Origin: Verrucomicrobiia bacterium
GTDB lineage: Bacteria; Verrucomicrobiota; Verrucomicrobiia; Limisphaerales; UBA8199
DNA: 51,512 nucleotides
Assembly: GCA_035946615.1 (NCBI GenBank)
Contig: DASYZB010000036.1
Span: forward strand, 1-51,512
Reading direction: 5' to 3'
The notes below the pieces were generated by a model. It was not told where the DNA came from. It saw nothing but the letters and a program-made list of their open reading frames with translations, and ran no database searches. Numbering within the stretch: the first letter of the stretch is position 1; every line of letters starts with the position of its first letter. The position numbers and the translations under genes were made by a program. Below, one piece after another: positions 1 through 51,512 of the stretch.

Positions 1-50
1 CGGTAACCGTACGGTCGCTTACGGTAACCCACGGTAACCCACGGTAACCG
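1..50. repeat. Short tandem direct repeat, ACGGTAACCC-type decamers
   Basis: The first 50 bases hold four or five copies of a decamer close to ACGGTAACCC (at 1-9, then 31-40, 41-50 with small variations, and a degenerate unit in 11-20). Copies are contiguous at 21-50. Because the window starts inside the array, its true length is unknown. No gene covers it, and the function is unknown. Confidence 0.6.
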
Positions 51-90
51 AAACGCCCCCCGGACACAGCTTGGCCCTACCTCCCGGCCT

Positions 91-136
91 AAAAGCGCCA
101 GAGGACTGGCGCAGTCCAAGACGTTTCGCGCGGATT
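91..136. repeat. Dispersed palindromic repeat, copy 1 (GGACTG-NNN-CAGTCC core)
   Basis: This intergenic stretch contains a perfect 6-bp hairpin GGACTG-gcg-CAGTCC followed by CAAGACG and a GC-rich tail. A closely similar stretch lies at 23736-23780, with the same core, a three-base loop and the same CAAGGCG-type flank. Two diverged copies 23.6 kb apart, both outside genes, indicate a dispersed REP-like element. It sits just downstream of the GH57 stop codon. Confidence 0.6.
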
Positions 137-143
137 GGTACGG

Positions 144-1742
144 TCACTTCCAATAGCTGTAATCCAGGTGCGGAAAGATGTTGTCGGTTTGTTCAATGCC
201 ATTCAGCCACGCCTCGGCGATATGGTTATTGGCGAGCTGTTGATAGATTCGCGTGAAGCGCAGCAGATGGTCTTTGACTCGTTTGCGAGCATAGTCAGGA
301 TTGGTACCCGTTCGGAGAATGAACGGCCAATCGCTGGCCTGGGCCAGAAGAAGTTCGCGTCCGGCTTGCTTCAAGGCGCGGGCCTGGAGCGGGTCTGGCA
401 AGCCGCTTTCGGATTGGCCATGTGCGCCAAAGCGGCGGGCCAATTGGGTCATGCGTTCCTGCGCCGCGTGGAGGTGGGGATAAATCCATTGGTTGGTTTC
501 GTTGAGCCAGACGCGCCAGTAGCCTTCTTCACCCCAACTCGATGAGGCAGGCGCAGCCACCTGGTGTCGGTCGTGGCGGCGCAAGTAATCCGACGGGGTG
601 ATCAGCTCCAAAATCTTCTGATCGAACCAGGCCTTGCGGACAAAGAAATCGAGAAACTCAGGCCCCTCGTACCACCAATGGCCGAACAATTCAGCGTCGT
701 ATGGGGACACAACAACCGGCGGGCGGTTCAGGATAGCTCTCAAACGCTGAATCTGTTCGATGCGGACGGTAAGGAAATGGGCGGCGTGCTCAGCGGCAGT
801 TTGGAGCGCGGCAGCTCGTTCATAGATTGCCTTATGCGGGCCGCTCTCGGTAATCCGGTGGTACTTGATTCCGGTAAAAGTGCGCCAATCGGGAGCAGCC
901 CAATAGGGCTTGAGGTAATCCAAATCCAGGTCGAATCCGATGTCGCGATAAAAATCACGGTAACGCGGGTTGCCTGGATAGCCCTCCTGCCTGCTCCAAA
1001 CCTGTTTGGCGGAAGCCAGGTCACGTCCAAAGGCGGCGATGCCCTTGTGACTCAGAACAGGCGCGAACATGCCGTATCGTGGGCGTGGTGTGGCGTGCAG
1101 GAGACCGTGGGAATCCACAATGAACCACTCAATCCCCGCCTCGCTCAAGACTCCTTCCAGTCCCTCAGCATAGGCGCATTCCGGAAGCCAAATCCCTCGA
1201 GGCGCCTGGCCGAAGCAGCTCTGGTACTGATCGCGGGCGGTAAGGATTTGGCCTCGCAACGAGGGCAAGTGCCCCGCTAACAGCGGCAAGAGGGCGTGGG
1301 TAGCGGCGCTGGTGATGATCTCCAATTGGCCCCGTTCCTGAGCCCGCCGGAAGGATGCCACGAGGTCACCCCCCTGTTGCTGATAAAAATCGCGGGTCGC
1401 AACGAGCCGCTCATGATACAACTGGGCCAGTTGGTGGTAGTCCTTTTCCCAAAGTGTCCGATGGATTTCCTTTTCGGCCAATTCGATCAGCTCATCCAAG
1501 TGACGCCGGTAACGGGTTTGGAGCAGGGAATCCTGCAACATCGCGCAGAGGGTGGGGGTCAGAGTAAAGGTCAGCCGGGCGCCGATGCCATCTTTTCGCC
1601 AGCCCTCGATTAATTGCATTAGCGGGATGTAGGATTCTGTGATGGTCTCGAACAGCCAGGTCTCTTCGAGGAATTTGTCGCATTCCGGATGCCGCACGAA
1701 AGGCAGGTGGGCGTGCAGCACCAGGCAGAGATAGCCTTGCAT
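144..1742 (-). CDS. GH57-family 1,4-alpha-glucan branching-type enzyme (DUF1957)
   Basis: The product (532 aa) is a cytoplasmic GH57 glycoside hydrolase of the branching-enzyme branch, which would cut and re-join alpha-1,4-glucan chains to make alpha-1,6 branches in glycogen. The N-terminal LHAHLPFVRHPE carries the GH57 metal/substrate histidines H10 and H12. GIWLPECAY places the likely nucleophile at E188 and VSPYDAELFGHWW places the likely acid/base at D349, which is close to the spacing in characterised GH57 branching enzymes. The C-terminal part from about residue 400 (SSWGEEGYWRVWLNE) is the DUF1957 end. The ATG at 1742 shares its A with the TGA of the DUF4912 gene upstream, so translation is coupled. 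A longer frame back to 2027 exists, but it runs antisense-like through the neighbour's coding region and lacks family similarity. The family call is firm; branching rather than hydrolytic activity is inferred from motif spacing. Confidence 0.9.
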   Translation of the reverse strand: MQGYLCLVLHAHLPFVRHPECDKFLEETWLFETITESYIPLMQLIEGWRKDGIGARLTFTLTPTLCAMLQDSLLQTRYRRHLDELIELAEKEIHRTLWEKDYHQLAQLYHERLVATRDFYQQQGGDLVASFRRAQERGQLEIITSAATHALLPLLAGHLPSLRGQILTARDQYQSCFGQAPRGIWLPECAYAEGLEGVLSEAGIEWFIVDSHGLLHATPRPRYGMFAPVLSHKGIAAFGRDLASAKQVWSRQEGYPGNPRYRDFYRDIGFDLDLDYLKPYWAAPDWRTFTGIKYHRITESGPHKAIYERAAALQTAAEHAAHFLTVRIEQIQRLRAILNRPPVVVSPYDAELFGHWWYEGPEFLDFFVRKAWFDQKILELITPSDYLRRHDRHQVAAPASSSWGEEGYWRVWLNETNQWIYPHLHAAQERMTQLARRFGAHGQSESGLPDPLQARALKQAGRELLLAQASDWPFILRTGTNPDYARKRVKDHLLRFTRIYQQLANNHIAEAWLNGIEQTDNIFPHLDYSYWK

Positions 1743-3142
1743 CAGTCGAGATGTTCGGCGGCAGGGGGCTTCAGCGCCGGGTCTTGCGGATGCGCCTCCA
1801 CCGTTCCTGAATAGCTTGTGCTGCGATGAAACTCGAGGGCGGCCCGCCGCTCTTCGCCATGACTGGCGGTGGCCTGGATGAGCAATTGATAATCTCCGTC
1901 CGGGAGCGAAAACCGGTAGCTGAACGTGCCATCCGGGCGCAATCGGATGACTCGACCGCCAATTGTTACCTGCGCATCCGCTTTCGTGGCCCCATAAATC
2001 ACCAGTTCGGCATTCACGTTGAACCAAAAACTCTTTTCCGGCCCTGGCGCAATGCCTGCCGGGCTGGAAATGCCCAGCGCGCCAAGGGCCTCGAGGATCG
2101 AGAGGCCCAAACCGCCACCCGGCGCGGACATCCCCAGCAAGGCCAGTTGGAGCGAGGGAATCTCTGGTTGCCCTCGGGCCATCTCCACCAGCTCAGCCGA
2201 GTTGGGCCACCCCCGGCGAACCAGGCTCCAACCGATCAGTTCAGCCAACGCCCGTTCTTGTTCCTCGGACCATGCTTCCGACACTGCGGGAAATACTTCC
2301 CGGCTCTTTTCCTCAACACGCTCGGTCTGGCTCGGTTCAAAGCGGTCCATTGCGAAGGGCTGAGCGGCCAGGAGCCACGCCTCGGCGCCCCCTTGTTCCG
2401 GCAGTGGGAAAGGTCTTTCTGGCGGCAGTTCTCTAATCGGCTCAGCGCGTTCTTCTCGTTGAGGTGGGTTGATTGGGACCGCTGCAGGCCCCACGGGCGT
2501 TTCAGCGGGCTTCGACTGGATCACTGCGGGTCTCGTCTCGGCAGAAGACGGACCGGTATCCACAACGGCAAACTGGACTGTTGTTTGCTCGGAAACTCTA
2601 TCTCGGGGCGCCTGCACCGGTGCCGAGACCGCGATGCTCCGCCACATTCCGTCCGGCTGGTAAAAGCCAAGTTCAGCGAGGTATCCTGCACCTGGCTTTT
2701 CGATATGGATGAACCAGTGGCGTGATTCAGGGTGAACATGGAGCTCGGAAATGGGCGGCAGCTCCCGGCGCTCGAGATAAAGGCGAATCACCAGATGCCG
2801 GTGCGCCGAAAGCCCGTTAAAGCGCTGTTGCTGTTCCCACGTGAGGTCCCAATGCGCATACAGGCACCGCGGGTCCCGCGCCATCAGGGTCAGTCTGCCA
2901 GTTCCATAGGCATCCGGCAGCTCCTCGGTCTCCGCCCCCGGCGCTGCCATCAGTGGATTTGGGCTGAGGCTGAACTTTTGTCCAGGACCGCTCAAAGTGG
3001 CCACGTTCGGTTCATCTCCTTCGAGCAGTATCGGGGGTATCCTCAACTTTAACTTGGGTGCTGGAGCAGTTGGGGGGGAGCCCGATGGCAGCGCCCCTTT
3101 GGCCGCTTTCCTTTGTCCATCACGCGCTCTTTTCGATTTCAT
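1742..3142 (-). CDS. DUF4912 domain protein, partner of the GH57 enzyme
   Basis: This 466-aa soluble protein has a basic N-terminus (MKSKRARDGQRK), a DUF4912 domain at about residues 80-180 (RLTLMARDPRCLYAHWDL) and a long proline-rich linker. A C-terminal segment at about 370-425 (VTIGGRVIRLRPDGTFSYRF) looks like a small beta-sandwich. DUF4912 resembles carbohydrate-binding folds and is repeatedly found next to GH57/DUF1957 enzymes. Here the two genes overlap by one base. A role in presenting glucan to the enzyme, or in its regulation, is inference. No signal peptide is visible. It is the first gene of a two-gene minus-strand operon, divergent from the oxidoreductase at 3449. Confidence 0.8.
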   Translation of the reverse strand: MKSKRARDGQRKAAKGALPSGSPPTAPAPKLKLRIPPILLEGDEPNVATLSGPGQKFSLSPNPLMAAPGAETEELPDAYGTGRLTLMARDPRCLYAHWDLTWEQQQRFNGLSAHRHLVIRLYLERRELPPISELHVHPESRHWFIHIEKPGAGYLAELGFYQPDGMWRSIAVSAPVQAPRDRVSEQTTVQFAVVDTGPSSAETRPAVIQSKPAETPVGPAAVPINPPQREERAEPIRELPPERPFPLPEQGGAEAWLLAAQPFAMDRFEPSQTERVEEKSREVFPAVSEAWSEEQERALAELIGWSLVRRGWPNSAELVEMARGQPEIPSLQLALLGMSAPGGGLGLSILEALGALGISSPAGIAPGPEKSFWFNVNAELVIYGATKADAQVTIGGRVIRLRPDGTFSYRFSLPDGDYQLLIQATASHGEERRAALEFHRSTSYSGTVEAHPQDPALKPPAAEHLD

Positions 3143-3248
3143 GCCCCTACAACTATCGCTCTGCCGGGAGAATAACGGATTTCGGGCAAGACAATACGTT
3201 GCTGTACCGGCAGGCGCAACGCCAATTTAAGCGACGCAGTAATCGGTT

Positions 3249-3330
3249 AGTGACGGCGGGGCGCTGCCGCCTAAAGGCGGCGTTCCGCGCGTCCGGAACG
3301 CCGGCTTCAGCCGGCAGCCCCGCAGTCACT
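3249..3330. repeat. Composite palindromic element (REP/BIME-like)
   Basis: The 306-base divergent intergenic region 3143-3448 is largely occupied by a nested palindrome. AGTGAC at 3249-3254 pairs with GTCACT at 3325-3330, and GCGGGGC pairs with GCCCCGC inside that. Between them lie GCCGCC-taaa-GGCGGC, GCCGGC-ttca-GCCGGC and the pair GCGTTCC/GGAACGC. The whole 82-base element can fold as a cruciform or three-way junction. It lies between divergent promoters, which I could not locate confidently. I see nothing else in this region. Confidence 0.7.
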
Positions 3331-3448
3331 GAGGCATTAGGCGACGCAAGAACAGAACATTACGACAAAAGGCTTGTCCTTGGCCTTGGGTTTGGAGTTG
3401 AATCCCTATGTGAAGCCTGTGTTCGACCGGTCACAACTCTTCAGGCCT

Positions 3449-4810
3449 ATGACCTCTAAGCCGAGACTCCCATTGCATTCCCATCCCAGCCAGCCGCCCT
3501 TGAGCCGCTCCGTTTTGAATCGGCGGCAGTTTCTGAGGCGCTCGGCGCTGGCTGCCGGTGTGGTGGCTGTGCCCGCAATCATCCCGGGCTCGGCGCTTGG
3601 CCTCAACGGGGCTGTGCGCCCCAGCGAACGCATCGTGATGGGCGGCTTGGGTATTGGCAACCGCGGAAGCGACGACCTTCGTTGGATGCTGCCCGAGCGC
3701 GACATTCAGTTTGTGGCAGTTTGCGACGCCAAACGCGCGCAACGCGAAGCCGTCAAGCGCATTATCGACGGACACTATGGCAATAAGGACTGCGCGACTT
3801 ACCGCGATATGCGTGAGTTCCTGGCCGAACGGCGGGATATCGACGCGCTGCTGATAGCCACGGGTGATCGGTGGCATGCCTCGGCTTCCATCATGGCGAT
3901 GCGCGCAGGAAAGGATGTCTATTCAGAGAAACCCTCATGCATGACAATAGCCGAAGGACAGGCTGTGGTGGCAACAGCGCAACGCTATGGGCGCGTTTAC
4001 CAAACCGGCACCCAGCGGCTTAGTGAAGATAACTTCACCGTCGCCAATGAACTCCTGCGCACTGGCCGATTGGGCAAGGTCCACACCGTGCGCGCCCATA
4101 TCGCGCCTTGGGACGCGGCGGAGATGAAGTACGACTGGCTCGCGGCTGAACCGGAGCCGCCGCGTGAGGAAGTGGATTGGGACCAATGGCTCGGTCCCTG
4201 CCCCTGGCGCCCCTATAACAGCGCCTATACCCGCGGTGGGTGGCGCGGCTACTATGATTTCCACACGAGTTGCATCGGGGAATGGGGCGCCCACACGTTC
4301 GCCCAATGCCAGGTCGCCATCTCCGCCGCCAATACCTCAGCGGTCGAATACGGGTATGTGAACAACCCGACCGGTGACGGCATGGTCACCCGGTTCGCTA
4401 ATGGCGTCGAGATGATCCTTTCCCGCGGAGACAAGTGGTGGCACGGCTCTTGTGGTGTCCGCTACGAAGGCGAGGAGGGCTGGGTCGCCATCGCCGACGG
4501 CTACCCTAAACCGGAAGTCTCCTCGCCAGCGCTGTTGCAGGATTCTTCGAAATTGGTCAAGGATTACATGGCGCGTACGGAGCGGCCCATGAGCCACGTG
4601 CGCAATTTCTTCGACTGCATTAAATCGCGCCGCCTAACAGTAGCCCATCCCGAGGTGATGTACCGCTCGATGTCCACCGTTCACGCCGCTAACATTTGCA
4701 TGTGGCTGAAACGCGATTTGAAATTCAATCCGGCGAAAGCCGAATTCGTGAACGATGCGGAAGCCAACCGGCTGAGGTCACGCGCCATGCGGGAACCGTG
4801 GATCATCTGA
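3449..4810 (+). CDS. Tat-exported Gfo/Idh/MocA-family oxidoreductase
   Basis: The protein (453 aa from this ATG) begins with a twin-arginine signal, NRRQFLRRSALAAG (R25-R26), followed by a hydrophobic stretch and a likely cleavage near residue 50. The mature part starts with a Rossmann segment (IVMGGLGIGNRGSDD) that binds NAD(P). The family motif EKP is at E160-K161-P162, followed by the C-terminal alpha/beta domain with a conserved tryptophan-rich region (WDQWLGPCPWRPYN). This subgroup is typical of Planctomycetes and Verrucomicrobia and is thought to oxidise sugars or sugar derivatives in the periplasm; the substrate cannot be told from the sequence. An in-frame ATG at 3374 would place 25 non-signal residues ahead, so the ATG at 3449 is preferred. 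The HEAT-repeat gene follows closely. Confidence 0.88.
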   Translation: MTSKPRLPLHSHPSQPPLSRSVLNRRQFLRRSALAAGVVAVPAIIPGSALGLNGAVRPSERIVMGGLGIGNRGSDDLRWMLPERDIQFVAVCDAKRAQREAVKRIIDGHYGNKDCATYRDMREFLAERRDIDALLIATGDRWHASASIMAMRAGKDVYSEKPSCMTIAEGQAVVATAQRYGRVYQTGTQRLSEDNFTVANELLRTGRLGKVHTVRAHIAPWDAAEMKYDWLAAEPEPPREEVDWDQWLGPCPWRPYNSAYTRGGWRGYYDFHTSCIGEWGAHTFAQCQVAISAANTSAVEYGYVNNPTGDGMVTRFANGVEMILSRGDKWWHGSCGVRYEGEEGWVAIADGYPKPEVSSPALLQDSSKLVKDYMARTERPMSHVRNFFDCIKSRRLTVAHPEVMYRSMSTVHAANICMWLKRDLKFNPAKAEFVNDAEANRLRSRAMREPWII

Positions 4811-4825
4811 ACGCAGGAAATGGTT

Positions 4826-6805
4826 ATGATAAACATCCGACTAAATCTGACGCTGGCAGCCGTCTTGTTGCTTGCCTCGTGGACTCCGGCGCCGGCCAAT
4901 TCCGCCGAACCATCCGTCAAGGAGGAGGTCAAGCGACTGAGCGCCCTCCTCAAATCTGATGCGTCCCGAAAGGAAAAGGCCGATGCCTGCCGCGAGTTGG
5001 CTCGTATCGGGACAAGCGACGCGGTTGATTCTTTGGCGTCGCTTCTGCCCAATGAGGAGCTGTCCCACATGGCCCGCTACGGCCTCGAGACGATTCCCAG
5101 CTCGCGCGTGGACAAAGTCTTGCGTGAGGCCATGGGGACGCTCCAGGGCAGGCCATTGGTCGGTGTTATAGGAAGTTTGGGAGCGCGCCGCGATGCCAAA
5201 GCCGTGCCGGCGCTCACCAAACTGCTGGCCAATTCGGATACGGATGTCGCGCAGGCTGCAGCCCGGGCCCTGGGGAGTATCGGCAATTCATCTGCCGCAG
5301 AGGCATTGGAACGAGCGCTGACAGGGGGCCCCTCTCCGAATCAGCTCGCTATTTGTGAAGGTCTGTTCCGTTGTGCCGAAAACTTCGAGGCAACTGGCCA
5401 CAGAAAACAGGCTCTCGCCATTTACGACCGGCTCCGCGCCACCTCGGCCCCGCACCAGGTCCGCACCGGCGCCTGGCGTGGCGCTATTCTCACCCGGGGC
5501 GAGCAAGGGCTGCCGCTCCTCCTGGAAGCCTTGCGCAGCGACGATTTTTCCCTGTTCGATGCCGCGGTCCGCACCTCGCAGGAAATGCCTGGACACGAGA
5601 TTACCTCCGCACTCGGGGCCGAGCTCGGAAAGATGCCCGCCGACAGGCAAATCGTCCTGAGTCAGGCCCTGGGCAAACGCGCCGGCGCCGAGGCGCTGCC
5701 GTTCCTGTTTGATCTGGCCAGGAAGGGCCAACAGAACGCGCGGCTGGCTGCTATCCGGGCGCTGCCGGAGATTGCGGACCCGCTGGCGGTGCCTGTGTTG
5801 GTCGAGCTGACTCGCGACCACGATGAGGCGGTTGCCAAAACCGCCGTGGAGGCCCTGGGTGGTCTGCCCGGCAAAGAAGCCGATGCCGCCGTTCTGGCGA
5901 TGTTTTCCCGCGAGGGGACCGACCGCCGCATTCTGGCGATGGACCTGATCGTGCGCCGCCGCCTCACCGGAGCTATTCCAAAGGTCCTTCTGGCGGCCGA
6001 GGACCTCGAACCGCGAGTCCGAGTTGCCGCTTTCCAGAAATTGGGCGAGCTGGCCGGGCCGGCCCAAATCCCATCCGTTCTTCGGATTCTGGAGCGCACG
6101 GCTTCAGCGGAAGATATCGATGGGGCTGAGCACGCCCTCATTGCTCTGGCGGCAAAAGCGCCCAACCCCAATGCCTGCGCTGACAGCGTCGTCTCGTGGC
6201 TGCCGCGGGTGAACTCTGCAAAACAATGCGCCCTGCTGCGCGTATTGACCTCCATCGGCGGCTCGGAGGCGCTCAGAACCGTTCGCAAATCTCTCAATAA
6301 CCCTGATTTGGATGTGCATGAGGCCGCCGTGCGCAGCCTGAGTCTTTGGCCCACCCCGGATGCCGCCCCTGACTTGCTGGCCCTGGCCCGCAAGTCCGGC
6401 GGCTTGGCAGGCGATAACGTTTTAGCCCTGCGCGGCTATCTGCGGTTCGCCTCCCAGCCCGATGTGCCGGCTGCCCAACGCCTGGTGATGTGCCGCGAGG
6501 TCTCAAAGTTGGTGGAAAAGGCAGAAGAAAAGAGGCTGCTCCTGGCGGCCCTGGGTGGGATTCACCTGCCGGAGTCGCTCGCGCTCATCAATCCGTTTAT
6601 CGACCAGCCTGAAACGGCACAAGAGGCCGGCAATGCTGTAGTGACCGTTGCCGAAAACATTCTCAAAGGCAAAGACGCCGCCAAACTCGCTCCCAAACTG
6701 ATCGAACCGTTGCAGAAAGTCGCTCGAGGCAATCCCAATGCTGACCTCGCCAAACGCGCCCAAGCCCTGCTTGATCAGGCTCAAAAGAAAGGCGCAGGGA
6801 ACTAG
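4826..6805 (+). CDS. Secreted HEAT-repeat (PBS-lyase-type) protein
   Basis: This is a 659-aa protein with an N-terminal signal peptide (INIRLNLTLAAVLLLASWTPAPANSA) and then repeated helical pairs of HEAT/PBS-lyase type. Examples are ALTKLLANSDTDVAQAAARA and VPVLVELTRDHDEAVAKTAV. Such solenoids are protein-interaction scaffolds; no catalytic motif is visible. The gene begins 15 bases after the oxidoreductase stop, so the two are probably co-transcribed and the scaffold may act with that enzyme in the periplasm (inference). AGGAA at 4815-4819 is better spaced for the ATG at 4826 than for the in-frame ATG at 4820, so I chose the later start. Confidence 0.82.
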   Translation: MINIRLNLTLAAVLLLASWTPAPANSAEPSVKEEVKRLSALLKSDASRKEKADACRELARIGTSDAVDSLASLLPNEELSHMARYGLETIPSSRVDKVLREAMGTLQGRPLVGVIGSLGARRDAKAVPALTKLLANSDTDVAQAAARALGSIGNSSAAEALERALTGGPSPNQLAICEGLFRCAENFEATGHRKQALAIYDRLRATSAPHQVRTGAWRGAILTRGEQGLPLLLEALRSDDFSLFDAAVRTSQEMPGHEITSALGAELGKMPADRQIVLSQALGKRAGAEALPFLFDLARKGQQNARLAAIRALPEIADPLAVPVLVELTRDHDEAVAKTAVEALGGLPGKEADAAVLAMFSREGTDRRILAMDLIVRRRLTGAIPKVLLAAEDLEPRVRVAAFQKLGELAGPAQIPSVLRILERTASAEDIDGAEHALIALAAKAPNPNACADSVVSWLPRVNSAKQCALLRVLTSIGGSEALRTVRKSLNNPDLDVHEAAVRSLSLWPTPDAAPDLLALARKSGGLAGDNVLALRGYLRFASQPDVPAAQRLVMCREVSKLVEKAEEKRLLLAALGGIHLPESLALINPFIDQPETAQEAGNAVVTVAENILKGKDAAKLAPKLIEPLQKVARGNPNADLAKRAQALLDQAQKKGAGN

Positions 6806-7120
6806 CGCAGCCCGGTGGGCAGTGCCTTTTGGAGTGGCCCTGGCAAGGCCGGCAAAGCGAGGCAAAGCGCCTTCTCTTTGCCCACATCTTCGTATCTCTC
6901 TATCTATCAGTTTCAGTTGACACTAAGCTCCACGAATAGTACCTATTAGGCAGTTTTCCCGTCGTTAGACATGCAGTGGCGCCACCGTTAGCCGCGCCTT
7001 GCTAGGGGGTTTGTCGCAGACGGGGCAGCGGCCATGATTGAGAGCACTTCAACGCCCTGCGGGAGTCTGTCCCAGAAGGACAGGTTCCACTTTTGCGCAG
7101 GGTTCCAACCACGATTTCTA
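6806..7120. other. Intergenic region, possible promoter and leader hairpin upstream of the giant gene
   Basis: These 315 bases hold no convincing gene. A perfect TTGACA is at 6917-6922, but the sequence 16-18 bases later (around TACCTAT, 6940-6946) is a poor -10, so a promoter is only possible. Near the 3' end a two-tier hairpin is visible: CCCTGCG at 7055-7061 pairs with CGCAGGG at 7096-7102, and inside it CTGTCC at 7067-7072 pairs with GGACAG at 7078-7083. The hairpin ends 18 bases before the giant gene's start. Confidence 0.4.
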
Positions 7121-10100
7121 ATGCATATGAAAACAACGATGGTATTGTTTCTTACCGCGGTCGCCTGGGGCGTATGGGTGGTGGAAGCGGATGCCCAATC
7201 GCAGCCTTCTCGCGCTCTGTTTTTTCCCTCGAACCAGTGGCCGCCCGGACCAGGGTTGTACGTGGCGCCGCCTGGGAGCTGGATCGGCACCCCTGCAGGG
7301 GGCCTCATTGTGAGCAACCTGCTGCTGGGGAAATTCAGCGAAAGCGTTCCCGCTCCACCGCCCGGGACCAGCGTGACGCTAACGCTCGATGCTCAGGCGG
7401 ATTTTGACCTGTCCGTTAATGGCGGCGGCACGTTCAGTCACGTGGCTGTTCCGGTGGAGTTGACGGTGAGCCTTACGGCCATTGGCATTCCCGGGGCGGG
7501 CAACGGCTACTCGACCGTGCTTGGGGAGTTCAAACCGCTGGGTCCGCTGCCCGGGAACCTGATGCTCCGCCAAAGCGGCAGCCAGGCCTCCACGGGCCAA
7601 GTAAACTTAACACCGGCGCCAGGAGGATCGGCCGGATTTCTGATAAGCAGTTTTTTCAATGTCTCCCTGGATTTCAGCGCCGATGGAGGCCAGACTTGGC
7701 AGGCGATGTCCCCCGCGCAGCACTTGGATTTGAGGGTGGACCCGGCGAATCCTTCTGAAGGCACACTGGTCTCCGAATCGACGCCATTATTTCCTGCTCC
7801 CGATGATGGGTTTCTGGTGCCGGCGGTGCAACGTGCTTCCTTTGGAGGCGGAATCGTAATCCAAGGGTTGCGGCAAACCCTGTTTTCAGCCGTCACCGAT
7901 GGCACAGCGCTTGCCCTGGGCACAACACCGACCATACTGCCGTACACCGCAACTCTCAATTTCGCTCTCTCAGTGGATGGTGGAAAGACTTTCACTCAAA
8001 CCCGAACCACGGCAAACATGAGCCTTTCTTTTGCCAAGATCAGTGAATCGGCCTCACGGCTGTTCGATGCTGAAATCACGCAAATGGATTTTTCCGCCAC
8101 TGTGGCGGGGACCGCCTTGATGTTCCGCGAAAGCCCCAGCTTGTCTTCCTATGGCGGGGCCGAGCTGCGGAGCTTCGGCGATGGAAGCTTTCAGTTCAGC
8201 AGCTTCTTCGATGTATTCCTCGAATTGAGCACCGATGGCGGCCAGACATGGGCGCCCGCAAACAACGGTCCACTCCATCTTCAACTGCAACCGAACAGCC
8301 CACGTGGCCAATTTGCCTCCTCGAATCTGCCTACGCCCGGGGGCCAATACGTCCTGCCGGCGTTGGCTTATCAGACCGGTCCAAGGGCCGGTGTCCTGAT
8401 AGCAGGCAACACCATAGGCGGTTTTTCAGCTTCTTCCCCGCCGCCCGCGGCAGGCCAGCCCCTGGTCCAAAGTTTCACAGCCCAAGTCAACCTGAGCATC
8501 TCGCTGGATGGCGGGGCCTCGTACACAGATGCCGCCGGCACGGCGGCCGTGACCATGCTGGTCACTCCAAGCGGTATCAACTGGGGTGATACTTCCTATT
8601 ACAACGCAGTCCTGCAGCAGTTGAATGTAACCGGCCTGCCCCAGGGAATCATGCTGCGACAAAGCCCCACCCTCACCTCGACTGGCCGGCTCAGTATTAC
8701 GCCGCAGCCCAATAGTGGTGGGTTTAAGGTGGACAGTTTCTTCGACGTCTTTACCGAGTTGAGCCTGGATGGCGGCCAGACATGGACGGCGGCCTCGAGC
8801 GCCGCGGCCGCAGCCCTTACCCCCTCACCAATCGGAGCGCCGCTAAGGATTACCTGTCCCGGCGATATGAGCGTGCTAGCCACCAGCGCTCAAGGGGCGG
8901 TGGTCACCTATCCACCGCTTCTTATCCAATATGGGGATTGTCCGTTCACCCCAAGCACGGTTGGCATCGCGTACTCGCCGCCCTCTGGGTCCCTGCTTCC
9001 GATAGGCCTCACGACCGTGACGGTGACCGCCGACAACGAATGCGGCGAGCACTCGACCTGCTCTTTCAACGTCCAGGTGCGGCCCAACCTGGCGCTGGCA
9101 CGGGAAACTCTCTCCATCCGCCCCTTGTTGCCGCCACCGGGCGCAATGTTCCTCGAACCGGCTCAGTTTAGTCCCGTAACTGTTGGAGGAATTATTGTGA
9201 GCAATTTTACCCTCCGCAACTTTGCCAACGGCATCGTGCCTCCACCGGCGGGCAGCAGTGAGACACTCGAAACGCCTGCCACGGCCGAATTGGATTGGTC
9301 TCCAGACTACGGAGCGACGTTCCCCCATGCGAGCGTTCCGGCCAAACTCGTCCTGAACATCCAGGACAATGGCTCCGGCCAGCTTCCGGGCCAGGAGGTT
9401 TATTCTCTGAGCGTAGTGCGTTTGGACATTGCGGGAAGCAATCTGCCTCCCGCCGTGATGTTGCGCGCCAGCCTCACCCAGCCATCGAGCGGCCAGGCGG
9501 CCATTCGAACCGCGCCGGGAACCGGCATTGGCGGCAACCTGCTGATCGGTTTGCTGGACGTGTTTTTTGACGTGAGCACTGATGGCGGCCAGACATGGAC
9601 CCCTGGTGATGGGAGCGTGCATCTGGAACTGCGCGCGGACCCGGCTGTCCAGACCCCTGTGCCGGAGTTTACGCCTTTGTGGCCGCCGCCTGCCGATCAG
9701 CTTGCCAGTCCACCCGGAGCGTCCGCTCTTTTCCCCGGGGGTATTGTCGTGAAGGATGTGCAACAGGGCTTCTTTTTAGGGCTGATCGACCTGACATTGT
9801 TGGACCCGAGTTCGCTCCCGATAGTGCAGCGATTCAACAGTGTCGTTCAATTGAAATGGTCTCAGGATGGAGGTCAGACCTTCAATGTGGCGCGTGTGCC
9901 GGCTCTCATTGGACTGCTCATGCAAGGCATCCGGCAAGGAGCCACTCAGATGTTCGATGCGCAGGTTACACAAATGGACATCGCTGGAGGCGATTTGTCT
10001 CAGAATGTGCGCCTACGGGTCAGCCCGACGCTGAGTTCGGACGGACAAGTTGCATTGCAAGGATTGGCTGACGGGTCGTTCCAGATAACCAGCTTTTTCG

Positions 10101-13099
10101 ACGTGTTTCTCGAAGTGAGCGGCGATGGGGGCCAGACCTGGCAACCAGCCAGCAATGGGTCCCTGCATTTTGACCTGAAGGGCGCCAGCCAGGTGCTCTC
10201 GGTCGCCTCGCCGAACCAGCCGCCCAGTGGCGGCCAGTACGTCATACCCACAGGCGCGAAACAGACCTTTATGCTTCCAACGGGGGCAATCCTCGTTATT
10301 TCCAATGAAACCTGGTTCGGCTTCACCGGGTCCATCCAGCCACCGGCCTCCGGCCAAACCAATAGAATCGATTTTCGCAGCCAAGTGTCCCTTCAGCTTT
10401 CGCTTGATGGCGGCAACACGTTTAGTTCGTATAATGCCCCGGCTGCGGCGGTGGTCCAGCTTATCGGTGATGGCAACATCGACTGGGGAGACCGCCAGTT
10501 TCTGGACACACAAATCATCCAGTGGACCGTCGCGGGAGGCACTCTGCCTCAGGGCCTGGTTTTGAGGCAGAGTCTCACACAACCTTCGCTGGGACGCACC
10601 GGAATCTCAACGGATGCCACCGGCAGCTCCCGGGTGGAGAGCTTCTATAACTTTTCACAGGAATTAAGCCAGAATGGCGGCCAGAGCTGGAATCCGGCAG
10701 TAGAAGGCCCCACCTGGTTGGTGCTCAATTGGCCGCCAGGCTTCGCCCCGTACGGCGTGACTTGCCCGGCTGACATTACCGTCTATGCCACCAGCCCGGG
10801 CGGCGCGGTGGTCAATTACTCTCTTCCGCCAATGACGGTATTTCCAGATTGCCCGTTGTGTTGCTTCCAAACCACCTGCACTCCGCCCAGTGGCAGTCTC
10901 TTTCCGATCGGCACTACCACCGTCTTGTGCCAGGGCCACGACGGCTGCAATGAGAATCCCTCCTGTTCCTTTAATGTGACCGTGCTGCCGGGGTCGATAG
11001 TGGATGGCGTCGTTGCGGCGCCTTTGGGTAATGCTGACCTTAATCTCTCTCACGGCACCAACGGCCCTATCTCGATGGTGGTATCCAATATTGGCCCGAG
11101 TGGTCAGGATGGTTTCCATGTCAACCTGGGCGCAGCCGATTCCTTGGTGCTGAATTTCGACCCGTTTCCAAACTATGACATCACCGGGATGGTCAGCACC
11201 GTCACCGGTCCGTACGCGGGCGACCCCAATCATCTCCTGGGCACCAGCACCTATCAGGGTGGACCCAACGCGATGGTTATGGTTGATTTCTCCGCGATAG
11301 GCGCGACGTCGGTCGTGGCGCGGGTGACGGACGAAAATCACAACACCATCAGTTCTGAGCAAATTCCAAACGGTTCCTGGTTTAACGTCAATGACCTCTT
11401 CCCGCCGGGCTGCACCAACCCCACTTCGACCGTATGCACTATCACCATGGGGCCGGGGTTGACCTGCTGGCGCTTTTGCCGCTACGGTTGCACTTGCCAG
11501 GGGACCAACTGCACCATTGAACGGGTCGTATGCTTATTCGAATTGGCCCCTAGGCCTCTGGCTATCTCGGCCATCGATTTCACGGCGCAAAGCTCGAGCC
11601 CGCCTTCGGCGCTGATCATCCAAGACACGGAGGTGGGGATGTTTGGTAACCGGCACGTTGTCATCGGTGACGGCACTCTCCAGACCGATGGTGGCCTGTT
11701 GGTGGTCAACGGGATCGGCTCGAGTGGCAATGACGGCGTTGATCTAAACCTTAACCATGTTGGCGGAATAAGCCTTGCGTTCACCCCGTTGCGGCTCCTT
11801 GCCCCCAATGTGTGCCTTACCTTCAATGCCGTTGGCGACGTGAATGGTGTGCTGGGGGTCCAGGCGGGCTCGCTGTCGCTTGGCGGGAGTGGCGGGACCC
11901 TGACGTTGGACGGGGATTTCAGCGGCCTGGGCGCCAGCCAGGTGCGGGTCGAGGTTTATCTGAATTCTCAATTCCAGGGTGCAGGAACATTCGCTGTCGG
12001 TGGGGCGGGCAGCTTGACGCTCACCGGAAACCTGATTGGCGCCGGCACGCTGGCCGGGGGAACCGGCTTTTTTGCGCGGTTCGATTCTCCGGCGGGAGCG
12101 GGCGGTTCCGGCTTTATTTTCACCGGCGGCAACCTGAATCTGACGGGGGACGAAATTCACATCTTGGCCGCAGACCCAACAAACCGGCTCGGTGGATTGA
12201 ACCAGGTCGGCATTCGCAGTTGTAACACCGGTCAGATTGGCATCGTGGGCGAACAGGTGACGCCCTTGATGGGCGGTCTGAATGTCGTGGGAGCCGGGAC
12301 CCTCGTGCTCACCGGCCAGGGCGCTGCCGGCCAGAATTACAGGCTCGAAAGCGCGGGCACTCTCGGCATGCTGACGGCCTGGAGAACGCTCGCCACCACT
12401 CAATCCGACGACGAGGGCTACCTCCAACTCTCAGACACATTGTCGAACGGACAAACATTCTATCGCGTGGCGGTCCCGCCCCCGCCGGGGATTGATAATC
12501 TCAGTTTCCTCGGGCAACTGTACCAAAACCTGCTGGGGCGTTCTTTGGATGCCGGTTCACAGTCCTATTGGTTGAATTATCTCGCGACAGGCGGCAGCCG
12601 GAGCAACGTCGTGGCCAATCTCACAACCACAGACGAGTACCTGCAGAACCTGGTTAAGAACTTGTATCAACAGCTCCTGCACCGGGCGGCTCAGCCAAAC
12701 GACCTGAGTTATGGGGTGAACTTCCTCCAGAATGGAGGTACTGACGAAAAACTCATTGCCTTTTTGACCGGTTCACCGGAGTACTTCACCAATCGCGGCA
12801 ACGGGAGCAACGCGGGTTTTCTCGAAGCGCTCTATATCGATCTCCTTGCCCGGCCACTGGACGCTGTAGGGCAGCAGTTCTTCCTTCAACAGCTCAACTC
12901 GGGGACAACAACCGCCCAGGTTGCCACCGAGGTGTTGGGCTCTGCCGAATACCGGCAGGACCTGGTCGCCACTTTCTACTGGCGCTTCCTGCAGCGGGCG
13001 CCCACCGTTGCCGAAGTGAACGCTTACTCGCTCTTTCTTGGCGCCGGCGGTACTGACGAGCAACTGATCGACATCATTGCGGGTTCCGCTGCGTTTTAA
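7121..13099 (+). CDS. Giant secreted multi-domain protein with duplicated repeat blocks, two HYR domains and C-terminal DUF4214
   Basis: The product has about 1992 residues and an N-terminal signal peptide (MKTTMVLFLTAVAWGVWVVEADA). Residues about 30-570 contain three units, each ending in a segment like SSFFDVFLELSTDGGQTW. An HYR domain follows at about 575-655 (ITCPGDMSVLAT...STCSFNVQV). The plan then repeats: three more units at about 660-1200 and a second HYR at about 1212-1290 (VTCPADITVYAT...SCSFNVTV). Residues about 1290-1780 hold two copies of a glycine/asparagine-rich beta segment (IGSSGNDGVDLNLNHVGG and a diverged relative). The C-terminus, about 1795-1990, matches DUF4214 (LYQNLLGRSLDAGSQSYWLNYL, LYIDLLARPLDAVGQQFF). 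HYR and DUF4214 occur in extracellular and surface proteins, so surface display or release is likely, with adhesion as a guess. The start may be ATG 7121 or ATG 7127; an ATG at 7034 would bury the signal peptide. Confidence 0.85.
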   Translation: MHMKTTMVLFLTAVAWGVWVVEADAQSQPSRALFFPSNQWPPGPGLYVAPPGSWIGTPAGGLIVSNLLLGKFSESVPAPPPGTSVTLTLDAQADFDLSVNGGGTFSHVAVPVELTVSLTAIGIPGAGNGYSTVLGEFKPLGPLPGNLMLRQSGSQASTGQVNLTPAPGGSAGFLISSFFNVSLDFSADGGQTWQAMSPAQHLDLRVDPANPSEGTLVSESTPLFPAPDDGFLVPAVQRASFGGGIVIQGLRQTLFSAVTDGTALALGTTPTILPYTATLNFALSVDGGKTFTQTRTTANMSLSFAKISESASRLFDAEITQMDFSATVAGTALMFRESPSLSSYGGAELRSFGDGSFQFSSFFDVFLELSTDGGQTWAPANNGPLHLQLQPNSPRGQFASSNLPTPGGQYVLPALAYQTGPRAGVLIAGNTIGGFSASSPPPAAGQPLVQSFTAQVNLSISLDGGASYTDAAGTAAVTMLVTPSGINWGDTSYYNAVLQQLNVTGLPQGIMLRQSPTLTSTGRLSITPQPNSGGFKVDSFFDVFTELSLDGGQTWTAASSAAAAALTPSPIGAPLRITCPGDMSVLATSAQGAVVTYPPLLIQYGDCPFTPSTVGIAYSPPSGSLLPIGLTTVTVTADNECGEHSTCSFNVQVRPNLALARETLSIRPLLPPPGAMFLEPAQFSPVTVGGIIVSNFTLRNFANGIVPPPAGSSETLETPATAELDWSPDYGATFPHASVPAKLVLNIQDNGSGQLPGQEVYSLSVVRLDIAGSNLPPAVMLRASLTQPSSGQAAIRTAPGTGIGGNLLIGLLDVFFDVSTDGGQTWTPGDGSVHLELRADPAVQTPVPEFTPLWPPPADQLASPPGASALFPGGIVVKDVQQGFFLGLIDLTLLDPSSLPIVQRFNSVVQLKWSQDGGQTFNVARVPALIGLLMQGIRQGATQMFDAQVTQMDIAGGDLSQNVRLRVSPTLSSDGQVALQGLADGSFQITSFFDVFLEVSGDGGQTWQPASNGSLHFDLKGASQVLSVASPNQPPSGGQYVIPTGAKQTFMLPTGAILVISNETWFGFTGSIQPPASGQTNRIDFRSQVSLQLSLDGGNTFSSYNAPAAAVVQLIGDGNIDWGDRQFLDTQIIQWTVAGGTLPQGLVLRQSLTQPSLGRTGISTDATGSSRVESFYNFSQELSQNGGQSWNPAVEGPTWLVLNWPPGFAPYGVTCPADITVYATSPGGAVVNYSLPPMTVFPDCPLCCFQTTCTPPSGSLFPIGTTTVLCQGHDGCNENPSCSFNVTVLPGSIVDGVVAAPLGNADLNLSHGTNGPISMVVSNIGPSGQDGFHVNLGAADSLVLNFDPFPNYDITGMVSTVTGPYAGDPNHLLGTSTYQGGPNAMVMVDFSAIGATSVVARVTDENHNTISSEQIPNGSWFNVNDLFPPGCTNPTSTVCTITMGPGLTCWRFCRYGCTCQGTNCTIERVVCLFELAPRPLAISAIDFTAQSSSPPSALIIQDTEVGMFGNRHVVIGDGTLQTDGGLLVVNGIGSSGNDGVDLNLNHVGGISLAFTPLRLLAPNVCLTFNAVGDVNGVLGVQAGSLSLGGSGGTLTLDGDFSGLGASQVRVEVYLNSQFQGAGTFAVGGAGSLTLTGNLIGAGTLAGGTGFFARFDSPAGAGGSGFIFTGGNLNLTGDEIHILAADPTNRLGGLNQVGIRSCNTGQIGIVGEQVTPLMGGLNVVGAGTLVLTGQGAAGQNYRLESAGTLGMLTAWRTLATTQSDDEGYLQLSDTLSNGQTFYRVAVPPPPGIDNLSFLGQLYQNLLGRSLDAGSQSYWLNYLATGGSRSNVVANLTTTDEYLQNLVKNLYQQLLHRAAQPNDLSYGVNFLQNGGTDEKLIAFLTGSPEYFTNRGNGSNAGFLEALYIDLLARPLDAVGQQFFLQQLNSGTTTAQVATEVLGSAEYRQDLVATFYWRFLQRAPTVAEVNAYSLFLGAGGTDEQLIDIIAGSAAF

Positions 13100-13116
13100 A
13101 TAGTCTGGAAGCGTCG

Positions 13117-13134
13117 CCGAACAAGTTCGGTTTT
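13117..13134 (+). terminator. Short intrinsic terminator after the giant gene
   Basis: CCGAA-caag-TTCGG (13117-13130) followed by TTTT lies 17 bases after the giant gene's stop and reaches the stop codon of the convergent SDR gene at 13133. The stem is only five pairs, so efficiency is uncertain. Confidence 0.45.
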
Positions 13135-13930
13135 AGAGGCGTTTGAGGTGGAAGCCGCCATCGACATTGATGACCTCGCCGGTGCTGAAGGGGAGGAGGC
13201 CTTGAGCGATAGCGGCGACGGCTTTGCCAACATCTTCGGGGGAACCCCACCGCTTAATGGGAGTGAGACCCTCGGCAATCAAGCGGTCGTACCTTTCCCT
13301 GACCGGCGCCGTCATGTCGGTGGCAATGAGACCGGGCCGGATTTCGTACACATGGATGCCGTGCTCGGCGAGGCGCGCGGCGTAGAGGGGTGTGAGCATG
13401 GAGAGGGCGGCTTTGGCGATGCAGTAGTCGCCGCGATTGGTCGAGGGTGCGTAGGCGCTGATAGAGGAGATGGTGACAATAGAGGGCCGGCATGGGGCAG
13501 GCGGGCTGCCGGGCCGGCGCTGTTCGATCATCCAGCGCGCGACGAGTTGGGTGAGGAAATAAGGGCCTTTGACGTTAACATTCATCAAGCGATCGAAGCT
13601 GTCTTCACCGGCATCGAGGATGTCGCTGCGGGTTTCGGGCGCGACACCGGCGTTGTTAACGAGAAGGTCGATCCGGCCAAAGGCTGTTTTGACAAACTCG
13701 ACCAGTTTAAGGCGGTCGGCTGCGGTTGAAATATCGGCCTGGCAGGTTTCGGCCCGGATGATTTTGCCCTCAGCCTTGGCAATGCGGAGGCAGTCCGACC
13801 GTGTTTGCTGGGCGGCGGTGGCGTTGGCAACGTAATTGATGGCCAAATCGCAGCCGAGTCTGGCCAATTCGAGGGCGACGCCGCGTCCGATACCACGGGA
13901 AGCGCCTGTGACGAGGGCAACCGCGTTCAT
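13133..13930 (-). CDS. Short-chain dehydrogenase/reductase, 3-oxoacyl-ACP reductase-like
   Basis: This is a 265-aa classical SDR. The cofactor motif [10 protein letters not shown] lies near residue 9, [11 protein letters not shown] follows in mid-protein, and the active-site pair is in DYCIAKAA (Y-x-x-x-K) preceded by the serine of ISSIS. The C-terminus [13 protein letters not shown] is typical of FabG-like reductases. It would reduce a keto group with NAD(P)H; annotation as 3-ketoacyl-ACP reductase is common for such proteins, but the substrate may be a sugar or other ketone. The frame extends upstream to 14020, but the SDR fold begins at the ATG at 13930. The gene stands alone, convergent with the giant gene. 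Confidence 0.85.
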
Positions 13931-14113
13931 GGGGATAGGATAGGGCGGGAGGCGGGAAGAAAAAGGATTATGTTGGAAAAGCTGCGGGCTCGCGCAAGCG
14001 GTACAGCCGACTTCCAGCACAGCCAGCCGGCGTTAGGGAGTGCACGGAGGGCAGTGCCGCAAAGTTGCTTCTTTCTTTGATCATCTCTCGCGCATAAAGT
14101 TTATGCCGCACTC

Positions 14114-16114
14114 ATGCAGCAGAATTTAAACGATTATTCCTCGAACCGGCCTCCTGCCTGGAGGCACTCGCGCTACGGATTTGCGGCCTTTTGGCTGCTG
14201 TCCATGGTCGTGGGCTGGCTGGCCTTGCGGCTTGTCCTGTTCTTTGCCTTCCGTCCGGCAGGGCTGTCGGTATCGGAGGACGCCCTGGCTTTTCTGGTTG
14301 GACTGGAGCGCGATTTTCTGACGGCGCTGTTGCTCACGTTGCCGCTTTTGTTTTGGCTCGCTGTGAGGTCCGAGACGCGCCTAAAATCGAGATTTTATCG
14401 GGCGCTCTTCTGGGCAACTTCGTTTGTATTCTGGTTTGGCGGCATCTTCCTGTTGTTTGTTGAGTATTTCTTTTTTGAGGAATTCAGGTCGCGGTTCAAC
14501 ACGGTGGCGATCGATTACGTGTTGTTTCCGCGCGAGGTGTTCGTGAACATCTGGGAATCGTATCACGTGGCCGTGGTTTTAGGGGTTTGCGAGGTGTTGG
14601 CCCTGGTTTGGCTGATGGTTGCGCGCAAGCTCTTTCCGCGCCTGTGGGAACGCCCGTTTAGCGCCAGGGGCCGCTTGCTCCACTTGGGCGCCGGCCTGGC
14701 AGTGGCGGCCCTGCTTCTACCGACCGTTCACATCAATGGCGTTCGGGTGAGCAATGACAGGAGCCTGAATGAGATCGCCAATAACGATCTGCTGTCCCTC
14801 GTGGACGCCGCCTGGACGCATAATCTGGACTACTCGGCTTTTTACAAAACTATGGGCCGCGGCGAGGCCTACGAGCGCGCGCGCAAGTTGCTGGCTGAAA
14901 AAGGCGCGGAGTTCGTCGAGGCCGGCGATTCCATTCGGCGTCGTGTTGCCGGGGCCTCGACCCGCCCGCGATTGAATGTGGTTATTTTCCTCGAAGAGAG
15001 CCTCGGCTCGGAGTTTTGGGGGTGCCTGGGGCGGACCAATCAGAGCCTCACCCCGGAGATGGACAAGCTTGCCACCCAGGAGAGCCTTTTGTTTACCAAC
15101 ATTTATGCCTCCGGCAACCGCACCGTGCGTGGGATGGAGGGTGTTCTTTCATCGTTTCCGCCCTTGCCGGGGGATTCGATTGTCAAACGAAACCTCTCGG
15201 ACAACGTCGAAACCATCGCGCGAATCCTGAAGCGGGACGGCTACTCGACACTGTTTCTTTACGGTGGGCGAGGTTTATTTGATGACATGCGCTCTTTCGC
15301 CGTGCGCAACGGCTACGACCGCTTTATCGAAGAGAAGCATTTCGAACATCCCACGTTCACCACCATTTGGGGTGTGTGCGATGAAGACCTCTACGCCCGC
15401 TCGATTGAGGAGTTCCGGGCCCTGGCCCAGACTGGCCGGCCATTTTTTGCAACGATTCTGTCGGTTTCGAATCATAAGCCTTACACGTATCCCAAAGGGC
15501 GAATCCCCGAAGACCCCGAAGAGCGCCGGCGCGAAAACGCTGTCAAATACGCCGACTTTGCCCTGGGCAGATTCTTTCGCGAGGCCAGGCATGAGGCGTT
15601 CTGGACCAACACCATTTTTGTCGTGGTGGCGGACCACGGGGCGCGAGTGTATGGGGAGCAGAGCATACCTATTTTCTCGTATGAAATTCCCCTGGTGATT
15701 ACCGGCCCTGCGGTAGTCAAACAGCCGGCGCGCATTCCGGAGTTAGGCTGTTCGCTGGACGTGGCGCCCACGGTGCTGGGCCTCATCGGGCGGCCTTATG
15801 AGACGCTCTTTTTTGGGCATGACCTCCTCAAATGCGGGCTAGGCGATGGGCGCGCGTTTCTGAATCACAATCGGGACATTGGGATGCTGAGCGGTGAGAG
15901 AATGGTTGTGCTGGGTCTCATGAAGACCGTTGAATTCTACTCCGGCGATCCGAAGCGGGTGCAAATGAAACCGCTCACGCGGCCAGGGGATTCAGACCGG
16001 GAGCTGGAGAACAATGCCATAGCCATCTTTCAGGTGGCTGATGACCTTTACATGCATCAGCGCTATCACCTGGACACGAGCGCCAAGGTGGCCCGAGCGG
16101 CGCAGCCCAATTAG
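14114..16114 (+). CDS. LTA-synthase-family membrane phosphoglycerol/phosphoethanolamine-type transferase (sulfatase fold)
   Basis: The 666-aa protein has five predicted membrane helices in its first 215 residues (for example FAAFWLLSMVVGWLALRLVL) and then a periplasmic alkaline-phosphatase/sulfatase domain. RLNVVIFLEESLGSEFWG gives the first metal-ligand acidic residue. NRTVRGME places the probable nucleophile at T337, and VVVADHGARVYG supplies the D-H metal ligands. SVSNHKPYTYP is a further conserved LtaS-like segment. In Gram-negative bacteria such proteins transfer phosphoglycerol or phosphoethanolamine from phospholipids to glycans or lipids. The acceptor here is unknown. Family assignment is firm; Gram-positive-type lipoteichoic acid synthesis is not implied. 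Confidence 0.85.
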   Translation: MQQNLNDYSSNRPPAWRHSRYGFAAFWLLSMVVGWLALRLVLFFAFRPAGLSVSEDALAFLVGLERDFLTALLLTLPLLFWLAVRSETRLKSRFYRALFWATSFVFWFGGIFLLFVEYFFFEEFRSRFNTVAIDYVLFPREVFVNIWESYHVAVVLGVCEVLALVWLMVARKLFPRLWERPFSARGRLLHLGAGLAVAALLLPTVHINGVRVSNDRSLNEIANNDLLSLVDAAWTHNLDYSAFYKTMGRGEAYERARKLLAEKGAEFVEAGDSIRRRVAGASTRPRLNVVIFLEESLGSEFWGCLGRTNQSLTPEMDKLATQESLLFTNIYASGNRTVRGMEGVLSSFPPLPGDSIVKRNLSDNVETIARILKRDGYSTLFLYGGRGLFDDMRSFAVRNGYDRFIEEKHFEHPTFTTIWGVCDEDLYARSIEEFRALAQTGRPFFATILSVSNHKPYTYPKGRIPEDPEERRRENAVKYADFALGRFFREARHEAFWTNTIFVVVADHGARVYGEQSIPIFSYEIPLVITGPAVVKQPARIPELGCSLDVAPTVLGLIGRPYETLFFGHDLLKCGLGDGRAFLNHNRDIGMLSGERMVVLGLMKTVEFYSGDPKRVQMKPLTRPGDSDRELENNAIAIFQVADDLYMHQRYHLDTSAKVARAAQPN

Positions 16115-16182
16115 AGTCATTGAACCGTTGGGCCCGACAAGGAAAGTCTTAAGCGTCAGCAGCGAACAGCCCCTCTCCCTAA

Positions 16183-16208
16183 CCCTCTCCTCGCAGACGG
16201 GGAGAGGG
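16183..16208. repeat. GA/CT-rich palindrome, family copy A
   Basis: CCCTCTCC (16183-16190) pairs perfectly with GGAGAGGG (16201-16208) across a 10-base loop. The same CT-rich/GA-rich palindrome occurs at 16260-16288 and 41768-41794. All copies are intergenic, here between the LTA-synthase-like gene and the DUF1328 gene. Confidence 0.65.
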
Positions 16209-16259
16209 AACCTGGCGCAGTGCGCGGTTTCAGTGTGCGGCGGCCGGTAGACGCTCACG

Positions 16260-16288
16260 CCCCCTCTCCTCCAAAGGAGGAGAGGGGG
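16260..16288. repeat. GA/CT-rich palindrome, family copy B (13-bp perfect stem)
   Basis: CCCCCTCTCCTCC (16260-16272) and GGAGGAGAGGGGG (16276-16288) form a perfect 13-bp stem with an AAA loop. It lacks a T-tract, so it is not a typical terminator. The same stem with loop cgt occurs at 41768-41794. Confidence 0.75.
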
Positions 16289-16354
16289 AATCCGGCCCGC
16301 TCGCCGCGGAAACCAAATGCATCGTTCCGGCTCAGCCGGGAGGAAAACCTTCGG

Positions 16355-16525
16355 CTAGGGTCGCCGTCCCCTGGCCAGGCCCATGATCACGGAGATCAAA
16401 AAGACGGCCAGGAAGATATAGAATAGCACCTGCGCAATGCCGGCTGCTGTTCCTGCGATGCCACCGAAACCAAAGATCGCCGCGATAATGGCGATTACCA
16501 AGAATGTTAATGCCCATCCTAACAT
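16355..16525 (-). CDS. DUF1328 (YtjA-like) small membrane protein
   Basis: This is a 56-residue protein made of two hydrophobic segments, [22 protein letters not shown] and an alanine/leucine-rich second helix, with a basic end GLARGRRP. The first helix matches the short DUF1328 family, whose members are of similar length and unknown function but are often stress-linked. The frame continues upstream to 16681, but those residues are low-complexity and lie over the next gene's leader, so the ATG at 16525 is chosen. Confidence 0.85.
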
Positions 16526-16650
16526 GGTTAAACCTCTGTCACCCTTCCCATGCAATCCATCGGGTTTGTCCCTACTTTTGAACTTTTGAACTATTGAATC
16601 ATTCGACTCTTGCAAGCCAGGCGGCTCCGGTTCAGGCTCTTGGAAATCAT

Positions 16651-17775
16651 ATGCAAATGAACCGCCGTAATTTTGTAACAACGGCTGGCATTGGAGCGCT
16701 GGCCAGCCCCTCTTTACTGGCTCTAGGCCAGGCGCCGCAGGTGCTGGTCCGCAAGAGCGCGCGGCCTTTAGTGATGTCGTCCGCCAACGGGAATATTTCG
16801 AAAGATAGCGCCGGGCAGACCTGTGTGACCAAGGCTTTTGAAATGATAACGCGCGGCGGGGATGTGCTCGATGCGGTGGTGGCGGGGGTGAATATCGTGG
16901 AGTTGGACCCGGAAGACACCAGCGTCGGTTACGGCGGATTGCCCAATGCCGATGGGGTCGTGCAACTGGATGCGTCCGTCATGCATGGGCCAACAAAAAA
17001 GGCCGGCGCCGTTGCCTGCATCGAGGGGGTGCGGACTCCGTCGCTGGTAGCCAAGAAGGTGATGGAAGAGACGGACCACCTGCTGCTGGTGGGCGCCGGG
17101 GCGCAGCAGTTCGCGCGCAATCTCGGGTTCAAGATCGAAGAGGACTTGAACACGGACAAGTCCCGCAAGCTCTGGCTCGATTGGAAGCATCGAACCGACC
17201 CGGAACATTACCCGGACCCAAAGGAGCGGGCCGAGGCCGGGCACAGGGCGGGCCTGCAGATGGTGGCCGAGGGGTTGATCGACCCGAACCATTTCTACGG
17301 GACAATCAATTGCAACGGCCTGAACGCCAAAGGCGAGTTGGCTGGGGTCACGACGACCAGCGGGCTGGCCTGGAAAATCCCAGGGCGCGTCGGGGACTCG
17401 CCTATTTTTGGTGCGGGATTGTACGTCGATGGCGATGTGGGAGCGGCAGGGTCCACGGGGCGAGGCGAGGCCAATCTGTATTCGCTGAATTCATTTTGGG
17501 TAGTGGAGTTGATGCGCGCGGGGACCTCGCCGAAGGACGCGTGCATGGCCGCATTGAAACGGGTGGTGGCCAACACGATCGAGAAGCGGTTGCTGCGCAG
17601 TGACGGCAAGCCCAATTTCAACATTAGCTATTACGCCATGAACCGGAACGGCGATTATGCCGGGGCGACGCTCTACTCGATGGGGGGCAAAAAGCCGGTG
17701 CAGTATGCGGTCTGCACGGAGAACGGGCCGGAGTTTGTGACGATGGACGCCATGTTCGAGGGAGAAGCGGAGTAG
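16651..17775 (+). CDS. Tat-exported N4-(beta-N-acetylglucosaminyl)-L-asparaginase-type Ntn hydrolase
   Basis: The protein (374 aa) carries a twin-arginine-like signal, [20 protein letters not shown], and belongs to the glycosylasparaginase/L-asparaginase-2 family. These enzymes self-cleave to expose a catalytic threonine and hydrolyse the GlcNAc-asparagine bond or aspartyl amides. [10 protein letters not shown] aligns with the cleavage site of known members and puts the nucleophile at about T218. [19 protein letters not shown] is the strongly conserved substrate segment after it. The residue before the threonine is glycine, where the best-known members have aspartate. The start could be ATG 16651 or ATG 16657; a start at 16594 would push the Tat motif 20 residues in. 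Confidence 0.87.
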
Positions 17776-17843
17776 GGGCGGGGGAGCGGGCGGAGCAATC
17801 TGAGCAGGCGGAGGCATCAGCGTCATTGGCTTTCCTGGGGTCC

Positions 17844-17869
17844 CGAACGTCGAACATCGAACGTCGAAC
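17844..17869. repeat. Heptamer tandem repeat CGAACRT
   Basis: Four consecutive heptamers (CGAACGT, CGAACAT, CGAACGT, CGAAC) lie in the 98-base gap between the asparaginase-type gene and the convergent FAD oxidoreductase. The role is unknown. Confidence 0.6.
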
Positions 17870-17873
17870 TGGC

Positions 17874-18911
17874 TCATCTGGTCCTGGAAAAGAGGAACCG
17901 CCAGAGGCAATCCGAATTGAGGGCCGCGCGGCCAAGTCTTCCCTTGAATACGGGGCAGAACATGAGCCATTGAAGCACTTTAGCCCATGCAAGGCGTTTG
18001 GCGAAGGCGTTATCACAAGCACGGGCGAGGGCCTGCCTGGCTTCTGACCAGGAAAGTTCCGCGCGGCTGTAGGCGCAAAGCGGCTCGATGGCCAGGCCCG
18101 CTGCCTCGAAGGCCATGGACATGCCATTGCCGGTGACAGGCGGGATCATGGTCAGGGCGTCGCCGATTCGGCACTCAGGGCGGCCAGTGGCACGGGCAGG
18201 GCGCAAAGGGAGCCCTGCCACCGAGCAGAAGGAGCCTTCGTCGAAAAGGGCTCCAGCCATTCGCTCATGCAACAGGCTGCCAGGCGGCCCACGCAGGGCA
18301 TCCTGCCAGCTTGGAGATGGTCCATCCGAACCGGCAGCTCGTCGAAACAGGCCGCAAACATTGGTTTCTCCACCTGGCAAGCGGCATAACCCGACGTAAG
18401 AGTGGTCCTGGCCATGCATTTCGAGGTCTGCCAGCAACCGGACATTTCGGGCGTGAGCTTTCAACCCGAACCAGCGCCATCCGTTTTCGATCGGCTGGGC
18501 GCGGCGCCCCGCAGCCCAAACCAGGCCCTCCTGGGAAGTGTTCCCGGTCCATCGCGCGTTTTGGCGCAGCAGGCCCTGGCAACCGCTTTGAAAGTGCCCA
18601 GCCAGCAAGGCGTCCATGGTCAGACGCGACAAGCACAAAGCCGGAGGACTCACCGCGCGGGGCGCAGAGCTTGAGTTTCCCAGGAAGAAGGCGGCCATGC
18701 CGGCCTGAATCGCGCCTGCTTTTTGGAATAAATCGAGCAAACCAAGGCGTTCGAGGACTTGTTGGCCGCGGCCACTGACGAATTCGCCGCAAACTCTACG
18801 TCGTGGATAGCGGCCTGCTTCCCAGATGGTGACCGGAACGTCCCGTTGGCGCAGGCCGATGCCAAGGGTCACGCCGGCCAGCCCTCCACCAATGATGGTG
18901 AGTGACTTCAT
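17874..18911 (-). CDS. FAD-dependent oxidoreductase (geranylgeranyl-reductase/hydroxylase type) of the PKS operon
   Basis: This 345-aa flavoprotein starts with a dinucleotide-binding loop, IIGGGLAGVTLGIGLR, followed by RRRVCGEFVSGRG. It carries a late GDALTMIPPVTGNGMSMAFE segment, the second FAD-contact motif of the PHBH-like/geranylgeranyl reductase superfamily. It would hydroxylate or reduce a hydrophobic substrate. The ATG at 18911 overlaps the methyltransferase stop by four bases, and the operon begins with a type III PKS, so the substrate is probably the PKS product after methylation (inference). An upstream extension to 19019 lies inside the methyltransferase gene and is rejected. Confidence 0.82.
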   Translation of the reverse strand: MKSLTIIGGGLAGVTLGIGLRQRDVPVTIWEAGRYPRRRVCGEFVSGRGQQVLERLGLLDLFQKAGAIQAGMAAFFLGNSSSAPRAVSPPALCLSRLTMDALLAGHFQSGCQGLLRQNARWTGNTSQEGLVWAAGRRAQPIENGWRWFGLKAHARNVRLLADLEMHGQDHSYVGLCRLPGGETNVCGLFRRAAGSDGPSPSWQDALRGPPGSLLHERMAGALFDEGSFCSVAGLPLRPARATGRPECRIGDALTMIPPVTGNGMSMAFEAAGLAIEPLCAYSRAELSWSEARQALARACDNAFAKRLAWAKVLQWLMFCPVFKGRLGRAALNSDCLWRFLFSRTR

Positions 18912-19735
18912 TTCAGCGCGGGGACGGCATGCGCAGAGAAGTTGGCTGCGCGTGGCGTGGAAGCTCGGGCCAAGAAGAGATGAGAGAAAAAGCCTGCAGA
19001 CCGCTCGATGAATGTCCAATGCTCCCGTAAATTAGGTTGGGCGGCAAAACCGCCACTGCCGGAATGAATTTGTATGCCGGCGGTATCGAACTGCTCCTGG
19101 CGGGTCGCGGTCGCCGAAGTCCAGAGTGCTGATAGCTCTCGTCCCTTAAATCCAGCGCGGACGCTCACGGGCGCGTCATGACGAGTGACGGCATTGCATC
19201 CGATGAGCAAAACCAACCGGCTGAAAAAGACGCCCATCAGCGAACGTCGCGGTTCAACGGCGGCAAACAAAGAAGCGCGCCGGGCCGAGAGGCGAAGTAG
19301 TTGGGCCAACTGATGAGGGCTGAAATGGTGAAGGAACAGGTTGGCCAGAATGATGGCGTTGGGGTATGCAGAATGCTCGCCAAGCCAATCAAAGATATCG
19401 GCCTGGCGCAATTCGAGTATCCAGCCGAGTCTTTTGAATTGGCAGAACGTGTCAGTCGAGACCAATCCTTGGCGGTCCACCAATGATGCCATGGTGCCTT
19501 GCCATTGAGGCCCCAGGCGGCGAGCCACTTGCAGGAGGAACCGGCCATCACCGCCTCCAAGGTCGATGAGGGTGGCTGGCTTGGTTCCATCAAAGGCCGT
19601 TGACAAGGCCGTTGCAATGGTCCTGGCATTTCCCATCCAGGCATTGATTCGCAATAAATCGTTTCGCGAACCCCTGGCCCGCAAATCCTGTGGCGGGAGT
19701 TCATCGAGCAATTCCGGTGCGACCTCGCGTTTCAC
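18908..19735 (-). CDS. Class I SAM-dependent methyltransferase of the PKS operon
   Basis: The protein (275 aa) contains motif I of class I methyltransferases, LIDLGGGDGRFLLQVA, and further conserved segments (FDWLGEHSAYPNAIILANLFLHH). It uses a GTG start at 19735, with AGGGG a few bases upstream. It lies 27 bases after the type III PKS stop and overlaps the FAD oxidoreductase by four bases. In context it probably O- or C-methylates the polyketide. The substrate cannot be read from the sequence. Confidence 0.8.
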   Translation of the reverse strand: MKREVAPELLDELPPQDLRARGSRNDLLRINAWMGNARTIATALSTAFDGTKPATLIDLGGGDGRFLLQVARRLGPQWQGTMASLVDRQGLVSTDTFCQFKRLGWILELRQADIFDWLGEHSAYPNAIILANLFLHHFSPHQLAQLLRLSARRASLFAAVEPRRSLMGVFFSRLVLLIGCNAVTRHDAPVSVRAGFKGRELSALWTSATATRQEQFDTAGIQIHSGSGGFAAQPNLREHWTFIERSAGFFSHLFLARASTPRAANFSAHAVPALK

Positions 19736-19762
19736 AAATACCCCTCAATCCAGTTCGCTTGC

Positions 19763-20818
19763 TCAATCCACTTGAAGCAGTGCCCCATGCCCGCTGAAGC
19801 CTGCGCCAAAGGAGGCCATCCACCAGTAGCCGCCCGGCGCCCGCCCGGCCAGAGCGGCTTCCAGCACGAAAAAGAGTGAGGCGCTACTTAAGTTGCCATA
19901 TTCGGCCAAAACGGCGGCGCTCCAGCGGGTGTCCTGCTCTGACAAGCCGAGGCGCTGCCGAAGCGCCACCAGAACGTCCCGTCCGCCAGGGTGTAATAAC
20001 CATTGATTAATTCCCTCGCGCGGACAGGGGCCTTGGCCCAACACGGAGGCCAACACCCGTTCCGCCTGGGCCGCTGCCAAGCCGGGCACCTGGGGAGAAA
20101 GGACATTGCGAAGCATTCCCCCGCGTTGCTCAAAACGCAGGAGGTCACGGTCGGCCGGGTTAATCAATGAGCCGCCCATTTTCCATTCGAGGCGGCGGTG
20201 GCCATTGGATTCGTTAGCCAGCACTGCCGCGCCTGCCCCATCGCCGAACAGACAGGCGCTGATGAGCACGCCGGGATCGTTATCCCAGAAAAAGGCGGCG
20301 CTGCAAACCTCGACGCAGATCGACAAAACGCGCCGGCAACGGCCTGCGGCAAGGAGGGCCTCAGCGGCGCGAAGATTGGGGAGCGCGGCCCCGCAACCCT
20401 GGCCCACCAAATCGAGCGCCAGCACCTCGGGTAGCAATCCCAACAACTCGCCGACATAACTGGTCAAGCCCGGGCACAAGTACCCTGTGCAGGTGCTAAT
20501 GAGCAGTGCGTCAATGTCCCGGGCTGATGCGCCGGCATTCTGGAGAGCGCGCTGGGCGGCCTGGGCCGCCAAAAGCGGGGCATTTTGAACAAAACGCGCC
20601 TGGAGCGCGTCAGGATTTAGGTCAAAGGCCTCCGTGAGGTCGGCGAGAGCCAGGTGCCGGGTGGTAATCCCGTTGTTGGCAGTCAAAACTTTTCTGAGGA
20701 TAGCGCGCGAGCGCGGGCTCAACTGCTGGAAATGGGCGGCGCGCTGGGCGGTTTCCCAGCACTCGAGTTGCGTGTAGCGTTGGGGCGGGGCAGCCGTCCC
20801 CAATCCGGCGATAAACAT
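19763..20818 (-). CDS. Type III polyketide synthase (chalcone/alkylresorcinol-synthase-like)
   Basis: This 351-aa enzyme has the thiolase-fold catalytic triad of type III PKSs: C142 in DLVGQGCGAALPNL, H276 in WLLHPGGRDVL and N309 in EYGNLSSASLFF. Length and the GDGAGAAVL segment also fit the family. It would condense a starter acyl-CoA with malonyl-CoA units to make a pyrone, resorcinol or phloroglucinol. It is the first gene of an operon with a methyltransferase and an FAD oxidoreductase, the same three activities as the Streptomyces griseus srsABC phenolic-lipid operon. Starter and cyclisation type are unknown. The divergent 154 bases upstream separate it from the MacA-like gene. Confidence 0.9.
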   Translation of the reverse strand: MFIAGLGTAAPPQRYTQLECWETAQRAAHFQQLSPRSRAILRKVLTANNGITTRHLALADLTEAFDLNPDALQARFVQNAPLLAAQAAQRALQNAGASARDIDALLISTCTGYLCPGLTSYVGELLGLLPEVLALDLVGQGCGAALPNLRAAEALLAAGRCRRVLSICVEVCSAAFFWDNDPGVLISACLFGDGAGAAVLANESNGHRRLEWKMGGSLINPADRDLLRFEQRGGMLRNVLSPQVPGLAAAQAERVLASVLGQGPCPREGINQWLLHPGGRDVLVALRQRLGLSEQDTRWSAAVLAEYGNLSSASLFFVLEAALAGRAPGGYWWMASFGAGFSGHGALLQVD

Positions 20819-20972
20819 TGGTCAACCTAGTGTGGTCCGCCTCAAATCGCTAACGATTTTGTCGATTGGGCGATTGGGGCGCGCAAGTATCGACAGAATC
20901 CCGAAATAGGGTAACCTCGGGGCAGGTGGCGTGGTCTCATATTGGAGAGGCGCTAAAAGACAGGCGATAGAT

Positions 20973-22313
20973 ATGGCTAATGCAAAGCGATTTCATTGGG
21001 GTAGATGGGCGTTGGTGGTGCTGCTGCTGGCAGCAGCGGCCGGTGTGGGGTGGTATGTTAAAACCAAGCGCGATGCGCCGGCGCAATACCAGAGCACTCC
21101 AGTCACACGGGGCGACCTGACGCAGGTCGTGACGGCTACCGGCCAGTTGGCTCCGGTCATTAACGTTTCGGTCGGCAGCCAGATTTCTGGAATAGTGAAA
21201 CACCTCTTTATTGATTACAATTCGACGGTCAAATCCAACCAGATCATCGCCGAAATCGATCCGTCCACTTACAACATAAACGTGCTGAAGGCGAAGGCCG
21301 ATCTGGCTAATGCCAAGGCGAACCTCTCGCTGGCCACAGTCCAGGCGCATCGCTCCGCAGAGCTTTACACTAATAAGCTGGTCTCGGCATCGGACAATGA
21401 TATCGCCCAAGCCCAGATGGAGCAGGCCGCGGCCCAGGTCCAGAGCGACGAGGCCATCTTGAAGAATGCCGAGGTCCAGCTTTCCTATTGCACGATTTAC
21501 GCCCCTGTGGATGGGGTTGTTATTTCCCGGGCCGTTGACGTGGGCCAGACCGTCGCCGCCAGTTTTAATACACCCACTATTGCGGTGATCGCCAACGACC
21601 TGACCAAAATGCAAATCGACGCCCTGGTTTCGGAGGCGGATATTGGAGGTGTTGTCACTAACCAGGATGTGGACTTCAGCGTCGATGCCTATCCGTATCG
21701 CACGTTTCACGGCAAGGTCAGCCAGATTCGTTATGGGGCCATTACCAACCAGAACGTGATTAATTACGACTGCGTGATTGGGGTTCATAATTCCGATCTG
21801 AAATTGCTGCCGGGAATGACGGCAAACGTCTCGATCATCACGGCGCGGCGCGAGGAGGCCCTGCGCATTCCAAACGCTGCTTTGCGCTTCCACCCGCCCG
21901 ATGCGGTGGAAGGATGGACCAACGAGGTTGCCCAAACGGCTGCCCAGGCGGCGCCTGCAACCGGCGGACGCGGTGGGGCGGGCCAGGGCGCCGGAAGAGG
22001 TGGAGGCGGTCCGGGCGGCGAACGTCGTGGAAGCGGCCCGGGTGGCCCTGGTGGCAAGCCAGGCGGAGGCGCAGGGCACGCCAAACCCGACAGGCCTCTC
22101 ACCCGGACGGTCTATGTGCTGCCGGCCAATTTCGATCCCAAGGACCCGGAGGGCGCGAAACCAAAACCGGTCCAAATAAAGGTGGGAATCAACGACGGGA
22201 TCAACACCGAAGTGCTGGCCGGCTTGAAAGAGGGCGATCAGGTCGTGACGGGCGTTATTTTGTCAGCCGATTCGCGCCGCGGGCCATCCAACCCATTCGT
22301 TCGCAGGTTCTAG
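20973..22313 (+). CDS. MacA/HlyD-family periplasmic adaptor with a glycine-rich insert
   Basis: The protein (446 aa) has one N-terminal membrane anchor (WALVVLLLAAAAGVGWYV), then a barrel-sandwich/lipoyl region (VGSQISGIVKHLFIDYNS), an alpha-helical hairpin at about 100-170 and beta-barrel parts, as in membrane-fusion adaptors of tripartite efflux pumps. It would link an inner-membrane exporter to an outer-membrane channel. Residues about 330-375 form a glycine/arginine-rich low-complexity insert (GGRGGAGQGAGRGGGGPGG) between barrel strands, which is unusual. MFS and MacB-type genes follow on the same strand. The frame opens at 20931, but the ATG at 20973 gives a normal membrane-anchor start. 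Confidence 0.85.
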   Translation: MANAKRFHWGRWALVVLLLAAAAGVGWYVKTKRDAPAQYQSTPVTRGDLTQVVTATGQLAPVINVSVGSQISGIVKHLFIDYNSTVKSNQIIAEIDPSTYNINVLKAKADLANAKANLSLATVQAHRSAELYTNKLVSASDNDIAQAQMEQAAAQVQSDEAILKNAEVQLSYCTIYAPVDGVVISRAVDVGQTVAASFNTPTIAVIANDLTKMQIDALVSEADIGGVVTNQDVDFSVDAYPYRTFHGKVSQIRYGAITNQNVINYDCVIGVHNSDLKLLPGMTANVSIITARREEALRIPNAALRFHPPDAVEGWTNEVAQTAAQAAPATGGRGGAGQGAGRGGGGPGGERRGSGPGGPGGKPGGGAGHAKPDRPLTRTVYVLPANFDPKDPEGAKPKPVQIKVGINDGINTEVLAGLKEGDQVVTGVILSADSRRGPSNPFVRRF

Positions 22314-22370
22314 CCGTGCGCGGTGAGAAGACATTTGAAAAGCGCTCCCGGGCCTCTAGGTTAAAGCAGC

Positions 22371-23705
22371 ATGCCTTTCGAAAGCCGGAATGCGCCCTCG
22401 GAAATAGCCAGTGTGCCCGAAGAGGTAACCGGCCAACCGCGTCGCGTGGTCTTGGGACATTTGCTCTGGCGCAAGACATTCACGGCATTGCGGCATCGGA
22501 ATTTTCGCCTGTTCTTCGGAGGGCAGCTTATCTCTCTAATCGGCTCCTGGGTGCAGAACACGGCGCAGGGTTGGCTGGTGTACGAGCTGACCGGCTCAAA
22601 GATGCTCCTGGGGGTGACGGCGGCGGTCGCCTCGGCGCCGATGATGCTTTTCTCGATTTGGGGCGGTTCGGTTGCCGATCGGCATTCCAAACGCAATATC
22701 GTTCTGTGGACCCAGACGAGCATGATGCTCGCTGCCTTCGTTTTCGCCGCCCTGGTCTGGAGCGGGCGCATACGGATTTGGGAGATTCTGGTGCTGGCGG
22801 GCGCAGGCGGTCTGGCGATGGCCTTCGATATGCCGGCGCGCCAGGCATTCATGGTCGAGATGACCAGCCGCGAGGACTTGATGAACGCCATCTCGCTCAA
22901 CAGCTCGATTGTCAATGGCGCCCGTGTGATTGGCCCTTCAGTCGCCGGTTTCCTCATGGCCCGTGCCGGGATGGCGATGTGCTTTTTTCTCAACGGAGTC
23001 AGCTTCCTGGCCGTCCTCGCCGGGCTTTGGCTGATGCGCCTGCCCCGGTTCGTGCCGCCCCATCGCGCCAGCTCCGCCTGGGCCCACGCCGGGGAGGGTT
23101 TCCTCTATGTCTGGCGCGACCGGCGCATGCGCACGATACTGATTCTCTTCGCGATTGTGGGTATTTTTGGCTGGTCCTATTCGGTGCTGATGCCGGCGTA
23201 TGCCACGGATGTGCTCCACGTTGGCCAGGCGCAATACGCATTTCTGCTCAGCGCCAATGGAATCGGCGCATTGTTGGGGGCCCTCACCGTGGCGACCATC
23301 GGCAGCCAGACCAATCGGCGCCTGTTGGTGTTTGGGGGTCTGATGGTTTTTTCCTGCATGCTGCTGTTGTTGGCCCTCGTGAAGAACTACTTCCTCGCAC
23401 TGGTCTTCCTGGAAGTGGGAGGCTGGGGCATGTTGCTATTCTTCTCGACCGTCAATACCCTCTTACAGACCAGCTCCTCGGACGCCATGCGGGGGCGGGT
23501 GATGGGTATTTGGGCGCTGGTGTTTGGCGGGATGACACCCATCGGCGGACTCGAGGCAGGGGCCCTTTCGAATTCTATGGGTGTCCAATGGGCCGTGGGC
23601 ACGGGCGCAATTGTTTGCGCGCTGGCTGCGCTGGTGGTCTGGCTCATTGTCCGCCAACAGCCCTCGCCCGAATCGGCAGGCGGCACCATCGGAGAAGGCG
23701 GTTAG
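22371..23705 (+). CDS. MFS exporter (EntS/MFS_3-like)
   Basis: The 444-aa protein has about twelve hydrophobic segments. It matches the MFS_3 group, with FTALRHRNFRLFFGGQLISL before helix 1 and SVADRHSKRNIVLWTQ as the loop 2-3 motif. These carriers usually export siderophores or drugs by proton antiport. It lies 57 bases after the MacA-like adaptor and 105 bases before the MacB-type ATPase, all on one strand, so it sits inside an otherwise standard MacAB-like locus. No good ribosome-binding site is visible before the ATG. The substrate is unknown. Confidence 0.85.
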   Translation: MPFESRNAPSEIASVPEEVTGQPRRVVLGHLLWRKTFTALRHRNFRLFFGGQLISLIGSWVQNTAQGWLVYELTGSKMLLGVTAAVASAPMMLFSIWGGSVADRHSKRNIVLWTQTSMMLAAFVFAALVWSGRIRIWEILVLAGAGGLAMAFDMPARQAFMVEMTSREDLMNAISLNSSIVNGARVIGPSVAGFLMARAGMAMCFFLNGVSFLAVLAGLWLMRLPRFVPPHRASSAWAHAGEGFLYVWRDRRMRTILILFAIVGIFGWSYSVLMPAYATDVLHVGQAQYAFLLSANGIGALLGALTVATIGSQTNRRLLVFGGLMVFSCMLLLLALVKNYFLALVFLEVGGWGMLLFFSTVNTLLQTSSSDAMRGRVMGIWALVFGGMTPIGGLEAGALSNSMGVQWAVGTGAIVCALAALVVWLIVRQQPSPESAGGTIGEGG

Positions 23706-23735
23706 TTTATTGCCGGAACGTCTGTCGAGTGCTCC

Positions 23736-23780
23736 AAAAAATCGCCGCGGGACTGGCACAGTCCAAGGCGCTGCCGCGCG
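23736..23780. repeat. Dispersed palindromic repeat, copy 2
   Basis: GGACTG-gca-CAGTCC with a CAAGGCG flank repeats the arrangement at 91-136. It lies in the 105-base gap between the MFS gene and the ABC ATPase gene. Confidence 0.6.
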
Positions 23781-23810
23781 TTCCAAGGCCGTTTGCCAGC
23801 ATTTGACAGC

Positions 23811-24568
23811 ATGAACACCGTTATTGAATTGGAAGAAATCTACAAGGTCTATCATACGGGTGAAGTGGATGTACACGCAGTGCGCGGCGTCTCGACCGAA
23901 ATCCACACCAGTGAGTTTGTCGCCATTATGGGCGCCAGCGGCTCGGGCAAATCGACGCTGATGAACATCATTGGGTGCCTGGACCGCCCGACCAAAGGCC
24001 GGTATCTGCTCGATGGCACCGATATTTCTGAATTGGGTCGCGATGAGCTGGCAGATATCCGCAACCAGAAGATCGGCTTTATCTTCCAGGGGTTCAACCT
24101 GCTCTCGCGCACCTCGGCGCTCGAGAATGTCGAATTGCCCATGCTCTACACGCACCGCCACCTGACCGGGCGTGAGCAACGGGAACGGGCGGTCAGTTCC
24201 CTCGAGATGGTGGGCCTGGCGGATCGAGCGGACCATCACCCCAACCAGCTCTCGGGTGGCCAGCAGCAGCGGGTGGCCATTGCGCGGGCGCTGGTCAACC
24301 AGCCCTCCCTGCTCCTGGCCGACGAGCCCACCGGCAATCTCGACAGCCAGACCAGCATCGAGATCATGGGGGTCTTCCAAAAACTCAACGAACAGGGAAT
24401 CACCATCGTGATGGTCACCCACGAACTGGACATTGCCCGCTACACCCGGCGCAACCTGATCATGCGCGATGGGCGAATCGTCAGCGATGTGGCTGTGACG
24501 GATAGACTCAACGCCGAAATCGAACTGCGCCGCTTGCGCGACGCTCAACAAGCTGTTCAATTAACCGT

Positions 24569-24572
<4 letters not shown>
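23811..24572 (+). CDS. ABC transporter ATPase, MacB/LolD-type
   Basis: This 253-aa ATP-binding subunit has Walker A GASGSGKST, signature LSGGQQQR, Walker B LLLADEP and the switch histidine in VTHE. It belongs to the FtsE/LolD/MacB-N group that drives mechanotransmission-type transporters. It overlaps the permease gene by four bases (ATGA), so here MacB is split into two polypeptides. The frame extends 18 bases upstream with a second ATG at 23793; the later ATG gives the usual N-terminus. Confidence 0.92.
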
Positions 24573-25789
<1,217 letters not shown>

Positions 25790-25843
25790 GCGCCCACCTC
25801 AACTACCGCCACACCCGTGACGCTTTTGACCGCCCGCGTTAAA

Positions 25844-26539
25844 TCATTGAGCCTTCCGGGCATCTGGTGATAGTTGCTTCACCCTGGTTTCAAACTCCGC
25901 CAGGCCAGTTTGAATCTCTTCCCTCGGCAGATTTCCGGCGCTCAGGGCCGCGTCGCTTTGGTTCTCCAGTCGCTGGTAAAAGGCAGTCCCAAAGTCCAGC
26001 AGACCGGGATGGTCCGGAGCCGCTTCGACGATGGCAAAAAGGGCATCCTCGGCCTTGGCGAATCCGCCGGTGCGTTCGTAGTGCTGCATCAGCAGGGCCT
26101 GTGTGGGGATTGGCAAGGGTGCATCCGCCAGCGCGCCCGCGAAGACATCCACTCCAGGCACAAACTCGGCGCGGTCGGACGGCTCGCCCAGCGCCAGGTC
26201 ATTGAGCAACAGGTGCAGGCCCTTCAAATAAAGGGCGCGGGCTTCTGCCGGGCGCTCCTGGCCAGTCGCGATGTCACCGGCTTCCTTCAACAGGGCGGTT
26301 ACCATGAGGGTTTTCTGACGCGCCGACTGGGTTGTTTCACCGCGAATCAGAAGCGCCAGCAGCTCAGTCTGGCTCAACTGAATCAGGCTCGAGGCATCTG
26401 ACTCCAGGAGCCTCCGGAACTCTGCATCGAGCGCAGCGGCTGCCTCGTCCCAGAGTTGGTCTTTCTTGAGCGCCTTCATCCTGGACAGGACCTCAAAAAA
26501 CTCCTGGAGCATTCGGAGAATATAATCGCGTCGAATCAA
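25844..26539 (-). CDS. DUF6483-family protein of unknown function
   Basis: This is a 231-aa soluble, mostly helical protein. Its start, MIRRDYILRMLQEFFEVLSR, resembles the DUF6483 family, whose members begin with the same DYI-R-MI pattern. The mid-region QERPAEARALYLKGLHLLLND looks TPR-like. The start codon would be TTG at 26539, chosen because the conserved N-terminus needs it. It stands alone, convergent with the MacB permease. Function is unknown. Confidence 0.7.
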   Translation of the reverse strand: MIRRDYILRMLQEFFEVLSRMKALKKDQLWDEAAAALDAEFRRLLESDASSLIQLSQTELLALLIRGETTQSARQKTLMVTALLKEAGDIATGQERPAEARALYLKGLHLLLNDLALGEPSDRAEFVPGVDVFAGALADAPLPIPTQALLMQHYERTGGFAKAEDALFAIVEAAPDHPGLLDFGTAFYQRLENQSDAALSAGNLPREEIQTGLAEFETRVKQLSPDARKAQ

Positions 26540-26875
26540 GCTCTGCCCCCCCGCTTACAGCTTTGGAACAATTTGAACTGGTTTCACCTTACGGGAGCCG
26601 AGCGCCGCCCGCGATAAAAAAGAAAGGAACCCAAACGGCAAAAACTCAATAAGACCAGCCGGGATACAGCTCCAAAGCTTCACTCCGGAGTCGTCAAGTA
26701 GGTAAAACCCTTACAAAACAAGGGTCAAACTACCCGAAACCAGCTCCCAACAATTATTTATTTGAATAAAGTTGAATCGGGGTTTGTCAGAATGAATAGT
26801 AAGCCAGAAAAAGAGGGGTTATGTCGGTGTTGCTTATAGGATGCTTTACTTAGGTTAATACCTATGAGAAACACG

Positions 26876-26904
26876 TTGACAGGAATTAGACTCAATGATT
26901 TATT
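26876..26904 (+). promoter_or_regulatory. Candidate sigma-70-type promoter of the small RNA
   Basis: A perfect -35 TTGACA (26876-26881) is followed after 17 bases by TTTATT (26899-26904), which matches four of six -10 positions. The upstream 250 bases are unusually AT-rich for this window. Transcription would start near 26910 and no protein gene follows on this strand, which supports a non-coding transcript. Confidence 0.55.
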
Positions 26905-26910
26905 GTAGGC

Positions 26911-27089
26911 AGATACGCCTTAGAATTTTTCGGGCATGGTTGAATTGTTCTTTGTCAGCCCAAAGTGATTTCGGGCCTGGTTCCGGGTACAGACCAGGGC
27001 CGATGTTCTCCGTAATCCTACTGTTGTACTTAATTCGAAAATTCCCCGGGCTCTTCGGTCACCCCCTGACTGACTAGCCCGGTTTTTTT
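26911..27089 (+). ncRNA. Probable structured small RNA, about 180 nt, family unknown
   Basis: Between a good promoter and a strong terminator there is no credible reading frame, but there is pairing. GAATTTT(T)CG at 26923-26932 pairs with CGAAAATTC at 27036-27044 over nine pairs with one bulged T, as a closing stem. An apical hairpin is formed by TCGG-G-CCTGGT (26971-26981) and ACCAGG-G-CCGA (26993-27003), ten pairs around one G-G mismatch. The central part is weakly paired. Size and layout (closing stem, open centre, apical hairpin) recall 6S RNA, but I recognise no diagnostic sequence and do not assign a family. The rest of the 549-base gap (26540-26875) is AT-rich and shows no gene. Confidence 0.55.
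27046..27089 (+). terminator. Strong intrinsic terminator of the small RNA
   Basis: CCGGGCT (27046-27052) pairs with AGCCCGG (27076-27082), and inside it CGGTCA pairs with TGACTG around a CCCCC loop. Seven T residues follow at 27083-27089. The orientation of the T-tract shows it ends plus-strand transcription. It overlaps the stop codon of the convergent ROK kinase gene. Confidence 0.85.
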
Positions 27090-28074
27090 ATTTTGTTTCA
27101 CGGCGCGCCAGCACGGCCGCTCCGGTGATGCCGGCGGTGTCTCCCAATTTGGAGGCGACAATCTCGACGCCTTTCATGGCGCCGGGCATGGCGTAATCTC
27201 TGGTGGTTTCAATGATGACGCTCATCATTTCATCAGCGAGTGCTTCGATGACTCCGCCCCCCAGGACCAGCACCTCCGGGTTGAGGATATTGACCAAGTT
27301 GGCCGTCGCCACGCCGATGTACTCGGCGGCCCCTTCCACAATTCGATCCACGAATTTATCTCCCCGGCGGATAGCCTTGCGCAGATCGCCGCTGCGGAGG
27401 TCTTCGAGGCCTTCGCCCAGCATCTCGGTGAGGATCGTCTTCTGGCCTTCCTTGATGCCGGCTTTGATTTGCTGGAAAATAGCGGTCCGGCTGGCCAGGG
27501 CCTCGAAACACCCTTTGTTGCCGCAACCGCATTTGGGGCCGTTGACCTCGATGACCATGTGGCCGACCTCGCCCGCCGTGTGGCCAAAACCGCTGTAGAG
27601 CTCCCCATTGATGATAACGCCCCCGCCAATACCGGTGCCGACGAAAATGCCCACCATGCTGCGCGGTTTGGATTTGAGTTCGGCGACGTAAACGCCCAAG
27701 GCGGCGATGTTGCAATCGTTCTCCACGAATACGGGGACCTCGAGGATTTTTTCGAGGCCCTTTTTCAAGGGAACATCCTTCCAGCCATCGAGGTTTGGGG
27801 CGAAGATGACGGTACCGGAGTCGAAATCGACGGCGCCGGGCGCGCCGATGCCCAGGCCGGCGACCTGCTTGAGGCTCAGGTCAGCCTCATCTATGGCGTC
27901 CTGAACGCAACGGGCAATCCGCTCGATGACCCGGTCCACTCCGCGCTGGGATTTGGTGCTAAGCTTGGACAACCCGACGCATTCAAGGGAGCGATTGAAA
28001 ACGCCGGTAAGGATTTTCGTCCCCCCCAGGTCAACGCCCACCAGGTACTCCGCTTTGGAGGTTGCTTCGGCCAT
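27088..28074 (-). CDS. ROK-family sugar kinase (glucokinase-like)
   Basis: This 328-aa kinase has the ROK phosphate motif near the start (YLVGVDLGGTKILTGVF), GIGAPGAVDFDSGTV, the catalytic aspartate in FVENDCNIAALG and the zinc motif CGCGNKGCFE that defines ROK kinases. It would phosphorylate a hexose, most likely glucose, with ATP in the cytoplasm. A TTG codon at 28077 precedes the ATG; I chose the ATG at 28074. It follows the two thymidylate-kinase-like genes on the same strand with a 64-base gap. Confidence 0.9.
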   Translation of the reverse strand: MAEATSKAEYLVGVDLGGTKILTGVFNRSLECVGLSKLSTKSQRGVDRVIERIARCVQDAIDEADLSLKQVAGLGIGAPGAVDFDSGTVIFAPNLDGWKDVPLKKGLEKILEVPVFVENDCNIAALGVYVAELKSKPRSMVGIFVGTGIGGGVIINGELYSGFGHTAGEVGHMVIEVNGPKCGCGNKGCFEALASRTAIFQQIKAGIKEGQKTILTEMLGEGLEDLRSGDLRKAIRRGDKFVDRIVEGAAEYIGVATANLVNILNPEVLVLGGGVIEALADEMMSVIIETTRDYAMPGAMKGVEIVASKLGDTAGITGAAVLARRETK

Positions 28075-28138
28075 CAAAATCCGCTTTCTGATTTCACGGT
28101 AAAGCTTGCCCGATTTGGCCGCGCCAATCCGCCGGCGA

Positions 28139-28870
28139 TCAATTCCCCGCCAGGACCGGGCCGATCTTCTTTCTCAATTCGGCATTGACGGCGTCGGCGG
28201 AGCGCATGCCATCGATAATGCTAAAGCCGTAGGTGGTCTGCAAGTAGCGGAATGTCTTTTGCATTGCGCCCTGGTACTTCATAAAGCTGTCGAACATGTC
28301 TCGCGAAAGGCCCAGGTCCATTCCGCTTTCCCAGTAATCCAGGGCGGTGTTTTTAGCAAAGTTGCGCTGAACCAATTCCTCAGGGGCCACATTGAGGTAG
28401 AAGACCGCATCGGGTTCGAGGGCGATGCCGTAGAGGTTTTTCAACCAACCCTCGTCCATCCCCCGCACCATATCGCGCGCCATCAAGGTGTAGATATAAC
28501 GGTCTGCCAGAACGATAAAGCCCGCCTTCAGGGAGGGCAGGATGATGTTTTCGAGCTGATCGGCAAAATCGGTCGCGTAGAATAAACTCAGCGTTGTCCG
28601 GCTCAGGATGTTGCCCTGCTGCGCCTGCTCCAGTTCCTCGCTGACGAGTGTCGAGCGCTTGAGGCCAACCTGGACGGTTGCATGGCCGCTGCCTTCGAGC
28701 CATTCGACCAGCCGGGCAATTTGGGTCGAACGCCCGGAACCATCGGCCCCTTCAACGACAATCATGCGCCCGGCCAGCAGTTCAAGTTCGACTTTGGGAA
28801 TGCCATGGCCGTAAAAGCGGCGCGGGGTCTGCCGCGGCACTATGATCTCGTTTTGGGGACCGTGCCTCAC
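28139..28870 (-). CDS. Thymidylate-kinase-like protein with Arg in place of the Walker A Lys
   Basis: The protein (243 aa) has the thymidylate-kinase P-loop fold with an extra 35 residues at the N-terminus. The P-loop reads GADGSGRST (residues 41-49), where the normally essential lysine is arginine R47 (codon CGT). The dTMP-kinase DR motif is present as LADRYIYTLMARDMVRG. The lid-like segment YWESGMDLGLSRDMFDSF is shared with the neighbouring paralogue. It starts with GTG and overlaps that gene by four bases. Either activity is reduced and the protein is a partner or regulator, or arginine is tolerated in this subfamily. A true dTMP kinase role is uncertain. Confidence 0.78.
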   Translation of the reverse strand: MRHGPQNEIIVPRQTPRRFYGHGIPKVELELLAGRMIVVEGADGSGRSTQIARLVEWLEGSGHATVQVGLKRSTLVSEELEQAQQGNILSRTTLSLFYATDFADQLENIILPSLKAGFIVLADRYIYTLMARDMVRGMDEGWLKNLYGIALEPDAVFYLNVAPEELVQRNFAKNTALDYWESGMDLGLSRDMFDSFMKYQGAMQKTFRYLQTTYGFSIIDGMRSADAVNAELRKKIGPVLAGN

Positions 28871-29631
28871 GGGACTGGTTCCTGGGTTGTCAGCGCGCGA
28901 AGGGGTGTGGTTCTGGATTTGGCAGGCGGGACCTGCGTTTTTTGGGGCAACTGCTCAGCTCGCATGAACTTGGACAAGTCGATTTTATGAGCGACCAATT
29001 CGCGAACGAGGGTTTGTTGCTTTTCGACGACTTGGTTGGCGTCGATTACCAGGAAGTTAAACTCGGTGCTCATGGCCAGGTATTGCTCGAGCATGCGTCC
29101 CTGGAACATCCGGAAACTCTCGTAGGGATCGGTCGAGAGGCGCAGGTCCATGCCCGCTTCGAAGTATTTTAACTGCGGCCGGCCATCCAGGATGCGTTTG
29201 AGCGAGACATCCAGGTCGGCCTTGAAAAAGAACGTCAGGTCAGGGAGCGCGGCGAAGTTGTAGAGGCCGCGCACCCACTCGGGGGGACAGCCGCGCACGA
29301 CATCGCGGGCGAAGGCGGTAAAGATGTAACGATCGCACAGAACCAGGTAGCCGGCGCGCAGGAGGGGGACCAGGTGGCGTTCGTAGCGGTCGGCGAAATC
29401 GGTGGCATGAATGAGACTAAAGGTGGTTGGGGTCAGCAACTCGCGTTTCTTGCCTTTGCTGGTGGCGGCCTTGACCAACTCCGACGAATTCCATTCGCTT
29501 AGATAAACCCTTAGTCCCTGCAATTCCAACCAGCGCTTGAGCAAGTAGATTTGGGTCGATTTGCCCGAGCCATCCAGACCTTCCACCGCAACCAGGCGCC
29601 CGGGGAAATTCAGTTCGGCGAACGTTTTCAT
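28867..29631 (-). CDS. Thymidylate-kinase-like protein with intact P-loop
   Basis: This 254-aa paralogue of the next gene has a canonical Walker A, GLDGSGKST (residues 18-26), the DR motif in LCDRYIFTAFARDVVRG and the segment YFEAGMDLRLSTDPYESF. It would transfer phosphate from ATP to dTMP or a related nucleotide. The C-terminus has about 30 residues of low-complexity, basic and proline-rich sequence (KTQVPPAKSRTTP) beyond the fold. AGGAA lies just before the ATG at 29631. Its stop overlaps the GTG start of the second kinase, so the two are translated together. Confidence 0.82.
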   Translation of the reverse strand: MKTFAELNFPGRLVAVEGLDGSGKSTQIYLLKRWLELQGLRVYLSEWNSSELVKAATSKGKKRELLTPTTFSLIHATDFADRYERHLVPLLRAGYLVLCDRYIFTAFARDVVRGCPPEWVRGLYNFAALPDLTFFFKADLDVSLKRILDGRPQLKYFEAGMDLRLSTDPYESFRMFQGRMLEQYLAMSTEFNFLVIDANQVVEKQQTLVRELVAHKIDLSKFMRAEQLPQKTQVPPAKSRTTPLRALTTQEPVP

Positions 29632-29677
29632 TTCCTGCGAATCGAAAGTAGGATTTTACCCGCGCAACACAACACTT

Positions 29678-31249
29678 TTATTGCGGGGCAAAGCCCTCGG
29701 CCATGGCGACGGCCTTGAGCATAGCCTTGGCTTTATTGAGGGTCTCCTGGTATTCGCCCTCGGGGGTCGAGTCGTTGACCCAGCCGCCGCCGGCCTGGAC
29801 GTAGGCCATGCCGTCCTTGAGCAAGGCGGTGCGGATGGTGATGCAGCAATCCAGGTTGCCGCTAAAGGAGAAGTAACCGACGCATCCCCCATAGGGCCCA
29901 CGCGCGGTCTGTTCGAGTTCCGAGATGATCTGCATCGCGCGAATTTTGGGTGCCCCGCTCAAGGTGCCGGCAGGGAACGTGGCGCGCATGAGGTCGTAAG
30001 GCGTTTTGTCCGGGGACAGGCGGCCCTCGACCTGGGAGACGATGTGCATGACATGGCTGTAGTGCTCGATGATCATCAGGTCTTTGACCTGAACGCTGCC
30101 GAATTGGCAAACCCGCCCCAGGTCGTTGCGGGCCAGGTCCACCAGCATCACGTGCTCGGCCCGCTCCTTGGGGTCCGCCAGCAATTCCTTTTCGAGCGCC
30201 TGGTCTTCCACCGCCGTCGCGCCCCGCCGGCGGGTGCCGGCTATTGGGCGTATTTCCACCCGCCCTTCTTCGCATCGGACATGAATCTCCGGGGAGGCGC
30301 CTACGAGCGAGAACCCCTCCAAATCGAGCAGGAACATGTAAGGTGAGGGGTTAATGGACCGGGCGGCGCGATAAACATCCAGGGGGCCGGCTTTGAGAGG
30401 GATGGAAAGGCGCTGCGAGCCCACCACCTGGATGATGTCACCCGAGGTGATGTATTCCTTGGCCTTGAGGACGTTTGCCAAAAACTTTTCTTTCGGCACA
30501 TTCGATTCAACAGGCAACGAGGGCACATCATCAGGCACACTGACGGGCCGGTGTTCGATAGGTTGTTCGAGCAGGGCAATCAGGCGTTCGATTTCGGCGA
30601 CCGCGTTTTCGTAAGCTTCTTCGGCGGTGGGGGCGTCTTCGAGGATGGCGTTGACGAGCACGGTGATGGTCTGGGCCACGCGATCGAAAATGAGGAGTTG
30701 GTCTGCAATCAAAAAGTACAGGACGGGAGTTTGGACCTCATCCCTTGCCGGTCGTGGCACAACCGGCTCGACATCATGGATAAACTCGTAGCCAATAAAC
30801 CCGACAGCCCCTCCGGTAAAACGGGGCAGACCGGGCAGCGTGACGGGGCGGTAGGCCTGCATCAGGCGCTGGACAACTTCCAATCCGTCTCTGACCTGAG
30901 CGGGCGCCGCCCCATCGCCGGTTGCGAGCGCAAGAGCCGCCGCGCCAGAATCCGGCTTCCTCCCGGAGGAAATTTCGTGGCTCGACACCACTTTTCCATT
31001 CTTGAGCACATCGACGCGGTTTTTCATTTGGCGCACCACAGCCCGCGGATTGCAGCCCACAAACGAATAGCGCCCCAGGTGCTCGCCGCCTTCGACGGAC
31101 TCGAAGAGGAATGATTCCCCCGGCCCGCGGATTTTGCGGTAAGCAGAAAGAGGGGTTTCGGTGTCGGCCAGTAGCCGCCGGGTGACGGGAAGGACATTGC
31201 CCCGCTCTTTGAGTTTCAGGAACTCGACCAGGTTAGGAGAGTAACTCAT
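29678..31249 (-). CDS. trpE: Anthranilate synthase component I
   Basis: The protein (523 aa) is a chorismate-binding enzyme that makes anthranilate from chorismate with glutamine-derived ammonia, the first step of tryptophan synthesis. FLFESVEGG near residue 50 matches the tryptophan feedback site (the LLES region). The C-terminal domain carries VDLARNDLGRV and TFPAGTLSGAPKIRAM, the chorismate/Mg sites, and YVQAGGGWVNDSTPEGEY. No trpG glutaminase partner lies next to it. The ATG at 31249 lies inside the end of the upstream membrane-protein gene (17-base overlap); an earlier start at 31288 would add residues foreign to the family. Confidence 0.95.
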   Translation of the reverse strand: MSYSPNLVEFLKLKERGNVLPVTRRLLADTETPLSAYRKIRGPGESFLFESVEGGEHLGRYSFVGCNPRAVVRQMKNRVDVLKNGKVVSSHEISSGRKPDSGAAALALATGDGAAPAQVRDGLEVVQRLMQAYRPVTLPGLPRFTGGAVGFIGYEFIHDVEPVVPRPARDEVQTPVLYFLIADQLLIFDRVAQTITVLVNAILEDAPTAEEAYENAVAEIERLIALLEQPIEHRPVSVPDDVPSLPVESNVPKEKFLANVLKAKEYITSGDIIQVVGSQRLSIPLKAGPLDVYRAARSINPSPYMFLLDLEGFSLVGASPEIHVRCEEGRVEIRPIAGTRRRGATAVEDQALEKELLADPKERAEHVMLVDLARNDLGRVCQFGSVQVKDLMIIEHYSHVMHIVSQVEGRLSPDKTPYDLMRATFPAGTLSGAPKIRAMQIISELEQTARGPYGGCVGYFSFSGNLDCCITIRTALLKDGMAYVQAGGGWVNDSTPEGEYQETLNKAKAMLKAVAMAEGFAPQ

Positions 31250-31862
31250 CGGGTACCCTTTTGGCCACCAGTGGGGCGGCCGAGGCACTCTCAGGCAGGC
31301 GGCCAGCGACCAGGCTGCGGAGGCTGGCTTTTGCCGAGCGACGCAGGCGAATCATGCCCAGCAAGGTGTAGAAAGCGACCGCCAGAGCATAGGCCACAAT
31401 GCCCAAGCCAATCGCCTGCAGGACCGGCGACGGCTGGGGTTGAGCGCTGCTGAAGTAAATTATCGCGCCGCCCACCGCGCCGGTCAGGGCTGTTTGGGCA
31501 AAAAGACAAAACAAGTAAAGAGTGATGCTGGCGTCCTGAACCCGTTCTACGTGCCACTCGCGGTAGCCGTGCTCGCCCAGCGAGCGCATGAGCCAGGCCG
31601 ATTGAAAGTTGCGCGCCGCAACCAGGACGCTGGTGGTGCTAATCACAATGGCCGGCAGCGGCCAGAAGGCCAACACCAGGCACATGGCCAGGTTCAGGGG
31701 GATGCCCCATCTCCAACCCAGTTTTTTAGCCAGGGGATTGCCTTCCAGGACCAGGTTGGGCGTGGCGACCCACGTGCTGAGAAAGTCCATGGCCCGCGCG
31801 CTCAGGAGCAGCAGCAACATCAGCCAATAAGCGCGGCCAGCGAATGGAACGAGATCATCCAT
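31233..31862 (-). CDS. Multi-pass membrane protein of unknown function
   Basis: This 209-aa protein has about five hydrophobic helices (AYWLMLLLLLSARAMDFLS, IPLNLAMCLVLAFWPLPAIVI, ITLYLFCLFAQTALTGAVGGA, LQAIGLGIVAYALAVAFYTLL) and no catalytic motif I recognise. It is placed between hisI and trpE with a one-base overlap at its start (TAATG) and a 17-base overlap at its end. That implies coupled expression with amino-acid biosynthesis but says little about function. Confidence 0.7.
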   Translation of the reverse strand: MDDLVPFAGRAYWLMLLLLLSARAMDFLSTWVATPNLVLEGNPLAKKLGWRWGIPLNLAMCLVLAFWPLPAIVISTTSVLVAARNFQSAWLMRSLGEHGYREWHVERVQDASITLYLFCLFAQTALTGAVGGAIIYFSSAQPQPSPVLQAIGLGIVAYALAVAFYTLLGMIRLRRSAKASLRSLVAGRLPESASAAPLVAKRVPDELLS

Positions 31863-32251
31863 TATTTCTTGCCATAAATCTGTTCAGGTGTCTGGAGCCG
31901 TGATTCGGTGACCTGGAGTTCCTCTGCGCCGTTTCGGGCTGAGCGGAAGAAGCAGGAGCGATAGCCTTCATGACAGGCGGCGCCGACCTGCTCGACCTGG
32001 ATCAGAAGCGTGTCTCCGTCGCAATCGAACGCAATGTCCTTAACGGCCTGGGTGTGCCCGCTGCTCTCGCCTTTCATCCAGAATTTTTGCCTCGAACGGC
32101 TCCAGAAATGCGTCTTGCCTGTCTGGATGGTTTTTTCCAGCGAAGCCCGGTTCATCCAGGCCATCATCAAAACGCGGCCTGAGGCGTGGTCCTGGATGAT
32201 AGCCGGGATCAAGCCGGCGGGATCAAACTTGAGTTGGTCGTAAAAGCTCAT
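31862..32251 (-). CDS. hisI: Phosphoribosyl-AMP cyclohydrolase
   Basis: The 129-aa protein is a stand-alone HisI, which opens the purine ring of phosphoribosyl-AMP in histidine synthesis. Metal and zinc ligands are visible in FDCDGD (C77) and [13 protein letters not shown] (C93, C100), and [14 protein letters not shown] is the family signature. It lacks the fused HisE domain found in enterobacteria. Its stop overlaps the start of the membrane-protein gene. Confidence 0.95.
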
Positions 32252-32400
32252 TATTCAAGACGCAGCAATGTAACCAGCAACAACATGGGAATGCAAACAA
32301 AGGTGGAGGCTAAATCTAAATCCAGAGTATGGCTATCCCCCCGGTGATTTTGCGTTTCCAAGGCTCCTTGCAGTAATCGAAAAAATATAGACCGACGGTT

Positions 32401-32468
32401 GAGGCGCTTTTGGCTGAGCGGTGGGCGCGGCTCAGGCGGAGATGAGCCCCCTTCGCTCGTGACGCCTC
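32401..32468. repeat. Nested palindromic element in the hisI/DUF4340 gap
   Basis: GAGGCG (32401-32406) pairs with CGCCTC (32463-32468), and within it GGCTCA (32429-32434) pairs with TGAGCC (32443-32448). It lies 35 bases after the DUF4340 stop on the minus strand. It has no T-tract and looks more like a REP-type unit than a terminator. The rest of 32252-32502 shows nothing else. Confidence 0.5.
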
Positions 32469-32502
32469 TGGTTCGGGCTTATCTGGACCGTAGCACCAAG
32501 GC

Positions 32503-33744
32503 TTAGTTTGCCCTGGCAGCGGTTGGGCCCGCGTTGGTAGCGGCGTCGGAAAGAGAGCCCAGAGGTTTGAGAGCAGTCGAAGGGCCGGCGACCTTGTTCT
32601 CTTTCTTAGGCTCGTCTTTCTTTTCGACCAGGAGCTGAGAGCGTTCCTTGAGGAGTGGATCGAGGGTCCAGCTTGAGACCAGATAGACCCAATTGCCATA
32701 GGCCTTTTCCTGCGCCAGTTTGTCTTCGAGCTTGGTTTGGTTGTCCTTAAATTCCTTGTCCAGTCGAGCCTTATCGGCGGGCTTTTCATCCTTGCCGGGT
32801 GTTCGTTCTTTGGGGAGGTCGGCCGCCACAGAGACAGCCAGAGGATAATTGTCATTGGTTTTCTGGCCCACGTCGAGGGTGTAGGTGAAGTTATCGAAGG
32901 TGTTGAGCGTGATCACGGTGGGTTTATCGAGTTGATTCGGTTTCAACGCGCTATCGACATCCGAAAAGCTCGGCGAACTGAGCGGATTGGCCAGCCCGGA
33001 GGTTTTCGAGCTGTCGAGTTGCTCGCCCGGTTTGGCGTCAGCCAGCTTCCATTCAGCAGTCTCGGCGTCGCGCGTTACCTTCCAGGAGTTTGTTGCGACC
33101 GGGTAATTCACGCTAATGGCGCGGATTTTATCGACTTTGAAAAAGTCCTTGTTGAGCCACTGGTCGGGTTTGGGCTCGATGTTGGAGAAGGGTTCGGAGA
33201 CCAGGTCCACCGTACCGGATTTGGCGCCGACTTTGACATAGCGGCCATCGGGCCAGCCGCCCTCGCCCATGTCGCCCATTGGGGATGGCCGGCTGGACTT
33301 CTGCATATGTTGCTTGCCCAGCAACAGCGACTGAATGGGCTTCTCATTCTGGTCTTTGAACTCGACCACCAGGGCGGCGTTGGTTCCATGTCCCGGCACC
33401 AGGGCGAGCCTGGGCAACTGTGAGGGGCCGACCTCCTCGCTTTGAACGATCTTTAAATCGGCCAGCTTCAGCAGGAACTCGGTGATCTGGGAGTAATTGG
33501 CGGGGTAATCGTTGCGCTCGCGCACGCGCCACAGGCCATCCTTTTTGACAAGATTCAATTCATTGGTGTCCTGGCTCAGGGAGATATGGGCGATGTCGTT
33601 GACCGGTAGATTGCCGACCAGCTTTTTGCCCAGGGCGGAGTCGCCGGTATTGGCGAAATCATTCTGCCGGGTATAGACCAGCAACCCACCGATACCCACA
33701 ACGATCAGTAAGAACAGGAGAAGAGTTAATTGTTTGCGATTCAT
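32503..33744 (-). CDS. DUF4340 domain membrane-anchored protein
   Basis: The protein (413 aa) has one N-terminal membrane helix (QLTLLLFLLIVVGIGGLLVY) and a periplasmic region with repeated beta-strand-rich segments (VNDIAHISLSQDTNELNLVKKDGLWRV), the DUF4340 pattern. The C-terminal third is charged and coiled-coil-like (DKARLDKEFKDNQTKLEDKL). It overlaps the GldG-like gene by four bases and is the last gene of the ABC module. DUF4340 commonly follows GldG-type genes; its function is unknown. Confidence 0.82.
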   Translation of the reverse strand: MNRKQLTLLLFLLIVVGIGGLLVYTRQNDFANTGDSALGKKLVGNLPVNDIAHISLSQDTNELNLVKKDGLWRVRERNDYPANYSQITEFLLKLADLKIVQSEEVGPSQLPRLALVPGHGTNAALVVEFKDQNEKPIQSLLLGKQHMQKSSRPSPMGDMGEGGWPDGRYVKVGAKSGTVDLVSEPFSNIEPKPDQWLNKDFFKVDKIRAISVNYPVATNSWKVTRDAETAEWKLADAKPGEQLDSSKTSGLANPLSSPSFSDVDSALKPNQLDKPTVITLNTFDNFTYTLDVGQKTNDNYPLAVSVAADLPKERTPGKDEKPADKARLDKEFKDNQTKLEDKLAQEKAYGNWVYLVSSWTLDPLLKERSQLLVEKKDEPKKENKVAGPSTALKPLGSLSDAATNAGPTAARAN

Positions 33745-35672
33745 TTTGCCGAAGTGCGTTTGCGTTTCAAAAATGCGAGAGAAAGCCCGGAGACGCTGAC
33801 CAGCAGGGGCATAGCGGCTATGTTGAGCCAGGTGACCCGGGTCTGCAGCGCGACGACCTCGCGGCGAAGGTCTTTCTGGACTTGCTTGAGGTGTTTGCGC
33901 GTATCGAGCTCCTCCTTGCGGAGCTTGGCGAGTTCGGCGCTCTGCTCAGGGGAAAGGATAAAGCGCTGGTCCTTGTCCTTCTTCTGCTGTTGCAGTTCGT
34001 TAATCTTGGTCTGGGCCTGGGAGGCGGAGTCTTCGAGCTGTTTGATCTCACTCTGAAACTTCTCGTTGGCCGCTGCTTCCATCGCGCGGATTTTTGTGAA
34101 GGGCCGGTTGAGCGTGGCGCGGCTGCGGACGGCGATGAGGTTGTTGTCTCCAGTCAATTGTTCGACGGCGTTCTGGGCGAAACTCAGGTTGCCGTTGGCG
34201 GCGGCGTAAGCGGTGCCAAAGAGGGTCGAAATGGGCTGCAGGGCCACCCGGTCATAGAGCATATCGGCGTCGCCTACCAGAATAACAGTAGTGTTCTGGG
34301 AACTTTCTTTGAGCGAATTGTCCGGTGCTTTCTCGGCCACTTTGGCATCGTTGGCCTTCGTGCCGGCATCCTTTTTTTCGTCATCCTTCTTGTCCTCGGG
34401 TTTGCCGTTAGGAAAAGCCGTTTTGAATTTTCCAGTCAGCCTCACAGCCAGCGCGTATTCGGTCCCGGAAGGCTTAAAGTCTTTCATGACGTTTTCGCCG
34501 GAAAGATTGGCCATGAACCCATCGACAAGCTGGGAGTCCTTGGTGCTCTTGAGCAAGACGGTTTCCTTTATGCCCGGCATGGGCGTGCCGACAAAGGCCC
34601 CGGCGTAGGGGAGCCAGAGATTGTCAATCTGGCTGGTTACCACGTCGTCTTTGTTGATGCCATCGCTGGCGACCGAGAGCACCGCCGGGGCGTCCTGGGG
34701 TTGGCCATTACGACCGCCCAGTTGCATTTTGTAATTCATGTCGGCAACGACTTTGGTTGTATCAAAGGAAAGACCCCAGGCCTTGAGAAGTTTGTCCAGA
34801 CTCGAACCGCTATTGGGGATGCTCCCGAGCATTTCGTTCTGCTCGCGGGAATCGACCATGGGCAACGGGTCCAGAAAGGCAATCAGTTTGCCACCGCGCA
34901 GGACAAATTGGTCAATGGCGAATTGGGCCTTATCTGAAATTTCGCGAGGATGGACTACCATGAGGACTTTGACATCGTCGTCGATTTTGTCCGAGTCCAT
35001 GGGGACCTGCTTGACCGTATAGTCCTCTTTTAACTCGTTAACGATGACCCAGGGCTGCTGGGCCTGCTGGCCCATGCGCGCCATCATCGGATTGGCCTGC
35101 ATGCCAAAGATGGGCATGGCGCTCATGATGCCGACGACCGGTTTATCCGGTGTGATCACACGGGAGATGGCGCGGGAGAGGTCATATTCGAGCAGGCGCT
35201 CGCGGCTGGGGTCCAGGAAAGGGATGCTTTGGTTTTCATCGAGCCGGCTTACGGAAACTCCCAGATAAAACCGATCCCCGTTGCGCAACGTTTGGCCTTC
35301 AATGCCCGCCATCCGGGCTGAATCTTCCGCGTCGGAATCGGGTTCGGGATCGTATTTTTCGATTATCAATTTGCCCCCCGCCGCCTGCCGGTACTCATCG
35401 AGCAAATCCTCAACTCGTTTGGCGTAGCCTTTGAGATAGACGGTCTCGGGAGTGGTTTGGCCCTGCGTGCAATAGAACCGAAGCGTCACCGGCCCGTCCA
35501 ACTTCTTCAAAATGGCCTTGGTGCCCGAGGAGAGCGTGAAGGCCTTGTCTTTAGTGAGGTCGATGCGCTGTTTGACGGTGGCGGCAATGACATTGAAGGC
35601 TATCAGGATGAGGGCCATGGCAACAATGCCGACCGTCGAGTAAAGGATGGTTTCCAACGTTTTCTTTTTCAT
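33741..35672 (-). CDS. GldG-family ABC-transporter auxiliary protein
   Basis: This 643-aa protein has a membrane helix near each end (IVAMALILIAFNVIAATV and LNIAAMPLLVSVSGLSLAFL). A large periplasmic domain of the ABC-transp-aux/GldG type lies between them (VTLRFYCTQGQTTPETVYLKG). A coiled coil at about residues 530-615 precedes the second helix. GldG is the accessory subunit of the GldAFG ABC transporter in gliding Bacteroidetes, but homologues are widespread in non-gliders. It is 14 bases downstream of the permease gene and overlaps DUF4340 by four bases. Confidence 0.82.
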   Translation of the reverse strand: MKKKTLETILYSTVGIVAMALILIAFNVIAATVKQRIDLTKDKAFTLSSGTKAILKKLDGPVTLRFYCTQGQTTPETVYLKGYAKRVEDLLDEYRQAAGGKLIIEKYDPEPDSDAEDSARMAGIEGQTLRNGDRFYLGVSVSRLDENQSIPFLDPSRERLLEYDLSRAISRVITPDKPVVGIMSAMPIFGMQANPMMARMGQQAQQPWVIVNELKEDYTVKQVPMDSDKIDDDVKVLMVVHPREISDKAQFAIDQFVLRGGKLIAFLDPLPMVDSREQNEMLGSIPNSGSSLDKLLKAWGLSFDTTKVVADMNYKMQLGGRNGQPQDAPAVLSVASDGINKDDVVTSQIDNLWLPYAGAFVGTPMPGIKETVLLKSTKDSQLVDGFMANLSGENVMKDFKPSGTEYALAVRLTGKFKTAFPNGKPEDKKDDEKKDAGTKANDAKVAEKAPDNSLKESSQNTTVILVGDADMLYDRVALQPISTLFGTAYAAANGNLSFAQNAVEQLTGDNNLIAVRSRATLNRPFTKIRAMEAAANEKFQSEIKQLEDSASQAQTKINELQQQKKDKDQRFILSPEQSAELAKLRKEELDTRKHLKQVQKDLRREVVALQTRVTWLNIAAMPLLVSVSGLSLAFLKRKRTSAK

Positions 35673-35686
35673 CGCGTACTTTCAAA

Positions 35687-36442
35687 TCAACCCGCCCGGT
35701 GCCCGCGCAAAATGACGCTGGTGGAGAAGAGCGAGAATATGATAATCGACAGGAAGAAGAGCACGTCGCGGGAATCGAGCACGCCCTTCTGGAACCCGTC
35801 GAAATGGGTGACAACACTGAACGAGGTAATGGTATCGACCAGCCACTGCCAGGAATGGCCCAAGCCGTCCATAAGCCGGACGACCGGGGTGAATCCCGCC
35901 AGGATGAGGAACAGGCAGAGCACGACCGAAATAATGAAGCTGACAACCTGGTTGCGGGTCATGGCCGAAGTGATGCAACTCACCGCCAGATACGCCCCCG
36001 CCATCAGCCAACTGCCCAGGTAACCCCCTAGAATCACCCCGTTATCGGGCGAGCCCAGGTAATTCACGGTCAGGACAATCGGAAACGTGAGCACCAAAGC
36101 CAGCGCCAGGAAAAGCCAGGAGGCCAGGAACTTCCCGACGATGGCTTGCCACGCTGTAATCGGCATGGTCAAAAGCAACTCGATGGTTCCCACACGCCGC
36201 TCCTCAGCCCACAGCCGCATGCCGACTGCCGGGACCAGAAACAGGTAGAACCAGGGATGCCAAAAAAAGAAACTCCCCGAGAGGGAGGCCTCGCCTTGCC
36301 TGAAAAAGTCGCTGACCATGAAGGTGAAAAACCCGCATAGCAGCAGGAAAATGACGATAAATATGTAGGCGAGCGGTGATGAAAAATACGCGCCCAACTC
36401 GCGTTTGGTAATGGTTTTTATGTTCGCTAAAGCATTATTCAT
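35687..36442 (-). CDS. ABC-2-type permease (GldF/NosY-like)
   Basis: The 251-aa protein has six hydrophobic segments, starting with YFSSPLAYIFIVIFLLLCGF, and WAEERRVGTIELLLTMPITAW, the conserved cytoplasmic loop of ABC-2 permeases. The NosY/GldF group fits by size. It overlaps the ATPase stop by four bases. With that ATPase and the GldG-like protein it would form an inner-membrane transporter; the substrate is unknown. Confidence 0.88.
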   Translation of the reverse strand: MNNALANIKTITKRELGAYFSSPLAYIFIVIFLLLCGFFTFMVSDFFRQGEASLSGSFFFWHPWFYLFLVPAVGMRLWAEERRVGTIELLLTMPITAWQAIVGKFLASWLFLALALVLTFPIVLTVNYLGSPDNGVILGGYLGSWLMAGAYLAVSCITSAMTRNQVVSFIISVVLCLFLILAGFTPVVRLMDGLGHSWQWLVDTITSFSVVTHFDGFQKGVLDSRDVLFFLSIIIFSLFSTSVILRGHRAG

Positions 36443-37395
36443 TTCTTCTCCTCCGTTGCCGTATCCGGCATGGTGATATTGCGGAAGACTTCATCAAGCC
36501 GGCCTTCCTCGGTGTGCAACTCTTCGATGCGCCACCCCTGCGTCGCATCGGCAATGTGATGAGCCAATGCGCCGTTGACTCCGTTTTTTGGGAAAATCCG
36601 CGCCGTGACCCCAGAGGCGTCCTCCTTCAAAATGGAGGCCCGTTTTACAATCGGCAATTGCACCAGCCGCTGGTTGAGCAGCGCTCCATTAACGCCGGTG
36701 ACCCGCAGGGTGACCGCCCCCGCCCATTCGGATTTCTGGCGCAGATCGTGCGGGGTGCCGTTGGCGACGATGCGCCCGCGATCAATGATGATTGCGCGCG
36801 AGCAAACCGCATCGACTTCTTCAAGAATGTGTGTGGAAAAGATAATCGCCTTCTTCTGGCCCATGGTGCGAATCAACTGGCGGACCTCGTGTTTTTGATT
36901 GGGGTCCAACCCATCGGTGGGTTCGTCCAGAACCAGCACATCGGGGTCGTGAATGATAGATTGGGCGAAGCACGTCCGATGGCGAAAGCCTTTGGACAGT
37001 GTCTCGACACTCTGGTGCAGTACCGGCTCCAGGAAACACATTTCCACGACGCGCTGGATGGCCTTGCGCTTGGCCTCGCCGCGCAAGCCCCGGATTTCGG
37101 CCGCAAAGTTCAGGAACCCGTGAACAGTCATATCAGTGTAGGCGGGGGCGTTTTCCGGCAGGTACCCGATAAGGCGCCGCGCCGGGATGGGTTGCTCGAC
37201 GACATCGAAACCCCCAACCGATACCGTGCCCGCCGATGGCGGAATAAACCCGGTAATCATCCGCATGGTGGTGGATTTGCCAGCCCCGTTCGGTCCAAGA
37301 AAGCCCAGCACTTCGCCACGGTCCACGGAGAATGAAACCCCATCGACGGCGCGTTTGGTGCCAAAGACCTTCGCCAAATTTTGAACTTTTATCAT
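36439..37395 (-). CDS. ABC transporter ATPase of the GldG module
   Basis: The product (318 aa) has Walker A LGPNGAGKSTT, an atypical signature LSKGFRHRT instead of LSGGQ, and Walker B VLVLDEPTDGLDP. The C-terminal 90 residues form a regulatory tail of the CcmA/GldA type. The first codon is ATG 37395; an extension to 37428 adds residues that do not fit. It is the first gene of the module ATPase-permease-GldG-DUF4340. Confidence 0.9.
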   Translation of the reverse strand: MIKVQNLAKVFGTKRAVDGVSFSVDRGEVLGFLGPNGAGKSTTMRMITGFIPPSAGTVSVGGFDVVEQPIPARRLIGYLPENAPAYTDMTVHGFLNFAAEIRGLRGEAKRKAIQRVVEMCFLEPVLHQSVETLSKGFRHRTCFAQSIIHDPDVLVLDEPTDGLDPNQKHEVRQLIRTMGQKKAIIFSTHILEEVDAVCSRAIIIDRGRIVANGTPHDLRQKSEWAGAVTLRVTGVNGALLNQRLVQLPIVKRASILKEDASGVTARIFPKNGVNGALAHHIADATQGWRIEELHTEEGRLDEVFRNITMPDTATEEKK

Positions 37396-37678
37396 AAAAG
37401 GTGTTGCTCCGTTTCCGGCTCGAAACAAACAAGCAGAGTATCTGGTCTCAACACGGTTGCAAATCAGAATTTCGGCCCGTTGTGTTTGTCACCGCATTGT
37501 TCTAAACTTTGCAACGCAGTTTCGGGAATTTTGGATTAGAATAAGGCGATGGTGTTCAAAAATTTTTTTGAAGGGCAGCCGGTCAGCGCCGCCGGCCAGG
37601 GTGAAAAAAGCAACACCCAAAGAGAGGCCGGAGGAAAACCACCAGCGCAAAGCGGCTGCCGTGTAAGGAGATGTAGCT
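37396..37678. other. Divergent intergenic region
   Basis: This 283-base gap separates the minus-strand ABC module from the plus-strand lipid cluster. TAGAAT at 37537-37542 could be a -10 for the plus strand, but the nearest TTGCAA is 22 bases upstream, too far for a normal promoter. A 70-codon frame from 37549 lacks family features and overlaps the lipoprotein gene, so it is not called. Confidence 0.3.
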
Positions 37679-38155
37679 ATGGGAAAAATGAGGATTATGG
37701 CCGCTTCCGTTTCTTTTCTGCTTTTGGGCGCTGCAGGTTGTGCGACGCTGAACCGGCCTGAACCGTTGCCCCCCGTCAACTTGAAGACGCCCGGCTGGAC
37801 GGTCCTTCAGGGACAAGCCGTCTGGCATTTGGCGCACAACCAGCGAGAGATAGCCGGGGATGTTTTGGCGGCCTACCGGGCTGATGGCAGCGGTTTTGTG
37901 CAGTTCAGCAAGGCCCCGTTCACACTGGTCATCGGACAGGAAACGCCCAAGCAATGGCAGGTGGAGTTCCCGCCTCAAAACCGGCATTACTCGGGCAAAG
38001 GCCAGCCGCCGCAACGGTTAATCTGGCTGTACCTGCCGCGAGTCCTTGCGGGCAAAGTGCCGCCGGAAAACTGGATTTGGCGCCAGGACACCAACGGGTG
38101 GCGTTTGGAAAATGCAGCCGCACAGGAGTCTCTCGAGGGGTACTTCAACCAATGA
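37679..38155 (+). CDS. Small outer-membrane-type lipoprotein, first gene of the lipid export cluster
   Basis: The protein (158 aa) has a lipoprotein signal peptide ending in LLLGAAGC, with the lipid-anchored cysteine near residue 21 and no aspartate directly after it, which favours outer-membrane sorting. The rest is beta-rich (DGSGFVQFSKAPFTLVIGQE). It resembles in size and position the DUF3261 lipoproteins of aryl polyene clusters, but I cannot confirm the family. TAAGGAG at 37664-37670 gives a good ribosome-binding site eight bases before the ATG. Its TGA overlaps the ATG of the MMPL exporter. Confidence 0.75.
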   Translation: MGKMRIMAASVSFLLLGAAGCATLNRPEPLPPVNLKTPGWTVLQGQAVWHLAHNQREIAGDVLAAYRADGSGFVQFSKAPFTLVIGQETPKQWQVEFPPQNRHYSGKGQPPQRLIWLYLPRVLAGKVPPENWIWRQDTNGWRLENAAAQESLEGYFNQ

Positions 38156-40656
38156 ACCCCGCCGCCCCGCGCCGCTCTGATTTGCCCCACCCCAGCCTGA
38201 AACACCCGGGCCGTTGGCTCTGGCTGTTTCTCCTGGTCCCCATCGCTCTCGGTTTGGCGCGGCTCCGCTTTGACATCGAGGTATTCGATTTGCTTCCGAG
38301 CAACCTGGCGGTTGTGCAGGGGTTGAAATTGTACCAGGAATATTTTGCGAACGCGCGCGAGCTCATTGTCACGGTGAAAGCGCCCACTGCAGACCAGGCT
38401 CAAAGCGCAGCCCGTTCGATCGCCGATGGCTTGCGGCCTCACACTAATTTGATTGAATCGGTCACCTGGGAGCCGCCCTGGCTGGAGCACCCGGAGCAAG
38501 CGGCCGAGTTGCTCGCATATCTCTGGTTCAACCAACCTCCAGCCAGATTCAATGAGCTGACAAACCGGCTGGCTCCGGACAAATTGGCCGAAACCCTGGC
38601 CGATGCCCGTTCCGAGTTGGCCACCTCCCTCTCGCCGGACACCATTGCGCGGTTGAGCTACGACCCCTTTGGCCTGACCCGGCTGCCCGAAAGCGCCGCG
38701 GGCGCGGCCCCCTCGTTCGGCCAGGGCGAAGAGATGTTCAGTTCCAAGGACGGGACATTTCGGATCATTTTCGTGCAGGCCCGTCCTGAGTTGCGAACAT
38801 ACAGCCAGTGCGAGCAATGGCTGGAGTCGGTGCGCGAGTTGGCCAACCAAGCCGCGCGCCAGCCTGGTCCAGGGGTTGTGACTCTGGGCTACACTGGCCG
38901 GCCAGCATTTGTGGCGGAAACAGCCAGCGGGATGCAGCACGATATTACGGTATCGGTTGGCGGAACGGCAGCCATTATCGCGGTGCTCTTTTGGCTGGCC
39001 CATAGAAGGGTCAAACCGATGCTATGGTTGCTGGCGTTATTGGCGCTGATTCTAGGCAGCACCTTGGCGCTGGGCGGCTTGATCTTCGGCAAGATTAACG
39101 TCATCAGCATGGGATTCGCCGCTATCCTGCTGGGGCTGGCTGTCGATTACGCGGTCGTGCATTACCAGGAAGCCCTCGCTCACCCGAACCTTACCATTCC
39201 CCAAATTCGCCACGCCATTGCTCCCAGCATTTTCTGGGCGGCCACCACCACCATAACTGCCTTCCTGGTTCTGAACTTCGGCGGGTTGCCTGGGTTGGGC
39301 CAGTTAGGCACCCTGGTCGGACTGGGCGTGGCGCTGGCAGCCACCATTATGATTTTTGAATTCCTCCCACCCCTTTTTCCTGGCCGCAACGAGCCCAGGA
39401 ACGAGCCGGTGGTCCGAACAGCCGGACCTCAGCCGTCCGAAGGCGAGCACACCGGAATGGATACTGAGGGGGATGATACCCTGGGCAGCTATCGGCTGAG
39501 CCGGAGTCGAGTTTGGCTGATCCTGACGATTACCGGGGCGGTCGTCACCTGCACGCTCATCGTCCTGGCGTTCGGGCTCCCCGCAATTGACTCAACCGCC
39601 AATTCGTTGCGCCCGCGCGGGAGCGCCGCCTACGCAGCAGTGGCCGAAATCCAGGCCCAGCTCAATCAAAAGCGAGAGGCGCTTTGGTTGATTATCGGTG
39701 GGCCAAGCGTCGAAGCCGTCGCGCAAAGGTTGGATCAAACCCAAACCGTGCTGGCCAACGCCGTGTCGAACCATTTAATCGCCGATTTCAAGCTCCCGGC
39801 TCCGCTCTGGCCACAACCCCAATTCCAGGCCGCGAATCGGTCAATCGCACTGAAGTTGGCGGGCGAACGTGAACTGCTGCGCACCGTGGCGGAAACGAAC
39901 GGGTTTGCGCCCAGTTCGCTCGGTTTAACGGAAAGAATGCTCGACGTTTGGAATCGAGCGGGACGAAGTGCCGGCGTATTTTGGCCCACCAATCCAATGA
40001 GCCAATGGATTTTCGAAAAGTTCGCCGCTCGCGCTCCCACGAATTTCTTTGTGCTCGGGTTGGTTACTCCCATTTCCAATGCAGGTCCAACCGGGCCGCA
40101 GGCGCGAATGGAGGCGTTGGAATCCGAGTTGCCACACAAGGATGTGTGGCTTTCAGGATGGGAACTGCTGGGCAGCGCCATTTTTGGCCGGGTGAAGGCC
40201 AACATGTGGAAAGTGCTGGCCCCGATGATTGTCCTGGTGTTGCTCTCACTGCTTCTAGCTTTCCGCCGGGCTTTGGAAATCGCGTTCAGTCTGGCGGTAT
40301 TGCTGGTGTGCGGGTTATGTTTGCTGACGGTGATGCGATTGGTGGGTTGGTCGTGGAACCTGCTCAATCTGATGGCCATTCCGCTGGTGTTGGGGACCGG
40401 GGTGGATTACAGCATTTTCATGCAACTGGCGTTGCGACGTCATCAGGGCGATCTTGTCCTGGCCTATCGTGCCGTGGGCCGGGCTCTTTTGCTGTGCGGC
40501 GGCACGGCTATCGCCGGCTTTGGCTCGCTGGCCTGGTCCAGCAACGCCGGGATGGCCAGTCTGGGCCAGGTCTGCGCCATTGGCATCGCCAGTAATATGC
40601 TGATTGCAATCTTTTTGCTCCCAACCTGGTGGCGCATCGCCAAAACTGGCAGATGA
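38152..40656 (+). CDS. MMPL/RND-superfamily lipid exporter
   Basis: This 834-aa protein has the two-fold RND layout: one helix near residues 20-37, a periplasmic loop, a helix bundle at about 263-410 (GTAAIIAVLFWLAH, ILLGLAVDYAVVHYQEAL), then a second helix near 455, a loop and a bundle at about 690-830. It resembles the predicted exporters of aryl polyene and hopanoid loci. The LAVDYAVV and GTGVDYSIFM segments are the paired helix-4-type motifs with the acidic residue that couples to protons. The ATG at 38152 overlaps the lipoprotein stop; a frame back to 37954 is just the shifted reading of that gene. It probably moves a lipid or acylated pigment towards the outer membrane (inference). Confidence 0.87.
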   Translation: MNPAAPRRSDLPHPSLKHPGRWLWLFLLVPIALGLARLRFDIEVFDLLPSNLAVVQGLKLYQEYFANARELIVTVKAPTADQAQSAARSIADGLRPHTNLIESVTWEPPWLEHPEQAAELLAYLWFNQPPARFNELTNRLAPDKLAETLADARSELATSLSPDTIARLSYDPFGLTRLPESAAGAAPSFGQGEEMFSSKDGTFRIIFVQARPELRTYSQCEQWLESVRELANQAARQPGPGVVTLGYTGRPAFVAETASGMQHDITVSVGGTAAIIAVLFWLAHRRVKPMLWLLALLALILGSTLALGGLIFGKINVISMGFAAILLGLAVDYAVVHYQEALAHPNLTIPQIRHAIAPSIFWAATTTITAFLVLNFGGLPGLGQLGTLVGLGVALAATIMIFEFLPPLFPGRNEPRNEPVVRTAGPQPSEGEHTGMDTEGDDTLGSYRLSRSRVWLILTITGAVVTCTLIVLAFGLPAIDSTANSLRPRGSAAYAAVAEIQAQLNQKREALWLIIGGPSVEAVAQRLDQTQTVLANAVSNHLIADFKLPAPLWPQPQFQAANRSIALKLAGERELLRTVAETNGFAPSSLGLTERMLDVWNRAGRSAGVFWPTNPMSQWIFEKFAARAPTNFFVLGLVTPISNAGPTGPQARMEALESELPHKDVWLSGWELLGSAIFGRVKANMWKVLAPMIVLVLLSLLLAFRRALEIAFSLAVLLVCGLCLLTVMRLVGWSWNLLNLMAIPLVLGTGVDYSIFMQLALRRHQGDLVLAYRAVGRALLLCGGTAIAGFGSLAWSSNAGMASLGQVCAIGIASNMLIAIFLLPTWWRIAKTGR

Positions 40657-41609
40657 AGCCAGCCTTAACAACAGCCCAGCCCGAAGCCGTCTCGATCAAA
40701 ACTCGTTCGGCTACTCCGCTCGTCTCGACCCCCTCCTCGCTTTATCGTCCGGAAATCTGGCGGCTCGGTTTGCGACTCGCTCGGGTTTTGCCCCGCAATG
40801 CCTGCGCCGGGCTGGGCCGATTCTGTGCCGGCCTTTACTGGATGCTGGCCAGGCGCCGGCGCGAAGTAGTTCTTCAAAACCTTCTGCCTGTGCTGGAAGG
40901 AAACCGGGCTGCCGCGCAGCGAACGGCTCAGAGACTGTTTCAACAATTCGCCCTGAAGGTGACCGATTTGTGGCGCTATGAATCGGGCCTTTCAATCGAC
41001 GACCTCTTCGGCGAGACCACCGGTTGGGAGCACTTCGTCCAGGCCAAGAGCCATCATGGCGGTGTGCTGGTCGTGACGGTGCATCTGGGCAATTGGGAAT
41101 TCGGCGGGCCGCTCCTGACGCGCCGCGGCGTGGCCCTCCAAGTCCTGACACTCGCCGAGCCCGGACGCGGTTTTACCAAACTGCGGCAGGACTCACGCGC
41201 CCGCTGGAACATCGAGACGCTGGTGATTGGCGATAATCCTCTGGCGTTTGTGGACATCATACGACGCCTGGAAAATGGCGCCACGGTGGCCTTGCTGATG
41301 GACCGGCCACCCACCCCAAGCGCCATTGAGGTGAGCCTTTTCGGACAACCCTTTGCGGCGTCAGTTGCCGCCGCCGAACTGGCCCGCGCCTCCGGCTGCG
41401 CGTTGCTGCCCGTTTATCTGCCTCGCACGGGCAGCCAGTACCAGGCGCATATCCTGCCGGAAATTCCTTACACGCGCCAGGCACTCCGAGACCGCCAGGC
41501 GCGCCAGCAACTCACCCAGGAAATTATGCGCGCCTTTGAACCCCTCATCCAAAAGCATGCCGACCAGTGGTACCATTTCGTGCCCGTTTGGCCCAAAAAC
41601 GCTTTTTGA
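40653..41609 (+). CDS. LpxL/HtrB-like lysophospholipid acyltransferase
   Basis: The protein (318 aa) belongs to the lipid A late acyltransferase family. The catalytic HX4E motif is HLGNWE (H144, E149), followed by further family segments (LLMDRPPTPSAIEVSLFGQPF). It would move an acyl chain from ACP to a lipid acceptor at the inner membrane. Its ATG overlaps the TGA of the MMPL gene. In aryl polyene clusters such an acyltransferase attaches the polyene to its lipid anchor, so it may act on a special acyl donor rather than lipid A. Confidence 0.87.
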   Translation: MKPALTTAQPEAVSIKTRSATPLVSTPSSLYRPEIWRLGLRLARVLPRNACAGLGRFCAGLYWMLARRRREVVLQNLLPVLEGNRAAAQRTAQRLFQQFALKVTDLWRYESGLSIDDLFGETTGWEHFVQAKSHHGGVLVVTVHLGNWEFGGPLLTRRGVALQVLTLAEPGRGFTKLRQDSRARWNIETLVIGDNPLAFVDIIRRLENGATVALLMDRPPTPSAIEVSLFGQPFAASVAAAELARASGCALLPVYLPRTGSQYQAHILPEIPYTRQALRDRQARQQLTQEIMRAFEPLIQKHADQWYHFVPVWPKNAF

Positions 41610-41767
41610 AAATGGCCAGTTCCCCTTCCTCCTCGTTTTCGTCCTCGTCCGTCGTCCTCGATGTTTCAGGGCTTTCGAAAACAAGGGTCAGGGGCGGCAC
41701 CGTGCAGTTTTTGCATTGCCGCGTCCGTGACTGGCGGCTGCCAGCGAGACGGCCTCCTCTCCCCCAA

Positions 41768-41794
41768 CCCCTCTCCTCCCGTGGAGGAGAGGGG
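41768..41794. repeat. GA/CT-rich palindrome, family copy C (12-bp perfect stem)
   Basis: CCCCTCTCCTCC (41768-41779) and GGAGGAGAGGGG (41783-41794) are perfectly complementary around a cgt loop. It is the same element as at 16260-16288, here within the 256-base gap between acyltransferase and LolA-like genes. No T-tract follows, so transcription could continue through it. Confidence 0.75.
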
Positions 41795-41865
41795 AGCCGC
41801 GGTATCCATCAAAACACATTGCAGACCCTGCAAAATCGGGGAACACTTCAGCAAGGAGAATTTTT

Positions 41866-42672
41866 ATGAAGCAATTCCGTTCTTTCAGAAGCTTTTTTAA
41901 AAAGCGCCCGGTCAGGGAACCGGCCCTGCAGGGCTTGTGGATTCCGGGCGGGTCTTGCAGGTCGCGCGCCCTTAGGCGCCGTCTGCCATCATTCTCTAAA
42001 CACGCTCCGATCCTTATATCACTCATTCTGATTTTCGGCGCCGCTGGCGCGCGCGGCGCCGACTTGAATGCCTTGCTCTCTTCCTGGCTGGCGGCGCAAA
42101 CGAATATCCAATCCTGGTCGGCTGATTTTGTTCAAACCCGCGCATTAAAATCGCTGACGCAACCGCTCACGGCCACCGGCCATGTCTGGTTTGAGGCCCC
42201 CAACCGGTTCCGCTGGGAGTTGGGGCATCCGGCCCAGACCGTCGCGGTGCGCGCGCCGCAGGAACTCTTGATCATTTACCCTCGGCTCAAACGGGTTGAA
42301 AAATTTCCCCTCACCGGCCAGCAGACCGGACCCTGGCGCGATGCCCTCTCGCTGCTCGAAGCCGGGTTTCCCCGGAGCCAGGCTCAACTGGAATCCCAAT
42401 ATAATATTCTGGGCCAACGCGTGCAGGGCCGCACTTTCGAGCTAACCCTGCAGCCCAAATCAGCCGCCGCCCGGCGCATGATGCCCCAAATCAAAATCGA
42501 TTTTGATACTCAGGACTTTTCCTTGAAAGGCACCGAACTGCAATTTGCCGACGGCTCAACCATGCGCAATGACTTTAAAAACCCCGTTTTGAATCCCAAG
42601 TTGGACCCGCAACTGTTTTCCCCTGAAATCCCCTCTGATTATAAAGTGGTCGAGCCCCTCAAAAACCGGTAA
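41866..42672 (+). CDS. LolA-like outer-membrane lipoprotein/lipid carrier
   Basis: The 268-aa protein has a hydrophobic signal segment at about 48-63 (APILISLILIFGAAGARGA) after an unusually long basic N-terminus of about 47 residues. The mature part has the LolA fold pattern (SWSADFVQTRALKSLTQPLT, WFEAPNRFRWEL). LolA-like carriers shuttle acylated molecules across the periplasm. AAGGAG at 41853-41858 is well placed for the ATG at 41866, so the long N-terminus seems genuine, though a start nearer the signal cannot be excluded. It lies in the lipid export cluster. Confidence 0.8.
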   Translation: MKQFRSFRSFFKKRPVREPALQGLWIPGGSCRSRALRRRLPSFSKHAPILISLILIFGAAGARGADLNALLSSWLAAQTNIQSWSADFVQTRALKSLTQPLTATGHVWFEAPNRFRWELGHPAQTVAVRAPQELLIIYPRLKRVEKFPLTGQQTGPWRDALSLLEAGFPRSQAQLESQYNILGQRVQGRTFELTLQPKSAAARRMMPQIKIDFDTQDFSLKGTELQFADGSTMRNDFKNPVLNPKLDPQLFSPEIPSDYKVVEPLKNR

Positions 42673-42681
42673 CCACAGTGC

Positions 42682-43137
42682 GTGCGTGATCCTCTGCAAG
42701 ATGCCTTGACCTTCCTGCCGCATGGGGCGGAATTCCGCTTTCTCGATCGGCTCGTGAGCCTCGAACCGGGACGAAGCGGGGCCGGTGAATACCGAGTGCG
42801 TGGTGACGAGCCATTTTTGCGCGGCCATTTCCCCGGCCACCCGCTCTTTCCCGGGGTGTTGCTCATCGAGGCCGCCGCGCAACTGGCCGGAGTGGTCGCA
42901 CAATCCGATCCGAGCATCGAGCCCTTGCCGGACCTCAAGCTCACGGCCTTGCGTGGTATGAAGATCGTTGGAACAGCCGGCCCCGGCGAAGTCATTCGTC
43001 TGGAAGCCGCAGTCAGTGGCCGGCTCGGCAACCTCATCCAGGCCAATGCAACCGCGTGGGTCAATGGGCGGATGGTTTTGCAAGGGGCGTTAACTCTCAG
43101 CGGTGCGCCAGCAAACAACCCGCAGGTGCCGGACTAA
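42682..43137 (+). CDS. FabZ-like hotdog 3-hydroxyacyl-ACP dehydratase
   Basis: The protein (151 aa) contains the FabZ active-site segment GHFPGHPLFPGVLLIEAAAQ with H49 and E63 as the likely catalytic pair. It would dehydrate beta-hydroxyacyl-ACP to the trans-2-enoyl form. It starts with GTG ten bases after the LolA-like stop and is the last gene of the cluster, ahead of the convergent Bat operon. No ketosynthase, reductase or ACP gene lies beside it, so it either serves general fatty-acid synthesis or cooperates with genes elsewhere. Confidence 0.82.
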   Translation: MRDPLQDALTFLPHGAEFRFLDRLVSLEPGRSGAGEYRVRGDEPFLRGHFPGHPLFPGVLLIEAAAQLAGVVAQSDPSIEPLPDLKLTALRGMKIVGTAGPGEVIRLEAAVSGRLGNLIQANATAWVNGRMVLQGALTLSGAPANNPQVPD

Positions 43138-43224
43138 TTCTGTAGCGCCGACGCCAGCCGGCGCTGCGGGGCGGGGTTAATAGGAATAATGATTTGGCAA
43201 GCCGCTTGATGAGACATGGCGGAG

Positions 43225-45237
43225 CTACCAGTCCTTGATCGGGCGGTTTGGATCGAGTGGTTTGCCCTCGGGCTTGGCGGGGAGCAATTTTTCTTCACCC
43301 TTTTGTGAGTCCAATAGTTGCTGGGCCTGTTCGGGAGTCATTTGACCGGCCGCATAGGCGGCGGCGTCCTTATCCTTCTCGTCCTGATTCTTCTCCTGGC
43401 CTGGCTGGGGCTGCTGCTGTTTCTGGTCCTTGGGCCGGGCTCCCTGGTGCTGGGCCTGCTTTTCCTGCTGTTTCTGCTGAGAATTCTGTTGTTGCTGCGA
43501 CTGATCCTGCTTTGATTGCTGCTGCTGTTGTTGGTTTTGTTTCTGATCCTGTTGCTGTTTCTGATCCTGTTGCTGTTTCTGATCCTGTTGCTGTTTCTGA
43601 TCCTGCTGCTGTTTCTGATCCTGCTGCTGTTTCTGATCCTGCTGCTGTTTCTGATCCTGCTGCTGTTGCTGGTTCTGTTGCTGCTGCTGATTCTTGTCCT
43701 GCTTATCCGATTTATTCTGCTTGGAATTGTTCTGCTGTTGTTGCTGTTTCTTGAGTTCCTCGAGCTTTTTCTTCACATACTCCTGATTGAACTTTGCGTC
43801 GGTGTCCTGCGGATTAAGGCCGAGGCTTAGTTTGTAGTCGTCGAGCGATTTTTCCCATGCCTCGGTCCTCTTGCTGGGGTCTGGGTTCTGCTCGCCGAGG
43901 CGGAACAGGGAGTTGCCGCGATTGTAAAAGGCCAATTCCTGGAGCTTTAAATCGGGTGATGCCGCTGCCGCGTCGAACTGTTTGACGGCTTGATCGAACC
44001 GGTGGTTTTTGTAAGCGGCGGCGCCGGCATTAAAATGCAGGCGCGGGTCATCCGGATGGCGTTGGAGCAACTGCTCGTACTGTTTGAGGGCCTGGTCATA
44101 ATTCTCGGATTTATATTCACGCAACGCGCTGGCGGGCGAGCCAAGGGCCGCTCGAGGCAAGACAAGAAACAGGATAAGAGCCAGCGCCCCGGCAGTCAGC
44201 GGCCTGGCTGCGACCGCCGCCCCACCGGCGGTTTGCGCCTCCCGCTTGCGCTCTGGAAGCAGCACTTCCACCACCAACAGAAGAACCGCCACTCCTAAGG
44301 GCCATTGGTAACGTTCATTGTATTGTTTCACAAGCCGCTCCTGATTTTCGCCTTTAGGCAGTTTTGATAGCCCCTGCTCGTAAAGGGCGTCAATGGTCTT
44401 TGCGCCGCGCAGCGGCAAATAAAAACCTCCTTGGGAAGCGCCGGCGATTTCCTGTAACAGGCGCTCGTTGAGGTGCGATTTAACGACGTTGCCCTGTTCG
44501 TCGCGAACGTAATCGGTGTGGCCCTGGGCGTCGGCAACGCGGAGCAATTCTCCTTCAGCGGTGCCGATGCCGATTGTATAAATTCGCAAGCCGGCCTGGG
44601 CCGCTTTTTGGGCCGCTTCAAGCGCGCCCGAATCGTGGTCCTCGCCGTCGGTCATCAGGACCAGCACCTTGTGATTATCCCCTTCTTTGAACGCGGCTGA
44701 TGCCGTGTCGATGGCCTCGGCAATGGCGGTGCCGCCTTGAGGGATAGCGCCGACATCGAGCGCCTCGACACTCTGGCGAAAGGCTGAGTCGTCGATCGTC
44801 AGCGGGCATTCGAGGAACGCATTTCCGGCAAAGGCCACCAGGCCGAGCCGATCGGATTTTGCCTGTTGCATCAGATCGAGCGCGGCGAGTTTCGCGCGTT
44901 CGAGCCGGTTGGGGGCGATGTCCTGGGCCAGCATGCTTTTGGAGGTATCAATGGCGACCACGATATCGACTCCCCGTTGGGTGACTTCCTGCCATGTGAA
45001 CCCCCATTGTGGCCGTGCCAGGGCGACAATCACACAAGCCACTGCCAGGACAATGCAGGCCAGCCGAATCTTTTGCCGCGCAGCAGAGATGCCCATTAAC
45101 AGGCCCGGCAACAGACGGGATTGGATAAATTGAGTCATCAGCCGCTGGCGCTGGCGCCAGGACCACCAAAAAAACAGGAGCAGCGCCGGAGGAAAGACCA
45201 GCAGCAGCCAAAGAACTTGTGGATGAGCAAAGCGCAT
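43225..45237 (-). CDS. BatB-BatC fusion: von Willebrand A domain plus TPR and glutamine-rich tail
   Basis: This 670-aa protein has two N-terminal membrane helices and a VWA domain with MIDAS motif DTSKS (D97, S99, S101). A further helix near residue 335 and a TPR region at about 370-490 (ENYDQALKQYEQLLQRHPDD) follow. The tail is glutamine/lysine/aspartate-rich. BatB and BatC are separate in the Bacteroides aerotolerance operon but fused here. The glutamine-rich tail contains seven copies of QQQDQK. It is the last gene of the MoxR-DUF58-DUF4381-BatA-BatBC operon, which probably works in envelope protein assembly or stress tolerance. Confidence 0.85.
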   Translation of the reverse strand: MRFAHPQVLWLLLVFPPALLLFFWWSWRQRQRLMTQFIQSRLLPGLLMGISAARQKIRLACIVLAVACVIVALARPQWGFTWQEVTQRGVDIVVAIDTSKSMLAQDIAPNRLERAKLAALDLMQQAKSDRLGLVAFAGNAFLECPLTIDDSAFRQSVEALDVGAIPQGGTAIAEAIDTASAAFKEGDNHKVLVLMTDGEDHDSGALEAAQKAAQAGLRIYTIGIGTAEGELLRVADAQGHTDYVRDEQGNVVKSHLNERLLQEIAGASQGGFYLPLRGAKTIDALYEQGLSKLPKGENQERLVKQYNERYQWPLGVAVLLLVVEVLLPERKREAQTAGGAAVAARPLTAGALALILFLVLPRAALGSPASALREYKSENYDQALKQYEQLLQRHPDDPRLHFNAGAAAYKNHRFDQAVKQFDAAAASPDLKLQELAFYNRGNSLFRLGEQNPDPSKRTEAWEKSLDDYKLSLGLNPQDTDAKFNQEYVKKKLEELKKQQQQQNNSKQNKSDKQDKNQQQQQNQQQQQDQKQQQDQKQQQDQKQQQDQKQQQDQKQQQDQKQQQDQKQNQQQQQQSKQDQSQQQQNSQQKQQEKQAQHQGARPKDQKQQQPQPGQEKNQDEKDKDAAAYAAGQMTPEQAQQLLDSQKGEEKLLPAKPEGKPLDPNRPIKDW
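43540..43665. repeat. 18-bp in-frame tandem repeat, seven copies
   Basis: The unit TTTCTGATCCTGTTGCTG (minus strand encodes QQQDQK) occurs seven times without a gap. Three or four copies read TTG and the others CTG at one position. Because the unit is a multiple of three, gain or loss of copies would change tail length without a frameshift. Confidence 0.9.
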
Positions 45238-45319
45238 AGGGGCTAATCGAATGCCAAGTCACCAATTTCAGAGACCTGCAGTAAGATTTTGTTCCCATCC
45301 CGGAGCGCACTTGCTTTGT

Positions 45320-46318
45320 TCATGGCAGCCTCCTCCAGAGGGTGTGGCGCAGCAGCATCTCGAGCAAGACCAGGCCTAATCCCGGGGTTATCACCCAGGC
45401 AAACAGCTCCCGATGTTGGGAAAACTTTTTTACCTCTTTTTCCGTTTTTTCCAGCTTATCGATCTCGCTGTAGATGGCTAGAAACTTCTCGGCGTTGTCG
45501 GCTCGATAGTACCGCCCGTTGGTGCGCTGGGCGATTTTTTGCAGCGTATCCTCATCGATATCGACCGGCTCCGTGCGCGTGCCGACCCGCTGGCCGCCGA
45601 AGTAAACGGGCATTGGGGCCATCCCGCGCATTCCCACGCCGATGGTATAGACCTTGACCCCCAGCGCCTCGGCCGCCTCCGCGGCGGTCAGCGGCGCAAT
45701 TTTGCCGGCATTGTTCTGGCCGTCGGTCATGAGGATGACGATCTTGCTCTTGGATTTGACCTCGCGCAGGCGGTTCAGGGCGGTGCTGAGGGCGGACCCG
45801 ATTGCGGTCCGGTTCTCGTCGATGTCGCCGATCTTCAGGCGGTCGATATTTTCCTGAAGGAAATCATGGTCGAGTGTCAGGGGTGTGGCAATGAAGGCCT
45901 GGGCCGCAAAGACCACAAGGCCGATGCGGTCGTTGGGGCGTTTGTCGATAAACTGCTTCAACACCGCCCGGGCCATATCGAACCGGTTAACTCGTTGGCC
46001 GCGCACTTCGAAATCCTCGGAGATCATGCTGCCCGACATGTCCAGGGCAACGACGATATCGACGCCGCTGGCTGTCACTTTCGTCTCGCTCTTGGTGAGG
46101 CGCGGCTGGGCCATGGCGACCACGAACAGGGCCAGGGCCACCCAGCGCAAGGCAGACAGGAAACCACCGGCGCGTGTGCGGGTGATGTTGACAATGCCTC
46201 GGACCAACTGAACCGAGGAATAGACAAAAGCGGGCGGATCGCCCCGCCTGCCCTTCAGCCAGGCCAGCAAAGGCAGCAGCAACAGCAGCGCTAGAAAATA
46301 AGGATGGCCAAATGTCAT
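45320..46318 (-). CDS. BatA-like von Willebrand A domain membrane protein
   Basis: The protein (332 aa) has an N-terminal helix pair (FLALLLLLPLLAWL, WVALALFVVAMA), a VWA domain with MIDAS DMSGS (D93, S95, S97) and a C-terminal helix (AWVITPGLGLVLLEMLL). This is the BatA layout. It overlaps the DUF4381-like gene by four bases. Its partners are the BatBC fusion downstream and the MoxR ATPase upstream. Confidence 0.88.
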   Translation of the reverse strand: MTFGHPYFLALLLLLPLLAWLKGRRGDPPAFVYSSVQLVRGIVNITRTRAGGFLSALRWVALALFVVAMAQPRLTKSETKVTASGVDIVVALDMSGSMISEDFEVRGQRVNRFDMARAVLKQFIDKRPNDRIGLVVFAAQAFIATPLTLDHDFLQENIDRLKIGDIDENRTAIGSALSTALNRLREVKSKSKIVILMTDGQNNAGKIAPLTAAEAAEALGVKVYTIGVGMRGMAPMPVYFGGQRVGTRTEPVDIDEDTLQKIAQRTNGRYYRADNAEKFLAIYSEIDKLEKTEKEVKKFSQHRELFAWVITPGLGLVLLEMLLRHTLWRRLP

Positions 46319-46929
46319 TTCAGCGCAGTGTTTGGCGCGCCGAGCTCTGCGCCAGCATTGGCCGGTGCAGACCGGACCTCCACATCCGGGACATTGGGCG
46401 CCGGTTCAGTCTCCTCGACCAGCCGCAACGCGGAAGCATGGAGGCCGCGCAACTCGGGCTCGCCCGGCTCATATCGGGCGAATTTGACAAGGTCACATCG
46501 GTTCAAAAACTCGCCAAGCGAGCTCTTCTGATCGGGTGTCAAGAGATTGGTTCCTTGCAATTCACACAGGAATTCTTCCGTCGTGCGTTCGGGGGCGTGA
46601 AACTGAAAGCGCTCTTCCAAGTAACCACGGATGGTGTCGGCGACCAGGATACAGAACTCGCGGGGCTGGCCGAGCAGCGCCAGTGCTTGCTCGAGCTTTT
46701 GCCGCGCGCGCACGTGGGGTGGGATGATCGGGATGGGTGGAATCATGGCGCGCCGTTTCTGCCAGTATCGCCAAAGAAGAAATACGGCGGCCGCCAAGGC
46801 CAGCGCCCCAAGGGCCGCCCAAACCCAGAGCCAGAAATTGGGGATGGGCACCGGCGGGCGGATATCGCGCAGGTCGTTGGTGCCAGTCCTTTGCAAGCCA
46901 GGAAAAATGAGGGGAGAGACGTTGGTCAT
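46315..46929 (-). CDS. DUF4381-like membrane-anchored protein of the Bat operon
   Basis: This 204-aa protein has one membrane helix (NFWLWVWAALGALALAAAVFLLW) and a helical cytoplasmic region (QKLEQALALLGQPREFCILV). Such DUF4381-like proteins often sit between DUF58 and BatA genes. It overlaps BatA by four bases and follows the 30-bp inverted repeat. Confidence 0.72.
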   Translation of the reverse strand: MTNVSPLIFPGLQRTGTNDLRDIRPPVPIPNFWLWVWAALGALALAAAVFLLWRYWQKRRAMIPPIPIIPPHVRARQKLEQALALLGQPREFCILVADTIRGYLEERFQFHAPERTTEEFLCELQGTNLLTPDQKSSLGEFLNRCDLVKFARYEPGEPELRGLHASALRLVEETEPAPNVPDVEVRSAPANAGAELGAPNTALK

Positions 46930-46951
46930 ACTTTGAACTGCTCATTTCCCG

Positions 46952-47055
46952 CTGTAGGAGACGACGTAAGGAGTCTCTGATAACAACTGTTTGCCACCTG
47001 CCTCTGCTGCGCGGGGAAATTTCTGATCAGAGACTCCTTACGTCGTCTCCTACAG
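46952..47055. repeat. 30-bp perfect inverted repeat inside the Bat operon (MITE-like)
   Basis: Bases 46952-46981 are the exact reverse complement of 47026-47055, with a 44-base centre. The arm begins CTGTAGGAGACGACGTAAGG. It lies in the 174-base gap between DUF58 and the DUF4381-like gene, where other joints of the operon overlap. On mRNA it would form a very stable hairpin. No transposase gene is present. Confidence 0.9.
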
Positions 47056-47103
47056 ACTGTCTTATAGAGGTTTGGAATGGATCTGGTCATCGGAGTCATC
47101 GGG

Positions 47104-48053
47104 TTACCCTCGCAGGCGGCGTTTCTCGCGTTTTTCAAAAAACCGGCCCAACTCGGCGGCATAGGGTTGATCGGTGCGCAACTGGATCGCATCGATCCCG
47201 GCTGAACGGAACAGGCGCCCCAGGTCGGCCTGGGCGCGGGTTTGCCGCTGGGCAAAGGCCGCCCGTTTGCGCGGGTCACCGGTGTTCACCTCGACGATCT
47301 CGCCCGTCTCGGCGTCCTGAAGGACTAATCGCCCCAGTTGTGGCAGTTCCAATTCATACGGGTCGGCGATCTGAACGGCCACCAGGTCGTGCCGGCGATT
47401 GGCATGGCGCAGCATCGGGTAGGAGGCCTGGGCCAATGATTCCAGCAGCATGATTTGCGGGCGCAACTTGCCGCTTCGGCTGTCAGCGCTGGCCGGTGAC
47501 CCGATGAAATCCGAGACTACCACCACAATTGCCTTGTGCGGCGTGACCCGCAAAAGGAACTCAAGCGCTCCATTGAGGTTTGTTCCCTGCCGGCGGGGTT
47601 GGAAGAAAAGCACTTCGCGAATGACCCGCAAGACATGCCGGCGGCCCTTTCGCGGCGGAATGAACTTCTCGACTTCGTCGCTGAAGAGGATCAGGCCGAC
47701 CTTGTCGTTGTTGCGAATGGCAGAAAAGGCCAGCACCGAAGCGATCTCCGCCGCCAGCTCGCGCTTGGATTGGGCGCGCGAGCCGAACAAACCCGAGCCG
47801 CTCACGTCCACCATCAGCATCAGGGTCAGCTCGCGCTCCTCGACGAATTTCTTCACGAACGGATGGTTCATCCGCGCGGTGACGTTCCAGTCAATCGAGC
47901 GGACCTCGTCGCCGGGCTGGTATTCGCGGACCTCCTCGAAATTCATCCCCTGGCCCTTGAATACGCTGTGGTACTGCCCGGCCAGGGTCTCGGTAACGAG
48001 CCGGTTGGTTCGGAGCTCGATCTGCCTTATTTTTTTAAGAATCTCACGCGGGA

Positions 48054-48057
<4 letters not shown>
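47104..48057 (-). CDS. DUF58 domain protein
   Basis: The protein (317 aa) is a DUF58 family member with VWA-like fold. Family segments are GDEVRSIDWNVTARM near residue 50 and VDVSGSGLFGS, a MIDAS-like loop. DUF58 proteins work with MoxR ATPases, probably as substrate or adaptor. It starts with GTG, overlapping the MoxR stop by four bases. Confidence 0.88.
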
Positions 48058-49043
<986 letters not shown>

Positions 49044-49105
49044 TGGACTAACACTCTACCCACCGATGGACACGAAAACCAGAAAATCTGTTCAATGAGC
49101 ACTCT

Positions 49106-50035
49106 TCACAGCTTTGCCTTTGCCTCAAGAATATCCCGGGCAATCTGAGCGCGCAGTTCGAGGGTCGAGGCAAATTTTTGTTCGTCTCTGAGCTTTTCGA
49201 CGAAGGCGATCTCGACCTCCTGGTCATACAAGTCCCCTGAGAAATCCAACAGATGCGCTTCCACGCGGAGTTGCGGGACCGGCTGCTGTATCGTAGGCCG
49301 GGTGCCAATATTGAGCACTCCGGGATAGATTCTGCCTTCAACCTGGACCTGGACGGCATAAACGCCCCCGGGCGGCAGGGCCAGGCGGGCGCAATCGATA
49401 TTGGCCGTAGGAAACCCAAGCTGTCTCCCCAGCCCCTCTCCATGCACCACTTTTCCGCACAAGGCATAACTGCGGCCAAGCATTTGGCTGACGGCGTCCA
49501 GGTCGCCGGCAAGGATCCTTTCGCGAATCCGGGTGCTGCTCACGGCCTTGCCATCCAATGATACCGAGGCCAGCCCATGCACGGTAAAACCCAGCTCCTT
49601 TCCCAGCGCGCGCAGCAAGTCCACGTTGCCAGTCCGCCGGTGGCCAAAGAGGAAATTGGCGCCGACGCATATACAGCGGGTCGGCGCGAACTCGCGTGTG
49701 AGAGTGCGGATGAATTCCTCGGCGCTTAACCGGCTGAAGACTTTATCGAAATGTATGAGAAGCAAGGCATCCGTTCCCAGGGACTCAATGACCCGCAATT
49801 TTTTGGGGAGGGAATAGATAAGCGGCGGCACACGGTGGGGAGCAACGACCGTGTTTGGGTGCTGATCGAAGGTGATGACCACCGCCAGCCCATTATGCTG
49901 GCGCGCGTCGGTAAGGGTCTGCCGAAGAATCTGCTGATGTCCCAGGTGCACGCCGTCAAAAAAGCCGATAGCCAGGCAAACTTTGCGCGGGCCCTGTCCC
50001 AGTTCATTAGCCGCATGGAGGATGCGCATGGGCAT
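49106..50035 (-). CDS. ribF: Bifunctional riboflavin kinase/FAD synthetase
   Basis: The 309-aa enzyme makes FMN from riboflavin and then FAD. The N-terminal adenylyltransferase domain has IGFFDGVHLGHQQIL and SSTRIRERILAGDL. The C-terminal flavokinase domain has RQLGFPTANID near residue 205. It is separated from truB by four bases. The start could be ATG 50035 or ATG 50029. Confidence 0.95.
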   Translation of the reverse strand: MPMRILHAANELGQGPRKVCLAIGFFDGVHLGHQQILRQTLTDARQHNGLAVVITFDQHPNTVVAPHRVPPLIYSLPKKLRVIESLGTDALLLIHFDKVFSRLSAEEFIRTLTREFAPTRCICVGANFLFGHRRTGNVDLLRALGKELGFTVHGLASVSLDGKAVSSTRIRERILAGDLDAVSQMLGRSYALCGKVVHGEGLGRQLGFPTANIDCARLALPPGGVYAVQVQVEGRIYPGVLNIGTRPTIQQPVPQLRVEAHLLDFSGDLYDQEVEIAFVEKLRDEQKFASTLELRAQIARDILEAKAKL

Positions 50036-50039
50036 CGCG

Positions 50040-50756
50040 TCAGGCGGCAGCCAATTTGAGGAACGGGATCACACGTTCTTCAAGCTGGCGTGGTGAGAGC
50101 TTGAGCACTTCCTCCAACGGAAGCGCCGAGGCCACATCGAATTTGCCAGAGGTAATGCGCCGAAGAGCGGCCAAATGAGCGCCGCATCCGATTTTTTGGC
50201 CCATCTCATGCGCCACGGTGCGCACGTAAGTTCCCTTGGTGCAAGCCAGCCTGAAAGAGCCCACCGGCTCCTGATATGAGCTGAAACGAAACTGGTAAAT
50301 GTGCACCAGGCGCGGCTCACGCGGAACATCCAGCCCTTTGCGGGCCAGTTTGTAGAGGGGGACACCGCCGATTTTGATTGCCGAAACCATAGGCGGGGTC
50401 TGCATCAGGTCGCCGACAAACTCCGCCGCCAACTTGTTGAGGTCTTCAACCGTCAGCGGCGGCACGGGGAGTGATGAAACCAGCTCACCGTCCGCGTCAT
50501 AGGAATCGGTGGCTTCGCCAAATTTCATTGTGCCCTCATAAACTTTATCGTCGGCCATCAAGCGCTCGGAAAGCTTTGTGCCACGTCCCAGGACGATGAC
50601 CAGCAGGCCGGTAGCGGCCGGGTCGAGTGTGCCGCAATGGCCGACCTTTTTAATGCGGAACTGTCTTCGGATGGCATCGACTACATCGTGGGAAGTCGGA
50701 CCCGCCGGTTTGTCCAGCAGGATTGCCCCATCCAAGGCGGAGAACTCTTGTATCAT
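50040..50756 (-). CDS. truB: tRNA pseudouridine-55 synthase
   Basis: This 238-aa protein converts U55 of tRNA to pseudouridine. VGHCGTLDPAATGLL holds the catalytic aspartate D45, and LLDKPAGPTSHDVV and TKGTYVRTVAHE are further family motifs. It is shorter than many TruB proteins because the C-terminal PUA-like part is small or absent. truB followed by ribF is a common bacterial pair. Confidence 0.95.
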   Translation of the reverse strand: MIQEFSALDGAILLDKPAGPTSHDVVDAIRRQFRIKKVGHCGTLDPAATGLLVIVLGRGTKLSERLMADDKVYEGTMKFGEATDSYDADGELVSSLPVPPLTVEDLNKLAAEFVGDLMQTPPMVSAIKIGGVPLYKLARKGLDVPREPRLVHIYQFRFSSYQEPVGSFRLACTKGTYVRTVAHEMGQKIGCGAHLAALRRITSGKFDVASALPLEEVLKLSPRQLEERVIPFLKLAAA

Positions 50757-50913
50757 CGCGTGATTAGGTAGCCGGTTTTGGCTTTGGTGGCAATGGGCAG
50801 GTGCAAAGAAGTGCGGGAGCCAGGAGTGGGCCCATCCCGGGCGCAGTGTCCATCCCGTCGATGTTCAACCGAATAAAACGTGACGAGTCCCGCTCCGCAT
50901 TGTCAAAGGAAGT

Positions 50914-51312
50914 GTGAGCCTCAGAACATTGCAGCCCGAAACCTCTGAGCCGCTAAGATGCGAAAGCCAGAGGGGCGCCAAAAGTGGTGTGACCCTGATC
51001 GAGTTGCTTTGTGTGCTGGCCATCCTTTGCATCCTGGCCTCCCTGTTGCTTCCGTCCGTGATGCGCGCCTATAACCGGGCGCGCGCATTCGACGAGGAAT
51101 GGAACGCCGGACCGGTCATCGAGATGTTGCAGAAGGAAGCGCGGGCGTACTGCGCTACACATCCCCAATATAGTTTCCAGGACAAATACGATTTTGCCGA
51201 CAAATGCGGCCTGGCGCCCAAGTGCCGCGACTGGATAGACGCCCGCGTAACGGAATTGAGCGTGGCCTCGCAAAGCGAGGCTCAGGTGGCGGATAGCGGT
51301 CGTAGATTGTGA
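50914..51312 (+). CDS. Prepilin-like protein with type IV N-methylation motif
   Basis: The 132-aa protein has a class III signal: GVTLIELLCVLAILCILASL, with cleavage expected before the valine and the glutamate at mature position 5. The leader before it is 25 residues long, which is longer than usual. The rest has four cysteines in two pairs that may form disulfides. The start is GTG 50914, with AAAGGA just before it. The end of the frame runs through a 7-bp hairpin, so the natural C-terminus may have been changed. Confidence 0.72.
   Translation: MSLRTLQPETSEPLRCESQRGAKSGVTLIELLCVLAILCILASLLLPSVMRAYNRARAFDEEWNAGPVIEMLQKEARAYCATHPQYSFQDKYDFADKCGLAPKCRDWIDARVTELSVASQSEAQVADSGRRL
51265..51281. 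repeat. Short perfect hairpin inside the end of the prepilin-like gene
   Basis: GCCTCGC-aaa-GCGAGGC is a perfect seven-pair stem within the last 16 codons of the prepilin-like frame. It may be a small repeat that entered the gene end, or chance. Confidence 0.45.
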
Positions 51313-51371
51313 CGGAAAGCGGAAATACCCCTCGAAATTCCTGAAACCGCGCTGATGCTTTAAACAGGAAG

Positions 51372-51405
51372 CCCCGTGAAGGCTTGCCTTCGCGGGGGTT
51401 TTCTC
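51372..51405 (+). terminator. Intrinsic terminator after the prepilin-like gene
   Basis: CCCCGTGAAGG (51372-51382) pairs with CCTTCGCGGGG (51387-51397) around a cttg loop, eleven pairs including one G-T. GTTTTCTCT follows. It lies 60 bases after the stop. Confidence 0.75.
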
Positions 51406-51418
51406 TGCTTCGTAAGGT

Positions 51419-51512
51419 GTGAAAACTCAGAAGCTAGAGAACTTGTGCCAGTGCTACCTGGCGGATCAACTGCTACCGCAAGTGGTGACCAAAGTCGATG
51501 CGGATCTGTCGG
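51419..51512 (+). CDS. Start of an unidentified gene, cut by the window end
   Basis: From a GTG at 51419 (with TAAGG just before it) 31 codons stay open to the last base. The residues, beginning VKTQKLENLCQCYLADQLL, suggest a helical start, but no family is recognised. It follows the terminator of the prepilin-like gene, so it would have its own transcription unit. A chance open frame of this length is possible. Confidence 0.3.
   Translation, partial: MKTQKLENLCQCYLADQLLPQVVTKVDADLS

Follow-up and report, generated by a model that had tools for sequence, protein, structure and literature searches.

A proposed new family of stand-alone, pseudoknotted small RNA in the order Limisphaerales

6S RNA possesses a conserved closing stem around a central bubble. 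For the mycobacterial small RNA 6C, independence of chaperones is reportedly stated in the title of a 2019 article by Mai and colleagues. Mycobacterial B11 and 6C carry C-rich hairpin loops for which binding to G-rich tracts in mRNA has been proposed; B11 of M. abscessus represses a 5' UTR that contains six G, and either loop suffices (passages of PMC10470900). Another kind of element is boxA, the NusB-S10 site of rRNA leaders and suhB, whose gamma-proteobacterial consensus is GYTCTTTAANA in a survey that states, in part of its text, that non-coding RNAs were left unconsidered (PMC5725501). Furthermore, passages of PMC2864571 associate the glnA and Downstream-peptide RNAs, riboswitch candidates in front of genes, with genes for PII and glutamine synthetase.

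The locus described here lies in a stretch of 51,512 nucleotides, hereafter the window, from a bacterium of the Limisphaerales, an order of Verrucomicrobiia. According to the ORF list of the window, 548 bases separate two minus-strand ORFs, 25844-26539 and 27088-28077, which Pfam assigns to a DUF6483 gene and a ROK-family gene, respectively. The initial annotation had measured this gap without a gene as 549 bases and had placed in it a small RNA gene, so far unannotated, for which a promoter, a fold and a terminator of its own were described; order-wide conservation, covariation and the non-coding character of the unit support this proposal. On the plus strand, 26911-27089 very probably encodes a non-coding RNA of about 180 bases that folds around a knotted core (Table 1). 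The 5' end of the RNA is predicted from the position of the -10 element, and at its 3' end two bases are shared with the stop codon of the ROK gene, which is convergent. Comparison among relatives shows a sigma-70-type promoter, a covarying hairpin and pseudoknot, a boxA-like segment, and a covarying terminator whose pentaloop consists of pyrimidines only. We call the RNA a new family of stand-alone structured small RNA with an unusual combination of parts. Its existence and fold are well supported, whereas its mechanism is something we infer.

Table 1. Positions in the window of the RNA and its associated elements
Feature	Position	Strand	Evidence
Conserved element TTAATACCT, 12 bp before the -35	26855..26863	+	alignment of relatives
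-35 TTGACA	26876..26881	+	sequence; TTGAC upstream in 89/97 homologues (~120 bases upstream, count without shuffle control)
Extended -10, TGA TTTATT (hexamer 26899-26904), 17-base spacer	26896..26904	+	sequence; TGATTWAWT-type in many relatives, others differ
Non-coding RNA, ~180 nt	26911..27089	+	homologues in family, class and order; not coding
Predicted 5' hairpin GGUUGA ... UCAGCC, whose loop holds most of the boxA-like segment	26938..26960	+	window fold 26911-26966
boxA-like segment UGUUCUUUGU	26946..26955	+	homologue motif; rRNA leaders of the order
Apical hairpin P2 (arms 26971-26981 / 26993-27003; 10 pairs, one G.G mismatch)	26971..27003	+	two-sided changes in all 10 pairs; 91.5% of cells paired over 61 sequences, the alignment having been fitted to P2
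Pseudoknot strand 1 in the P2 loop, GUACA	26987..26991	+	pairing and covariation
Conserved linker UUCUCCGUAAUCCUACUG, unpaired in the model	27006..27023	+	column conservation
Pseudoknot strand 2, UGUAC, 33 bases further on	27025..27029	+	pairing and covariation
Intrinsic terminator and U7 tract	27046..27089	+	z -6.81 against shuffles for the terminator alone; covariation
Terminator stems	27046-27052/27076-27082 and 27055-27061/27067-27073	+	pairing in homologues
C-rich terminator loop CCCCC	27062..27066	+	YCYYC in homologues

A DNA search found the RNA in 10 of the 13 genomes of the window's family, its own included, with 95% identity in the best short stretch; a second, weak match in the window's genome (C53, E 0.09) was taken as chance. 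A covariance model built from 8 family sequences (R1) matched in 46/286 genomes of the class, own counted, all of which belong to the window's order (52 of the sample). The second model (R2, from 81 sequences) matched in 36 of 40 chosen order genomes, including G142 and G261, both missed by R1, and therefore 48 of the 52 order genomes carry the RNA in all. Over larger samples, R2 matched in 261/320 genomes of the order, own counted, in 136 of the 154 order genomes with at least 90% completeness and at most 5% contamination, and in 2 of 387 phylum genomes, one being that of the window and the other likewise a member of the order. No match was found outside the order among the other 234 class genomes (R1) or the 387 phylum genomes (R2), absences that are soft because the class, phylum and 320-genome order searches used stricter filters. 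There is mostly one match per genome, and some genomes have two to four. As judged from these searches, the RNA is part of the common equipment of the Limisphaerales.

When named genomes were scanned with a pattern based on closer relatives, 58 stretches were returned, and the matched records are titled Verrucomicrobia, Verrucomicrobiota, Verrucomicrobiia, Verrucomicrobiales, 'subdivision 3', Limisphaerales, Pedosphaera or 'bacterium'. One assembly titled Akkermansia muciniphila holds two RNA copies (CAMCWI010000043.1, L155; CAMCWI010000022.1, L169), and its label is suspected to be wrong. At L061 (G155:C4:61907-62398), two tandem copies about 180 bp apart have divergent 5' halves and the same 3' end. 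The A3 alignment comprises 61 rows, including one chance partial match (L049, plus strand, 49 nt), and a 58-sequence set leaves out that row and the 5'-truncated L009 and L012. Removal of 16 duplicates and 3 partial rows from the 58 pattern loci left 39, with 97 homologues in all; these are related sequences, so that counts of them are not counts of independent cases. The A5 alignment (81 rows) omits L009, L011, L012, L049, L058 and L061 as well as 11 of the 39 new loci, hand-chosen and mostly near relatives of others. The search pattern behind 28 of its rows partly fixes the terminator sequence and the loop form, and does not include the pseudoknot or P2.

At gathering score, no Rfam 15 family matched the window. 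A permissive scan of the gap (26540-27110) returned only a weak match to ncS16 (13.2 bits, E 7.9), and ARAGORN found no tRNA or tmRNA in the window. A missing SRP RNA was rejected, given that a separate SRP RNA lies at C35. Keyword searches of the literature gave no earlier description of the RNA among the matches listed, and a word search of the main text of three structured-RNA surveys (PMC11109978, PMC8632094, PMC2864571) found no mention of Verrucomicrobia. The suggestion of a new class is supported by the silence of Rfam 15 together with order-wide conservation, covariation and lack of coding. The other suggestion, a divergent 6S RNA, is extremely improbable and was rejected. The two RNAs are alike in length and in being stand-alone genes, and folding of the window alone suggests a closing stem. 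However, RF00013 has no match in the gap up to E 10 (gathering 46.4 bits), and the same genome has a separate 6S RNA above gathering (G000:C81:21852-22032, 69.9 bits). A 6S match at E ≤0.01 was found in 50 of the 63 order genomes searched (45 over the cut-off), none of them at the place of the new RNA, which also differs from 6S by its pseudoknot. The nine-pair closing stem described between 26923-26932 and 27036-27044 is complementary in the window but not conserved in homologues, with 56.0% of cells paired over 81 homologues, a value reached by 418/500 shuffles. The impression of a 6S RNA came from this stem.

An ORF of 60 aa (26895-27077) is present in the window, which would allow a small protein gene. 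Against this, the homologues differ in length from the window copy across all three frames (20, 30 and 31 of 81 in one segment; 27, 24 and 30 in another), a stop falls within 30 codons of the ORF frame in 45/81 homologues, and the ORF has no Pfam match. The coding reading was rejected and has next to no probability. The whole strand folds at -59.7 kcal/mol, compared with -50.2 ± 3.9 kcal/mol in shuffles (z -2.42, 2/200 as good).

The apical hairpin P2, the other stem of the initial annotation, covaries over 61 sequences and stands as described, with ten pairs. By energy, the P2 region alone is not better than shuffles (z -0.70, 50/200 as good). P2 and the terminator together have 93.8% of cells paired and two-sided changes in 20 of 24 pairs over the 61 rows (none of 500 shuffles did as well, and slid controls stayed at or below 45.0%), in an alignment that was fitted to both and whose fit leans towards these helices. 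A 20-base inverted repeat with 80% complementarity links the left part of the gap (26731-26750) with the 5' arm of P2 (26970-26989), perhaps by chance.

A feature absent from the first description is the predicted pseudoknot between the P2 loop and a downstream strand, which is well supported by comparison of homologues. In the 61-row alignment, which was not fitted to these strands, 97.0% of cells are paired and all five pairs have two-sided changes. Slid controls reach at most 59.1%, no shuffle out of 500 is as high for pairing or covariation score, and one is as high for the number of two-sided pairs. The 81-row analysis, with pseudoknot columns set by hand, gave 95.6% of cells paired and 31 two-sided cells (slid controls at most 65.4%); 0/500 shuffles were as high for pairing and score, and 4/500 and 2/500 for the pair and type counts. 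Furthermore, in a structure-free scan of all column pairs the central pseudoknot pair ranks eighth, with only P2 and terminator pairs ahead, and some pairs outside any helix appear lower down. Different families, by eye, have different versions of the two strands (GUACA/UGUAC, AUACA/UGUAU, GUUCA/UGAAC, GUAAA/UUUAC, GUGCA/UGCAC, GAUUC/GGAUC). Next to the knot, AUUUC before P2 may form a U/A helix with GAAAU beyond the knot; this helix looks attractive but is a weak candidate, with 82.4% pairing vs 81.5% in shuffles (18/500 as high for pairing, 9/500 for covariation score).

The highly conserved unpaired bases in the linker and around the knot bear on the idea of a housekeeping RNA, namely a structured RNP that would bind a protein or the ribosome via knot and linker, with boxA only aiding transcription. 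The wide spread of the RNA in the order, mostly as one copy, speaks for this idea too, but the knot keeps its pairing rather than one sequence. A role of this kind is quite possible, though less likely than not.

The strong terminator with seven T had been recognised correctly (hairpin 27046-27082, T at 27083-27089). Pairing in its outer and inner stems is 99.8% and 93.7% of cells, respectively, and 72.7% in the one joining pair, and 10 of the 14 modelled pairs have two-sided changes. The five-base loop is YCYYC in 81/81 A5 rows, 28 of which came from a search pattern demanding that form, so that the fair count is 53/53. The conserved C-rich hairpin loop of C-rich-loop small RNAs is thus found in all rows not selected for it. 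The loop-closing pair varies over the 61 rows (A-U 54, U-A 4, G-U 1, other 2). A scan of 56 flanking loci found 166 other terminator-like hairpins, and YCYYC occurs in 0 of their 20 five-base loops; because of its mismatch rule, the scan passes over most terminators of the RNA itself. In addition, the terminator loop with the bases beside it is similar to the 3' end of 16S rRNA in the order (GGATCACCTCCTTT, 4/4).

The perfect TTGACA with its 17-base spacer was likewise confirmed, and the -10 boxes of the homologues vary in quality. A simple scanner flagged no plus-strand promoter or terminator in the window; the promoter was missed because its -10 has no A at position 2, and the terminator because its stem has internal mismatches. 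The case for both rests on conservation, that of the promoter in relatives and the covariation of hairpin and terminator over 61 sequences. Many relatives have CTWATACTT in place of the TTAATACCT of the window, and in many homologues CTWAT precedes the -35 while ATWAG sits within the spacer. Together these half-sites make an imperfect inverted repeat, which could be the site of a regulator. Among the 89 sequences with TTGAC, ATWAG occurs in 45 and TWATR in 60, with both in 41, compared with 2.5% and 19% in shuffles; the scoring took the best TTGAC per row and the first TTGAC in shuffles, which favours the observed figure somewhat.

Near the 5' end, TGNTCTTTGA is found with at most one mismatch in 79/97 homologues (2.5 expected from dinucleotide shuffles) and with at least three mismatches in 9/97; a few near matches, such as that of L055, sit off the usual place. 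Given their shared ancestry and the presence of the motif inside R1, this is conservation and not 79 independent cases of boxA, and recovery leans towards boxA-bearing homologues because R1 was built from such sequences. The GYTCTTT core is common with the gamma-proteobacterial consensus as given in part of the boxA survey (PMC5725501). It is also present in rRNA leaders of the order, where G[CT]TCTTTGA was found in 4 of 5 genomes searched, the window's genome (G000) being without a 16S match. What sets the new segment apart from the boxA of rRNA leaders and suhB is its place on a short RNA with an intrinsic terminator at the end. Furthermore, rRNA boxA has C or T at the second position of the core GNTCTTT, from which the A found in 29 of 85 homologues (T 38, A 29, C 16, G 2) departs; this A form is frequent in family f2 and occurs in others too. 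Upstream of 16S at L067 and L069, two promoters are seemingly present by eye, with a boxA-like segment after the first and in the leader. The predicted 5' hairpin has no energy support, since the fold of 26911-26966 has a z of -0.01, and the stem that holds or flanks the boxA-like segment in the window fold is, by eye, differently placed in relatives. A NusB gene was found in 10/10 genomes tested. Hfq (PF17209) was not found in the same number, 10/10, in a search with positive controls in 5/14, and dependence of the RNA on Hfq is not supported by this result.

The presence of the boxA-like segment in most homologues, with a core common to the rRNA-leader boxA of the order, raises the prospect of a decoy. 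The free RNA would bind NusB-S10 and tune rRNA antitermination or ribosome synthesis, possibly with nitrogen supply. Such a decoy would leave the pseudoknot and the terminator loop unexplained, and the A variant (29/85) may bind less well; it appears unlikely.

The gene glnB (PII, PF00543) lies upstream of the RNA and divergent from it in 21/96 loci, comprising 14 of 57 wide loci (L055 not among them) and 7 of 39 further loci, some of which are short-flanked; in the other 75, the window's included, no glnB was found. The gene glnA follows glnB in eight of the 21, one of them cut by a contig end, and L019 has glnA alone. One of the 21, L136, is a copy of lower similarity (70%) that lies further off. 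As the divergent arrangement is uniform and the loci that bear handles belong to six families (f1, f2, f6, f7, f12, f23), it is probably old. Many RNA-adjacent glnB genes (L003-L008, L010, L011, L016, L020 and others) have a TTGTTAGTATC-like element, resembling an extended -10, shortly before the start codon. By eye, other neighbours include dnaA upstream in some loci and an IleRS-like same-strand ORF downstream in several f2 loci.

Proximity to glnB would suit a cis element, that is, a leader, riboswitch or attenuator of a neighbouring gene, and PII is among the genes associated with the known glnA motif in the relevant text of PMC2864571. The glnA and Downstream-peptide RNAs, which are like the new RNA in this association, stand in front of genes, whereas the new RNA is divergent, has its own terminator and is Rfam-negative. 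Transcription runs away from glnB, the downstream gene in the window is convergent, a strong terminator ends the RNA, and the neighbours differ between lineages. In several f2 loci a same-strand ORF starts some 140-300 bases downstream of the RNA, so that there is some room for read-through there. On orientation, terminator and varied neighbours the cis element was judged very unlikely, with a little room left by these f2 ORFs.

The reading that we favour, tentatively, is an order-wide, Hfq-independent structured small RNA that would use boxA-bound Nus factors in its transcription and act in trans via its C-rich loop. Transcription would start about 35 nt before boxA, and NusB-S10 would bind boxA during transcription, as on rRNA leaders, and keep Rho off while the knot folds. 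The RNA would end at the intrinsic terminator, and the stable product would act in trans without Hfq, its YCYYC loop pairing with purine-rich sequences of Shine-Dalgarno type (GRRGR) in mRNAs or ribosome-binding sites. The C-rich hairpin loops of B11 and 6C offer a likeness, and B11 in particular a parallel for action in trans (passages of PMC10470900). The new RNA differs from these in having one C-rich loop, placed in the terminator, together with a pseudoknot and a boxA-like segment, and in a gap without an Rfam match. By eye, the start sites in the window are mostly without strong Shine-Dalgarno sequences, which counts against the loop mechanism, and the 21 glnB starts have no obvious GGAGG; this look for targets in the window and at glnB gave no clear partner. 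A link with nitrogen status, suggested by the recurrent place next to glnB-glnA, would be the least secure step.

In a further reading, which we consider quite improbable, the order-wide RNA would couple nitrogen status to ribosome production through an rRNA boxA carried as a free copy, which would capture NusB-S10, together with a loop that resembles an anti-Shine-Dalgarno sequence. If this coupling were true, a small RNA would imitate two rRNA control sites on one pseudoknotted scaffold.

For a group that has been little studied, the RNA is a concrete new molecule open to testing; it occurs in most of the order's sampled genomes and has no Rfam 15 match at threshold. The pattern-matched records of the order are metagenome-assembled, and none of 10 genomes tested gave an Hfq match. 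The pseudoknot can be probed at once because it is supported by covariation. If the boxA-like segment works as proposed in the favoured reading, the Limisphaerales would have a stand-alone small RNA that uses the rRNA antitermination machinery, a case which the boxA survey, in part of its text, states it left out (PMC5725501).
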